Notes under the pieces: model-generated
Told to the model about the DNA's origin: nothing
The model's input: only the letters and a program-made list of their open reading frames with translations
The model's database searches: none
DNA from: Chytridium lagenaria
Taxonomy: Eukaryota; Chytridiomycota; Chytridiomycetes; Chytridiales; Chytridiaceae
Length of the DNA: 64,000 bases
Assembly: GCA_025449115.1 (NCBI GenBank)
Contig: JAHLKC010000052.1
Location: forward strand, 172,580-236,579
Direction: 5' to 3'
Made by a program: the position numbers and the translations under genes
Part shown: one piece after another, positions 1 through 64,000 of the stretch
How positions within the stretch are numbered: the first letter of the stretch is position 1
Layout of the letters: every line of letters begins with the position of its first letter

Positions 1-3000
1 TTTGGGTTGCTAAGTACATCAACGCACCCACAACTTGAGCATATGGACCGCTGGAGGCTTCTTCGCTCGGTTTCTTGCGGAAGATCTTGGTCGTGGAGTT
101 CATGGGAGTGGACTCGGGGGTAAGGTGTGTGTCCGAGAAGAAACGTCGTTTAAGTTCGTTGACGTACTTATGCTGGTGTAGCAGAAGTCCTTCTGGCACC
201 TTGGTGAATTCGACACCTAGACCAAAGCTGGCAGATCCAATGACCTTGACCTCGAAGCGGGCTTGTAAGTAGTCTAATGCCGTCTTAACGGCTTCGTCCG
301 TTCCAAAGAAGAAAAGGTCGTCGACATATATGGCGATGAGAACACCAGGTGTGTCCAGAATGAAGAGGCAAGGGTCAGCGCAACTTGGAAGGAAACCAAT
401 TTCCTTCAAGTAATCTGTAAGGCATATATTCCAAACGCCGTCCAGCTTGCTTGGTGCCATATAGTGACTTGACGAGTAACCATACTCTCTTGGTGCCATC
501 GCCGAAACCTTCAGGCTGTTCCATGTAGACGGCGTGGTCCATGTCGCCGTAAAGATACGCGGTAACCACGTCGGCCATGTGAACTTCGAGGCTGCGAGAT
601 ACGGCAAAGCTGAAGAGCCAACGGAGTGTTTCAGCACGAACTACGGGAGCGAAGGTCTCAAGGAAGTCAATCCCGTACTTCTGCGTGAATCCTTTGGCGA
701 CCAGTCTTGCCTTGTACCTTATGGTTCCGTCGGGATTCTTCTTGAGGCGAAAAACCCACTTGGCGCCTATGACATGCTGACCTTGAGGTCTGTCTACGAG
801 GGCGTAAACACTTCGAAGTTTGAGGGCTTCGATTTCAGCCATGCATGCGTTTCGCCATTCTTGACCATCGGGGTGAGAGAATGCTTCTTGTTCGGTTAAT
901 GGATCAGGTTGGTGTCTTGGTTCATAAGGTTCAGTAACCTTGGTGTTGTAGAGATGAGTTGGCTTCTTGACCTTGCGGCCAGAGCGAGTCCCATCCGTTG
1001 TTGGCATAACCTCGTCAATGCTGCGGTCACTATAGTTGCCGAGGTTGGATTCTTCGCTCTCGCTTGATGCTATTGAAGCGTCATCCAATAGGTTGGTGAT
1101 GGGAATGGTTGCAGAAGTCCCGTCGTCCTCGCTTGTGGACTCGTCTGGTTTGGACCATAGAGATGTGTATCTCTCGTGTTCAGGGTTGGTTCCTGAATTT
1201 GTGGGTTCCAAGTCAGAGTCCGTGTCAACGTGGCTTGATTGTTGCCTTCCCCCCGGACGAGGGACGTTTGGAAACACGGGGGTCGTGAGGAGGTGGACGA
1301 TTCTCACGGGAACGCTGTAAGTATAAGTTAATAATTGAAATATAATGAAATAATAAACAAAATTAAGCTTTTTGTGAGAAAAAGAGTATATTAATGGATG
1401 ATGCGGGCATAAGAGCCAAACAACTTTGCGATGTTTTCCACTCATTAACTACAACATAAAGGTATGTGCTCTGTGGCTACACATGTCAATCCACAATATT
1501 GATATTTTTCATAAGGTAAATTATTTTCTGAAGTTTATCAAGCAATACCTTAGCGGTAAGGGTGGTTGAAGCGAATTCTTGCTCATCCTCGCTAGTGGAG
1601 TCGATCTCGACGTTATCTTGTTCATCTGCACATGAAAGACAAGGTGAGAAGATGAGAAGAAGCATTGACACGGTTTGTAGTTACCATTAATAAACTGCAA
1701 AGGTTCCCTCATGTGAGAGTGCGAGAAGACGCGGTGCAATCTTTGAGCCGTAGATTGCGGGAAAACGGCGATCAAAGAAATCGCAGTTTTTGAGGTGAGC
1801 CGCATGCTCATGGCCTGTGTGGATGTCGAGGACGATTGCTTTGGAGGAGCTTTCGAGGCCGACAAAGATGTTCTTGGCCATGCGAGGCGCCATGCGGTGA
1901 GTGCGGTTGATTTTAGTGACATGAATGCCTACTAAACAACCAAAAGGATGAAGATCTTGAAGAGTGGGTTGCTTGCCGTAGAGTGCTTCATGTGGAGAGA
2001 GAGCGCCTTTCTTGGTGGATGGTATGAGGTTATGGAGATATGCGGCATGGTTGACTGCATAACCCCAACACCAAAGAGGAAGGCGGCATTGAAGCATGAG
2101 GGCGAGAGCTTTCGTGAAGATGGTGCGGATATGGCGTTCAGCGACGCCGTTCATCCAAGATGAGTCGGCATCAGTCCATGTAGGTTTGATGCCACTCTTT
2201 TCGCACCAACTAACGAAGTCGTTATTCTTCATTCTTTAGCTTGATCGGCGCGTAGTTCAGTGACGATGGGATCTTCAGGAGTGTGATGAAATTCTCGTCG
2301 AAGTGTTTCGATGAGAGTGATGACCCTGTCAGCAAGCTGGCTTTTGGTAGGGAGTAGACTGACCCAAACAAACGAGGTTGATGAGTCAACGATGACTGCA
2401 ACCGTGGTGCTGCCCTTGTGGGGTGCTTGACTCGGTCCGAATCCGAGGTCCACGTGTATACGCTGAAGACGTCGAAGTTGAGCTCTTGTGGAGTCATTCT
2501 TGGAGGTCTTGCGTTGTCGTGTTGAGGAACAAACGGTGCAAGGGTCGAGTGCGTCTAAGTACCGTACCAGTGCCTTTGATCCGATGCCGTAAGCTTGTTT
2601 CTTGCGAAGCATGCGCTTCATTACTTGCCGTGATGGGTGACCGAGTGAGGTGTGAAGTTTCTCAAGTTCTCGTTCCATGACGGTTTGGTTGGCAAGATCG
2701 AATTGCCCATCAGCATGGAACGAGGAGAAGTCGTTGGAGTCAACGATGTGGTGATTGCTCCAAATGTTGGTGGGAGCTCGAGTCCTTGAGGGGAAAGCGA
2801 GAGGATCATTAAGCCTGAAGGGGAATCAATGATTTCTGCTACTTCACCGTCACCTGGTCTTGTGAGGAAAGACCCTCCTGGACCATCTTGCATGTAGAGT
2901 CCAGCATCTCGAAGAGTGTTCCTTGAGACTAAACGGACGCGTATGCTGGGAACATACAGAGCAGGGAATTGGATGGGATGGCCAAGGTTTGTGAAGCCTT

Positions 3001-3480
3001 TGACGATCCCAAGCATTTCACTTTGTTCACCAGCAAAGGCACCGTCAACGCCAGCGCGATACGGTGTTGGGTCTTGGAGGTCCTCGAGGAACGGGGTGAG
3101 AGCTTGGTCGGTGAGTCCTGTGTCAAATGCCCATTGACTCACGCCGTCGTCAAGGTCCGGTGGATACGAAACTTGCAACTTGAAGGGCGTCAATGTTGAC
3201 AGCGGCAAAGAAAGCAAAGCGGGGTCTCTTGGGAGGTATGCTAGAAGTATCAATCTTTCGTTTGCCGTGATCTTGTCGTTCGACGACTTCAATTACTGGG
3301 AAGGTCTCGTTCCTTGACTGGACGTGGTTGACTTGGGTTTTGCGCACAGACGACGAGTTCTTGAGTTCCGAGAGTTGCTCCTTGAGTTCGTTCACCGTTG
3401 TGAGTAAGGCTTGCATGGTTCCCTTGTAGCCTGTCTGGGTGTGCGAGACGGTCTTGGTACCAGCAACTTAGACAGTCGAT
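1..3480 (-). pseudogene. Copia pol: protease-like, GAG-pre-integrase, integrase, reverse transcriptase (truncated by window edge)
   Basis: From the right: a protease-like stretch with WAFDTGLTDQ near 3130 in place of a canonical D(S/T)G box; a GAG-pre-integrase block (LHTSLGHPS, then CTVC) at about 2500-2670; an integrase core (VAVIVDSSTSFVWV at ~2400; WTDADSSWMNGVAERHIRT at ~2150); a typical linker; then RVT_2 from ~870 with WVFRLKKNPDG, KARLVAKGFTQ and FAPVV. The reading frame breaks near 435: the 356-residue frame ends 60 bases on, while RT continues in another frame as IGFLPSCADPCLFI and then YVDDLFF. The last readable residues at base 1 are VGALMYLA. Other breaks lie near 2230 and 1690. 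Non-functional as read. Confidence 0.9.
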
Positions 3481-3787
3481 GGAGATTGCCCTTTGGTGTT
3501 GCAGGCAACGCAAGTTAGGTCTTTGCAGACTCAAGCGTCGAGGCTTGGTCATTCTTTGAGTTGGCCGAATGTAAAGCCGGTCGAGTGCACGGAGTTTGGT
3601 CCTGCCTTGGCGATCAGCTTTGCATCTGGGTGCAACTGGTGGAGTCTGTCCTTGCCTTGACCTTTGCCTTGTTTTCCTTGCGCTTGAGTTTTTCCTTGCG
3701 GAGGACCAGAGTTGGTTACCGACAACACGAGGGTTTTGAGTCGGAGTTAGTGCGATTGTGAATGCTCACGAACGACTCCATGCTTTT

Positions 3788-3793
3788 CAGCAT
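3788..3793. repeat. Target-site duplication, left copy (CAGCAT)
   Basis: Direct repeat immediately left of the TG of the inserted LTR. The same hexamer follows the terminal CA at 4735. Five-base alternatives (AGCAT or CAGCA) are possible, depending on where the element ends. Confidence 0.75.
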
Positions 3794-4734
3794 TGTGAAG
3801 AATTACATGATTCACATGGCCTATGGCTCATAAGGACATTCCGTCTAAGTCCGTTGAGTTCCGTTATATCCCGCGTCGACGCGTATATTTACGCGTCATA
3901 TTGAATCCTCCCTTCTTTTCCCTTTGGGTTTTTTATATATATACTTTTTCCCCACGTTTATAGGGTTTTTATTGAAGGAGGTAGCGCGCATATGTGCCGT
4001 TTATATGTGTGTGCATATGTTGTGTCTATTATTTATTTGTATTTTGTGTATTACTTTAATAGGAGAGATTTCTTGATTTAATTTGTACCTTGTTGAATTA
4101 AGTAGTTGATATTGAGTTGATCCCCCATCCTCTATCACCACGCGCGTGGCCTCGCGGCGTGATCTCCCCTTCACTCTTAGTTGGATGACAGTCGACCCCT
4201 CTGCCCCCTTACCACCTGGTGAAGCTGCAATCCGGCCGTTTGAGACGGAAGGCTGTGATGGAATCCCTCCTCATTCACAGTGTCCTTTAGTCGAGGCTTG
4301 GTCAGCTACATTCCACCTCTGGTGCTCTCTGACCCGATGATCAGGCGCTAACGGCAGGCAATGAGTGAGGTTACCCTGTTCTAAGCTCTGAGAGGCAAAC
4401 GAGAGCCCATGTTCCAAAAGGTGCCATAGTAGGATGGCATGGAGACTTATAGCCATCCCCGATCGCCAGGAGACGATCTGGTGCTGATATTGGTTTAGCA
4501 GCAAGGTAAGTCGATAATGAAGATACTAAACACGTTCCCTTCTCCCTTTACATAAGCAGAACCTCGTGATCACTCACCCACACCATCGCCAAACAACAAC
4601 AACATCACTTAGATTCAGGAGTACATCCTGTCCCTAGGTGCTCTGTGGACTTGCTCTGCTGGAGCAACTCCTTTACTCTTCTCCCCTACCCCTAGTCGAA
4701 GCTAGGTAGGGAGGGATGGGTCAAGAGAAGATCA
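3794..4734 (+). mobile_element. 941-bp solo LTR (or non-autonomous LTR element) inserted in Copia gag
   Basis: The block begins TGTGAAG and ends AGATCA, i.e. TG...CA as in LTRs. It is bracketed by identical CAGCAT (3788-3793 and 4735-4740). The flanking gag frame is contiguous when the block and one CAGCAT are removed. It has no open frame over ~80 codons. It contains a TATATATATAC box near 3930-3950 and a downstream C/A-rich stretch (CATCGCCAAACAACAACAAC near 4590) resembling an R/U5 region, which suggests + orientation. No internal priming site or polypurine tract pair was recognised, so solo LTR is the favoured reading. Confidence 0.75.
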
Positions 4735-4740
4735 CAGCAT
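4735..4740. repeat. Target-site duplication, right copy (CAGCAT)
   Basis: Second copy of the hexamer that flanks the 941-bp LTR-like insertion. Excising one copy keeps the gag reading frame. Confidence 0.75.
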
Positions 4741-5420
4741 GTTCTTGGTTGTTGTCTCCTTGGCGAGGTCATCACAGCGTGACGATGTCCAAATCGGGTT
4801 GATTTGCCGGCAATTCGGAGTGCCTTGATGAGATGCTCGCAAAGAAGACTTTCCGTGGCTTGCTCGGCTTGGTTGGCTTTGGACAAGGTGTCCCAAAGAG
4901 ATCTCGCGCGAGAAATGAAGGACACAGGCGTGTCTTTAGCCTCGTACTTGATGTCACGGAGCTTCTCGCGGAGTTCACCAACAGCCGAGGTGTTGTTCAT
5001 GCCGTAGGTCTTCTTAAGGAAAAGAAGAAGTTTCCTTGCCGTCTTCGAAACCTCTGGAGGCGCCTCGTTGATGATCTTGAGGATGTCCCCAGAGACGTTG
5101 CTAAGGATAGCTTGGACAACCTTGGCGGAGTTCCTCATGCGCTTGTCGTATTTCCTGTGATTTTCGTCATAGTACGCAGTGGTGAAGACGCCCTTGAAAC
5201 TCGAAGTTTGACGAGCAACCCAGTTCTTGACGCCGTTGATGAACGCGGGCCAATCAGACGGGTTGTTGAGCGGGACGATACCAATGTTCTTGAACGACTT
5301 GTCAGAGGACATAGCGACGCGATGAAGAAACTTGAACGAGGGACGCGAGTGCGACTTTGAAGATGGAAGGGAGTGGGGTTCTCTTTAATGTACACGAGTG
5401 GTGTGCACTTGACTGCGAAT

Positions 5421-5770
5421 CTGTGGAAAACACGAAAGGAAGTTTGTTTGCACCAAAAGTGTGAATAAAGAGTGGTTTATTAAGTAAGTTGAGTGAAAAG
5501 TTGGAGTGTGTCAACTAGAGGGAAAGCGCTTGCAAGTGCAAAAGGTAGTGTGAGGGAAAGGAGGTGAGTGCTCCTTTTATATGCGAGCGCTGTTCCCTTC
5601 AGAGTTGCTGCGGGCTGCTTCAAGGGAAGCGTACCGCCACTTTGGCGTTTTGAGACGACGGGTGAAGGGGGTGAGTTGAAAGGACAAAGTCAAATCAATG
5701 AGTGTAACCTGTTTATAACCCAATAAATCAGTATACTTGTGTAACTTGATTCTTTATTTGTTTTGTCTCC
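5421..5770 (-). repeat. 5' LTR of the Copia element (approximate limits)
   Basis: In element sense it contains a TATA box (ATATAAAAGGAGCACTCACC, near 5580), a downstream CA-rich leader and AATAAA near 5475. It lies just upstream of gag. A diverged copy with the same order of blocks occurs at about 46424-46755. Its similarity to that copy defines the approximate ends: TGTGGAAAACACG on the left and TTTGTCTCCA on the right. Exact termini and target duplication could not be fixed. Confidence 0.65.
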
Positions 5771-7001
5771 AAGGTTGGTATCCCAGGAGTCCGTCGGCCT
5801 TTGGAGGCGGCAACGGAACCTCACTGGTTTCCAACATGGAACATTTTGATCAAGTTTCGTGAGTGTGGCACTGGTGGAGTTTTTACGCAGAGTATCTTCA
5901 TTCATCTACTTTTAGCGTCTTTGTGTGTGAAGTCACATTATATGTTTAGAGTTAAACAACTCTTTCCATAATATGGCAAGATGTGGTGTGGAAGATCTCT
6001 AATGCTGTTAATTATTACACAGCTGCTAACCACAATAAACTTGCACCTTACTAAAAAACCGAAAATACTCACAGTGTCTTGATGAATCAAAAATTTAAGG
6101 AAAAAGGTGAGGAACGTAGTTATAGGATCAACTACAGATGTGTAAATAAATATGGAAAATACTTACGATAATATTGATTGATGGACTATCAAGCACAGAA
6201 TAGGAGGAAAGATTAATAAAAAGGTATGATGTAGGTATGTGTCCTCTACATGGTCTATGGATTTCTTTACTGTCCACCTTCCTTCCCTCACGTCTATCGT
6301 AGATACCAATAAGATTTGTAATAACAATATACCTTTAAAAGATGACACTTTTTGTTGTATGGGATACGCTACCAAGGTTCACTAAATATAGCAGTTATTG
6401 TAATAATTATAAGCGCATCCACTATATTCCGAAAAGAACGTAAGCATGTAAATATTCCGAATAGAAAGACGCGCGTCGTCCTCTGGATACTAAATCATGT
6501 AGACGTGGTAGCGCGTGTCTTTTTATTATAAAAACAGAAACTAAATATAACATTTGGTCGTGTTTGTAATGCAGGTCACAAAAGTGTCTGATTTTCCTTA
6601 AAAGGCAAACCATTGCTATTAGGGGTCCTTGACATATGTACTATAATTACTTGAATTAATCTTTGGATTCTCATTGGTCATGAATTGTATTGAGGATTGA
6701 TTAAATGATGAATATTTATATGATATTCATTCACTTGAAGCCTGTTTCTTTATCAAGAAAAAAAAGGGAGAGAGAGACGGACTCTGAGGAGTCCATCGCC
6801 TTTATTTGGTTAATAAGACGTCCTGGCATTGTGAGCAGTTCAACCTACTTGTATACCTCATCTCCTCTCGTCGACCATTCATCATCACTCGTCGTTGATC
6901 ATCATCATTATCTCACCTCCAATACCTAAATCATCGCTGTCAAGAATCATCAACACTAACCCCACCATCCACTTTCTCACCCGACCAACTCGACAAAAAG
7001 A
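5771..7001. other. Intergenic, no gene recognised; probable promoter of the downstream membrane protein
   Basis: AT-rich and devoid of long frames. A/G-rich and CATCAT-rich stretches at 6750-6960 directly precede the ATG at 7002 and probably hold its 5' untranslated region. A short frame at 5690-5905 (minus) has no recognisable domain and was not called. Confidence 0.5.
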
Positions 7002-9573
7002 ATGTCCACTTTTCCTCCCCCCATTTTATCCATCACTCCCAGCAAATGTGAATACGTGACCTGGTACGAGCCTCCCCCAAACACTGGTCTGACCTCCATG
7101 GCCTCGTGTGTGCAAACATGCCTCAATGAACGCAATGGCGACTCTACCCCCACCGGCCTCCCAAGACCCATCCAGGTCGGCGTTTCTCGTTCAAACGGTA
7201 CAGAGTTCAGAGTCACGTGTGTATGTCCCAGGCAGCGCGGGTTACTTTGAAGTCTCCAGAGCTCCCAACGGAAGAAACTGCAACACGCCTTGCGCGCAAG
7301 GAAGCATTGCTTCAGGATATGCCCCGTACAGTTGCGGTTTCTTTCCTATCCCAACGAGACCGGGTATTCCTGGTACCATTAATTACCACAAACGTTGTAT
7401 TTGGCTCATCTCCCTCTCCGTCTCCTTCCCCTTCCCCTTCTCCATCTCCATCTCCATCACCATCGCCATCACCAGATTCTACCACCATCACATCACCCCC
7501 TCCATCCTCATCCGTCTCTTCAACCCAAGTATTAACAACTTCCGTTGAAACCCTCGTCTTGACCTCCACCCTTTCTGGAACCGTTGTCACGTTTTTGAGC
7601 ACGAGGACATTTACTGGCGTCACGGATGTAGCTGGGAGTTCCTGTCATCACTGATTCCAGTGGAAATGGAAATCCCACCATTGGTACCGTGGAAGCCACT
7701 GGTCTAGCCCCGGTTCAATCGTCTTCTGGTACGCCCGTCAATGTGGTATGTATTTTATTTTCATCCTTTACCCATCCCGCTGCTAACCTTCCCTCTCTCT
7801 GTAATGTCAGCCCGTCGTCGTCGGCGCATCCCTCGCCTCTGTCGCCGTGCTAGCAGCTGCAGCTACCGTTCTTTACTTGAAGATGAAACCGCGTGTCCCG
7901 AAAGTTCCTCTTCCTTTGCGTCAAACCGGCAGCACCTCCTACCACTACTACTACACCTGCGCAACCAGGGCAGCCTAATCAGCATTTGCAGCATCATCAT
8001 CATCATCATCATCATCCTGGGACTGGTGGAGGTGGTGGTAGCTATGGACCGGCACAACCACCTGGAGGAGGAGGAGGTGCAGGAGGGGGCGGTGCTGGAG
8101 GAGGAGGAGGAGGGGTGGTGGTGCTGGAGGAGGAGGTGGTGCTGGAGGAGGAGGAGTGCTGGAGGAGGAGGAGGTGCTGGAGGGGGCGGTGCTGGAGGAG
8201 GAGGTGGAGCGGGAGGTGGCGGAAGCAACGTTCCCGTTACCGGAGGAGAATCATCATGGGGTCAATCCGGCGGCGGCAGCAGCGCTCCCACAAACGTCCC
8301 AGGTACAGAATCCACCTGGGGTCAATCCGGCGGAGGCGCCAGCGCTCCTACCGCCCCCACCGGTGCAGAATCATCTTGGGGCACCAGCGCAACTCAACCC
8401 ACCGTCCCCGTCGATCCCTCCGCAGGCGTCTCATCCCCGCTCCCGCTCCCACAGCTCCCTCAAACGTCCCCGCTGGCGGTCCCACTGGCGCCGAATCTGT
8501 CCCCACAGGCAACGGCGACTTCCTCTCAAACCTCACCGACCCCTCCACCATTGCTCAAACCGCCACTCCCAACATTCTAGGCGCCATTGGCCGTATCGCC
8601 CGCAAAAAAAGCGAAGAAGATCGACGAAAAGCCCTTCAAGCCACCGCAGGCGTTCACACTCTTCCCCCTGATTTCTCGGGAACTACACAGGTTATTACCA
8701 TGGATCCCCTTACACCGTCCTCAAAACCCTTATGCAAATCAAGCCGAATACATGGCGTCCGCAGAGTACCAGGCGGCGTATAATGAATACTTGAGACAGT
8801 ATGCGCAGTATGAGAGAGACATGGTGGCGTATCAGGAACAGTCAGAGGCGGCAGCGGTGGGGTCTTCGTTCTTCCCTGATCAACCTTATGATGAGGTCGC
8901 GGGGCAAAACTATGCAAAGGAGAAGTCGGGGCATCATGGACAGGGAGCTTTGTTTGGGGCGCATACGCAACAGGGGTCTTCGAGCGCATCGGCTTATGAT
9001 GGGAAACCGATTGTGAACGATAGGGTGTATGGAGGGGATGTGAAGGTGCCTTTTGCGAATACTGGAGATGTCAAGGTGCCCTTTTTCGACGACGACTACG
9101 ACGGCTTTGGAGCTGGAGAAGAAACGGTTAATGTATGAGCAGCCTTATGTGGAGATGGAGAAGGTTGTCGTGCCATTGACAAGGGTTGCACCACCTAGGA
9201 CTTGGAGTGGAAGCGTTACAGCAGGGGTAATTTTCTTTCAATATATTTCTGGAATTGTTCTTTTTTTTTTTTTTGGTATACTTTTACTAATGGACATGTG
9301 TAGAATGCGCTTTCGTGGACTTCTGATCAAGTGCGAAATTTCTTGCTGGGAAAGGGTTCACGCCTGATGTTGTTGCGGCGTTTGCAGGTACGATTTCTCC
9401 TCCTGTGTCGAATTGTAACGTACTTTTTTTTTGGTTAGTTCAACGTATTGACGGACTCGTGTTCCTTGCCACTCACCGACGCTGATCTTGTGAGAAGGAG
9501 GATTGGGAATGAGAAAGTTAGGGAACGGATTTTGGAGGTTGTGGAGGAGGTGAAAAGTAAGAAGGTAGTCTGG
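7002..9573 (+). CDS. Single-pass membrane protein: Cys-rich ectodomain, Ser/Pro stalk, Gly-rich tail and C-terminal SAM domain
   Basis: The start MSTFPPPILSITPSKCEYV leads into a Cys-rich segment (CVQTC, TCVC, NCNTPCAQG, YSCG) resembling fungal WSC-like ectodomains. A (SP)n tract follows at 7406-7480, then a Thr/Ser/Val stalk. After the intron at 7746-7810 comes a transmembrane helix (VVVGASLASVAVLAAAATVL) and a basic KMK. The cytoplasmic part has a His run, a polyglycine tract, three ESSWG(Q/T)SG-type repeats and an AEYxAAYNEY acidic region. Introns 9227-9303 and 9388-9438 interrupt a SAM-like domain (WTSDQVRNFLLGKGFTPDVV, then PLTDADLVRRRIG). At least six single-base frame breaks occur (near 7230, 7410, 7640, 7975, 9133, 9460). 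A cell-wall or stress sensor role is inferred from architecture only. The C-terminus is uncertain. Confidence 0.6.
7406..7480 (+). repeat. Hexamer/dipeptide repeat (CCNTCN)n encoding Ser-Pro stalk
   Basis: About twelve imperfect hexamers (TCTCCN/TCACCN) encode alternating Ser-Pro in one frame. Such tracts usually form O-mannosylated extended stalks in fungal surface proteins. The low complexity also makes this a likely site of length variation or consensus error. Confidence 0.8.
8025..8222 (+). repeat. GGA/GGT-rich low-complexity tract (polyglycine coding)
   Basis: Purine-rich trinucleotide repeats (GGAGGAGG, GGTGCTGGA units) read as glycine-rich in one frame and as Glu/Arg-rich in the others. 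Adjacent coding flips frame across it, so repeat-unit miscounts are likely here. Confidence 0.8.
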
Positions 9574-11067
9574 TTTTTGTGTAGAGGAATATTTCCAAAT
9601 TTTGGGAATGTTCTATATCAAGTTGTGTCCTTTCCTTTCTTTAAGTTCCTTTTCTTTGGGTGGACGCGGTGTTTTCGGTTTCAAGTGGATCTTTTTCCTC
9701 TCTTTTTCGATACTGTTCCATCTCCCCCTTTTTTTTCTTTTTTCTGTTCCAGTTGTTTTCCTTTCCGTCTTTTTTTTCTGTGAAAAGAATGTATCGTGTC
9801 GGTTTTTTTTTTTTAATTGCTCTCGTCCCCTGGTGGGAAAGCGGAGATGATATAACGCCCTTCCCATATTTTTTTTTCATTTGTGTTTGGCTGTTGTTCA
9901 CTTTATATGATGATGGGTCTTTTGAGGGTGGGGATTCTACATTTGTGTTTATAAGTAATCAGTAGATCTGGATATCAGCTTCTATGAAGCAATGAATAAC
10001 ATTGAAGTATACATTCCATTTAGGGACCCCTCTTAATGAAATATGACATGCCGGGCCAGTTCCGGAGGATTATAGTAATTCTGATAGAAGATAGGAAAAT
10101 GCTGCTACAGAAAGTTTACAAAATATGACTATCAGACTCACCCTTCTCACCATTCAACTTCTTTCATCGTAATTACGCGTGGGCAGCGGAATATCGTCCG
10201 GCGAAATCCATGACACAATATATCGAAGATCCCTTTACCTTTCAAATTCCTCACAGATACTACTTTATTTGGCTCAATAACGCTTTCACCCCGTATAGAG
10301 TGAACCCATTCTATCGCGTTTCACATTCACCTTTCGTATGCGAAAGCTTTGTTAAAATATTAGCAGGAGAAAATGGAGGGATTACCACTGAACTGCCCAA
10401 TATAGCCTTAGGAAAAGGATTTGTAAGACGGTTTTGATGAATTAGCGTCTATTTCGTCACCTCCCTCTCGTCCCCGGTTCGGGTGGGCTGGTGTATTTGG
10501 TGAGAAGATCTGGTATATATCATCGGCCGTAATCTGCGTAAAAAGGCACCGGCCACTAGATTCACGAATGAGAAAGTAAAGAAAAAAAATATACAATTTA
10601 TAGGTGCACCCTGTCTTCCCTGTATACTACTCTTAAGTGCTTTTTTATCGTGCGTGCTCTCGATTGATTGTAAAGGCGCGAAACTGTATGGTTGTCTAAG
10701 TCCCAAAATTGTTTTCAAACTGACCTGGCCATAAAACTTCAATTAGGATAATGTCATAATACACAAAGTTGAGAATTGCAGATTAGGGTCGAAACGAAGT
10801 TTACATATTGAGAGGAGAATGATGTCCGAACGACAGTGACCAGGTCATTATCGTGACGAGCTTTCAGAAGGTCTGCAGAGAGCTGCAAGTTTTAGATCTC
10901 CTGCTGATTATTGTTAAGAGAAATCGTACGGAGTGTGAGCAATCGCACGGGCTTACTGTGTACAGGTATTTGCAATATGGTGGACTGAGCCGATTGCCCA
11001 AAGATCATCGCAACAACACTGTATTAATAACTACGCGTCACTGTAAAATTTTGGATCCAATTCCATC
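9574..11067. other. Intergenic, no gene confirmed
   Basis: 9600-9850 is T-rich low-complexity DNA, probably the 3' untranslated region of the preceding gene. Short frames at 10210-10437 (+) and 10408-10596 (-) have no recognised domains. The minus one ends in a polar Ser/Asp/Asn tail and could be an exon, but no convincing partner exon was found. Confidence 0.4.
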
Positions 11068-12650
11068 ATGTCCTCCACTTCGAACATCACAGGAAACAAC
11101 GACGACGACCTAAGTCGCCGCGCGGCTACTTCTATTGAGGCTTCACAGGCTCCTCTCAGCTCATCCGTCATTCTCAACCTACTTGCGGACTCCGTATCCA
11201 CCGCTACACAGCAACAGGATGCGTCAAACGGTCTTCGGTCACCAGCTGACCTCGTCTTCGCCACCCTCCATGCCATCATGATCAGTTTAGGATTTCGATT
11301 CAGAGGACTTGGTGAGAGTGGATCCACACCATCTTCTGGGAGGAAGAGACTAGCCGTGCCGAGGGGGTGACAGGGATCGAGGTAGTGCAGTTGCCGGAAG
11401 GTTGGAACGCGCGGTGGTGGAATGTATGCTTTTCGATATACACATCCAAGGTCGGCCTTTACGTTTTTGTTAAAAGGGATGGGTATTGCGGACCGACTAG
11501 TCATTCACTGTCTTGCTATTGAAGTAAGATCCTATTTTAATCCTGTGTATGATACGTCATTTATCTAACCTATCACTTCAAAAAGGATAACCGCCTTCAG
11601 AGCGTAGAATTGACCGTCCCTACCATCGTTGCCAAGTCCGCCACCTTCCCGCCGTCTGCCCCATCTTCATCATCGTCTGGCGATTCATCATCATCCACCA
11701 GCAACCCCCTTCTGTCCCTCTTCGCCAGCGAGAAGGCACTCGTTGACCTCATCTTCAAGTTTAAGAAGGACATTGTTGACAAAGTTGCACCAAATCTCGG
11801 CAAGGAAGGATACGAGCCTACCGCCATCGATGCGGCATCGTCGTCGTCTGCTGCGAGGCAGGCTGAAAGGAGAAGGTTCCCTGAATTTGGCGGGATCGTA
11901 GATCCGGGGTTCGCGCCACCACCGGTGGGCGGTGGGTTTGGGCCGAGAGGTGGTTTACCGATGGGTGGACGGAATCCTTATGGTGTTGGGGATGTGGATT
12001 TGGATCCGTTTGCGGCTGCACCTGGAATAATTCCTCCTCGGTGAGCTTTTAAGTTTACATTGTACTCGTCTCTGCCATCATTTTTTTAACGTGATTATGT
12101 GCGTTTTCTTACACCTTTTCATTACAGTGGCGGAATGCATCCAGGTGGTGGAATGTTTGTTGGACCTGATCACCCCATGTTTGGTGGTGGTATGGGCGGC
12201 ATGGGAGGAGGTGGTGGGCGCTTCCCACCCGGTGGAGGGGGCTCTTTCCTGCCGCCAGGTGCGGTTCCGCCAGGTGCAAGGTTCGATCCTATCGGTCCCT
12301 TTGGTCCGCGACCAGGATTTGGAGGTGGAGGTATGGGAGGTGGACCTCGGGGACCTTTTGGACCTGGAGTTGGAGGTGGACCTTTGGGACCGTTTGGGCC
12401 CAATGCAGGTGGTGGGGCTCTTGGACCGTTTGGACCAGGTGTGGGAGGGGCCTCTTGGGCCGTTTGGGTCGGGTGTAGGAGGTCCTAGACCAGGGCTGGG
12501 GGTCCTCGGGACCCAACGAGGAGGTGAGCTTTGTTCGTTGTTCTTTTACGCCTTTGGATTGCTAATACAGTTCAACTTATATCTACTTTAAGATCGGACC
12601 CTGACTTTGATGAATTGCTTCCCCCTGGGTACGACAACATGTACCTTTAG
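11068..12650 (+). CDS. PI31-like proteasome regulator (FP domain plus Gly/Pro-rich tail)
   Basis: The N-terminus MSSTSNITGNNDD leads to the FP-type domain: DLVFATLHAIMISLGFRF, LPEGWN, then MYAFRYTHPRSAFTFLLKG and DRLVIHCLAIEDNRLQSVEL. A helical segment (ALVDLIFKFKKDIVDKVAPN) follows, then a long Gly/Pro/Phe-rich region with PFGPGVGGG repeats. It ends with the family's hallmark C-terminus LLPPGYDNMYL. PI31 proteins bind the 20S proteasome core through such tails and modulate its activity; action in cytosol/nucleus is expected. Introns: 11524-11585, 12041-12127, 12524-12592. Four one-base frame breaks were found, mostly at G runs (near 11350, 11412, 12448 and 12500). Reading across them yields a normal PI31, so these are probably sequence errors. 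Confidence 0.88.
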
Positions 12651-13051
12651 AATATAGCTTTGTGCCATACTTGCAATCTCCGTTGTTAGTGAGCGTGACC
12701 CCTTTACTTTAGAAAAATTCTTGCTCTATTGCTATAAGCTGTTTATCTGTATCATTTTAGAATATTATGAGGGGATTTAATGAGCGAGCTGGAAAGATCT
12801 GGAGATTTTATTTTATCACGCCCGCTTTAACGCTGGTTTTACAGTAATGGCCCTCCATTATATAGAAGTGTAACCTTGCAATTTGCGACGGACAAGGGGC
12901 CAACCAACACCTCCCAAACACCTTCCAATACTGCACCCGTCATTCCCTTATCACCACACGGGGTCAGGCACCTAACGACGACGTACTCTGCAGTTTTCAA
13001 GTGTTTCCTTGACGCATTTCACCCATAACGACCTGCGCAAGGAGACCGAGC
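12651..13051. other. Intergenic between tandem genes; nothing recognised
   Basis: Contains the 3' untranslated region of the PI31 gene and the likely promoter of the TBC gene. A CACC-rich stretch (12900-12965) precedes the ATG at 13052. No RNA gene or repeat was seen. Confidence 0.5.
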
Positions 13052-15761
13052 ATGCCTCCGCCACCCTCTGATAGCACCTATGTTGGTGGAGGATCCAATT
13101 CAAGTTCATCGTCCTCTACGGTCATCGACCCACTTCTTGGTGGCCCGTATGATGTGCTGCTCCTAGATGGAGATTCTTCTGCCAATCCACTCAGAGCAGT
13201 ACGTTCGTTTGTCCGTTTGGATCCTACCATTGCAAAAACTGATTGTGCTTTTTTAGGCTGTCAAGGAAACGGAATGGTCTGTTCTGGAACGGTTTTCACG
13301 GGTCACCCGACTATATAGAAATACTGCCGGTGCGTTCCTTGCATCTCAATGCATTACTTTGCAATTCTTTGCAGGTTCGAACTATATACTAACAAACAAC
13401 AAATACAGCTCATTTTCTTGGACCACCCCATGGCTAAACCTCTCCTCCCCTTCATCCCCTCCGCCCTTGCCCCCGAGCGTCATCCTATCCCACCCCCCCA
13501 CCATGAATACGAGCCCGCAAGAGTCTACCTTGCCCGCTTCGCTCACGAAACTCCAAGTCGCACGTTCTCGCAGTGACTCTGTTGATCCAGGTTCTAATCC
13601 TCACAACCCTTTTCCAAATGCCAATTCTCCCTCGTCCAACCCTCCGTCTCCTATGCTGTCGTCATCTATAAGCTTGTTGTCGGGATCGGCGATTGCGCAT
13701 GCAAGGACGGCGATCCCAGATACGGCGGGGAGGTTAAAGATGTTGAAGGAGGAGAGTATTGTTTGGGATGAGACTGTGGAAGCTCTTACTGGACTTGGTG
13801 CTTTTGAAGTGCTTAGCGTGAGTACCTCACCGGTCTTCTTTCTTGGTTTTTTGTTGCTTATCTAATTTAAATATCTTTTAGACCGACACAAACTCCCCCA
13901 CCTCCAAAAGTTGAACGTCTTCGCCCACTCTCTCGCGCCGAATGGGCTCTCTACTTTGATGTTCATCGTGGCCTTCCAAAGCCAATCGATCCACCACCTA
14001 TGTCACTCAGTGACTCTATAATTCACGTCAGTCACGAAGAATCACCAAAGGAATTCAAAGGAGGACTTGGCAAAATCGTGGTTCCTGTTATGGAGATTCG
14101 GAGAAGGATATTTGCAGGGGTAGGTTTTGTTTGTTTCGCATCTGATGTGACGCTAGTGTTAATCCTTATGTATTGAAGGGGGTGGATCCCGAGATTCGAC
14201 CAGAAGGTACGTATTGATTCGTTTTTTTTTTACTAAATTAGTTATGTTTCCAAATTCTAACATTGGCTGTTTTATTTCAGTCTGGCGTTTTCTTTACGCA
14301 TTGTACCATTGGGACTCCTACTCATTCCGAACGTATTGCCACAAAGCCGCAAAGACGTGAGTTATTTCAAGTTTCCTGAGTTTACCTATATTATCTCTAT
14401 TTATCTAATTTCTGTGTAATCTGGGAAGTGAGGAGTATTATCGTATGAAGCGTGAGTGGCTGGACATTGCGGAGCGGCTTGGAGAAGATGCGGATATGGA
14501 GGCACCCGGCAAAGGGAGAGGATCCAGATGCCGATATGTACCGAGATGCAGTTGTACGTGTTGATAAAGACGTGCATCGAACGGGTGAGCCTTCTGCTTT
14601 ATTTTTGGTTTTTGTTTTTTTTGGAAAAGGAATCCTTGAGGGCTTTCACTTTGGGGAATTTTTCACGATTTTTTCCACATTTCTTTTCTTTCTAATCGCA
14701 TTCATCATTTTTTAGATCGTGGCCACCCTTTTTATGGCCAGGAATCCATCTCGTATTGCCACACCCGAATCTTTACCCAGCGGCCAGTAGGCGTGGACCT
14801 GGAACTCCCAAATATGAACAAGTTACGGGATATACTCATCACCTACGCATGCAGTACCCTGGATCTGATCGCCTTGGGTTGTTCAAGGAATGGCCGATTT
14901 GGCGTCTCCAATATTGATTACTCTGGAGGGCGATGAGCGGACGCGTTTTGGTGTTTTACAAAGTTAATGACAAGAATGGTTAGCATAAGTTCTATTTGGT
15001 GTTGTTTTTTTGTGCTATTTATTCAACGATTTATCATGATATTTAATCTTAAATCATTTTTAAATCATCGCAGAAATCAAATTTCCGCCATGACGGTCTC
15101 GGCATGCGGACTCACCTTACAACCTTACCTCCCTTCTAAAACTCACGGACCCTCATCTTTACATCCACTCGACCTTGCAACGCTTCCAACCTCTTCTGCT
15201 GTTTTCCGCTGGTTCTTTGTCTTATTTAAACGAGAATTTGCATTTGCTGATGTGCTAAAATTATGGGAAGTTCTTGCTTCGGGGTGGGGAGGGGACGAGT
15301 TTGAGTACTTTGTGGCGTTGGCTATTATGGATGAGCATCGGGATGCGATTGTTGGTGTTTAATGAATTTTGATGAAATATTGAAGGTGGGTTTCGTCGTT
15401 CGTCGATGTTTGTTATTTATAACTTTCCGCAGTACGTCAATGACCTCTCTGGTACCATTCCTCTCGATCCCACACTTGAGGCTGCGGAGCTCCTATATCT
15501 CCGTTTCCGAGTTCGTGCGGCATCTGTCGGGGCTGTCCTCTAAAACTGCTCCTGGACTTGTTCCGCTAACCGTCCCCTTCGTCATCTGCATCTTCGTCAA
15601 CTTCATCACTGTATCGGTCTGCACCGGGAACGCCGATGGAAATGGAGGGGAAGCTGAGGCTTGGGGAGATTGTAGAGAGGGTGAGGGACGCAGAGGAGAG
15701 TGCGAGGGCAGATATTTTCGGCAGGGAGGCTGGAGGGGACGGGAAGAAGAAGACGGAGTGA
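13052..15761 (+). CDS. TBC-domain Rab GTPase-activating protein, GYP7/TBC1D15 type
   Basis: The N-terminal region carries KETEWSVLERFSRVTRL, the short β-rich region of GYP7-type proteins, then a Ser/Pro linker. The TBC domain starts at LSRAEWALYFDVHRGLPK. It shows the RxxxW motif (IRPEVWRFLYALYHWDS), the arginine-finger block (DKDVHRTDRGHPFYG), the glutamine-finger block (VQGMADLASPILITLEGDE, spread over two frames), RFWCFTKLM, and FRWFFVLFKREFAF near the end. It closes with a helical tail ending GDGKKKTE at 15761. The protein is expected to accelerate GTP hydrolysis by Rab7/Ypt7-class GTPases on endolysosomal membranes. Introns include 13199-13256, 13330-13374 and 13818-13881, with several more. 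Multiple single-base breaks (e.g. C run near 13893, T run near 14950, 15361) interrupt the frame although the domain is complete. Confidence 0.85.
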
Positions 15762-16042
15762 TTTGTATGTTTTTTACGTTGGGGTAATTTTTTGGGAGGA
15801 TTTTTTTGTCGGTTGTTCCCTTGAAGCATTTCTTTTGTTTTTATGGATATTTCGTTTGGTTGTTTTGTTTTGTACTTTTTGCTTTTTTAGTTTACACGGG
15901 TTTTGCTCTCATATGTACACTTCTTGACTCTTCTTTCACCCTGCTTAAAAAAACAATACGCATGAAGATATTTAAATTGTTGCACTATTCTTGCTTTGTT
16001 ACTTTTTGGCGGACTTTCGAACGAAAGGTCCCCAGCCCTTTG

Positions 16043-17756
16043 TCATTGTAAACCCTCAATGCCACTCAACCTCTCAACGTCAATGCCACATTTCCAATCC
16101 CCGTGCGTCATTACCTCCTCACACTCAACATTAATTACTTTTCCACTCCTACTTATAGCAGGCTCGTTCCCCGCTCTTCCTCCTCCTTTCGATACCCACC
16201 CCAAAGCCTGAAGCACATCATCATGCTTGGAGTAGAAATTAAACACCCACCCCTCCACAGCTTTCGCCGCCATATCCCAATCGCCTTTCCCCGCTGCACT
16301 AGCGCACCCAAATAACATTGCTTTTACAACCCGTGGACGGTGCATCACGCATGTGTCTATCGCCCTCAATGCGATCAAGGACATGTTGGATTCGCTCATG
16401 AGTTTTAAAGTTGTAAGAATCAGCGATGCTCCAAGGGAATGACCTAGCAATATGACTTTCCCGGGTTGGATCGAGTCGCGAAATAGCATCTCCAAGGAGA
16501 AAGGCGGTGAGATGGCAATTTTGTCGAGCTTCTTTGTACGATGAGAGGATTATGGATGCTATTGTGGGTGTTTGAAGGTTCGTACCCCATGATGGGTGCG
16601 CGTCCCACTGTAAACTTAGCCTATACTTGGGTGAGCTTAGTTGATGAAATAGACCTGTTGATTACCATGTATTGTTTGGGAAGAGTCGGTCGATGATGGG
16701 TTTCCAGTGTTTAGCGTGAAGTCCAGTATGGAAAAACCCATCAACGGAAACGATTACTGGGAGTTCAGCGCGTCCCTGCCTCTCTTTGAGCAATGTCAAC
16801 ACGATTAAAAGAGGTCAAAATGCAAACCTAATATAAACCCTCGTTCACGAAACGCCGGCATGCTCTTATAAATCGCGTATGCAACTACACAGCTCGCACT
16901 TGTCCAAAGGGTAACCCATTCGCTCCACAAGCCAAACCACCAAATCTTGGTCGCCCAATCCCCTTCCAAGCGTCCTCCGACGACATAGACCATACACCGT
17001 TAAACGCTTTCATAAACCCATCCTGAATTAAGGATATTGCGGCACCTGCTACTGCCGACGCGACAGGAGATACTGAAACAATACGCGTAGCGCCCGCAGC
17101 AATTGTAACGACCGTTCCAACAATCAGACCACGCATCACGTCTGAAACATCCGTTGTAATACTTGCATGGATGGAGCGATAGCTTTCAAGGGTTGTGAGG
17201 TTCCCCAATGGCTTTTTGTAAAGTCGGCGACCACCCCGCCATGGAGGAGACAGAGCCAGTCGGAGCGGTCGATCCTTTTAGGTTTTGCAATTTCACTCGA
17301 GTAATTTATGAGAGTTGAGGCTGAGGAGGCTGAGGAATGAGGGGATTGGTGTGACCGACGAGTATGGCTTCTGTTGGGTCTACCATGCTGTAGCCGTCCA
17401 CGCAGGCGAAGTGGATGCAGCCAGGGAACATGCAGGGATGGAGAGTGCGTTCGCAATCTGGGAAAGAGCAGCGGGTGAAGAGGTAAGATGAGTCTTTGGA
17501 AGATAGGGTTGGTGCGTTGATGAGTTGTCTCATACACCATGAGCAGAAGGCCTTTGACGACTCTGTTGAGACTCCACCTCCCATAATGGAAATTGTCAAT
17601 GAGATTGTCAAACACATCAGATACTTGACCGAATCTGTCCATATCGAACATATAAGCGTTAAAATGGATGAGGTAGATTTTTGAGAAGGAGTCTCTTGTC
17701 CAATATCGAAGGAGGAGGAAACTTTGTGATGGACAAGATCCTTTTGTCACTAACAC
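16043..17756 (-). CDS. DUF726/TMCO4-like membrane-associated α/β-hydrolase
   Basis: The N-terminal half has a Cys-rich block (FCSWCMRQL, CSFPDC, CMFPGCIHFACVDGY), then helices (MRGLIVGTVVTIAAGATRIV, VASAVAGAAISLIQDGFM) typical of the membrane segments of TMCO4-type proteins. The C-terminal hydrolase portion has the nucleophile elbow GHSLGASL at about 16430 and KPIIDRLFPNNT upstream of it. It ends HGDWKCGIDVERLSG near 16043. The family is annotated as predicted lipase/hydrolase with no proven substrate. The frame breaks at an A run near 17222 (KKPLGNLTT resumes in another frame) and near 17313. The 5' end is uncertain: translation may begin at 17617 (MCLTISL) or upstream. Confidence 0.75.
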
Positions 17757-17961
17757 GCCAAAGATACAGATAACTTGGCCGATTCATATGAGACATGATC
17801 CGACATGTCGGGCATTCTACATAATAAGAATGGAAGTAATACTGCTACACTAACCCCGTCAATCGAGTGTTTGGGTTTAATCAGTTTCACGACATCAGAT
17901 TAGCATGATATATGCATTTTTTTTAATAAAGTTGTATGATCGTCTTTTTATTAACTGTTTA

Positions 17962-19126
17962 TCATTGTTGGACATGTGCAGAGGAGAGAGCTGCTGACGG
18001 ATTGAGTTTCTCCTTGGGAGCGTCTGGGCTGAAAATATGGCCTTGGCGCATGTAGTAGATAAGAAGCGATGTGCAAAAGTGGTGAGAAATAGCCTGCACA
18101 TGAAAAAGAGGCAGTTAGAATGATGAGAACAATATGATGAAAATAAGCACACAAACAAAATGAAAGATTTTATCATTGGAAGCGAAAACAGAGAGAAAAA
18201 AATAAGTAAAAGATACCTGAACGACGGTAAATGGGATCAAAGTAAAACTTATCGCATTGAGTTTATGAAACTCTGCTCTCCATCCCCACGGATCCGAACA
18301 ATTTTCCGCTATTAATTGCGGAATCATATCATTCTTTTGAAGCTTATTGTCCATACAACTATCCAACGCGTTATACGTGCTCCGCTCACAGCACCGTATT
18401 TGAAGAAATGTGGCCTCAGTTTGAAGTATGAAAAAAATGATCGATATGATGAGTGTCCAGAGGCCGCTTGTAAGAAGGTACTAGGGGTAGTTAGATTTTA
18501 TTGGGATATCGGGACTCACGATGAGGTAGAGAAAGGCGAGACGTTTTTCGTTCGGTGGATGTTTGGGAACGATGACGAGGCGGTATATGAGGAAGAGGAG
18601 ACTGCAGAGGAATTGAAGGCCGCAGACAAATGAAATGTACCAGCGGCTGTGGTATGGGAGTAATGCTACGAGTGCGATCGAGATGAACTAGCACAAATAA
18701 TTTAGTCTTAGCATAAAATGATGCCACACGCGAATACAAGGCGAAAATAAGGAACTGAAGTATAATATGATAAAGGTAAATGATACTCACACATTGGATG
18801 ATTTGCAAATTCGTCTGCGTCGTCTCATTTATCTGAATAACCTCAAACAGCTTTCGATACTTTTCGACAAATCCGAGAAAACTTTCTATCCTTGTTGGAG
18901 CTGCTTGTAGTGGGTGTCCAGGTGGTTTGGCTAAAGCTGTTGCCGCTCTTGTTGCTCTCCTTTGTTGGTTTGTTTGATGAGATGGATCAGCGGATAAAAG
19001 CCGTTGCTGATGCTGTTGTTGCTGCTGCTGCACCTTATCAAGCCGTACTGATGATTCTTCCATTTTGTGATCTGTTCTTTTGGGGACCATGGGGAGGGAG
19101 CTCATGTTCTGTTGTTGCGCTGACAT
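17962..19126 (-). CDS. Fungal four-TM hypothetical protein with Gln-rich N-terminus
   Basis: Exon 1 (from 19126, MSAQQQNMSSLPMVPKRTD) has a Gln run (about VQQQQQQHQQ) and a short Arg/Ala-rich segment, then FLGFVEKYRKLFEVIQINE. Intron 18688-18790 follows. Exon 2 starts FISIALVALLPYHSRWYISF and gives two membrane helices, up to a donor at 18519. Exon 3 (YLLTSGLWTLIISIIFFILQ) has a third helix, an extracellular-type Cys stretch (CCERSTYNALDSCMDN) and HKLNAISFTLIPFTVVQ as the fourth helix. The last exon reads AISHHFCTSLLIYYMRQGHI and stops at 17962. Splicing gives a continuous frame. No family is recognised. The cytosolic Gln run and the four helices are the only clear features. Confidence 0.65.
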
Positions 19127-19387
19127 ATTTCTGTTGAGGGGGTCACTCTTCCTTGTTGATGCTACCCTTGCTGTCCTTGCTGTTTATCTGTTCCTTGCTT
19201 GGATTTCCCTATGCAGTATTATCCCTCTCCTGCGTTTATAGCTTCCTGTTGTTATCGTTCGTTCTCGACAACTTCCGGCGACGTTGTCCTGAGCAAGTTC
19301 GTTCCTTGTCACCTTTTTTTTGACAATCTTTATTTCTGTTAAAATGATATTGACTGTAAGGTGCCAGCAAAAATTTCATTTTTCACC

Positions 19388-20231
19388 ATGTCCTTCTTCA
19401 AGCGCATCCTCATCAAACCATCACGACTTCCCTACATCGCCGGCGGTTTTATTGTATATTGCTCGAGCACCTATCTCGCATTTCACGGATACCGCCTATA
19501 TCGTCTGCCATCACCTCCTGAAGATATTGCGGATCCAAAGGCGCAGAGTCGTTTCTCGCATGTTTACACAGGGCTCGCCAGTTCCTACGACAAGAGCATT
19601 GGATGGGACGAGTGGCTGTTGGGATTGCACGGAAAGAGGTCAAAGCTTTTAAAACAGGCCAAGGTAATGAAATTAGATGGAAACACGTACTGAGATAATG
19701 CAAATAAACATGTAGGGCGATGTCATCGAGTTGGCAGCAGGAACTGGAAGGAACATGGATCATTACCCCCCCAAACCCATCATCACCTCCCTTACATTCA
19801 CAGATAGTAACTCTCACATGCTTGAACAAGCTTTCAACAAGTACTCAACAACAGACTCCCACCGCACGCGACTCCCACCAACGATGTTTTCAGTCCTCGA
19901 CGGATCCAGCACAACCCGACCAGACGCCTCCTTCGATACAGTTGTCGATACATTCGGTCTCTGCTCATTCTCAGATCCCGTTGCCTGTTTAAAGGAAATG
20001 ACACGAATAACTCGACCTAACGGTCGAATCCTGTTGTTGGAACACGGCCGTTCGACATGGGGATGGCTGAACTCGGCCTTAGACAAAAGTGCGCTGGACC
20101 ACGCAAAGGAATGGGGGTGTTGGTGGAACAGAGACATTGAGGCACTTGTAAAGGAAGCGGGTCTTAAAATCGTCAGCTGTAAACGTTATCATTTCGGAAC
20201 AACGTATGAGATAGTTGCGACTCCCGCGTGA
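19388..20231 (+). CDS. OMS1-like class I SAM-dependent methyltransferase, mitochondrial-membrane type
   Basis: The start MSFFKRILIKPSRLPYIAGG lies at 19388, with an ACC before the ATG. A basic N-terminus is followed by one hydrophobic helix (YIAGGFIVYCSSTYLAFHGY), as expected for an inner-membrane-anchored protein. One 52-bp intron (19664-19715) is removed. Motif I follows (DVIELAAGTGRN), then an acidic loop, FDTVVDTFGLCSF (motif post-I/II) and the RPNGRILLLEHGRS strand typical of ubiE-related folds. Total length is about 260 residues. Yeast OMS1 is a mitochondrial inner-membrane methyltransferase-like protein; its substrate is not established, and none is claimed here. The frame is intact. 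Confidence 0.85.
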
Positions 20232-20322
20232 AAAGAACAGCTACAGAATATTTTTATGTACATTGCAGCGTCGTGCAGGCATGCCCCCTCCCATCGCATT
20301 AACTAATATACGAATAATACCC

Positions 20323-22070
20323 TCACGAAACCACCCTCATCTTTGTCCGTGTCTCTATAAAACTCCTCGGCTCATGAAGATATAAGCTCAATCCCAAAAC
20401 CCCATTCTTAGTTAAAGATCTCACTAACCCGCCATTAGCCGTAACAGTAGTAATCTCCATCCGATCCGCCGTCCCAAAAATATTTGCCTGAATCTGAGAT
20501 ATCGTAATATTCGTGCCCTTCTTCCCCCCTTTCTCTACGGAACCTTTACTATCCGATAATCGAACGAACCGTTCAGAAGGATCATCCGCAACAACACTCA
20601 TCCGCCCCTCCAATGGTGCGATCTGTTTAAAAACTTCCCCGCCAAAGTCTCTCCAATTTTCGGAGCCGAGATCCGATAAAATCTGTTGACGAAGCCCCTC
20701 TGAGCACATAAATAATGTACGCGCTTTCTCTCGGGGACCCGCAATGACACGTGCAATGTCAATGTACTTTTTTAATGCGGTTTGGGTGATAAGAAGTTCT
20801 TTACCTTCGAGGGCGGGTACAAGCGACTACAAAACGTTAATCACCAATACTCCATACTCCATAAATCTTACATGTAATATAGGCTCCAAACATTCCTGTT
20901 CTTCCTGCAAAATCAACGCCTCGTTACTGTATAACCCTTTGGGCACCTTATCAAACTGGTTCGAAATATCCGACGCGAGAGTAATAAGTGTCGTCACATC
21001 TAAGTTCGCCGCACTCGTCCAGACTGTTCTCCAATCTGGTAAAACTTCTTGCGGAATTCCTGATACCACTTCATGACTAGGGTTCGCTATCACGTCATTC
21101 GAAAGTGCCCCAACCTCCCCGCGTGTCTTCCCTAATTCCATCCTAAACTCTCCCACATCCATCGCTTGCACTCCCGTCAACTTCAATGCTTCAATAATCC
21201 GTTTCTGCTCTTCCACTGCATCGCTAGTATTGAAAAACACATAGTACACCTCAGGTGCTTGATAGTGAATGGGGTTCTGACGAGCTGCTTCAAGAAGTTC
21301 TAGGGCTTGTCGAACAATCGGAATCATCTCAAGCCCTTCAAGAGGCGTTGCAGGAATGGAAGTTGAAATTGGTTTCGGAATTGCCGAATCCGAATCCGAA
21401 TCCGAATCACTGGATGAATACTCATCTTCCTCCAACTCCATCGCCATGCTTTCCAGTTTTCCAGCTTTAATTTTAATCCCTACAACATACATTAGCGTAA
21501 TAAATCGTATCAACACACATCTAGTTCCCCCGTTCATTACAACATCAATCCGTACATTCCTTCTCTCATTCATCGGTCGTCCCTTTCTCACCGGCACAAA
21601 ATTGAAAGCCTTGAACACTTCTGACGCCCCATACCGTCCCCTAGGCATCGGAGCAGCCTCAACCCCAATCTCCCGCATAGTGGTAAACACCGCTTCCAAG
21701 TACCCCAGGTTTGAGCACTGCACATGGCAAGCCCTTATGGCGTCCGGTGTTTCAAGTAGCTATGTTTTCAAGTAAGGTATTTAGGAATCTAACAAACAAC
21801 ATTCGACAGAGATACGGTTACCTTTGATAGAAACTTTCTCTCGGCTTGAATCGTTGACAGAAACTTTATCGTTCCGCCCACCTGTGTGCGGTCTTTGGTG
21901 ATGGCTTTTGAAGACTTTCTTGCTGATGTTGGACTTTGAATGCCGTCTGCTTCAAGGGCTTTGAGGAGAACATCGCAGCGCCGGAGAAGGCTTCGTGCAG
22001 TTTCAGCATGGTTTGGTGGGACATCATCGTCGTGTGTTGGCATGTTCAGATTTTTTTCGTCCAAAATCAT
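20323..22070 (-). CDS. DUF1308 (UPF0415/C7orf25-like) protein
   Basis: Three exons. Exon 1 (from 22070, MILDEKNLNMPTHDDD) is helical (ARSLLRRCDVLLKAL). Intron 21770-21827 joins FLSK to LLETPDAIRACHVQCSNLGY. Exon 2 carries an acidic Ser/Asp repeat (EYSSSDSDSDSDSAIP) and the conserved block AANLDVTTLITLASDISNQ. Intron 20827-20871 leads to exon 3 (LVPALEGKELLITQTALKKY), then TISQIQANIFGTADRMEITT, NGGLVRSLTKNGV and the final LYLHEPRSFIE. This end-to-end order matches the DUF1308 family, which has a PIN-like C-terminal fold and is found across eukaryotes with unknown role. Reading is uninterrupted after splicing. The divergent neighbour on the right starts only 15 bp away, suggesting a shared bidirectional promoter. 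Confidence 0.85.
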
Positions 22071-22085
22071 AGTCTCAATTTGGAC

Positions 22086-22865
22086 ATGCCAGAGAAGAGA
22101 AAGGCTGACGAGGTTGACGAGGAGCGGGCGTCAAAGGCCGTGAAGGTGGTGGGCATAGTGGAGGTCAATGTGGTGGGGGATGTGGATGCGCTACCCAATC
22201 TCATAGTTGCACCTGAAGCTCCTCTAAATTCGGGACTCCCATATCATTGCACCGCAAAAGTCCTCCGTAAAGGCGTCGTTTGGCTCCAAAACTACATCCC
22301 CATATCCCACCAACTCCATCTCATCACTGTCGCCAAACAACTCAACATCTTCCATCCATCCCATCTCTGTAAAAACGAGAAAGCTCGAAGTATTCACATG
22401 GTAAGCAGGAACAATCTAATGCAGTATTCCGATAATCTTCCAGATGACGCTTTCCGCAAAAGCATCACCTCTTCCACAAGATATTGTTGATTTGCATACA
22501 ACGCTATCAAAGCTTTCGGAAACCCTAACGGAAACCTCACCCACTCACAAACCGTCGCAATGCGTCGTCCTCCACTATCCCCCCAATCCGTCACCCAACC
22601 GTCTCTCTCTCCACGACGAGCAAGGCAGCAAAGGTTGTGTCGTCTCCGTTTCAATTGGGGATACCGCTGTGTTCGCTTTTAAGCCGACATGGAAAAAGTC
22701 GACCCCTCTTACAAAAATAGAGTTAAAAAGCGGGGACGTGCTGTGTTTGGGGGAAAGGCGAGGGGGATCGTGCATGGCGTTGAGAGAATATTAGATGGAA
22801 CTGCGCCGGGGGTGATCTCGGAGGTTTTAAATGGAAGACTTAACTTTAATGTGAGGGAGAAATGA
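22086..22865 (+). CDS. AlkB-family Fe(II)/2-oxoglutarate dioxygenase
   Basis: Starts MPEKRKADEVDEERASKAVK with a basic, nuclear-localisation-like N-terminus. One 43-bp intron (22401-22443). The core has NRLSLHDEQ, giving the iron-binding HxD; VVSVSIGDTAVFAF, the conserved strand pair; and IELKSGDVLCLG. After a one-base break in the G run near 22748, the other frame supplies GGKARGIVHGVERIL (second iron-binding His) and GRLNFNVRE (2-oxoglutarate-binding Arg). The stop at 22863-22865 is therefore taken as the true end. AlkB enzymes remove alkyl groups from nucleic acids (or proteins) by oxidative demethylation; the substrate cannot be assigned. Only 15 bp separates its ATG from the divergent DUF1308 start. 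Confidence 0.87.
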
Positions 22866-22980
22866 ACGCTTTTGTATTTATTGGGACTATAACAAGCACT
22901 TGAAACGTTAAAAACGATATAATAGTATATAAAATGATGACATATAAAAACGACGAAGGAACACTTTGATAAAATGTACG

Positions 22981-24587
22981 CTATTCTTCCGTGTTCAGCC
23001 TACTCATAAGTCTCGTCGCTTCATTGGGGTCAGGATCACAACCGTCTCCGTCCCAGTAACATTGCGCGAGTCTCCTTATGGCGTCAGGATCGTTAGCGTC
23101 GGCAGCTTTCTTGTACATCTCAAACGCCTTGATGGGGTCTTTGGGACATCCATTCCATCACTAAAAGAAGTTGGTCAGTATCATCGGTCTGATTATAATA
23201 TGAAAATAGAGCTGATGAAGACAAAGAGGGAACCGGGAAAAGTCAAAATGGCGCTGGAGTGGAAAGATTGAAAAGAGCGAAACGCACCGATAACAATCCC
23301 CCATCTTCCACGCCGCCTTCGCATCTCCCAACGCCTCAGCTTCAGCATAATACTCAAAAGCCTTCCCGAAATCCTCAACACCAACAATGCCCTCCGCATA
23401 TGCATCCCCAACAGCCACAAGCGTTCCAGCTCCATGCTGATTGCCTCCATCCCTTGCAGCCGTCGCATACAATTCCATCGCTCGCCCAATATCTTTTGGT
23501 ACGCCTTCGTCACCCTCCATCAAAATATTCGCAGCATTCACGATCGATGACGCGGAACCGGCTTCATGGGCTTTCATGTAGAGGTCGACAGCAAGGAGGG
23601 GATTGCGCGGGAGAACTTGAGCGGTTCCTAACGTTAAACCATGATGATGGAGCGTTGCAATCAACGTTATATGCGTAGGATCTCCCGTCGAAGCCGCCAT
23701 TTCCGCATACTTTAAATGCTTTCTCGCTCGTGTCGTAGGAGAATCTGGTTCGGGAACTTGGATCCCATCTTCGTCATCATCAACCACAATATCTTGATCC
23801 ATTTCACCGGCCGCTCGTTTCATTTCAGTAAATCTGACCAAAGACTTTGCGCAGGTGATGTCACCTTTTGAGGATGCCTTTTCCCATAGGATGGACGCTT
23901 TTTCTAGACGTTCTTCGGATGCGTGGTAATCGGCAATACGTTTGAGGCAGTGGAGGTCTTCGCTTGTTTTCACGCCAAGACGCCATGCTTCAAGAGCCTT
24001 TTGTTTGTTAAAGCATCGGAGCGTCGTCATCGTCAAATTCTTTATCTTCATCGGCTGCATCGTCTTCCACTCCCGTCCAGTACCAGTCACCCAGACCTAT
24101 GGTAACGATCAATACAGAACATTACATCAATAATCATACCCCCATCCTTGGATGTACCCCATTTCAGCGGCTGTCCGCATCAATTCCCTGGCTTTCTTGC
24201 CGGACCGCGGAATATCTCCTGTGGCTTCGCGGTAGAGAGAGGCAGCGTTGCGGGCACCTTCAACCATACCGAGATGGGCGGCTTCCTCAAAGAAGTGGAG
24301 CGCCATGTCAATGTTCCGGCCTTCTGCGTCGGGAGTGAGGAGAGAATGCTGGCGAGGGTGAGGCATGCCTAGAGATGGAGTGATGTCAGCGTTTTGGATG
24401 ATGAGCTGGCGAAGGTGGGTAAAGGAGGGATCGCATTGGAGAATGGAAGAGAAAGACGGTGAGGTATGATAGAAAGAAGGTGGATGCAGCTTGGATTAAT
24501 TACCTGCGGGTCTGCGAGCTCTGTGGCGAGGTGGTGGAGGTATTCGAGCTTTGAACCTCTTGGGAACATGTCAACGACTCGTGTCAA
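22981..24587 (-). CDS. SEL1-like tetratricopeptide-repeat protein
   Basis: Exons from the right: FPRGSKLEYLHHLATELADP (to 24504); intron 24369-24503; MALHFFEEAAHLGMVEGARN and ARELMRTAAEMGYIQGWG; intron 24097-24139; GLGDWYWTGVEDDAADEDKE; then several SEL1 repeats (ALEAWRLGVKTS, AVDLYMKAHEAGSASSIVNA, AMELYATAARDGGNQHGAG, KAFEYYAEAEALGDAKAAWK); intron 23161-23287; final repeat AFEMYKKAADANDPDAIRRL. It ends at 22981. SEL1 repeats are helical scaffolds, in fungi found in ERAD or signalling adaptors; the partner is unknown. One frame break near 24018 sits at a CTTT run. The upstream start is not certain: there may be a further 5' exon beyond 24587. Confidence 0.75.
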
Positions 24588-24912
24588 AATCTGTCCAGAT
24601 TATGAAGAAAAAAGTTCATAAGTGTATAAAAGTGGAGATGCGTGAAATGGATTTATGCTATGGATGTAAAGCATACAACACGGAACAACAGTAAACAAAC
24701 TAGAAACGCGTGTATTTGACCAGAAAAACGGAAATTAGAATATATTTCAAGGAATCACGCCCAAAAACACGTCATCCACATACAGAAACAAAGGGAAAAA
24801 AGAAAAAAAAAAACCAACAAAAAACAGGAGTGTGAATATTTAAAGTGGAAGAAAAGGTGGGCTAAAACATAAAAATAAAACTGAAACATCAACGTATTTG
24901 ATAGTGTCCCAT
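24588..24912. other. Intergenic; 3' end of the RING gene and 5' region of the SEL1 gene
   Basis: A-rich low-complexity DNA (e.g. 24795-24820) follows the RING stop on the minus strand. No gene seen. Confidence 0.4.
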
Positions 24913-26591
24913 CTACAGCTGCCGCTGCTGCGTCATCACAACAGAAGCTTGAGCGACCGTCGTAGTAGTCCTCCTCGAAAATGACCACGTCGTTGGCATA
25001 GCTAATCTTCTTAGCGTCTCCAAACGCGGTGTTCTAGTCACCTCCTCCACTGGCGACGCAGGCGACGTGCTATCAGGAGTATCGGCATCAAACAAAACTG
25101 ACACATTTCCCGCAGAAACCCTCGGTGATCCCTCCACTGCCCCAACACGCCCCAGACCTCCCCTGGCGGACTTTTTCGTAGCTTTGCGAACACCTTCCAC
25201 AGCGTCTTGCTTACATATAGGACATAGACGGTTTCCTGTTGACGTTGCCGGAGAAGCGACAAGGCGGACGTGGATGTCCGCACTGCAGAAGGCGTTCCTA
25301 GTAACCAAGGATCCACACATTCACGATGAAACCGATGTCCGCATCCAAGCTCGCGAATCAAATCTCCCTGCTCGTATTGTACCAAGCAAATGGCGCATAG
25401 CATATCCGTTGATGGATGGGTTCCAGTGGAAATGCCAGAGTAGTAGGAGGAGGTGATAGATGCGAGGGAGGTCATGGAGAAGGTGGGACATTGTTGAGTC
25501 GGCGGTGAGGGCACTAGGAAGACCCATGGAGGTGGTTTGGGGAGGGTTGCGGCGAGTGATGGCGGTGACGGGGGCTTTGGAGAACCGGTGGGGGTTGGGG
25601 ATTCTGTCGATGCCGGGATTGATGGAGAGGGAGATGGTGAAGGTAAGGCTGAATTAGGGGTTGAAGTACTGACGGAATTAGAGGAAGGTTTCAAGGTCTT
25701 GTTGCTGGACTGTCCCATACGTCGATGATGACGTGCCTTGAAAGGAAAAAGGGGAAGCTTGTCCAAATCCTCTTTGGTCAAATGTCGATGTACCTTTCCT
25801 CCGTCTGACGCGGGATGTGTTTGGTGGTGTGGAAGACTTGATACTCCAAACACCATCATCATCGGGAGCGTCATAATATCTCTTCGAAGGTGACCCATCT
25901 GAACAGCGGGACCAGGAGAAGGTTGTTGCTGATGTAGCGGTCGTCCCTCCTCATTACTGGTGTCAGCCGGTACAGATGTTGTCCAGTATGTTCCTGTCGT
26001 AAGGTCAATATCACCCCCACGCATACGAATACGGAGCAACCGCAACCCAGCAAACATCAATAGCAAAAGCCACATCACAGGCCCCATCAGCACTTCCGCA
26101 AGGGCGATAAACAGAATCCAGCTTGAAGCAACACCTTCAGCTCGATCCTTGATGAGTGCCGTAACGAGACTCATAAGCCCCCATACCCATACAAACAACC
26201 CCATGTTGAAAGTTATGGCAGAATATCGTTGAAAAAGACCCGACCAACTCGGTCGACCCCGTCGATGTACCTCAGATCCTGGGGCGGCCAAAGCTGCAGC
26301 GACTTCCCGTCGGTCAAGAATATATTGAATTGGTTCACGTGGCATTCGAATAATGCAAACGACTGCTTCCATTGCCAACCAGAATGCTGCCACGTCCATC
26401 CAGGGCGGGAAGCGGCAGTAGAGGGTGAGGAGGACAGTATGGATAGTGAGGACAGCCATGTCGCGGAAGAGGGAAAAGAGGGCGGAACTGAGGGATGTGG
26501 TGGTGATGGTGGGATTTCCTTGAATGACGGCTGGTTGGGAGAGGTCTTGCGCTCTTGCGAGGAAGAGGACGCTCTCAAATAGGCAGCTCAT
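24913..26591 (-). CDS. Multi-TM RING-H2 E3 ubiquitin ligase
   Basis: The N-terminal part has about four hydrophobic helices ([77 protein letters not shown]). A long Ser/Pro-rich cytosolic linker ([20 protein letters not shown]) follows. The C-terminal RING-H2 reads [12 protein letters not shown], then [14 protein letters not shown], and, after a one-base frame break near 25305, LCPICKQDA. All eight zinc ligands are therefore present across the break. The downstream tail is Ser/Thr-rich and ends VVMTQQRQL. The topology resembles membrane-anchored RNF-type ligases that recruit an E2 enzyme to endomembranes. No substrate is inferred. No intron is needed. Confidence 0.85.
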
Positions 26592-26897
26592 CCCTTATTT
26601 CTTTCTCTCACCGAGTCCTTTTTCCTTTCAATCGTCTCGATCGAGTACGTTGCTTGGTTTAATTTACGAGCAAGAGAGTCTTGGTTGCTATCTACTTTCT
26701 AGAAAAAGAAATGACCTTGAGGGGTAGGAAGATAGGGCCGGCCAGCAGCTTCCAAAAAGCGACCCTGGCCATTTATGTCTGATTGTCTGGACTGATAGAG
26801 TTGTCACGAAGAGTTGTCATTTCGTTTCCTCTTCGGTGAAAATGAAACTGACTTCTTGACTGATACCTCTTCCTGGACTACACATCATTTCTCCATC
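26592..26897. promoter_or_regulatory. Divergent intergenic region (RING gene / GST gene)
   Basis: 306 bp between two divergently transcribed genes, so it holds both promoters. No clear TATA box was identified. It is ordinary in composition and nothing else is recognised in it. Confidence 0.4.
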
Positions 26898-27670
26898 ATG
26901 ACCACCACGTACAAGTTTTTCTACTTTCCTATCCGCGGTCTCGCCGAGATCTCACGCGCAATCCTCTTTAAGAGTGGTGTCGAATGGACAGAGGAAAACC
27001 CCGAATGGCCAGCGGCAAAGGAAGAAATGCCCTTTGGTCAGGTAAAATCCATCTGCCATCCCCTATCCTTCCTGACCCCCCTGTTCCAGATGCCCCTCTT
27101 GATTGAGTACCTCGACGGCAAAGAAGTCTTCCGGATCGCCCAATCTCACGCAATCGAACGCTATGTTGCCCGTAAACACGGACTGGCGGGTGCATCTCTG
27201 AAGGAAACGGCTTACCTTGAGTCTATTGCTGAGTCGTGGTTTGATGTTGTGAATGCATTCGGTAGGGTTCGGATGGCGGCGTCTACCGAAAACGCTGCCA
27301 AAGTGAAGGATGCAGAGTTTAATACCAAGATTGCGGGAATCTTCAAGTACCATGATGAGATCCTTCAGAAGAACGGAAACACTGGATTTTACCTCGGATC
27401 TTCTGTGAGTCCTATCTTTTATAATCGGTTACAAAACCATCCGCAATGCGTTAATATTTTTGATGTTTTCATTGGAAGATTACTTTTGTAGAGATCACTG
27501 CATACTTTACTTTGGAGCGTGGTGAAGACATCGACAAGGAAGCCTTTGACGCCCTCAAGGCTAAATTTCCCGGTATCTGCAGACTCTACGATGCTGTCCG
27601 TGCCGACCCCGCTGTTGGTGGTTACATCCTAGGCACCCAAAGGACTTCCCGTCGCTCCTTATTCTACTAG
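26898..27670 (+). CDS. Glutathione S-transferase, sigma-like
   Basis: The ATG at 26898 (MTTTYKFFYFPIRGLAEISR) gives the thioredoxin-fold N-domain; the Tyr in FFYFPIRG aligns with the catalytic Tyr of sigma/alpha/mu classes. Intron 27042-27089 is followed by PLLIEYLDGKEVFRIAQSHA, where the residues before the SHAIERY helix are the usual glutathione-contact region. The helical C-domain (KETAYLESIAESWFDVVN, EILQKNGNTGFYLGSS) is split by intron 27405-27478 before ITFVEITAYFTLERGEDIDK. It ends at 27668-27670. Total is about 210 residues, normal for cytosolic GST. It conjugates glutathione to electrophiles in detoxification. The frame is clean; only the last dozen residues look atypical. Confidence 0.9.
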
Positions 27671-28225
27671 TGACATTAATACCCGTGCGTGCCTCATAAT
27701 CTTTCTCGAGAGACCTCTGAATTATAAATACTACAGTCTGTCTTGCTATACTGATAAAAGCGACATATGTTATGCTTTACATTTACAGTTTATACAACGC
27801 GTGATGAATCATACTTACTCTTCCGCTTTGATAGATAAAATGTCCTGTCAACCAAACCTCTTTTGGAACCATTGTGTGCATTCAAGCTTGGAGTCGAATA
27901 CCTTTTTTCAAAAGACAATGTGTTGTTTCGCCTTCGCCTTCACAGAAAATTAAGACAAAAATAGATAGATCATCCTCTATTAAAAGATGACTGTGCTGCA
28001 GTCCAATGCCCGTAAAAAAAATTACAGTGTAATCTCATCAAAGATATATTCACAAAGTAAGAAACGTCGTTACTAACAAACAGAGGAAAAAGAAAAGAAA
28101 AAATTGATAAAGTAAAAATAATTACGCATTGCTAGCAGCTACTGAAACCGACGTCTTCGACTGTCATCCTTCCACCCTTACTGAAACCCCTCTTTCGAAT
28201 GCGATCACACATCAAGAATAATTAT
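27671..28225. other. Convergent intergenic region, nothing recognised
   Basis: AT-rich spacer between two convergent genes, so it should contain both polyadenylation regions. No frame, RNA gene or repeat was supported. Confidence 0.5.
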
Positions 28226-29826
28226 TTAACCGTGGTTCGCCCTCGCGAAGCAGACGCGAGAGTTATCTTTATCGTAAATCGAATCTATAGATATAAATAT
28301 ATGGATTAATATCCCAACCAACCGCCTCCACATCGAAGAGCATTATACAAAAAAAAAAAAAACAAAAAAATCAAAAAAATCATGAAAAAAACTTACAATA
28401 AGCTCTTAAGAACGTATCCCCAAAAATCGCTAAACTCCCTCCACTGGCTCCACCAATGAACCCTGAAAAACAAACTCCAGTCGGATCTCTCAACACATAA
28501 ATACTCGCGGGGATCGTATACTCATTCCCCCAAACCGCAGCACAACATTTGGAGACTGTGCCGAACAATCTATCGTGTACACTCCGTACCGTCTTTCGTA
28601 GGTCGCCCCGATCGCACGGTTGAGGTCAGCGGCGACACGGTCGTCGAGGATCGCGAGTGTGGTTCCAGTGTCAGCAATCGCGTAATTTAAGGCCCCTCCA
28701 AGGGAGCCTTGGGTAGACCCGACAGTGAAGGTGGAGGATGCGAGGGAGAAAGCCCAGAATGTGGGTTCGATAAGGGGATCTGCATATAAAAAGGTTATTA
28801 ATTAATGTGTATTTACTTCGGGTTAAAGAAGTAGGCTGAATAGAAGAAATGTAGAAAGAGATTAAGATAAATCACTAATACAATCAGTAAATGAACGTTA
28901 CTTACGACACGTCAGAGGTCCAGAGTACCTTGCAGGGTTATCCCCACCCAACGTCAATTCTCCCTTATCCCCATTCTCCGCATTGGACAAGTACACCCCA
29001 AACCTCCTCCTCCCCGCCGGGAATCCCAAACCATCAAAAAACCCACTCTCCGCAGCATTCCCACCGCGAGCCGCAAGTGCTCTACCAATTTGCGATATCG
29101 CGGGATACGCCAACCCCAGCAATCCATCAGAATAACCATTATCATCAAATCCTTCCGCAAACGTTGACACGCCGAACCCTATCGGACGGGTGGATAACCC
29201 GCCGGCAGAGACGACACCGCGGTAGACTGTTCCGGCGACGCGGCCAGAGCCGTAGACAACGTTGAAGGGAGCGTTGGTGGAGGTAATGGAGGCGTCATTG
29301 ACGTCGACAGAAGTTCCAGTGCAGGATTGGTCACGGGAACGGCAGAATGGACCGCGAAGCCACGTATCAGCGGATCCCGTATCGATGTGGACGTTGAAGC
29401 GTTGACCATTGCCCTTTTGGTTGTTTCAATGTTAGTTGGCAAACTGCAAAAAAACGCAATCGAAGGATCGACTATGCGAAAAGAAAAAGCAGAGATTTAA
29501 TTCAAAATGAAAGGTGTAGCGCTTACCAGCGTAATAGGCGCAGCATACAACAAATTCATGTAATTCACCAATTCCACAGACTGTCTCTTCTCCAATGACA
29601 AAGCAGGCGGCACACTGACTCCACGTCCTGGTTGGAATCCAGCAAACCTCATTGTCGGCAGCATCACCGCCTGCTCAAGAAAGTGACCTCCCGCAAGGTT
29701 GAGATGGGCATTGCGTTGAATCTCAAGCGTTACTGGTGGGGATGCGGATGGCGTGACAGGAAGGGTGGAGTTATCGGAATTAGTGAGGGCGGCGGCTACC
29801 AGCCCCAAAGCCTTTCCGAGCTGCAT
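28226..29826 (-). CDS. Secreted pepsin-like aspartic endopeptidase (A1 family)
   Basis: Start at 29826, MQLGKALGLVAAALTN, a signal-peptide-like hydrophobic N-terminus, then a propeptide ending near LEKRQSVELVNYMNLLYAAP (KR is a plausible maturation site). Intron 29414-29526. The first catalytic motif is in VHIDTGSADTWL, followed by a Cys-bounded loop, the flap-region YGSGRVAGTVYRGVV and DGLLGLAYPAIS. Intron 28780-28915. The second motif is ALNYAIADTGTTLAIL. Then NEYTIPASIYVLRDPTGVCF and LAIFGDTFLRAY. Intron 28285-28396 leads to a short last exon encoding YSIYDKDNSRVCFARANHG, the usual pepsin C-terminal strand. The G run near 28535 causes one frame break. Both catalytic Asp motifs are present; an extracellular or vacuolar protease. 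Confidence 0.88.
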
Positions 29827-30949
29827 AGTAGAGTTTGGGCAGCTGGAGGATGATAAATAAAAGAGTGGTGGTGACGTGTGTAGGAATGGGATATGGCGAA
29901 GTTGATGAAAGAGTGGCTGCTGGATTCAGCAATGCCTTTTGGAAGTGTGAAGTCTCAACGAAAACTGTAAAGTTATCTTGCTGCTCAAGCACGTTCATAT
30001 TTGTGAGGAAAAGCCTCATTGCTTGTGGGCCAAACTTTGTTCAAAGGTATGATGGCAAGGGGGGTTTTCGCCACCGGCTCTTGGGGCAGGTGGGAGGTGG
30101 GAGGGCAGGGGTCTCCCGCCTGTCAGTCGCCCCTTGTCCTTTTGGTGACAATTCTTTGTTTACGCGTAAAAAAAACAGCACACATGTAAATATTTATTAA
30201 ATATTTAAAATGGTTTATATCCTCTTCTCAAAGGTACGTCCCAGGTAAAAACCTATCTACGTCGCATGAAGAGAAACGTCTCGTAAAAAAAACATTTCTA
30301 TTAAGTATATTAATTAGAAGTTTGTTGGAGTTAAAAACATACTGAAATTACCTAAAGATATTAATATCGCCATGATGGTTCTGACTTAAGGACGCCTAAC
30401 GAGTCCAACAAATTGACCACCCTAATATTAGGTGTACCAAGGCTTTGTTGGAGACGGTGAGGACATTTTTTATATATATTCATGCCTGTGAGCCTTATGT
30501 ATGGAAGTAATAAAGACACCGTCATCACGCCGTGAAAACTATGGTAAACCTCTCTCGATAATTCCACCAAGTATAAATACGATTGTATAGGTCAAAAGCA
30601 AATAAATATCTTCTGTCGCGAAGTCGTCTGGCGTGACAGCGGTAAATAAACTAACAGCGATTTCGTAGAAAGTCGCGAGGAAGCCTTATCAGGTATTTTA
30701 ACAAAATACGTTATTTATTTCTATGGACTTTCCTTTTGCTTCCGACTATCCCTATACTACCGAATCCGATGACTCGTACAGGTGAGGCTTTTACTTATCT
30801 TGTACGGTATTAGACGTGGAATATCCATTTATTTAGATATCTAATATTTTAAATATCCAAGTACATTGAGAAAGAAAACGAAAAAACAACAAGATATGTA
30901 ATATATATGTTATAAAGTTCAGGGTAAAGTCATTTAAACCGCACTTCCA
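29827..30949. other. AT-rich intergenic region; one possible orphan exon
   Basis: Promoter of the aspartic protease at the right of its ATG, otherwise AT-rich spacer. An ATG at 30723 reads MDFPFASDYPYTTESDDSYR and then meets a GTGAGG donor-like site. No downstream exon was found, so it is only noted. Confidence 0.4.
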
Positions 30950-31464
30950 TCACGACACCTGCTGTTGCAGCTGCTGCACAGTCTGCTGCTTAATCTTCTC
31001 CTCCATCTCTTTCCAAAACTCCTCATCATACCCTTCCACCAACGCACCATCCGTCTTATACACCTCCTGCCAAGCCCTAAACCCTCCTTTCAGCACCAAC
31101 ACCTCTGGTCTCAACTCCTCTTCCTTCTCATTCAAATAACTCATGTATGCGTTGGCGCATCGAGGTCCTCGCCCGCGCGACGAGACACAGTGGAAAATAA
31201 GCTTCTTGCATTGGGAAACCTCGGAATGGTACTTGTCGAGGTTTTCGAGGAATTCCACGGCACGGATGTTCCGGGCTCCGATTATATGGCTGGGATGGTA
31301 TAATCAGATGGATTGAAAGAGACGGAGGAAGCCATGAGAACTCACCCTCCAGCAAAGTCATCACCTCGGACGTCAATGATCTGGTAATCGACACCATTCT
31401 TGAGAGAGGGATCTTTGAACCAGGCAGCCACGGTTTCTCTTTCAACAAAGTCGGGGGTCGCCAT
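30950..31464 (-). CDS. Cdc25-like/rhodanese-domain phosphatase (Ibp1/Ych1/ACR2-like, single domain)
   Basis: Two exons. Start at 31464 (MATPDFVERETVAAWFKDPS), rhodanese strand YQIIDVRGDDFAGG, intron 31290-31345, then HIIGARNIRAVEFLENLDKY. The active-site loop HCVSSRGRGPRCA matches the Cdc25/arsenate-reductase type CxxSxxRGP signature with the catalytic Cys. ELRPEVLVLKGGFRAWQ is the conserved closing helix region. The tail is Gln-rich. About 150 residues, as for the small fungal Cdc25-like phosphatases and arsenate reductases. Which of phosphotyrosine phosphatase or arsenate reductase activity it has cannot be decided from sequence. Frame intact. Confidence 0.85.
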
Positions 31465-31781
31465 TTTGTAAGTTAAAGATGGAGGTTTGCTTGGGGGGGA
31501 ATAATGACCTTTTTATGCTTCTTGTTCGACATGCAACAGAATTTGTCAGGGTTCAAAGGGATACCAACAATGTTGCCACAATGTTCATCTGTTGGCAGTG
31601 ATTTCATCTCGCTGCATCGCCAACGAACAGTGATAAATAATTTTAGGTCAGAAAAGGTCACATAACTCAAGGTATTCTCATTCATGTTAAAAGATGTTAA
31701 AACAAAATGTGCAGGAAGAGGTAAGATCACAAAGACACAGTTAAACGAAACAATAACCAAAAACAAAGTTGAGGCATTCTA
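31465..31781. other. Intergenic between two minus-strand genes
   Basis: Promoter of the rhodanese gene and 3' region of the oxidoreductase. No independent gene; a 97-codon frame (31473-31766, minus) is hydrophobic and lacks any known domain. Confidence 0.4.
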
Positions 31782-33594
31782 TCACTTCCACTCGGTAGGA
31801 TAAGTGATCCCACAATCGGCATAAGCCTGTATCAGCCCCAAATCCTTCCCCTTCACCCATTTAGCCCCCCATACACCAACCGACAGCACCGGCGTTGACA
31901 TCACACCATCTTCTGGTCCAATCGTAATCGCCAACAAATCTTCAGGGATGGAGTTACTGTACGGCATCAACGAGACAACTTCTCCTCTCCCCTGTGCCTG
32001 GAAGTCGGCGGTAGCAGTTGGGGGATAGTATCGACGAGCATAGATCAGACGTTGGATGTTGGTGGATACGACGACGGTTTGCTGGCGAATGTATTTGGCT
32101 TGCTTGGGGGTTCCGGTGGCAGCTACGTCACCGAGGGCAAAGATGTGGGGGAGTTTAAAGTTTTGGACTTGAAGAGTTGGGAGAACTTTGATCTGACCCT
32201 GTTATATGAAAGAACATAAAAAGCATTAGCGAGGAATATAATGACCAAATCCAAATAACAATAACAGACAGGGTGCAATTATCAAAATTACCTTTTCATC
32301 CAATAGCTCTAGACCTAAGTTAAGTAACGGCTCTGAGTTGAATCCACCGTACCCAATTAAACATATTTGAAGGTCGGAATCGATCACCGTTCCAGCGGAT
32401 GTCTTCAAAGATCTGGTCTTCTCCACAAACGGAGCTCCCACAGCAGGTAGATCCATAGATTCGTTAAGGATGATCTTTATCAAAATTTCAGTATCAGCAA
32501 TAAAGAATTTTACAAGAGAAAGGCGGGGGGAATCCATGGCCCACCCTAATGTTCTTCTTCTCGAGTGCAGACTTGACATTAGCACGGAAAGAGTCGTGGT
32601 AAGGCCCTGGAATGAGACCAGCACGATCATGAACAATCGTGATATCCTTATCGTTGTACTTATGGCGAATCTCACCCGCAACTTCCACGCCTGAGCACAG
32701 AAAATACAATAAGGCGTTAGATTTCAAATGAGCCCATACATTTTAAGCAGTTCCCAATGCAATGAGTAATAATACAGGAGAGCAATCCGGAGACAATAAC
32801 AGAAAAAAGAAGGAAAAAAGCACACTCACCAACAGGCCCACCACCCACAATCAAAATCCTATGCGACCTCTTTATCGCCTCCGCATACGACTCCATCTCC
32901 TTTACGCCATCTTCCATATTCAACGACGCAGGTCGAGCAGGAATACCCTGTTTAGCGCCAGTAGCAATCACAAGGTAATCAAAGGAAACTCGAGTCCCGT
33001 CCAAAAGAACAATGCTGGTTTCATGAATTTCAATCGCTTTGCTTTGAATGTATGTTCCTTTAGTGTAGTGGAAGACGTAAGTGTTGGGGATGTAGGTGCG
33101 GACTGCAAAATCGGGGTCAACCATTGCGCGGACGTTGCCGATATGATGGTGAAAGTGAGTGGGGCTGCGAGGATCCACGAGAGCTGGATAACTAGTGTTA
33201 GAGAAAGGGTGCTGTATATATTGAGCTGAAGAGGTGGGCGAAAGGAGTAATGTAACATACTGATTTGGATGACATCAGGAGAGGCTTTGAAAGCTTGATC
33301 TAACGACATGGCAACGGCATTTCCAGCATATGACGCTATTAAAACATGATGAGGTTTGTATCAGACGATATCGATGAAATGGTGACGAAAAACGGGTTAG
33401 ATCAGCATTAATACTATCACAATAGCAGCAAGAAGGGGAATGATGACCGTCTCGTCACCTCCAACAAAACAACAATAACGGATCTTCCTCAACTCACCTC
33501 CAAGGATCACGACCCGGAATGGTCCATTATCCAACGGCTCTGCCGCAAGCTTTGTCCCGAATGCGTAGTCTGCAGCCTGCTTTAGGAACTCCAT
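31782..33594 (-). CDS. AMID/FSP1-like FAD-dependent NAD(P)H oxidoreductase
   Basis: Six exons. Exon 1 (33499-33594) ends in VVILG and joins exon 2 to give the FAD-binding VVILGASYAGNAVAMSLDQ. Exon 3 (32830-33183) has VRTYIPNTYVFHYTKGTY, FDYLVIATGAKQG and the NAD-binding RILIVGGGPVG, which continues in exon 4 as VEVAGEIRHKYNDKDITIV. Exon 5 (32292-32474) and exon 6 (31782-32198) carry LQICLIGYGG and the second FAD motif HIFALGDVAATG. It ends GLIQAYADCGITYPTEWK. Introns: 33336-33498, 33184-33260, 32691-32829, ~32475-32548, 32199-32291. The family reduces quinones or oxygen with NAD(P)H at membranes. No TM segment or mitochondrial targeting is obvious. The frame is clean. Confidence 0.88.
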
Positions 33595-34834
33595 CGTTCA
33601 AGTTGATGCCGTTCAATATATCCCTGCTCCTTTCAAATTTGAAACACAGTGAGACTCACAGTCACGTGACTTGCCTTGGAAGAAAAACCCTTCATCATGG
33701 TGGATGCCTCATTATTTTACACAGATGTTTAAAAGCATCGCCCCATCGCCTGACGGAAAAGAATCTATGATGTGCTGACCTTTGCCGCAGCGAGGACCGC
33801 GTTAGCCTCTAAACAAGTAAAGTAAGCGTCTAGGCATCATGCCATTGGTGTTTGTGCATATGTGACATTCGCTTTCAACGATCCTTGATATTAGTACCCG
33901 TTGTCATGTTTTTCTTTACATTTTTGTTATATGGCTAGAGTTAGATTACATTACAGAAGGAATTATTGATTGATTCAAGTAGGATGGTTTTAAGCCTCAA
34001 AAAGCTTTGCAAAATTTAATCACATCCTTTCATTGAACATTCCCTTCCATACCCTTTCACTTGCGCTTGGTAAAAAGAAGGAAGAGAAGGTGGACCACTG
34101 CATCATATCCTCAGACTATGTCTGCTAGCTAATACCGTGCTCAGATTCCTCTTTATGACGCGCCAGATCTTGCAAACAGCTTTACAGGGTACAATTACGG
34201 CGCATTCAAAAGAGGCACTGAAACACATGTGTTTGCAGGTATCCGTTGAACATGATTTACATAGAGTATGTCTGGATTTCAAACTACTTTGCTCTTGATG
34301 AAGCATCTCCCGCTGTCATCAGTTTCCTTACAAAAACGTTTTTATATTTTGGAATAGTATTTTTAATTACATGGCAATAATGCGTAAATCAAAACTCTTT
34401 TGTAATATTTTAACGTCCAGCCATAATATTAAAAATACATGTCTTAAATATGTACAAATTATTAGAATCTGATTATGCGGGTAAACCTTTTAACTTATTT
34501 TATTAGATTTTACATATTAATTATTAATAATAAATACTCTTTCCATTTCAGGATATTTATTAAATTAATAAATAAATATTAATTAATAAAATTCTTTTTT
34601 CACAAAAATGTTGGCTGACGAATTTATTGTCTTCTGTTTTCTTCAATTAATACCACTTCTCAACACTGGTTCGTCCGCCTTATAACCACCACCTCCAGCA
34701 CACGTCGTCCTCCATCCTTGTCCTCATCACTTCTCCTGACTTTCTACAACTATAAGACTGCTCTAAACACCCATCGTGTTGCCCTTTTCTTTGTCGTCCA
34801 TCTGCATACTCCTTTTTCATCATCTTCTACAGCC
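33595..34834. other. Divergent AT-rich intergenic region; nothing recognised
   Basis: Separates two divergent genes. 34340-34610 is very AT-rich (TTAATTAATAAATAAATATT-like). A C-rich minus frame at 34103-34306 lacks a signal peptide and was not called. CACC and TCATCATC tracts sit just before the ATG at 34835. Confidence 0.45.
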
Positions 34835-35507
34835 ATGTCCCCTCAAATCCAAAAGTCTGACAATGAGGTATCCTATCATCATCATCATCATCATCGTAAT
34901 CATCATCATCTCTCCTTTATCTGGGATGTACACCCATTGATTCAGTCTCACTGACCTTCTCTGCTTCCTTCCATAGTGGCGCGCAGTCTTGAACAAGGAA
35001 CAGTTCAGGGTTCTTCGCGAAAAGGCACCGAAGCTCCCGGAACCGGTGAATACGACAAGCACTTTAACGAGGGTGAGAACCACCTCTTTTCTTCTCATAT
35101 GCCACATCTGTTTTCTTGCCTTTTATCCGTCTGATTCCGTTTCCCTCTCAATGAAGGCGTATACTCTTGCGCCGCCTGCGAAGCTCCCCTCTACAAGTCC
35201 ACTACAAAGTTTGATTCAGGCTGTGGATGGCCTGCCTTTTTTGATGCCATTCCTGGAGCGATCGAGAGGCACGATGATCACAGCTATGGTATGACCCGCA
35301 CAGAGATCACATGCGCTCGTTGTGGGGGCCATCTTGGACATGTCTTTAAAGGCGAGGCCATGACGAAGAAGTATGCTGGCAACGAGAGGTGAGGGGGCAT
35401 TTTATACTTTTGTCTGTTTGCTTATTTGACTTTTGTTCTGACTTTGTTTGTTTCTTGCGATCAGACATTGCGTCAACTCGGTTTCGCTCAGCTTTAAGAG
35501 CGAGTGA
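34835..35507 (+). CDS. msrB: Peptide-methionine (R)-S-oxide reductase MsrB
   Basis: Four exons: [11 protein letters not shown] (34835-34867), intron 34868-34976, [16 protein letters not shown], then, after a one-base break near 35027, [17 protein letters not shown]. Intron 35073-35156. [14 protein letters not shown] and [20 protein letters not shown], then [16 protein letters not shown]; the two CxxC pairs are the structural zinc site. Intron 35389-35464 precedes [15 protein letters not shown], which carries the catalytic Cys. This is the full MsrB signature. It reduces R-methionine sulfoxide in proteins using thioredoxin. The first intron contains a CATCAT run. The frame break lies at a GG pair and is probably a sequence error. 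MsrB sits beside, but not in an operon with, the FSP1-like gene. Confidence 0.92.
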
Positions 35508-36113
35508 AGGAGTCAAAGCTATTTCACTGTTTCACGAATGCCCAGAGTCTAAAGGCTCTTGTGTCGAGCTTTCGTTATAAACTGCTTTTTTTTTTTGCAT
35601 CCCGTCTTTCTTTTTATCTCATCCCCTCTCTCGCCAAATTGTGTTATACCAGCAATTCCCACTATTAAAGATCCTTATTTCTGCAATATTGAATATGATA
35701 TTCATTTTATCTATGTTTCATCGGAAAAATGAATAGTTTACATTATTTCCAAGGGATAACCTAGATTTGTTGATATATGCGCTATCTCAAAGCTATGTTC
35801 AATGATCACAGTTTCATCAAATCCCAACATAGAATCAACAATTTACAATAAATGCCTAATTTTATTATCACGACGTAAAACGAATGAGGTTATGAAAACG
35901 AGTGAATACAATAATATCAAAAGCAGTCGTGACGAGGGAGGGAGAAACTACCTAAGCGACCACCGATCCTATCTTTAAAAAAAAAAACAAAAAACCGAAG
36001 AAGGAAGAGACCAGAGATAAAAACTGAAACATATGTTTGTAACGGGAGGAACATGATAAGGGTATATACAGAGTACAAATGTGAAAGAGCTTGCTTCCAT
36101 GTAGCCAATTCAT
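35508..36113. other. Convergent intergenic region, nothing recognised
   Basis: T-rich and A-rich stretches containing the two 3' ends. No gene or repeat supported. Confidence 0.5.
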
Positions 36114-36985
36114 TTACCAGCAATAAGGTCCACCCCAGTACATACTGTTCACAGCCATCGCCCCGAAAGCACCAGCTGCGAGTCCCACCCCAACTCCGGG
36201 GAAAAACGGATCATAATAACCACGCCCAGCATACAATCCACCTCCGTAGAGCCCTCCACCGTAGAGCCCTCCACCGTAGAGCCCTCCACCGTAAAACCCA
36301 CCCCCGTACATTCCTCCTCCGTACAAACCTCCACCGTAAAGCCCAGGCGTCTCAATAATCACTGTTTGTGGTGCCTGCTGCACTATCACCGGCTGTTGCT
36401 GCTGCTGCTGCACATACTGTGGCTGTAATGGAGCATATTGCGGGATCATTGGGGGTTGGGGGGGAGGTTGATAAGAAGCAGGGTAACCCTGTGCAACTTG
36501 TTGAGGGGGTGGATGTGGAGGTGGAACGAAAGTAGCGCGGTTGGATTGCTCTTCTTCAGCTTGTAGTCTTATAGCAAGTTCTTCGTCAATTTGCAATTGG
36601 GCGATACGACGAGCGTATGCTTCGTCGGATTGAATCGTGGTTTGCCGTACGGGTGGTTTTGAAAGGGTCGATGGTTTTGGACGAGGATCCTCCCATGTTG
36701 ATATAGCTGTCTTTGTGTCTATGGTTTTGGATGTCAGAGTGGTGGGGGTGGAATTCGTAACTTAAAAAAAAGGTCCTCACCAACGTAAAACGGACGGTTT
36801 GTTTTGGGATCGTAGCGCAGGACCCAACCTTCAGGGAGAGGTTGAGTATGGTTTTGGAGTTCTTGCATTGGAGGTTGGAGGAAATGCCTGGATGGGTCTG
36901 TGTCGTCCATGTCGAGGAGGTTCTTGGTGTCGTTCGGCATCGTTATGAGGTTGAGGTTAGTGTTTTGCACAACTCGAGTCGCCAC
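36114..36985 (-). CDS. WW-domain protein with UIM-like helix and GLYGGG repeats
   Basis: The start at 36985 (MATRVVQNTNLNLITMPNDT) may be displaced to the internal Met in MPNDTKNLLDMDD. The WW domain spans intron 36719-36780: LPEGWVLRYDPKTNRPFYV joined to DTKTAISTWEDPRP, with both signature Trp residues and the Pro. Then QSDEAYARRIAQLQIDEELA and IRLQAEEEQ form a charged helix of ubiquitin-interacting type (moderate). A Pro/Gln-rich stretch and about eight GLYGGG-like repeats follow, ending GPYCW. WW domains bind proline-rich PPxY/PPLP ligands. Architecture suggests an adaptor around ubiquitin ligase or endocytic proteins; the partner is unknown. Confidence 0.75.
36236..36345 (-). repeat. 15-18 bp minisatellite encoding GLYGGG units
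   Basis: About seven near-identical units (GAGCCCTCCACCGTA-type on the + strand) encode repeated Gly-Leu-Tyr-Gly-Gly. Units are almost identical, suggesting recent expansion or ongoing slippage. Confidence 0.8.
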
Positions 36986-37043
36986 AAGTCACAAGCACAC
37001 AAATTCAAAAAAACCCTGGGCAAGTTTTCGAACTCTAATAATA

Positions 37044-37066
37044 TAAATAAATAAATAAATAAATAA
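37044..37066 (+). repeat. (AAAT)n microsatellite
   Basis: ATAAATAAATAAATAAATAA-type tract in the divergent intergenic region upstream of the ankyrin gene. Confidence 0.7.
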
Positions 37067-37125
37067 GCACACAACCTTTTCGTTCTCGGTTTGACTCCGT
37101 CATCTCCTTTGGCTGGCGATACTTG

Positions 37126-38696
37126 ATGTCAGAGCAAACGTTCGTTCTTCCGGGCCCTTCTCCCATCGGATGGGTTTCCATCTCTGACGCACATGGTCCA
37201 AAGGTGAGCTCGAATTGACCAGCGATTCTGTTTTCTTCCATGACTAATTGATCTTTGGATTAGCCTCTTGGAAGTGCAAACATCCTTGATCTACCTACTG
37301 AAGTGATGACGAAAATCATTTGTGCACCTCAAATCAACCCTCCTTTCGGCCGACTTCGTCCGATCAATCGACTTCGTTTGTTGTGCAGAATCTCTACCAC
37401 ATGTCGGTGTCTTCGCAAGTTATTGTGGGAAACTCCATATGCTATCGCTAGAGCCATTCTTGCGCAGAATGAGTGGGATGTCGTCGAAGCTATCAACTTC
37501 TACATTACGATAAAGTTGGGAAGGCATCTGTTTGGGAATAGCTTTGATATGGACATACTTCGTAGTATTATCGGAAAACGAGGTCTAAGCGGCTTAGAGA
37601 TGCAATCCATCCTCATCAAAATGGTCGAAAAACGGGACTTTGTTTTTACACATTTTTTTTTGGACATGGGTGCTGCGAGCGGTTCAGATTTGACTCCAGT
37701 CCTTAAAAAAGCGGTCGGCAGGCATGACTTGAAGATGACGATGGTCGTCTTGAATGCTGGGGCCGTGGTAAAAGATGATGCTGAGGGGTCTCACATTTTG
37801 GATAGCGCCATCAGCGGAAACAGAACAACTGATGGAGTCGGTCTTGAAATCGCCCGGATACTTCTTGCACGCGGTCTGACGTTTGACCACCCCGTCCTTC
37901 TAAAGTCTTTCTGGATGTACGTTGAATGGAACAATTTTCTCCCGGTTCAATTCATGATAGAGCATGGGGTGAATGTTAATGGGGTGAATGTTTATGCTCC
38001 TGATGTTTCTCTGAGGACGGCACTCACCAAGGCATGCCAAAAAAAATCTAACGGAAATGTCTCGCATTCTCATCGCTGCAGGAGCAGACGTTAATTACGG
38101 TCGTGGCCTTCCACTTTGCTACGCAGCTTCCCAACGCAAATCGTGAACTTTTTGATTTGCTGGTTTCAAACGGGGCCGATGTGAGGAGCATACCGCATGG
38201 ACGCAAGGGGCCGATCGCAGAATTGTGTGGGTCTGATAAGCCGGAAGTCAACCTCGAGTTTCTGCAGCATTTAATCGATATCGGATGTACGGTTGACGGA
38301 GAGGAAGGCAGTCGAGCGTTGCTTCATTCCATGAGTTTTCGGAGGATCAGCTTTGTTGAACCTTTGAGGAAAGGGGGGGCAAGGGCTAATTCATTGGCTT
38401 TGTACATTGCGTGTGAAAATGGGCTTATTGAAGTGGTAGAAATGTTTCTTGATGATGGTGTGAGGTTGAACCCGGCGTCGCGAAGAACTGCCTTCGCTAT
38501 CGAAGCTTTGACCAAGTTGGGGAGAGGTGATTTGGCAAAAAAGGTCTCGAATAATTTGCAGGATCCTGCTGGATTTCTTTTATGTGGTAGATATTTACCA
38601 AATAGAAATTCGTATATAATCATCTGGGCCAGCGTAGAGGCTCGAAAAAAAATACAGGAGGATAGAAAATCAAAGGGCATCATTAATATAGCGTGA
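37126..38696 (+). CDS. F-box-like/ankyrin-repeat protein A
   Basis: Exon 1 (37126-37203) MSEQTFVLPGPSPIGWVSIS, intron 37204-37263, then LGSANILDLPTEVMTKIICA and LRLLCRISTTCRCLRKLLW, an F-box-like N-terminus. A series of weak ankyrin repeats follows (e.g. LVSNGADVRSIPHGRKGPI, YIACENGLIEVVEMFLDDGV). The frame breaks in the A8 run at 38039-38046, where the correct frame reads RILIAAGADVNYGRGLPLCY, and near 38145, after which NRELFDLLVSNGADV continues. Ends GIINIA at 38696. F-box/ankyrin combinations usually link a substrate to an SCF ligase through Skp1; no target is evident. Tandem with a second gene of the same architecture. Confidence 0.7.
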
Positions 38697-38826
38697 TGCC
38701 GAAGCGTCATCAAAATAACCGGCCAAAAGGAGAGCAGGAAAAATTTATGTTAGTGGCTGTGATAAGTGTTCCCAGCATTACTTAAAAAATGGAGGCACTC
38801 GCCAGTACCATCATCATTCTGGCAAC

Positions 38827-40548
38827 ATGTCTCTCCTTCCGAATCTAGCTTCTGAGCTTGTACTGGCAATATTTGCGAGGTGCGATATCAAGTCACTCGC
38901 TGCTCTGTCATCCGCTTGCTCTCGCTTCTACTCTCTATCCAACGATGCGTCTGCAAGCCTGCAATTGCTTGAACGCCTGGTCCATCTCCGTTACTTTGGT
39001 TACCTTCGGTTTTGTTTGGCAACCAATACACCGGCCGACAAGAGTGGTGAATGGCTCGCCCATGCTATCGCCGACACAAGGATAAAAGAGGATGTTGTGT
39101 TTGGTTACCACAACCCGTATGCCCCACAGGCGTTTCTCCAATGTCCACCTTACCAGAACTCATGCCCCGAGTATGGCATCTTTGACGTTAAGCTTTGGAA
39201 GGCGCAAGCCGGCACCTCTCACTCCATCCGCATCATCAACGAAACGGGTTTCATCAGGGAACCAAAGCGATCTGGGTTCACCCCTTTTGCTCTACGCAGT
39301 CCTAGCCGGGTGGGTGGCGGGGGTCAAGATTCTTCTTCGCCGGAAAAACTGCAGTGATCGACCACGACGGTCATCATCGGAATATTCTTCACATTGCCGC
39401 AGCATCAGGTTCTCCGGCAATGCTGAAGCTCATTCTAGGACTTTACCGACACGACCAGGACCGACTTGACGCAGATCTTCTTCAACGAGATCTATCATAC
39501 CGCCTTCCTCTTCACTATGCATGCATTGCTGGCTTTCCTCCCTCTGAAGAACTGACTAATCTGATGTCGAGGACTCCATACCCACGCCCGCAGGAACAGA
39601 GTATCAACAAGTTCGCACTGGCGGACAAAACGGGCGAAGAATCCTTGATTTATCTCTGCGCACAATTCGGACACACTGAAATGCTTAAAGCTGTGGTTGA
39701 ACACTATCAGAACACTGAAGGCGTCGAAATTCTCATGCACGACCCCATGAACACCGCCTCTTTGTTGACGCCTCTCCATATTGCTGCACTCTCTGGTCAT
39801 TATGATTGTGTGGAATATCTGTTGAAAGCTTTCCCAACCACTTCTGATGCTGTCGAAGGAGTGACTGGACCTCGGTCGGGTGCGTCGGTGGACATGTACT
39901 GCTCTTATGCAACCCTGTCTATTCTGTATGTAGAACCAATCACGCCTCTATTGATGGCTTGTGTGGGCGGCCACGAAGATGTCGTGAAGCTTCTTGTGGA
40001 TTCGGGTGCCAATGTCGATGGATTAGGCGGAAACACCGTGCAGGGTAAGAATCCTTTGTTACGTATGGCAACTTTCTAGCATCATTCTTTTAACCTCTTA
40101 AATTTCTTTTACTACAGAGTTCCCGACCACAACTCAGTACGCAATGACGCCTGGTGCAAACCTTAGCATTAGTAGCAAACACGATATCTACTCTTCAAAT
40201 TCAATTCCCTCCCCGCTGGGAGAAGCTGCTCGATCCTCACACCCGGATATTGTAACGTTCCTTCTTGAGCGCGGCGCTAATCCAAACGGCGTGGGGCTAT
40301 CTTCAAGTATATCTCCACTCTCCTGGGCCAAAGCTATTCATAAGGCCGAAAACACGATCAAGTCCAAAAAAGTGTTATCGCTTTTGACGCGATCAGCAGG
40401 AGCTATTCAAATCGGTGATGTTCGAGAAGCAGAAAGGATGGAATATGCGAGAGTTAAACGATCTCTGATGTGTGAGTTAAAGTTTGGACGGTTGGAATAT
40501 CTTTGGAAAAGGAGGGTTCATGATCTCGAGGATGAAGGATGTAAGTAA
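38827..40548 (+). CDS. F-box/ankyrin-repeat protein B
   Basis: MSLLPNLASELVLAIFARCD followed by IKSLAALSSACSRFYSLSND is a clear F-box-type start. Ankyrin repeats: NILHIAAASGSPAMLKLIL, LPLHYACIAGFPPSEELTNL, SLIYLCAQFGHTEMLKAVV, TPLHIAALSGHYDCVEYLL, TPLLMACVGGHEDVVKLLVD. Intron 40045-40117. Then PLGEAARSSHPDIVTFLLER and a basic C-terminal tail ending HDLEDEGCK. Two single-base breaks, near 39283 and in the A5 run near 39345, displace the frame between the F-box and ankyrin parts; reading across restores YAVLAGWVAGVKILLRRK. Probably a duplicate-family member with protein A. Expected SCF substrate receptor; no substrate is inferred. Confidence 0.78.
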
Positions 40549-40930
40549 TGATATAAATTTGAACTTCATGTGGTGATTACTGATTTGGATGTTTGTATCA
40601 TCAAAGCATGAACAGCCATTATGCGATATTGTGCTGATGGCATTTAACTGGACTTTCGATTGACATTGTAATGAAGTTTAGATATGTTCAAACCGCTGTT
40701 TTATGATACAGAATAGACTTATGTTCTATAAGAATTTGCATAAGAACTATATTTAGCAGTTATTATATTGATTGTATTTATTTTTATTTTTTTTTGACTT
40801 TGTTGTCGCCGTCCAATATCTATTGCTTTGTTGGAATGTGTATTCTGTCTTTCAGATATCTCAAAAGCGGTATTGTATATCAGCTATAACGGGAACGTTG
40901 TAGGCAGGTAAATAGTTCAGTATGGTGTAT

Positions 40931-41431
40931 TTACAATCCAATAATGATTCCCTTCGGGTGGACTCCATATGTTTCATTAACCCTGGCCTCTTCACGCCCT
41001 GCATTCTAGGCATCCTGCAGCATGATTATGAATAAATATCATGTTTAGGAAGTAAGTTTCTTGCACGGCGCGATATCGTTCGACAACTGTTTTCAAATCG
41101 TAAACTCCCATGGCATCGATAAACACGTCGGCAAGACGGCCAATTCTTCCTTTACAATTTGAAAAAGAAGAAGATAAGAATCAACAAAATACGTCAACAA
41201 AATACGTCTACATGTTCACGCCTTTAAAATTCAACATGCGAAGCCGACCGGAATTTAGCAAACAACAAAACTTACTTTGAAAGTCATGCCATGTGAAGAC
41301 TTTATGCAAATGCTCACGCCTTCCACCATTTCCACAAGCATGAGATGGCTCAAAAACTCGGGTACTCACTACTATGGTTTAGATCCATTTTCCAAAATGA
41401 CATAAGGACAAGCCTTCGAAAGGAAATTCAT
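40931..41431 (-). CDS. Small three-exon gene of unknown function, too short to show as long frames
   Basis: Found by reading the gap on the minus strand. Exon 1 (41276-41431): MNFLSKACPYVILENGSKP, then after a one-base break near 41374 IVVSTRVFEPSHACGNGGRR and HLHKVFTWHDFQ. Canonical GTAAGT donor at 41275. Intron 41150-41275. Exon 2 continues RRIGRLADVFIDAMGVYDLK and TVVERYRAVQ. A final exon may read NAGREEARVNETYGVHPKG before stopping at 40931-40933, but the second intron is not securely placed. Sequence character (amphipathic helix, protein-like composition in one frame over three blocks) supports coding. No family is recognised. Confidence 0.4.
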
Positions 41432-41686
41432 TTCCTAAAAAAGACAAAAAAGGCGGCATAGTATTTGAGAAGAAAAAATAAAAAAGAGAGCAAATAATTC
41501 CAAGCCTCCAAAGGAAAACAAGGTTGGCCATTAACCTTTTAACCTAACCCTTACAGGAAGCCCTGGACAAAAATGTTTATAAACTGACACCAAATCCCCC
41601 CACGTATAGCACATTTCCCAGTAACTGAAGTTCCAGATCCTTCCCACACTCCGCATCACCTTGATTCGCTCGCCGTCACATTAAAG

Positions 41687-41932
41687 ATGAAGTGCACCAT
41701 CCAATTCCTTCTATTCCTCCTCATCGCACTCGTTTTTGTCACGCAATCCGAAGCTATCGTCTGTAGGAAGGGTAATGAGGGCGTCGCTAAAACCTGCCAC
41801 ACCTTCTGCAAATGCACTCCCCACATGAAATGCAAGAAAAATATCGAGACTTTGTGCTGGTCCGCATGCGCCTGCACTCCTCAAGAGATTGGCTGCAAGG
41901 TTTCAGACAGGATGTGCTTCATCGAGTTGTGA
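41687..41932 (+). CDS. Small secreted cysteine-rich protein with an internal duplication
   Basis: 81 codons, no intron, ATG at 41687. MKCTIQFLLFLLIALVFVTQ is a strong signal peptide with likely cleavage after SEA. The mature ~58 residues contain 10 cysteines (about 17%). Two halves share a pattern: CHTFCKCTPHMKCK and CWSACACTPQEIGCK, i.e. CxxxCxCTPx3-4CK. This suggests an internal duplication forming two disulfide modules. No known family (hydrophobin, cerato-platanin, defensin) fits its spacing. A secreted structural or interaction protein is plausible but unproven. It lies next to the rapidly evolving F-box/ankyrin genes. Confidence 0.8.
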   Translation: MKCTIQFLLFLLIALVFVTQSEAIVCRKGNEGVAKTCHTFCKCTPHMKCKKNIETLCWSACACTPQEIGCKVSDRMCFIEL

Positions 41933-42841
41933 AAGCATTTCGAACTTCGATTCGAGACGCCAATGCTTAAAAATCTGCGTTAAATTCAGGAGCCCTCTTT
42001 ACGGATTTTGCACCCTCTTTGTGGCTTTTATTCTTTTTTATTTTTATTTTTATTTTTATTTTTTTATAAATGTTATTTATTGGAAAAAGAAAAACCTTAA
42101 TAAAAAAAGTCTTTCAAACCTCCCGCGCGTGAAGGAAGCCGAAACGTTCAATTCAAAATAACAAGCTTAAGCCTTCATGTCCCGTTCTGGGCTCCGGCAA
42201 TAGATCGAGTGATATGTGAGAGAAGCATTACAAGTAAAGTGATGGAGCAATTAGGGATTCAGGGAAGAAGGTGGGAAAACTCATGAGTCTTACGGGGAAA
42301 TCCATCAGAGGGTCATTGTTTCATCGAGATAACTGGGCAATTAACATTTTAAGGTACAATGGAAAAAAGAGGAAACATGCTATCTTCAGCAACATTTGGA
42401 CGGCGATTTTCAGTTAATCTATCATTCATTCAACTTCAGTCGACCTGATTCCGGTGTTTTCACTGCTTTTCGTCATTGATCTTTTTCGTTTTGCTGCTGC
42501 CTTGCATGGGCTTTTTGCCCCTTTTACTTTTGTAATGCTTTTTAGGCTTCCATAATATTGAGGGGAACTTAAAGCAATCCATGTTGTGTGTGCAAAACAA
42601 TCTATTTACGCGCCTGCTGAGTGCTTTCGCTTACGGTAAATTACCTTAAGTGACGAAGATCGTCAACGAAGAGGTTCAGTGCTTGTAGCGTCAAAGTGGA
42701 TTTTTGTTCCTTTTCTCTAAAATTGGAAAGAAATATATTGCCAAGGCGGGAGCTGTGCCGTATCCCTCTATAAAAAGCACTAACCTTGATAGCGAGTTTT
42801 CTCAATCCACATCATGCCTTTACTCAGTTGCTCTTAGATCC
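41933..42841. other. Intergenic; nothing recognised
   Basis: 3' untranslated region of the secreted peptide (TTTTTATTTTTATTTT near 42030), then moderately AT-rich spacer up to the F-box/LRR-like gene. Confidence 0.5.
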
Positions 42842-44595
42842 TAGTCCATTCTCTTCCTGCCGCTGCTCAGCGACAAGATATCTTAAGAATTGCTGGAGTC
42901 AACAAACAGCTTCGTCTCACCTTCTACCCATATGCCTTCAGGACCATACGACAAGACGGTGATGTCAACCCAACACCATATCCCGGGTTCTCCAAGTCTT
43001 CAGCAGCTTCCCGGATATCACATTTCACGTTCAAGAAGTTGTCTTGTGAACATCCAAATTAGTGATAATATCGTCAATGCTCGAGCGCTCTTGTGCATCG
43101 TCGGCTCTACGTTGGAACGACTTACGCTTCGTGATGCATCAAACAACTTTAGAGACGTCGCCGCCGGACTCTCAGAGTTTTTCGTCGAAGCTCTTCAGCT
43201 CTCCCCAAATCTCAAAAGTCTCGATCTAGTTATTCAAAAGGGGAGTCAGAAGTGGTGGGCATCTGGTGGAAAGGAGGAATTGGCTATGGCAATAAGTGGC
43301 TTATCCAAGCTCAAAAACCTTTCAGCAAGCTGTGGTAGTTACGATTGGGACAGGGAGTGGGCACTGATTTCACTTCGATGATGGTGGAAGGGCTGAAACC
43401 GGCTCAACTAAGCGAGGGCCTCGTTGTTAGATCACGCGAAAATGAGGTGGACACGTTGGTACGTCAAGTCGCAAAGCAGAAAGCTGTCAAGAGACTTGGC
43501 TTTTGCTTTACTCGCTACCTACTGCAGAAGGTCTAAACAAGGCGAGGGCACTCGCTTTATTTGCAGACTTTGATCGATTGCAGTCATTAAATGTGACCTT
43601 TTCGGGTTCACTTACATGTCATCGGCCTTTTCGCATCTCTCTAACCTGCGTCATCTCACCATGGGCAGCATGGAGTGTTATGATGAGAATGTCTGGAACA
43701 ACTTTAGCGAGGTTTTGAAATCTGGGAATTTGAGTCGATTGGAGTCTTTTGACTATTTCGCAGAAGATTGCTACGCAGGGAACGAGAAACCGGGCTTTTT
43801 CATCTTCTGAAAGATGGGAATGCACTCAAGAGATTTAGACTCGTATGCTCAGACCATTATTGCCAACAAGAGGACGTGATGCCCGCATTGGATGAGATCT
43901 TTGCCGATATGATTCCAAAGCAAAATCTTGAAAGCATACGCATTGTGTTTTATATGGCTGATCTCACGCTGCTTCGTTTCGCAAAGTTCATATCCGGTTG
44001 CAGAAAACTTAACGAACTTTACCTTCAAATCCCAACTCGAGAGGACTTATTTACGAGTGATGCCGATAGGTATCAGTTTCTTTCGGACATCACCTCAGCC
44101 CCGAGCTTGACCACACTCTCTCTTCCCCTCAAATTTCCGTCTGGTCGATTGGAGTTATTGGACCGTTGTGTTTTGCAGAGGCCTTTAGAACAACAACGTT
44201 TGAAAGAAGTGACCTTGAAAGTAGCATTGGACTCATGCCTTTTCCACGACCTCACAGTTTTCCTCGAACGACCGTCAAGCATTGAGTCGTTTGAAATTGA
44301 CATGGAGATAGTGGGGACCGCTTCGGCCCTCATCAAGTTCGAGTGGTGACCTGACATACCTCAACGAACCTGAAGTCTCTACAGCTGACCAAGTTTGGGC
44401 TATCTAGAAATGGGTACCGTCCGAACTTGATTCAGATGGTTAGCCAAGAGGCAAGGCGCTGCTATGCTGCCATGGAAATGTTTGCGTCGACGAGTAAGTT
44501 TCTCAAGGCCTTGCACCTTTACGGCATCAAATCACGGATGAAGAACATGCCGTTGCGCACCGAATCTGGAATGCAAGAGAAAAGAATGGGTTAGG
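42842..44595 (+). pseudogene. F-box/leucine-rich-repeat-like gene, frame-broken
   Basis: An F-box-like start is visible in one frame (AQRQDILRIAGVNKQLRLTF then YPYAFRTI, from ~42868), but the frame ends near 43060. The next frame has LRR-like helices (CIVGSTLERLTLRDASN, LQLSPNLKSLDLVI, GLSKLKNLSASCGSYD). A third frame covers YLLQK to 43536 and a fourth ALKRFRLVCSDHYCQQEDV to 44349 (LPLKFPSGRLELLDRCV). The tail KSLQLTKFGLSRNGYRPNLI reaches 44595. At least four frame changes occur. Whether this is a true pseudogene or a gene with consensus errors cannot be told. It appears related in layout to fungal F-box/LRR proteins. Confidence 0.55.
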
Positions 44596-44639
44596 GGATT
44601 TGCATGTATGTATTAATTACCAACGGGTATGTTCGTTGA

Positions 44640-45726
44640 TTAAATAAAGTGTCTCTCTCCACCGTTACGATTTCCATAATCTATGTTGAAGACGGAGGGT
44701 CTCCTGAAAGGCTATAGTCTGTTAGGGTGGAGCCTTCTATGATGGATGACTCGAGATTATGAGAAAGACTTTGTCCAAAGTCTAACTCCTTCAAATCCAC
44801 ACGTTGAGCTGGGAGCTTTGAAGATATCGGCGGTTTACTCTAATGTGGATATGAGACGTTCTTATCACTGTTTGTTCATCCTCTTCGACCTCCTCTCGGA
44901 TCATTTTTGTAGCGCTAACGGGTTACAGACCAATGTTCCCAGTCCAGTTAGAGGGCCTTGAACTCGGTTGACGTTGAGTCAGCATCTACTCAACGAGCCT
45001 GAACCATATGGAATAATCCAAGTTTCTTTAAAGTAAGATTTCCCACGCCATGACCTCTGTTATCGTGGACGTGGAGGAAGTCGTGAAAGCCAGTCTCGCC
45101 ATGTCGCCAAAATTATCACTATTAAAGCAGAAGATCCGATCATATGTGTATGTTGTTTGAGACTCATGGTATAGGATTTAGAAAGTAAAGTTTGGAGAAG
45201 ACGATAGTTTTAATTTCGCTTAGCTAGAGTATTGAATTATCTTGATTCTGGTACATGTAATGAGGAGAGTGAAGACGAGATGTCTCAAGTCGAATGTACT
45301 TCCAAGACTTCCAGTATCTGATATCTTCGTGCATGCTGAGGTCTAAGTTTCGCGGCCGTGATAGACATCGTGACGCAGTTGCAATTAGTGGTGAGTTCGA
45401 ATATTGCAGCTATTTGAGAATCGACACTAACCTTTTCGCGTCAATTAGAACGTATTTTACTTCAATATTTTACTTCATACATTTACTTCAATAAAAGTTT
45501 AAAACTATATACATGAGTTATTTGCATCAAATTCGGGGTTTTAAATTGACAACACTAGAAGAGGAGATACAGAACACAAAAAAGAAAGTAAAGGTTCCTG
45601 TAATAATCCCAGCAAAATGGATCAAAGAAAAAGCAGCTATCAGAGTATAACAGAGTCAACAAATTAGACGATGAAGATAAAATGATGAGTTCGAGGAAAA
45701 GTCGGGTTTTTAATAAAAGGATTCAC
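44640..45726. other. Intergenic, possible gene relic
   Basis: A short frame at 44746-44961 (LTPSNPHVELGALKISAVYS) looks protein-like but has no partner. AT-rich spacer from 45170. No feature supported. Confidence 0.4.
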
Positions 45727-46370
45727 TCAGACTTCTTTGGAGTGATCATGAGGGCAGAACAAATTCCAGTGATATTTGTCTTCGCAACGGCACTTTCGGC
45801 CACGGCTTACGCATGTTTTGCAGGGTTCTGGCGGGGGTTTAGACATATCATAAACCACCTTATTCTTTGTGCGATAGGTCATGACGCTGCTAGTAAAATC
45901 GTAACCTGGTCCGACGGCTATGACGTCACCTGTCGGAGAGCGAAGGATAGCTGCATTCGGTAGACGTGGATGATCGGGAATACTTGCAGTTGGCGAGTCG
46001 GAGTTGACGGACCGGCTAGGCTGAGGCCAGACAAGGCGGTTGCAACACTGTCTTCAACGCGTGACTCTGGTTTTGAGGGGGATGTCGAGAGTAGACGAAT
46101 ATCAGTTATAAAAGAAAATATTAAGATGTTTGTATGATAGCAGACGTGGATTATCCAAAAGTAGAAATATTAGAGTATAGTACCATTTGTTGAAGCGGCG
46201 CCGGTGTCGGGGCCAGAATTAGAACCAGAGCAAACCACAACGGAATTCTCGTGCGCTTCCTGAGCCTCAAGAGCGTCCAGCCTATCCATAACACGTCTCA
46301 TCTGTACAATGAGCTGCTCGACAGCGGCTCTAAGCGAGGCGATATTTTGGGAATCCGTACTGACAGTCAT
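45727..46370 (-). CDS. Small gene: coiled-coil N-terminus and C-terminal Cys motif, downstream of an LTR
   Basis: Starts MTVSTDSQNIASLRAAVEQL at 46370 and continues VQMRRVMDRLDALEAQEA, a clear leucine-heptad coiled coil. A probable intron follows near 46183 (GTACTA donor). The next frame reads ESRVEDSVATALSGLSLAGP (to a frame change near 45990), then NAAILRSPTGDVIAVGPGYD, and ends EPCKTCVSRGRKCRC plus CPHDHSKEV at 45727. The Cys motif resembles a short zinc site. Family not recognised; a coat-like retroelement remnant or a host gene is possible. Its promoter region matches the Copia LTR, so it may be LTR-driven. Confidence 0.5.
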
Positions 46371-46423
46371 GTTCTAGTAAATAATAAGAGTGAAGGGGAT
46401 GTTGCTTTAGCTGATTGATTGAT

Positions 46424-46755
46424 TGATGTGTGAAAATACGAAGAAAGAAGTTTGTTTGCATACCAAAGGTGTGAATAAAGAGTGATTAATTAAAGAGCTT
46501 GTGTGAAGTAAAATTTTGTGTCAACTACAGGAAAGGGCTTGCGTGTGCAAAAGTGAGTTTGGAGAGCAGAGGTGAGTGCTCCTTTTATATGCAGGCGCTG
46601 TTCTTCATTAGTCCTGCGGGCTGCTTCGGCATTTCTGACGAGACAGTTGAAGGATAGAGGTTCAAGCAATGTCAACTCAACGGGTGTAACATTTATTTAA
46701 GCTTGATTTCTCGATTACTTGTGTAACTTGTTTCTTCGTTTCTTTCACCCCGTTT
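46424..46755 (-). repeat. LTR-like sequence related to the Copia LTR, pointing into the small gene
   Basis: Shares the block order of 5421-5770: AAGTTTGTTTGCA, GGTGTGAATAAAGAGTG, GTGTCAACTA, CTCCTTTTATATGC (TATA), CTGCGGGCTGCTTC and CTTGTGTAACTTG. It diverges by substitutions and small indels. In minus sense the TATA element lies upstream of the ATG at 46370. No target duplication was identified. Confidence 0.7.
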
Positions 46756-47405
46756 GCCTTAAACCAACTGTGTGACACGGGGTAGGTTTTTAAAAATCTT
46801 GCCGTGCTTCACGGGGGGGGTTTTTGGGTCCCCATAAGTCTTTTGAAATAGACTGGAGGTTGGGCCGGGGTCAAGTGGGGGGCAGGCCGGGGACTCTGGG
46901 CTGGGTTGTCACCCACGAAGCCTCTATAACTCCGTAGATTCGGTCCAGCCCAGCGGTCTGGATCAACCCCTACCACAAACTAATTCACATGTTGCCAGAA
47001 CGAAGCATCGGTTAATAAATCATTAAAGTGCTTCAATTGTTTTTCACCGCCCGCCTCCGCCGACGCCGTCGTGACTCCCCGTCATGATGGGGCTATCTTT
47101 TCATATTATTTATCCTTCTTTATTTTTTATTTAGCACATTTATACCAGTATGTTCTAAGGTGATATTCTTTTGTTTGAGATAAACGTTCTTGAAGAATTT
47201 CTTACTAAAGATATAACACTGGACGCATCTAGTAGGATCATCAACGCCTCAGTTGGATGAGTTGAAGAAAGACTAGTCGGCATAGTTTTTTAGGACGTGG
47301 TGGATGTGGCTGGATTTGATGCTGCGATGGGGGTTGCGTAATGGTTGACGTCTTAGGAACGCGGGTTTACAAAATAAATTTACTTTGTGTTGGGAAAAAA
47401 AAAAT
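46756..47405. other. Intergenic with a GC-rich block and a perfect 9-bp inverted repeat
   Basis: 46815-46975 is unusually GC-rich (GGGGGGGTTTTTGGGTCCCC and GGGCCGGGGTC runs). CTGGGCTGG at 46896-46904 pairs with CCAGCCCAG at 46945-46953 across a 40-base loop. No gene recognised; function unknown. Confidence 0.45.
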
Positions 47406-48547
47406 ATGTTCAACCCCAACCATGAGACCCCAACACACCGTCGCCAGTTTACGAATGAAGTTCCGGCCAACCTCAATCAAGGAGCACCCGTCGTTAGCTT
47501 CTATGCAAACGCTCAGCTGCTGACACCCGCCAACTCCATAGGCTCACCAGCTCTCTACTCCGCTCCGCCCGCTGGAGACCTCCAATCTCTGCAATCCATC
47601 ACACCTACCAGCCTACCATTCATGTATACCTCCGCTGGTTCATACATGTCATCAGTACCAGCAACGCGTAGAGCTTTGTCAGAGTACCTGTTCAATCCCC
47701 CGGGCTGTCATCCAACGAGACTCCGTACTTATCAACAACATCGTCAGGTATGAACAATCCATCCTACCCTTAACTCATCCATTGTGCCATCACAGAGCAT
47801 ACGTATATTCAAGGCAATATTCCTTACGGAGGAGTTCACTTCAACGTAAACCCCTCCATGCCGACCTCACATGTTCGTCCTCCATCGTACCAACCTCACA
47901 TGTTCGTCCTCCATCGTACCAACCTCCATCATTCCAACCCGCATCATCCCCAATCCCCAACTCAAACCCGAGATTTTTTCCCTCATCAAACCCCTCTCAA
48001 CAACTTCCCACTCACACTGCAAAGTATGCCTACGGCAAGAGCTATTGTGCCTTCCTCGCAACCATACCCTCAGATGCAAGAAGTTCGTCCGATTCTCGAT
48101 GCATCGGCAGTGACTGGAGATGATGAAGAGACTTCTGGAAGTAGACAGGTGTGATGGCGTATTGATTTTCTCTTTTCTAACCCTTCTAACCATGGCAGGC
48201 TCGTAGCGTGTTTACAAAAGAGCAAAGGGATATCCTAGAGGATCTTATGCGAAAAAAGCGACTGACAAATGGAACCGAACACCGAACTTTGCGGCATCAA
48301 CTTTCAAAGGAGTATGGCAGGAGTGAGGCTCAGATCAAAGTATACAGCACGTTTTTTCCGCTTATAACTGTTTCTAATAGGGGTTATTAAACGCTATCTC
48401 GAGAAAATGCAGAGGGCTGAGGAGGTTTCGCAGCAACTTCCACTGTCGGTGAGAAAACACAAACATTTCAATTAATATTCTGATCTTTAAAAGTCACGTC
48501 AGGTCAATGTTGAGACCGCTCTAATGCCGCCCCTCGTCACATCACAG
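47406..48547 (+). CDS. 5' part of a homeodomain-like DNA-binding gene
   Basis: Start MFNPNHETPTHRRQFTNEVP. A Pro/Ser-rich low-complexity region follows, with a frame break near 47700, intron 47748-47795, QGNIPYGGVHFNVNPSMPTS and a 29-bp tandem duplication at 47869-47926. Intron 48149-48198 precedes ARSVFTKEQRDILEDLMRKK and TEHRTLRHQLSKEYGRSEAQ, an arrangement like homeodomain helices 1-2. The third exon (intron 48340-48380) reads IKRYLEKMQRAEEVSQQ where a homeodomain helix 3 (WFQNRR) would be expected, so the match is partial. Intron 48449-48502, then VNVETALMPPLVTSQ and a GTAGGT donor at 48548. Likely a transcription factor-like protein. It may be continuous with the HMG-box-like exon at 50276. 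Confidence 0.45.
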
Positions 48548-50275
48548 GTAGGTGTTTTTGGGGTTCCATTGTATTTTCTTTTTATTTTTTAAAGGCTGGC
48601 TGTGACTCTTCTGGCCCAATATCCGAAAAGTTCAGAGAAAACAATAACCAAACCACCAAAAGTGACCTGAGCCCACCAAAAAATAACAGGGTCTCAAGCT
48701 ACACTCACCAAAAATACAACAAAAACCGATCTTTCTAACACCTGGGGGTCTTCACCTGCGGGAGTCTTGTTACTGAACCTGGGAGCAAGCCAAGAGGGTG
48801 CCAAGAGGCCGTTCTGAATGAGGTTGGGAGAGGATGCCAAAGTCTGTAGCAGCAAGGTACTTGGGATATAGCAGGGTAGCGAGTTCTGCAGTGTTTCCTG
48901 TTCAAACCGATGTTGCTGGCGACTTCCTTCAGGGTGGTAGAAAGAGAGAGATCTTGAGGTGCCTCACGAGATGACCAAGAGACAGAGGGATGGGAGGTAA
49001 TTTGGGGACAGCAGAGTTAAAACGAGAGGTCTTTTTTTTTCTTCAGTCCAAAACTTCTGAGGACCTTCCACACAAAAACTGCCCCTTTTTATAGTCCATT
49101 TCCCTTCACAAAATTAAGTTACTATATACAATATGTCTTTCATCCTCCCTCCTCAGCCCTTTATCAAAGTTCTTGTTCTTTTTCTAAGTTGCAGCTTCAT
49201 CATTGGTTCCTCGCGAGGGATAAGGGTGGCCAAGGTGACGCCGAGGGGAAGGGATGGGCTGGTGATATATTCTTTACCATATAGGGGAGGTCTGGTGGCA
49301 GTCTTGGGTCCCAGAAGAGGAAAGGCAGCATGGATGGACTATTCCATGACTACACAATCCAACCTAAAATATCCTGTCTTCTTAGCACACCTGTTGTCCT
49401 TCCAGGTGGGCGCTATTCAATTGGTCAATACTTAGACCCCTTGAATAACCTTGTATGCCTAAAATCCACCCATGGGATGATAGGCGCTTATCATTACCTT
49501 TTCCAGTAACTTGTGTGCTTCTTCCCTGGAGGGAAAGTAAATTTAGCATGGTTTACTCCAGGATAGATGCCCTTCACGAAAAGTCCACATGGCAGGTGCT
49601 TTTTTTAATGTCAGGAACTTGTCGCGTCACGTCGCGCCAACATAAAACAGTGAGTTTTTGCATAAATGAGGAAAATATGTGCTTTCCCTTCTTCATAGTT
49701 TATGAGGTCATCCTGTCATCAAAGAAGACCCAAAATTGGTATCAGGAAACTGTATCCTGTGTAGCATGTACTGGGACATGTGGCGGCTGAATTCGCCAAG
49801 TTAACGGCTTGGTTCAAAGCCCCAAAACCAGGTACTCTAAACCTCCGTGAGCTCTTTTTCATGACTTTCTGTGTTAAACTTGTCAGATTTATTTCTCAAA
49901 AATAAATAAATTTCATAATTGACTATCAGTGATTTTGCACGGAGTTCATATTTCTAAAGCCTTGATGTTGGCACTTTGCTGTGGTCCCTATACTCTGGTG
50001 TAACTGATAGACGCGTTCTGACACGTCAAGGAGATTCAGTTTCTTCTCCTCTTCATTCGCTGTCAACAGTTTTTCTGAGTTGTTTGTTTACTCTTTTATG
50101 TTAATTTTAGTCTAAGTCTTTTGCCCTCTGGTTTATCCGCGCCTATATGCGGACGTGTCAAGTGAATAAAGCCTTATTCTCAACCTGTTTGGTTTGGTGT
50201 GATTATTGGTCTTTATTGACCGTGAACCATCATGAAGTTCACATGGCACACTTAAATTATAATCGATTTCTTTAG
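48548..50275. other. 1.7-kb non-coding block inside a gene, possible old insertion
   Basis: The donor GTAGGT at 48548 and an acceptor-like TTTCTTTAG near 50270 bracket a region far longer than any neighbouring intron (41-140 bp). Inside there is no frame with a recognised domain; short frames of ~100 codons are atypical. Candidate LTR-like termini (TGTGAC near 48600, GGCACA near 50247) lack a target duplication. Interpreted as a foreign or expanded intron, not proven. Confidence 0.35.
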
Positions 50276-50487
50276 GGTTCTGCTTCAACATCCGGTTCCC
50301 GTTGCTGCCACGCGCGAAAATATGCGTCAAGATGTCAACGTGGGTCATCAACAAGGAGAAGACGATACGGAGAATAACAATACCCTGCCAGGTATCAAGC
50401 GACGAAAGGGATACAATTCCCTCACGTATTTCAGCAAAGTTCGCAGTGCAGTCATACAAGAGGGTGAGGAATTTTGTGAACAAGAGG
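50276..50487 (+). pseudogene. HMG-box-like exon, 5' half, disrupted by a LINE
   Basis: Reads PVAATRENMRQDVNVGHQQG, a charged linker, then KRRKGYNSLTYFSKVRSAVI and QEGEEFCEQE, resembling helix 1 of an HMG box (basic start, then Y-F). The exon ends at GAG G, directly before the donor GTGAG, which falls inside the LINE's target duplication. The remaining box lies at 56441 on the far side of the LINE. In the undisrupted allele both halves would be joined over one ~74-bp intron. Confidence 0.6.
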
Positions 50488-50492
50488 GTGAG
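50470..50492. repeat. LINE target-site duplication, left copy (23 bp)
   Basis: AATTTTGTGAACAAGAGGGT continuing GAG is identical to 56349-56371. It spans the last 18 exon bases and first 5 intron bases. Confidence 0.9.
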
Positions 50493-50559
50493 GAAATCAT
50501 ACAAAGTGCCAAAAGAATCGAATACCAACCATCAGCGAAGCTCCAACACCATCCTGACC

Positions 50560-52460
50560 CCACCACACCGTCTGATCGGCCGATCCCAAAGGCCACGGAC
50601 GCTGTAGGTGCTTTTCACCTTCTGGAACGAGAAACACTCAAGAATCTTGATAAACATCGACTTATTTGCCCTACCTGCCATCAATCGGGGTGTCATTGGT
50701 CTAATAAAGGGAATACTGGAGCTACCAGCGCCGCAGGACCCGTCGCCTATCTATTCGGTGCAACGGCACCGTCTCATCTCCCTGTGGTCATTCCATACGC
50801 CTCGTCACCCTTCTGCTCAAACAAACCGACTCGGACTTTCTGGATATCGGCAATCAACTCCAGGACGCTCATACCAGCCTTGCAGCTGCATCTCGTGAAG
50901 AACAAGCTCTTCTCCGTCAACCCAGATCAACCCAAGCAAGCCCTCCACTCTGCCCAACAATCCCCTGTCCCTAAACCATCACCATCCATCCTGACTCACT
51001 TTAGCCGCCTTGCCTCCCCAGCCAAGCACTCTTCCCTCCCGCACCCAACGAGTATCCACTCCTGAACCATCATCCCCAACCCTGTTATCTCAGCTCTCTC
51101 CCCCAGCTCCTCCTCCTTACCTGAACGCCAACACCCAGCTCCTCCCGCATTACCCATCCCCCGTCACCATCCCCTTCCCAAATCTTCCCTTTTTTTTTCC
51201 CAATCTTTGACAAATTTACCCGACCAAGATCAAAACAGAGAGATGTCTACCAGCAAGCAGACATTCAAGTCGCCTCTCCCACCCACCGCCTCGTCTCTCG
51301 GCCTTGCCACACCGCCTCCGCCGACCATTCCGTCCTCGCCAGCATGAGCGCTCAGATGTCTGAGCTCCTCCAAGAAGTCCGACTCCTCCGTGAAGCAAAT
51401 GAACGACTCCAAGCTACTCTCGCCATCAAAGACCTTGAGATCCGCCGCCTAACAAGCAAAGCCGAGGCCCCCAAACCCATCCTGACAGCTAGTACTACCC
51501 CTACACCACCGCCTACAACTAACAAAGCCACCAACATGAGACTGAGGAGGATGGAAGGTCGGGAGTCGAGTGAAGATAAACAGATGGCCGTTCTCCAAGC
51601 CAACATCACCAAATCTGTTGTCTCAGAAGTTATGGCCGCTCTTGACGCTAAAGACTCTTTCGCCAGCAGCAGCCACCCCAACGACGTCCTCCGCCCAAAA
51701 CTTTTTCTCAGCACTTTGACACCAGTACCCCCCGCACACCTGCTGGGATATGAGCTTTGCTGCAGCTACACGCCAAATCGCCCGCGGCAATGCCACCCCT
51801 GAACACGCCGCAAGAATTGTCTTCCGCAGCACCTTCCCACGCAGCTCCATCACCGGTATCTCCAATGTTTACATGCTGGTTACGTTCCCAAAGGCCCTCT
51901 CCGCTACGTACTATCCGTAACGCCTCTGCTGACTATTGGCATTGAGACCGGTGTTCTGGAAATCAGTTTTGTTGGACAGTCGGTTGTTCACCTTTTCTGT
52001 GATGACAGCAAAGTGGAAGACATACGCACCCGCCTAGCCGCCAAGGGAGTTTTTCTCCCTGATTTCAACCCCTAGAAGTCCCTGTCCTGGTGGTAGCTAG
52101 TAGCAAAACCAAGACCGAACGAGAAGCCGAAAGTCGCCGTAATTGTGCCCGACGCCTTGGGCTATGTATTACCGCGGAGGACAGCAGATTAAAGCGGCGT
52201 GTTTAGAAGGATTCGATGAAGATTTTGTTGAAGAAATTAGACTTGCTGCTAGTGAATACGCCATGGACCGATCTCGTCAATCTGCAGCAGCTGTATTTGG
52301 AGACACTGCTCCACCGTTGGAGGAGGAGGAACGACCTTTAGCTAAACCTCGGAAGCTTGCCAAACGCGTACCTGATGCACCTGCAGTTGCTGCAATGCCG
52401 ACATACAACCGCTTCGAGCATTTGAAGGTGATGATAACCAGATCGTGGACACCGACATGA
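50560..52460 (+). pseudogene. LINE ORF1 (zinc-ribbon-like N-terminus, coiled coil)
   Basis: GAFHLLERETLKNLDKHRLI leads to CPTCHQSGCHWS, a CxxC-H-type motif also present at 61530-61620 in a second element copy. Pro/Ser-rich sequence follows, then MSAQMSELLQEVRLLREANE and RLQATLAIKDLEIRRLTS (51344 on), a coiled coil typical of LINE ORF1 multimerisation. Later frames (AACLEGFDEDFVEEIRLAAS; 52210) read on in a different frame. At least three breaks make it non-functional as read. Confidence 0.7.
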
Positions 52461-52534
52461 GTGAGACCCATACAGCAACAGACATTAACGCGACCGTTAA
52501 TGTCTGAGGACGACCCACAGCATATTTTGCGGCT

Positions 52535-53230
52535 TGGATTCATTAACGCCCATGGACTAAGTGGTAAGGCTGATTTAATAACTGACGTATGTACTCATTA
52601 GAAATTGACCTCATGGCTGTCGTCGAAACCTGGTTGACCCCAACCGACGGGGTTCCTCTTCGACGTGTGGTGGTTAACGCCGCTGCTCCACCACGGCAAC
52701 AACACGCTCCTGGCCAAGCTACTGGACCGCGGGGCCATAAAGGAGTACTGATTGTGGATCCTGGAGAAAAGAGGTGGGGGTGGAAGTGGTGGGATATGAT
52801 GATGTGGCAAATGGGCTGCCGTGAAGGTTGGCCTCTGGTAATAATTATAGGTTATTTACCACCGCTTTCGGGGATGCGGTTGCGGCAGCAGCCATGCTGC
52901 TTGCATTTTCTACGTTCAGGGATCGGTGTTGCTTAGATACCCCACCTCACCGGTGGTGGTTATTGGGGACTTTAATGCTAGGATGGGGGCATTAACTGGA
53001 GATACAATGGTGGACCAGATAGAGGCGACGGTCGTGGATGAAGAATTGGATGGATGATCCAGAGTGGACTCGACTGGAACCTACCTCTGGAAATGGACGA
53101 CGCATTCATTTAACGGCAACGGGGTGACGGACCTGGCTTTGTTAATACCTTAGCATTACCACTGGTGCCAGAGTTAGTGGTACACGAGAAGATTACGCTG
53201 GGGAGCGACCACCTCTCCTCACTCTAGAGA
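52535..53230 (+). pseudogene. LINE ORF2 part 1: APE-type endonuclease
   Basis: RLGFINAHGLSGKADLITD, then LEIDLMAVVETWLTPTDG, VVVIGDFNARMGALTGDT near 52960 and ITLGSDHLSSL near 53200. These are the expected metal-binding and catalytic blocks (E in ETWL, D/N in GDFNA, D/H in SDH). The blocks are in different frames and a stop follows SDHLSSL. The endonuclease nicks the target strand that primes reverse transcription. Confidence 0.8.
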
Positions 53231-53543
53231 TCTCACTCCCCACCTCTTTCTGGAAACCGGCTTCTCGAGAATAACGTACGAAAGCTGGAAGGGAGGGATT
53301 AGAAAGGTTCAAGTCACGATTGGGAAGAAAGACGGGACACCTTGATGACGCAATTGGGAATGCTTGAGGTTACGGCAGCTGCACGACGTGTCACTCAGAC
53401 GTGTTGGGATGGAGGAACGACAACTTCTGTGGATGAGGCCTCGATAGCTGTTACAAAGTGGATTTTAAAGCCGCAGACTATGCAGTGGGGAGATTTAAGT
53501 TTAAAGGCGGACCCCACATAGTGGATTCGACACTCCGCATATT

Positions 53544-54962
53544 GTGGCATTGCGGGAACTGGCTCAAGCGGCACATGTAGCTTTTGCGGACTCACACCCC
53601 ATCTCAAACGCAAACGTTGGCGTTATCGTTGGAAGCCAACCGCATTTACCGACAAGCCGTCAAGAATTCACCGGACCCGGACTTTTCGCCAGCACGCCGA
53701 CGAACTCCTCCGCAAACCTCAAGTCGCAGCAAAGATACTGTCGTTCATCTGTCCCGTCAACAACGCTCCATTGTGGTCTGGATCCTGCTAAGTTACATGA
53801 ATACACGCAACACTTCAAGACAACTTTTGGTGCCGCACCGACTGGAACCGCCATGCCTGATGACGCCTTTCTTGACGCAACCGACCCCAAGGCTCCACGC
53901 AAAGTACTCCCCGACCCTTCGTGGATCACCGATGATATTATGGCTTTAGTGTTACACGCGACACCCTCTGGAAAGGCGACAGGTGCCGACGAGATCTTCG
54001 GGGAGATGCTATCGAGAGCCTCCCTTCTCATTAAAGACCCCCTACGCATTCTTTTCAATCTGGTAGCAATATACAACGCGGTGCCGTCTTCCTGGGTGGT
54101 CTCTAACGTGGCTTTGGTCTTCAAGAACAAGGGGAGTAACCAGGACGTCGCCAACTACCGCCCTATCTCGCTCATCTCCGTTATTCGCAAGTTGTTTGAA
54201 GCCGTTCTGAGACCTGTCATGGATAAGAGGATCCAACCTTACCTTGATATTGCTCAGGGCGGTTTCCGCAGCCACCGTTCCTGCCTTGATCAAGTATTTA
54301 ATCTACACGAAATCCTCCAGCACAACCCTGGCCTCAAGACGCTGTATCTGGACATCAAGGCCGCCTACGACACCGTGGACCGCCGCCTGCTCTGGTCTCG
54401 GTTTGCTCACTTACCTGCGTCACCGGTGACTCCCTGGGGGGGTGAAGCCTTTGATACAGAGACCCGTGATTCCGTTGTTCCTCTCCTTCGTTGTTTATTT
54501 GATTTTAATGTTGCTTACCTCCTGGTCCTTGGTTTTCGTTCTGATCCCATTCCTGTACAACGTGGTCTCCTCCAAGGGACACGGCTGGCTCCTGTTTTAT
54601 TCCTTTGGTTCATAAATCCTCTCCCTACTCGCTTACGCTCCCTTCATCAAACTCCTGTTGTTAACATTGCGGGTTGCCGCCTTAACTCTTTATTTCTAGC
54701 TGACGATACGACAATTTTTGCGGCGACCCTACCGACATTGCAACGTTTAGCCAAGGAGTGTTATGAGTGGGGGAAGGAGGTGGGGATTGAGTATGCACCG
54801 ACCAAGTCGGTTTTGGTCGCGGAGGGAATAGATACACTTGAGATGGGGGATGTGGTGCTGCACCCACAATCGTCGGCGGGGTTTCAGGATGGTGATGGGG
54901 TTACTGGGGGATATTACGGCGTCAATGATAAAACGAACCAACAAAGCACGCCGAACTATTAG
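53544..54962 (+). pseudogene. LINE ORF2 part 2: reverse transcriptase
   Basis: A 472-codon frame holds the RT: WVVSNVALVFKNKGSNQDVA, NYRPISLISVIRKLFE, FRSHRSCLDQVFNLHEILQ, TLYLDIKAAYDTVDR (motif A), QGTRLAPVLFLWFINPL (motif B region) and LNSLFLADDTTIFAAT (motif C, L-A-D-D). The frame ends at 54962, and the thumb/C-terminal part continues in other frames to about 55500, with a Cys/His cluster (QPCYNCDDDDAELAGTC) near 55640. Confidence 0.9.
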
Positions 54963-56348
54963 TCTCTTTCGTAGTCGAGGGATGAATGCGTGGGATGGAG
55001 CCTTCCTTTCAATTCTTCTGTTTAAAATGTTTATTCTCCTCTTTTTGAATATGGTCTTTCTTTACGCCCCCTTAATGATTCTGAGTTATCTCCTCTTCAA
55101 AGTCTCCAATCCACTGCACTTGATCCATCTTCTCTGTCCCTGTTTCCCACTAGTCTTTCTGCTCTTCACCTTTTCTGTAATGTCGTTCCTATGTCCTCGC
55201 GCAACCACACCTTAAACGCTTCTTTTCTCTTCCGTCTCCATCAAACAATGACGCCGGCCACTTGGCCGCGCGTATTTACCGCTTTTCTCGTGATCATGTT
55301 GTTACCTCCTCTTTGGTTCGCCGCTCAATTACCTCCACCTACCGTTTCTCTAATCCTCTTGGCCCTCTGTTTCTCCATTCCTTCAAAATATTGTCTTTAA
55401 CCTTTGTCCTGTTATCCATTCAAGTGCCGGCCAACCTCGTGACTCAGCACACCGCCTTCCCTCAGCCTTCTTTGACATTGCTCACCGAACCGCTCTGACG
55501 ACCCTTCGCGATGATGGATCTCGTTTAGGCCGTGCTTTCCCTGTCCTGGCTCGTGGCCGTCGTCATCGTATCATAGCGTCCGGCTCCATCCTTCATCGTC
55601 ACCAATTCAATGCTCTCGCTTACTGGATGTTGGACGCGTCGCTTACCACCAACCCTGCTACAACTGCGATGATGACGACGCCGAGTTAGCCGGAACATGC
55701 GTGGTCTCACTCAAGTAGACGCCTATCTCCTTGATGCAATCCCCACCCTACCGCTCTCTCTTCCTCAAGCACCAGGCTCCACTGTTCTCGATGTCCTCCT
55801 TTCGCGTCTTCGTTTCCCAGCCAATGCCACTCGCCTTCACCCCTCCCGTGTGAATGTCGTCTTTTGTGGAGGGGATTGAACGCATTCGTTGGAGATGCTC
55901 TGGACTCTGGCCTCTGTGGGATCTCGTCGCCAACTCGAGAGCAAGGGAACTTCAAGATATCATTGATGGTGCGCGACTTCCAGACCTGTATCGGTGGTAA
56001 CGTCTCGGCAAGAACTCGGCGGCTGACGCGGGCGGTGCTGCAAGATCATTGGGTGTTGGCACCTGAGGACCCTCTCTGAGGGTCCCGTATTTTATTTCTT
56101 TTCACGCTTTATGGTTGGTTGTTAAATACTTTTTACGTTTTATGGTTGGGTGTTGTTCCTTCTTGTTTAATCCTTTCTCCACGTTTACGCTTCCTGTTTC
56201 TCTTTACTCTAACGGTTGTTGCGCGTGGACTTTTGTTTCTTCTCGTGTAGTTCGTCATTGTACTTTTGTTACTGTCCTTTACGCCTGTACACCGATTTTT
56301 GAGTGCCCACCTTAGTCTTTCTTTGGATTGACGGGTCTTGGGACAATA

Positions 56349-56371
56349 AATTTTGTGAACAAGAGGGTGAG
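56349..56371. repeat. LINE target-site duplication, right copy (23 bp)
   Basis: Identical to 50470-50492. The donor GTGAGT of the host intron is intact only in this copy. Confidence 0.9.
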
Positions 56372-56440
56372 TAGCTGATATTCTGATTTAATTTTAATTA
56401 TCCGCTGGCAGCAATATTGAGTACCTTTCTTTTTTAACAG

Positions 56441-57405
56441 AGTTTCGCCGAGATGGAAAGACGCTGAGCTCAGATGGCAATAGCCACGACGGGATATTCA
56501 AGATTATACGTGAAGAATGGAAGGGGCTTTCAGAGACCGAGAAAGATGGATGGAAGGTTGAAGCCATGGCCTACAACGAGCATTTTAGAAATGGCGTTTC
56601 TCTAACGCCAAGGGAAGTAACTGAGGCCAGAAAACGGCATTTAACGGAACTTCAAGCTTTGATTAAGAAGGGTGGTATGGACCAGTTAACAATTGTTTCA
56701 GCTCTAATATTTATTTATACAGCGTATTATGGAATCGATATTTTAGTACAGGCCTTGGATCCTGGGGATGGGTCGACTTCAAAGGTTCATATTCTTAGCA
56801 ATAGTGAGCTTGATTTTTCTTTTTTTTTTATTAATTAATTGTAACATTTTAGGCCCAGTTGCGCGGAAGGTGTTGAGTCACATAAGGAAAACGGTTGAAC
56901 TCGAAGATACGTGGGATGCTGAGAGTTTCTTATCAAGATCAGTGAAGCTTCGAAGGTGCTCAAGGTTAAATATTGCTACAAGGTCAGCGAATTTGAAGGA
57001 CAATCTTGTGAAAAAGAGTAAGTTTTTGTTTTTCTTTCTTTGAGATAAGTGCTTTCATGCTTAACAAGTAGATTGACTTCCTACCCTTTTTTGTTTGTTT
57101 TTTTATTTCATTCAGTTAATGAAGCATACGAGAAGGCTGGACACCGTCGAAGGCTCGAGCAGCTTCCAAAGAAGGATATTGTTTCTGGTGACGCATTTTT
57201 CAGTCATAATATGACTCCTCCGGTAATGCTATCGTTCAAGCGCAAGAGGTGGAGTGCTGTAGACTTGGATGTTTTGGAGGGCCACCCTTTCGCCTTTACT
57301 ATTCCCGTTAATGCGGTTATCCCAGCTACCTCAGAACCTCTGGAAGCGGACGTAGGTAATGAAGATGGAATGGAAGAATTGGACCAGTTGGGCGAAGATA
57401 GCTAA
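56441..57405 (+). pseudogene. HMG-box-like gene, 3' half downstream of the LINE
   Basis: Starts after the acceptor TTTTTAACAG. EFRRDGKTLSSDGNSHDGIF and KIIREEWKGLSETEKDGWKV give the rest of an HMG box (the KxxxEEWKxLSExEK block is the diagnostic part), then HFRNGVSLTPREVTEARKRH and a helical region. Introns: 56804-56852 and 57018-57115. Exons continue PVARKVLSHIRKTVELEDTW, then INEAYEKAGHRRRLEQLPKK and FKRKRWSAVDLDVLEGHPFA, ending ELDQLGEDS at 57403-57405. Intact frames suggest recent disruption by the LINE. HMG boxes bind and bend DNA; this may have been a transcription or mating-type-like regulator, which is an inference only. Confidence 0.65.
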
Positions 57406-57654
57406 ATTTCTGATTTCGCTTTTAATTCCTGTTTTATTTTCTGTTTCGGTTCCCCTTTTTGCCTCTTCACATTTACTTAAAAATATGTCGTTGATGAATA
57501 ATGTTTTTTTGAATAAAAATGGGTTTCAGTGACCTTTAAAATATTACATATTTCAACTTAACTGTTTTTTATTCTATTGCTGTTTTGGTTTAAATAGAAA
57601 AAGTCTGTCGTTCCTTGAAACTATTGACTTCAAAAAAAATTAAATCCTGGTTTT
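57406..57654. other. AT-rich spacer after the HMG-like gene
   Basis: Contains the gene's 3' region. No other feature. Confidence 0.4.
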
Positions 57655-57945
57655 TTTATTAATCCAAAATATCTACGAAAAACGCGTTTTTTATATGTTT
57701 TTTAGTTAATCCAAAATATCTCAAATAATGAGTTTTTTTAGTGTTTTTCGTTAGTCTAAAATATCTACGAAAAAAGTGTTTTTTTATTTTTTTTTTAGTT
57801 TATCTAAAATATCTTCGAAAAACGCGTTTTTTTATTTTTTTTTAGTTCATCAAAAATATCTACGAAAAACGCGTTTTTTTTAACTTTTTAGTTAGTATAA
57901 ACTATCCACGAAAAACGCGTTTTTCAAATGGTTTTTAGTTAATAT
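57655..57945. repeat. Minisatellite of ~47 bp units with palindromic AAAAACGCGTTTTT core
   Basis: Six diverged units in tandem, each about AATCCAAAATATCTACGAAA continuing into AACGCGTTTTTTATATTTTT and TTAGTT. The core AAAAACGCGTTTTT is a perfect palindrome in four of the six units; two units are mutated (AATAATGAG, AAAAAAGTG). Unit boundaries approximate. Confidence 0.8.
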
Positions 57946-59180
57946 ATGAAAAAAAATGAAAAAAAAGGAACTTCGAAAAAAAACCAAACAATATTGGACT
58001 CGGCCAATCAAGAAGAGACCAATCGGCTTGGCTTCCGAACGGAATGCTTTTGATGCGGAAAAAATGCATGTAGTCAGTAAAGTACTTTTAACAAAGGTTT
58101 ATTATATTTTCTAAAGTCTTAATCATTATCCTTTTGCTTATTTGTTAGAGTTCTGGGGCCCTTACATAAGGAGTAACACTTTATTATATAAAATTGCTTA
58201 TGTTAGCAGGGCTCCGAAAGTTGTTTGTTAAGTTGGGTATTTGCAGGTATTTTTACCACCAGCTGGAAGAAAAAGTAAATTGTAATATTCAGTGTATTTG
58301 AGCTAATGATTTAAGTTATTAGGCAACATAGTTTTCGAAATATGAACGGTTGATTATTGAACATTTATACAAAGAGTAAAACTAGATGTCAATGTAAATG
58401 CTTAAGATTATTGTAGCTCTCTTAATAACAATACGTTTTTTATTTTATAAGGTCTACTTCTTCACCACATTTCGTTAAGATTTTACAGTGCATTCGTAAG
58501 TTTTGGCGGTAGTGCTGCAGTTAGACTGAAATACAAGTATAGTTTATCACACGCATACATGTATAGTAACTGCAAAAAAACATTTCACACAATGCAAATT
58601 ACAGTTTTCGGACGCGTGAATGGTAAGGATTCTATTTGACTTAATTTGTTTTTCTTCAGTGCTGACCGCTACTGCGTGAACTGAGATGACGGTGTTGTTT
58701 TCGAGAAGTCTCAACATGACGATGACTTTCTTAAAATTGGTCGCCTTTATGCTATTGTTGATTTTATATGATATAAGAACGTATTCTATTTTATATTTGA
58801 ACTATTTGGAATACGAAACATTGCTTGGACCAACAATATCGCAGTTTTATGCTTTTCTCATACATTACTTTGATATGACTATGTAAAAGCTTGCTCAATT
58901 CAGTTTAATAACCATCTAATATGATTTTAACAATAAAAGGTTATATATATTGAAAGTTTAAGTGTGCGTTAATCATTTCTTTACTTCCGTAAAATGGCAA
59001 AGTGTGCTTAACTAAGATAAATATTTGGGAAATTTGACGAAAACCTTGTTATCTTCACGAATATATTCATTATATTAGTGTTATAGAAACAATATTACAC
59101 CATTTTACGTCTCTGAAGTAGTTTTACCTCGTAGATTACATATTTGCTTACGTTGAACCGAGACCCATAAAATATTTTAA
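57946..59180. other. AT-rich subtelomeric spacer
   Basis: No gene recognised. A short frame at 58686-58886 is hydrophobic (FLKLVAFMLLLILYDIRTYS) but has no support. Long AT-rich stretches. Confidence 0.45.
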
Positions 59181-59675
59181 TTATGAAAATATTAGAATTA
59201 ATATAATTATAAACTCTTTATTATTCTCGTCCTCCAGAAATAGCTCGTTGACTAAGCGGGGTGGCATTTCTCGCCATAGGTACAGCTCTTGCGCTGCAGA
59301 GAGGTTTTCCTGAAGTTGGCGTCATCAAATTAGAACAGCAAAAAAAAAAACAGCACACCCTACCTCAGCCATTGGAAAAGTATGCAGATCCTTCAACAAC
59401 TCCCGTATCCCAATATCAGCCTCCGACGCATGATCACGACGTAGATAATGCGAATTTAAACCATCATTCAATAAATTCTCAAATACCTCGGAAACCTCTC
59501 TATATATCTGTGTGTCGTAATCCTTTCGTTTTGACAAAACAGATTTTGCGGCGGTGGCGGCCTTGTCCTCAACGCGATGCTTCTCGCGTTCCACCATAGA
59601 CAGCAACGAATCCCAAAACTCCAGCTTTTCCAGAAAAAACAAGAAGCAATTCTGAAAATCGTTCAGAAGATAGGT
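59181..59675 (-). pseudogene. Gene fragment cut at the subtelomeric junction
   Basis: On the minus strand an open frame runs right up to the junction at 59675: LEKLEFWDSLLSMVEREKHR, VEDKAATAAKSVLSKRKDYD, TQIYREVSEVFENLLNDGLN, IGIRELLKDLHTFPMAE. After an intron with donor GTAGGG near 59363, the last exon reads ENLSAAQELYLWREMPPRLV and ends at 59181. The N-terminal part would lie on the telomere side and is missing, replaced by a subtelomeric element. No family recognised. Confidence 0.55.
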
Positions 59676-61381
59676 TACATGGGGGTCCCCACAGGGTTAT
59701 CGATTTTTTTGTGTGACTTGACTTAATATGAAATGTAGCCCTGTTTGCGACGATCTCGAAACCGGTTTAACCCTCAATCAAATTGTCAAAATTGAGCGAC
59801 GTACAAGCGTCGGAAGTTTCACATTTTTATAAGTAATAATTAGTAGACTTGTCGCTGTCCTGCGGCAAGATCTAATGGTCAGATCTTGCTCAAATTTTGC
59901 AGAGATGTCAGAAACAGTGTCAAATATATATTGTATGACTCAAATGAGTAGCATGGAATTTATGTTTACTATATGATTGGCGGATTTTCCGAAACAATCG
60001 GGACATTTCTAACTTTAAGTCTGTATAACATGGAAACAAATGGTCAGAATTTGCTGATACTTTGCACAAGCATAGATATCGATACCAGAAACGATATGCA
60101 TGACTTAGAATAGGGTGGTACAAAGTGACTCTATTAAGGTCCACCCTCCCCGCGTGCCAGAGTACTTAGGAATCGGGATGGTATACATAATTGCGGGAAT
60201 GTTGAGGTGATTTTGAGTGAGAATGAATGGTCAGAACTTTGTGATACTTTGCACACATATAGATATTGGATTAACTAACAATATGCAAGTCTCAGATTGG
60301 GGTGATACAAGTAGACTGTATTAAGGTACTCACTTCCCGAGCGCATGTGACTTAGTAAACGGAAACCTATTGGGAAAATTGAGTTAGATTGGGTGATCAG
60401 ATGTTTGTGAAACTCAGCAAACGTATAGATTTCGATATTGAGAAGAATACACTGGTATCAGATTGGTGTGGTACAAAGTGTGGGTATTATGTATCTCCCT
60501 AATGGAGTGAAAGTGTTCTCTGTAAACGGGTTTCAATATTGAACAGATCAAGTCAAGACAAAAGATAGAATAGATTTTATAAAGTTTATTAATTTTAAAA
60601 GTTATGACATAAGTTGTGCTGACTATTTGTGTCCAAACCGTCCCCTGAAACCTCTAATGCGGGTACCTGGTTTGGTTGTAGTTGCATCACCTTCACCAAC
60701 AAGATCAAAGGATGGGCCTGCAATATCACTCAAGTGGTCTGAATCAGAATCGTCAATAAGCACTATCTGGGTAGCAGGATGGCTATGACCACCCAAACTC
60801 TTTCCCAAATATTTTCATGGGAGGGCCAACAACCACACTCAAGTCGGAATCGGAATCATGACTTGCACATCCATATCTACATCGTCACTGTCATCCACCA
60901 CATAGATGGTAGAATCATGGATGGTTGCCCTGGGTGGAGAATGAGATCGTTGTGGAGGTAATGGATGATGCACTGAATTGGTTGGACTAGATTGGGGTGG
61001 ATGGTGATTAAGGTGATGGGGAGATGGTGGTGGTTGAAGTTGATGTGATCTGCGAGGCATGGGTGGAGGTGAAGGTGAATGTTCTTGAGTGAAGGTGAAA
61101 GTGAAGGTGAATGTCCTTGAAGTGGCTGACGCAAAGATGCAAAGGCAGTGTCTTCTAAGAGCTCATCCACAATCCTCTTGAGGGCATAGTTGGCCTTGCG
61201 CATGTTGACCTGTTTGCACACCTAAATCTCAACTGCCTTTCAGCTGTTCAAAAAGAAGGATTAATACATATGAAAAAATAGAAAATGGAGAGAATGGCAG
61301 GAGATCTTACATCTAACACTATGAAGCTTTCCACCACAATCCCTGCATCTGAAACGCGACTTGTATCTTAGTACTAGTGTC
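59676..61381 (-). mobile_element. Subtelomeric element copy 1 (longest, ~1.7 kb)
   Basis: Begins TACATGGGGGTCCCCACAGG. It is followed by ~950 bp of conserved non-coding sequence, then a minus-strand coding region. It ends against an interstitial TTAGGGTTAGG at 61382. The left border is shared exactly with copies at 61823, 62413, 62620 and 63727, and only copy 1 extends beyond the ORF end. Because the border is fixed and the opposite end varies, the sense strand is taken as minus, with its 3' end at the left. Confidence 0.7.
60623..61345 (-). pseudogene. Coding remnant of the subtelomeric element with SUMO-interaction-like motifs
   Basis: From the right: RYKSRFRCRDCGGKLHSVRC (61320-61370), a CxxC...H...C zinc-like block, then VNMRKANYALKRIVDELLED and TAFASLRQPLQ, then a His/Pro-rich low-complexity stretch. 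The C-terminal part has two hydrophobic-acidic motifs, STIYVVDDSDDVDMDVQV and TQIVLIDDSDSDHLSDIAG, and ends RGFRGRFGHK at 60623. The blocks are in different frames. Such V/I-rich cores followed by D/S/E are typical of SUMO-interaction motifs. Copy 4 keeps only the last ~50 residues. No RT or transposase core is present. Confidence 0.5.
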
Positions 61382-61392
61382 TTAGGGTTAGG
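61382..61392 (+). repeat. Interstitial telomeric repeat (TTAGGGTTAGG)
   Basis: Short telomeric stub in the same orientation as the chromosome end, marking the distal end of copy 1 and the start of a LINE fragment. Confidence 0.85.
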
Positions 61393-61822
61393 AAAAAACT
61401 CTCCACCTCAAAAATCACAAAGTGCATACATCAACGACCCCATCTCGCCCATCTCCCCTTGGCCCTCTTGGCCGCAAGCCTACACCCACTCCCCCTCTCG
61501 TTCCTGTCATCTCTGATGACGATTTCCCGGCGTTTGAGCTCCAGAAGTGGCGGGGTCTGGACAAGAACTCCATTGAATGCCCCAAATGCCATCAGATTGG
61601 CGGCATCTGGTCCATTTCTGCATCAACCAGCGTATTTGGCCTCAAAAGAACCTATCTGACTTGTACTCGCACTCTCCACGCCACCAATCGACGCTGCAAC
61701 TGGACTGACACCGTTCTGGATCTCCTGGCAAAGCAGACCTACCCTCTGTACCTCTCCACAGCTCGTCGAATTCTCACTGTTTACAAGAACCTCCCCAGCT
61801 CCTCGAATCTCTCTATCAACCT
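61393..61822 (+). mobile_element. 5' fragment of a second LINE of the same family
   Basis: Begins with AATCACAAAGTGC, like the 5' end of the LINE at 50493, then encodes MHTSTTPSRPSPLGPLGRKP, FPAFELQKWRGLDKNSIECP, KCHQIGGIWS, and TYLTCTRTLHATNRRCNWTD. The CPKCHQxGxxWS block aligns with CPTCHQSGCHWS of the intact element. The intact version here has more Cys pairs (CTR...C), so this copy preserves the zinc domain better. It ends abruptly at the next TACATGGGGG border. Confidence 0.75.
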
Positions 61823-62404
61823 ACATGGGGGTCCCCACAGGGTTATCGATTTTTTTGTGTGACTTGACTTAATATGAAATGTAGCCCGTGTTGCGACGAT
61901 CTCCGAAACCGGTTTAACCCTCAATCAAATTGTCAAAATTGAGCGACGTACAAGCGTCGGAAGTTTCAAATTTTCTTAAGTAATAATTAGTAGACTTGTT
62001 GCCGTCCTGCGGCAAGATCTAATGGTCAGATCTTGCTCAAATTTTGCAGAGATGTCAGAAACAGTGTTTAATGTATATTGTATGACTCAAATGGGTAGCA
62101 TGGAATTTATGTTTACTATATGATTGGCGGATTTTCCGAAAAAATCGGGAGATTTCAAACTTTAAGTCTGTATAACATGTAAACAAATGGTCAGAATTTG
62201 CTGATACTTTGCAATAGCATAGATATCGATACCAGGAACGATATCCATCGCACAGAATAGGGTGGTACAAAGTGACTCTATTAAGGTCCACCCTCCCCGC
62301 GTGCCAGAGTACTTAGTAATCGGGATGGTATACATAATTGCGGGAATGTTGAGGTGATTTTGAGTGAGAATGAATGGTCAGAACTTTGTGATACTTTGCA
62401 CACA
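61823..62404 (-). mobile_element. Subtelomeric element copy 2 (~0.58 kb, truncated)
   Basis: Identical left border TACATGGGGGTCCCC. Sequence tracks copy 1 to about 62404 (CTTTGCACACA), then stops at TTTAGGG. Confidence 0.8.
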
Positions 62405-62412
62405 CTTTAGGG

Positions 62413-62611
62413 TACATGGGGGTCCCCGCAGGGTTATCGATTTTTTTGTGTGACTTGACTTAATATGAAATGTAGCCCTTGTTGCGGCGATCTCGAAACC
62501 GGTTTAACCCTCAATCAAATTGTCAAAATTGAGCGACGTACAAGCGTCGGAAGTTTCAAATTTTCTTAAGTAATAATTAGTAGACTTGTCGCCGTCCTGT
62601 GGCAAGATCTA
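62413..62611 (-). mobile_element. Subtelomeric element copy 3 (~0.2 kb, truncated)
   Basis: Starts after TTTAGGG. Tracks copy 1 for about 200 bp to GGCAAGATCTA, then meets CTTATGGG. Confidence 0.8.
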
Positions 62612-62619
62612 CTTATGGG

Positions 62620-63720
62620 TACATGGGGGTCCCCACAGGGTTATCGATTTTTTGTGTGTGACTTGACTTAATATGAAATATAGCCCTTGTTGCGACGATC
62701 TCCGAAACCGGTTTTACCCTCAATCAAATTGTCAAAATTGAGCGACGTACAAGCGTCGGAAGTTTCAAATTTTCTTAAGTATTAATTAATAGACTTGTCG
62801 CTGTCCTGCGGCAAGATGTAATGGTCAGATCTTGCTCAAATTTTGCAGAGATGTCAGAAACAGTGTAACATATATAGTGTATGACTCAAATGGTAGCATG
62901 GAATTTATGTTTACTATATGATTGGCGGATTTTCCGAAAAAATCGGGGAGATTTCAAACTTTAAGTCTGTATAACATGGAAAGAAATGGTCAGAATTTGC
63001 TGATACTTTGCACAAGCATAGATATCGATACCAGAAACGATATGAACGACTCAGAATAGGGTGGTACAAAGTGACTCTATTAAGGTCCACCCTCCCCGCG
63101 TGCCAGAGTACTTAGGAATCGGGATGGTATACATAATTGCGGGAATGTTGAGGTGATTTTGAGTGAGAATGAATGTCAGAACTTTGTGATTCCTTGCACA
63201 CATATAGATATTGGATCACCTAACAATATGCAAGTCTCAGATTGGGGTATACAAGTAGACTGTATTAAGGTACTCACTTCCCGAGCGCATGTGACTTAGT
63301 AAACGGAAACCTATTGGGAAAATTGAGTTAGATTGGGTAATCAGATGTTTGTGAAACTCAGCAAACGTATAGATTTCGATATTGAGAAGAATACACTGGT
63401 ATCAGATTGGTGTGGTACAAAGTGTGAGTATTATGTATCTCCCTTATGGAGTGAAATGTTCTCTGTAAACCGGTTTCAATATTGAACAGATCAAGTCAAG
63501 ACAAAAGATAGAATAGATTTATAAAGTTTATTAATTTTAAAAGTTATGACATAAGTTGTGCTGACTATTTGTGTCCAAACCGTCCCCTGAAACCTCTCAT
63601 GCGGGTACCTGGTTTAGTTGTAGTTGCATCACCTTCACCAACAAGATCAAAGGATGGGCCTGCAATATCACTCAAGTGGTCTGAATCAGAATCGTCAATA
63701 AGCACTATCTTGGTAGCAGG
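62620..63720 (-). mobile_element. Subtelomeric element copy 4 (~1.1 kb, truncated in the ORF)
   Basis: Same left border. Tracks copy 1 (59676-60779) with ~95% or better identity by eye, includes the C-terminus RGFRGRFGHK (stop 63565-63567), and ends at GGTAGCAGG directly before TTAGGG. Confidence 0.8.
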
Positions 63721-63726
63721 TTAGGG

Positions 63727-63745
63727 TACATGGGGGTGCCCGAGG
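63727..63745 (-). mobile_element. Subtelomeric element copy 5 (19-bp border only)
   Basis: TACATGGGGGTGCCCGAGG between TTAGGG stubs. A still shorter relic (TTAGGGTACATAGGG) follows at 63770-63784. Confidence 0.75.
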
Positions 63746-64000
63746 TTTAGGTTAGGGTTAGGGTTAGGGTTAGGGTACATAGGGTTAGGGTAGGGTTAGG
63801 TTAAGGTTAGGTTAGGGTTAGGGTTAAGGTTAGGGTTAGGGTTAGGGTTAGGGTAGGGTTAGGGTTAGGGTTAGGGTTAGGGTTAGGGTTAGGGTTAGGG
63901 TTAGGGTTAGGGTTAGGGTTAGGGTTAGGGTTAGGGTTAGGGTTAGGGTTAGGTTAGGGTTAGGGTTAGGGTTAGGGTTAGGGTTAGGGTTAGGGTTAGG
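63746..64000 (+). repeat. Telomere, (TTAGGG)n
   Basis: About forty TTAGGG units run to the right edge of the window, with variants TTAGG, TTTAGG and TTAAGG concentrated in the proximal ~100 bases, as expected for a telomere whose proximal part is no longer renewed. Confidence 0.97.

Follow-up and report, generated by a model that had tools for sequence, protein, structure and literature searches.

The right edge of the window, the 64,000-nucleotide stretch of Chytridium lagenaria DNA analysed here, is a contig end lying within TTAGGG repeats (63746..64000, + strand, 255 bp), preceded by an array of copies of one repeat, hereafter element A, whose sense is that of the minus strand. Five copies, with lengths of 1708, 583, 199, 1101 and 19 bp, share one exact start base, their borders being located on the + strand at 59676, 61822, 62413, 62620 and 63727. 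Alignment to copy 1 and to a longer copy on contig C86 places element base 1 at the start of copies 1 to 4, and in copies 2 to 4 the 199-1101 bases beyond the border align with copy 1 at 95-96% identity. The 19-bp copy was judged by eye, and its border, with one mismatch (TACATGGGGGTGCCC), is that of the B type. These copies, their common border and their lengths had all been correctly given in the original prediction. By itself, the border search with a 15-mer and up to three mismatches can give five hits by chance (3 of 100 shuffles).

Copy 1 (59676..61383, minus strand) has its 3' end at 59676, in a non-telomeric join, and at its 5' truncation lies the telomeric stub TTAGGGTTAGG (61382..61392, + strand), whose first TT is common with the element. 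An ORF fragment with a C-x2-C motif (61393..61821, + strand), antisense to the elements, comes next; it shares 34% identity over 65 amino acids with an ORF (50529-50723) located upstream of the LINE RT of the window. Copy 2 (61822..62404, minus strand) abuts this fragment with no stub. Telomeric stubs are found ahead of copy 3 (62413..62611, minus strand; CTTTAGGG), copy 4 (62620..63720, minus strand; CTTATGGG, an imperfect TTATGGG) and the B-type copy 5 (63727..63745, minus strand; GGTTAGGG). Thus, the intervening TTAGGG-like stubs first described do occur before copies 3 to 5 and after copy 1, but copies 1 and 2 follow non-telomeric DNA. An Rfam scan of the window gave zero matches at gathering cut-offs.

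Genome-wide, 68 exact A borders have been found, and none in a backwards-read control. Further families have their own fixed borders, B and C being sisters of A, and D, R/S and E being unrelated to it. On contigs of at least 50 kb, 163 of the 164 A-D/R copies, spread over 57 contig ends, point to the nearest contig end (A 48/48, B 20/20, C 16/16, D 35/35, R 44/45), the lone opposite-facing copy (C185:24565) carrying two mismatches; the same holds for 12/12 E copies, judged by eye. In these counts, the lengths of C2, C13, C51 and C115 (for E, of C2, C13, C51 and C129) were estimated from contig order, of the 24 B rows, C97:150979 was removed beforehand for having an exact C border, as were 19 of the 39 C rows for having exact B borders, and contigs below 50 kb, which hold 20/68 A, 3/23 B, 4/20 C, 6/41 D, 6/51 R and 9/21 E copies, were excluded. 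On these shorter contigs all copies inside each contig lie on a single strand (by eye), and the nearest-end rule would fail on some of them (e.g., several C249 copies, C278:7191, C207:22728 and C221:33989).

At the border, 45 of 47 A pieces start at reference base 1-3, the two exceptions being a copy with a small border-adjacent deletion and a tandemly duplicated piece. The distal (5') ends are distinct in 40/44 A, 13/14 B, 9/9 C and 13/13 D copies. The fixed 3' end, the 5' truncation, the subtelomeric location and the common orientation deduced from the window were therefore borne out across the genome; of the patterns regarded beforehand as contrary to a telomere-attaching element, copies in both orientations amount to that single case in 164, and borders varying between copies were not seen for A. 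A further candidate, family F (TGTGAAGTTCTC), was discarded as a fixed border, since on C71 it reads as the LTR of an element that has inserted into E, and it is also found in the opposite orientation.

Telomere tracts in the assembly are 357 in the forward and 0 in the reverse direction, and the assembly of chromosome ends is unclean, because these tracts appear on one strand only. Taking this and the repetitive nature of the copies into account, the border might be an artefact of repeat assembly, or a preferred signal for breakage and telomere addition in ordinary subtelomeric DNA. Such an origin is highly improbable: several unrelated borders behave alike over the 57 contig ends, where the neighbours differ from case to case, and a shared element kept on one side across 89 different contexts is not what a breakage signal would leave.

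These contexts come from the 96 junctions in the loci read, 89 of which have distinct upstream sequences, and the majority seem to have arisen independently. Two joining rules coexist. At A/B/C junctions, position -1 is G in 53/65 and at least GGG of the telomeric repeat precedes the border in 40/65; the stubs range from 0 to 16 nt, and 33 of the 35 with at least 4 nt end in phase GGG. The full GGG is nonetheless present in only those 40/65, and in 25/65 the telomeric suffix is 2 nt or less, being absent in 12 of them. The D/R/S junctions are direct or microhomologous, with no telomeric stub (a telomeric suffix of at least 4 nt in 0/32 rows); microhomology of 2-5 nt is present in 10/20 analysable cases, against a null of 6.7% for at least 2 nt (binomial 1.9e-7), and in 8/17 with repeats removed (binomial 5.8e-6). 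As a candidate recognition signal, a 3'-terminal RNA hairpin was rejected, the five border-end folds being no better than shuffles (z -0.94 to 1.10).

Y' elements and telomere-linked helicases are gene-bearing subtelomeric repeats with short telomeric tracts between them, and element A resembles Y' in both respects. A broken end carrying a TTAGGG stub might invade another chromosome end at its TTAGGG|TACATGG junction and copy outwards by break-induced replication; after a further break, telomerase would heal the product, and the border would be the mere edge of telomeric homology. The GGG stubs at 40/65 A/B/C junctions would agree with this, as would the kept introns described below and the growth of MoTeR arrays, ascribed partly to recombination in PMC7367193. 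Recombination acts too, because some junctions are common to several loci or tandemly duplicated (L041, L047 and an A|S junction on three contigs). However, as the origin of the arrays it is unlikely: unlike in Y', borders are exact even where telomeric homology is 2 nt or less, and those of D/R/S are exact with practically none; junction contexts are mostly distinct; and a donor should pass on its outer truncation and neighbours, yet the A 5' ends differ in 40/44. The A and E ORFs differ from telomere-linked helicases in giving no helicase match (Pfam). End-primed reverse transcription fits the junction data better.

Element A carries an orphan, intron-keeping gene. In copy 1, where its reading frame is damaged, a 947-bp non-coding 3' stretch (59676..60622, minus strand) lies past its stop codon, and a 67-bp intron (61244..61310, minus strand, GTAAG...ACAG) is supported by the spliced protein model P0121. 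This intron is kept in all three A copies read that reach its site (in the window, C86 and C249). Comparison of the A and C genes gives a dN/dS of ~0.11 across 127 codons, with dS saturated, and shows purifying selection on this predicted gene. Neither the A nor the E ORFs gave a Pfam match above cut-off, helicases included, and a PDB profile search reached only E 0.24. The E protein model is P0123.

The A, C and E stretches read showed no RT; the encoded remnant had been described as RT-free from the start, and so is the longest A (TACATGG) copy read (2718 bp). It might be proposed that A, C and E belong to autonomous elements as their 3' portions, and that the copies read lack an upstream RT, either of Penelope type or so divergent that RVT_1 fails to recognise it. 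The longest A copy begins near a possible start codon and the A 5' end is not fixed by the copies read; behaviour and kept introns match those of endonuclease-deficient Penelope-like elements (PMC3846280); and the RVT_1 profile may miss a Penelope-type RT, the telomerase gene of this genome, located on C9, being itself absent from the hits among 150 of 189 candidates scored. Even so, the proposal is improbable, as the telomere-side stretches read contain no RT-like ORF, including ~10 kb of E-bearing DNA on C71, and neither C71 nor C86 gave an RVT_1 hit among these 150 of 189 candidates. Full-length copies lacking RT had been put forward as an argument against such a retroelement, and the 2718-bp copy, perhaps not a full-length one, goes part of the way; the idea of a telomere-attaching element stays alive if A is non-autonomous and is served in trans.

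The best visible source of RT for A would be the LINE-type element R. An RT ORF on C331, next to element A and with an RVT_1 match, had been a candidate for the missing part of A; however, the border map places it in R, so that the expected RT on the same 3' end was not confirmed, nor was the suggested Penelope-like nature, the linked RT being LINE-type. This RT terminates in border R and resembles LINE-1 ORF2p and proteins with PF03372/PF14529. PF14529 is located upstream of the RT in relatives (e.g., C40:7756-8133), and was not among the matches listed beside the C331, C155 and C170 copies. The last ~75 bp of R are common to the RT-less S, and R border copies are placed and oriented like those of A. 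R-related RT ORFs are found in both orientations, so end addition cannot account for the whole of this RT family. From the RT that ends in border R, we infer an action in trans on A.

Taken as a whole, these sequence features make it likely that element A is a non-autonomous retroelement of chromosome ends, and the ends look as though they were built by several element families in pieces of variable length, and then capped with telomeric repeats. What is directly readable in the DNA is a 3' border that stays fixed, 5' ends that vary, an almost uniform orientation, junctions that for the most part differ from one another, and TTAGGG caps; the RNA template, the RT and its action in trans would be supplied by the model. 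Thus, the 3'-OH of the G strand at a broken or shortened end would be the primer, and reverse transcription would begin precisely at the 3' terminus of an A-type RNA and usually stop early, so that the inner border is constant and the outer end irregular. The next addition would be telomerase repeats or another element, and repeated rounds would lead to nested arrays. The A/B/C stubs ending in GGG could reflect telomerase adding the stub and pausing there, or a CCCUAA-like 3' tail on the RNA; D/R/S RNAs may anneal through a terminal 3' UAUAAC to chromosomes whose last bases are GTT(A). The kept introns do not fit the copying of a spliced mRNA. It is also conceivable, although quite improbable, that A/B/C RNAs with a short CCCUAA-like tail are copied by telomerase itself onto exposed G-overhangs, which would account for stubs of 0-16 nt locked in the GGG phase, for the absence of RT in the A, C and E stretches read and for the kept introns. 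If true, genes would be riding on telomerase, and the idea is directly testable.

In PMC5537684, HeT-A, TART and TAHRE of Drosophila are described as lying head-to-tail and in one orientation at chromosome ends, the TART/TAHRE polymerase being of the APE-type LINE class; HeT-A has a gene and a long 3' UTR but no RT, which it is thought to borrow from TART/TAHRE. Similarly, A copies lie head-to-tail in one orientation, A apparently combines a conserved gene and a long 3' stretch with no RT, and R, with its RT on C331, may play the part of the separate RT element. Unlike Drosophila, C. lagenaria has a telomerase gene and TTAGGG caps; unlike in HeT-A, the joins are made with telomeric stubs or microhomology, oligo(A) being absent from the listed junctions, which are G-rich stubs or direct joins; and, compared with the HeT-A Gag-like gene, the A protein has no Pfam match above cut-off.

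MoTeR1/MoTeR2 of Magnaporthe (PMC7367193) and FoTeR of Fusarium (PMC12857005) are reported to form telomeric head-to-tail arrays with truncated copies and short TTAGGG tracts between them, and to include an RT element and an RT-less partner with common termini. R and the RT-less S, with their common end, recall this arrangement. The telomere-like repeats between copies have a counterpart in part of the A/B/C junctions (40/65 with at least GGG) and none in D/R/S; MoTeR and FoTeR are CRE-type with a restriction-like endonuclease, whereas the R RT is by resemblance probably LINE/APE-like, and their termini are telomere-like, unlike those of the C. lagenaria elements.

Athena and Coprina are members of the endonuclease-deficient Penelope-like group. 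For this group and for Terminons, the additions described are end-primed and occur at chromosome ends only, with 5' truncation followed by telomeric repeats and with extra genes carried, introns being retained in the Penelope-like ones (PMC3846280, PMC5537684). A is likewise end-confined, 5'-truncated and TTAGGG-capped, with its gene and intron kept; no Penelope-type RT turned up in the A, C and E stretches read, and the linked RT is LINE-type.

A may thus be a variant related to known telomeric retroelements, and itself new. In the literature searched on chytrids together with telomeres and retrotransposons or non-LTR elements, no paper deals with such elements, judged by titles and the start of abstracts; none of the papers searched pairs Chytridium lagenaria with 'retrotransposon', and those naming the species cover, by title, other matters. 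On this reading, the range of telomere-building retroelements would extend to chytrid fungi, with the RT-less A and its conserved gene as a fungal parallel to HeT-A, and the 96 junctions form a rich natural archive of the possible alternation between telomerase and other reverse transcription at one and the same end.

The window forms the right end of C52, a contig in a genome of 41.9 Mb and 356 contigs. In its final 4.3 kb, five copies beginning at TACATGGGGG extend telomere-ward with lengths, in order, of 1708, 583, 199, 1101 and 19 bp, and are followed by a 255-bp TTAGGG tract. Copies 1-4 constitute element A, and copy 5 has a B-type border. Read in the sense of the element (minus strand), these copies present a single fixed 3' end and differing 5' truncations, as the original prediction of a telomere-attaching retroelement had held. 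Immediately inside the subtelomeric array, at 57650-57943, a 47-bp unit with ACGCGTTTTTT is repeated in tandem (6.3 copies).

Genome-wide, the A border has 68 exact occurrences, on the minus strand near contig starts and on the plus strand near the ends of large contigs. Two sister families, B (TACATGGGGGTGCCC) and C (TACATAGGGGTCCCC), have 3' ends closely similar to that of A; as border-defined families, D (GTTATACGGGCATTATGG), R/S (GTTATAAGGGCCTGTGGG) and E (ACACTTAGGACTGCG) are unrelated to A and behave alike. Orientation was counted on contigs of at least 50 kb, the nearest end being uninformative in shorter ones, such as that of C221:33989 (a C match with two mismatches), which would lie on the wrong side under this rule. 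In these larger contigs, 163 of 164 A-D/R copies are directed at the contig end closest to them (A 48/48, B 20/20, C 16/16, D 35/35, R 44/45), the sole exception being an R border with two mismatches at C185:24565, and the same holds, judged by eye, for 12/12 E copies. Median distances to the contig end are 1.8-4.6 kb; among the copies that face it, the most distant is on C63, where an R border lies 46.6 kb away.

In subtelomeric loci read in a common orientation, pieces start at reference base 1-3 in 45/47 cases for A, 14/14 for B, 7/9 for C, 11/15 for D, 10/11 for R and 11/18 for S. Of the two A pieces that do not, one is from a copy that has lost a few bases next to its border through a small deletion, and the other is tandemly duplicated; the S exceptions are, by eye, mostly second alignments within one repetitive copy. 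The constant border and the like orientation toward contig ends, both anticipated from the window sequence, are confirmed genome-wide. Distal ends are scattered: 44 A ends fall at 40 distinct positions (36-1703 bp; C86 and C249 hold longer copies), 14 B ends at 13, 9 C ends at 9 and 13 D ends at 13, and 89 distinct upstream contexts exist among 96 junctions. A truncated A or B copy adjoins the terminal tract at four of six right ends that bear such a tract (the window, L033, L035 and L042); the remaining two carry a short E piece (L036) and a long E-bearing stretch (L043+44).

Two joining rules can be distinguished. At A/B/C junctions, G occupies position -1 in 53/65 and at least GGG is found in 40/65; the exact telomeric suffix measures 0-16 nt and is absent in 12/65, and suffixes of at least 4 nt, counting any phase, end in GGG in 33/35. 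Where an unbroken copy reveals the broken end, the filler is often G, GG, GGG, AGGG, TAGGG or TTAGGG, with a variable start phase and a stop at GGG, which suggests either that telomerase would pause there and then give way to the element RNA, or that this RNA would carry a CCC(UAA) tail. At D/R/S junctions, stubs of at least 4 nt are found in 0/32 rows. Of the 20 junctions that could be analysed, ten have 2-5 nt (GTT, GTTA) in common between border and upstream DNA, against 6.7% expected for at least 2 nt (binomial 1.9e-7; with repeats removed, 8/17, 5.8e-6), and the other ten have 1-33 nt of filler. A D/R/S RNA ending in UAUAAC would pair with chromosome ends carrying GTT or GTTA. Folding gave no support for RNA structure at the 3' ends of the elements.

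The longest A copy read (C249, 2718 bp) contains a split gene with cysteine pairs, whose introns were deduced from reading frames and splice-like ends; in the window copy this gene is damaged and followed by a 947-bp 3' stretch. The C family has a 52% homologue on C56; a comparison of A with C across 127 codons yields pN 0.29, pS 0.74 and dN/dS about 0.11, with dS saturated. E encodes a distant relative (27% or 33% in two comparisons), with a splice-like GTAAG at the corresponding place. Protein searches started from a single A ORF and a single E ORF gave matches only in C. lagenaria, two each. The lack of a reverse transcriptase (RT), already noted in the window remnant, extends to the A, C and E stretches read, including the C249 copy. 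Of 189 candidates for the RVT_1 profile, 150 were scored, and these include no match on either C71 or C86. On C71 (oriented 8004-12811; L043, L044), E is interrupted by an LTR-type insertion with ~0.9-kb direct repeats starting TGTGAAG.

An RT is associated with R. The C331 copy has, about 0.4 kb inside the border, a 731-aa open frame with RVT_1 (E 5.5e-19), ended by the contig end; alignments run from border R into this ORF in the C9 and C27 copies, and coordinates on C155 and C40 are consistent with the same arrangement. This RT resembles LINE-1 ORF2p and proteins that also bear APE-type endonuclease domains, its best named match being from Chytriomyces confervae (39%). PF14529 is found upstream of the RT in R relatives of the same genome, and none is listed beside the C331, C155 and C170 copies. 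R and S have their last ~75 bp in common, and RT is absent from the S stretches read. A terminal sequence common to two elements is a usual sign of one RT serving both. MoTeR1/2 represent a fungal case of this kind (PMC7367193). We infer that the R RT might also serve A, B and C. A telomerase gene is indicated in this genome; PF12009 has two stretches above the cut-off at C9:275401-275915, with internal stops, possibly introns.

Several findings are counted against end-primed reverse transcription of element RNA onto chromosome ends: introns are retained in all three A copies read that reach the intron site (window, C86, C249); R-related RT ORFs exist in both orientations, some of them in rows spaced by about 6 kb and directed at contig ends (C62, C120, C24), and the LINE copy of the window is likewise directed at the telomere; folding did not support a structure at the RNA 3' ends; and some junctions are shared or tandemly duplicated. 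Such junctions show recombination to be at work as well. A further reservation is an assembly oddity: in the whole assembly, the count of (TTAGGG)4 is 357 on the forward strand and 0 on the reverse, with telomere tracts only at right contig ends. As described, HeT-A/TART, MoTeR/FoTeR and Athena/Terminons behave like the chytrid families, which are at most candidate members of any of these groups. What we call new here is a variation on this known behaviour: in a chytrid whose genome has a telomerase gene, several families would attach to telomeres, RT-less gene-bearing ones included, by two distinct joining rules.

The window also holds an R-related LINE-like element (50256-56079, plus strand; RVT_1 E 3.2e-22 at 53505-54962), 60% identical to the C331 RT, with its sense toward the telomere, an upstream ORF with a C-x2-C motif at 50256-51065 and frames damaged after the RT. 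Elsewhere, R-related RT ORFs recur on one strand at about 6-kb steps, mostly near contig ends (C62, C120, C24, C40, C172, C278, C318, C337); on C62, C120, C24 and C172 they point endward, opposite to the border-R copies. At L039 (C30:329543-330208), an R-type border lies 6 bp past the point where an opposite-strand R-related RT ORF is cut; it looks as though this gene had broken internally and an element had healed the break.
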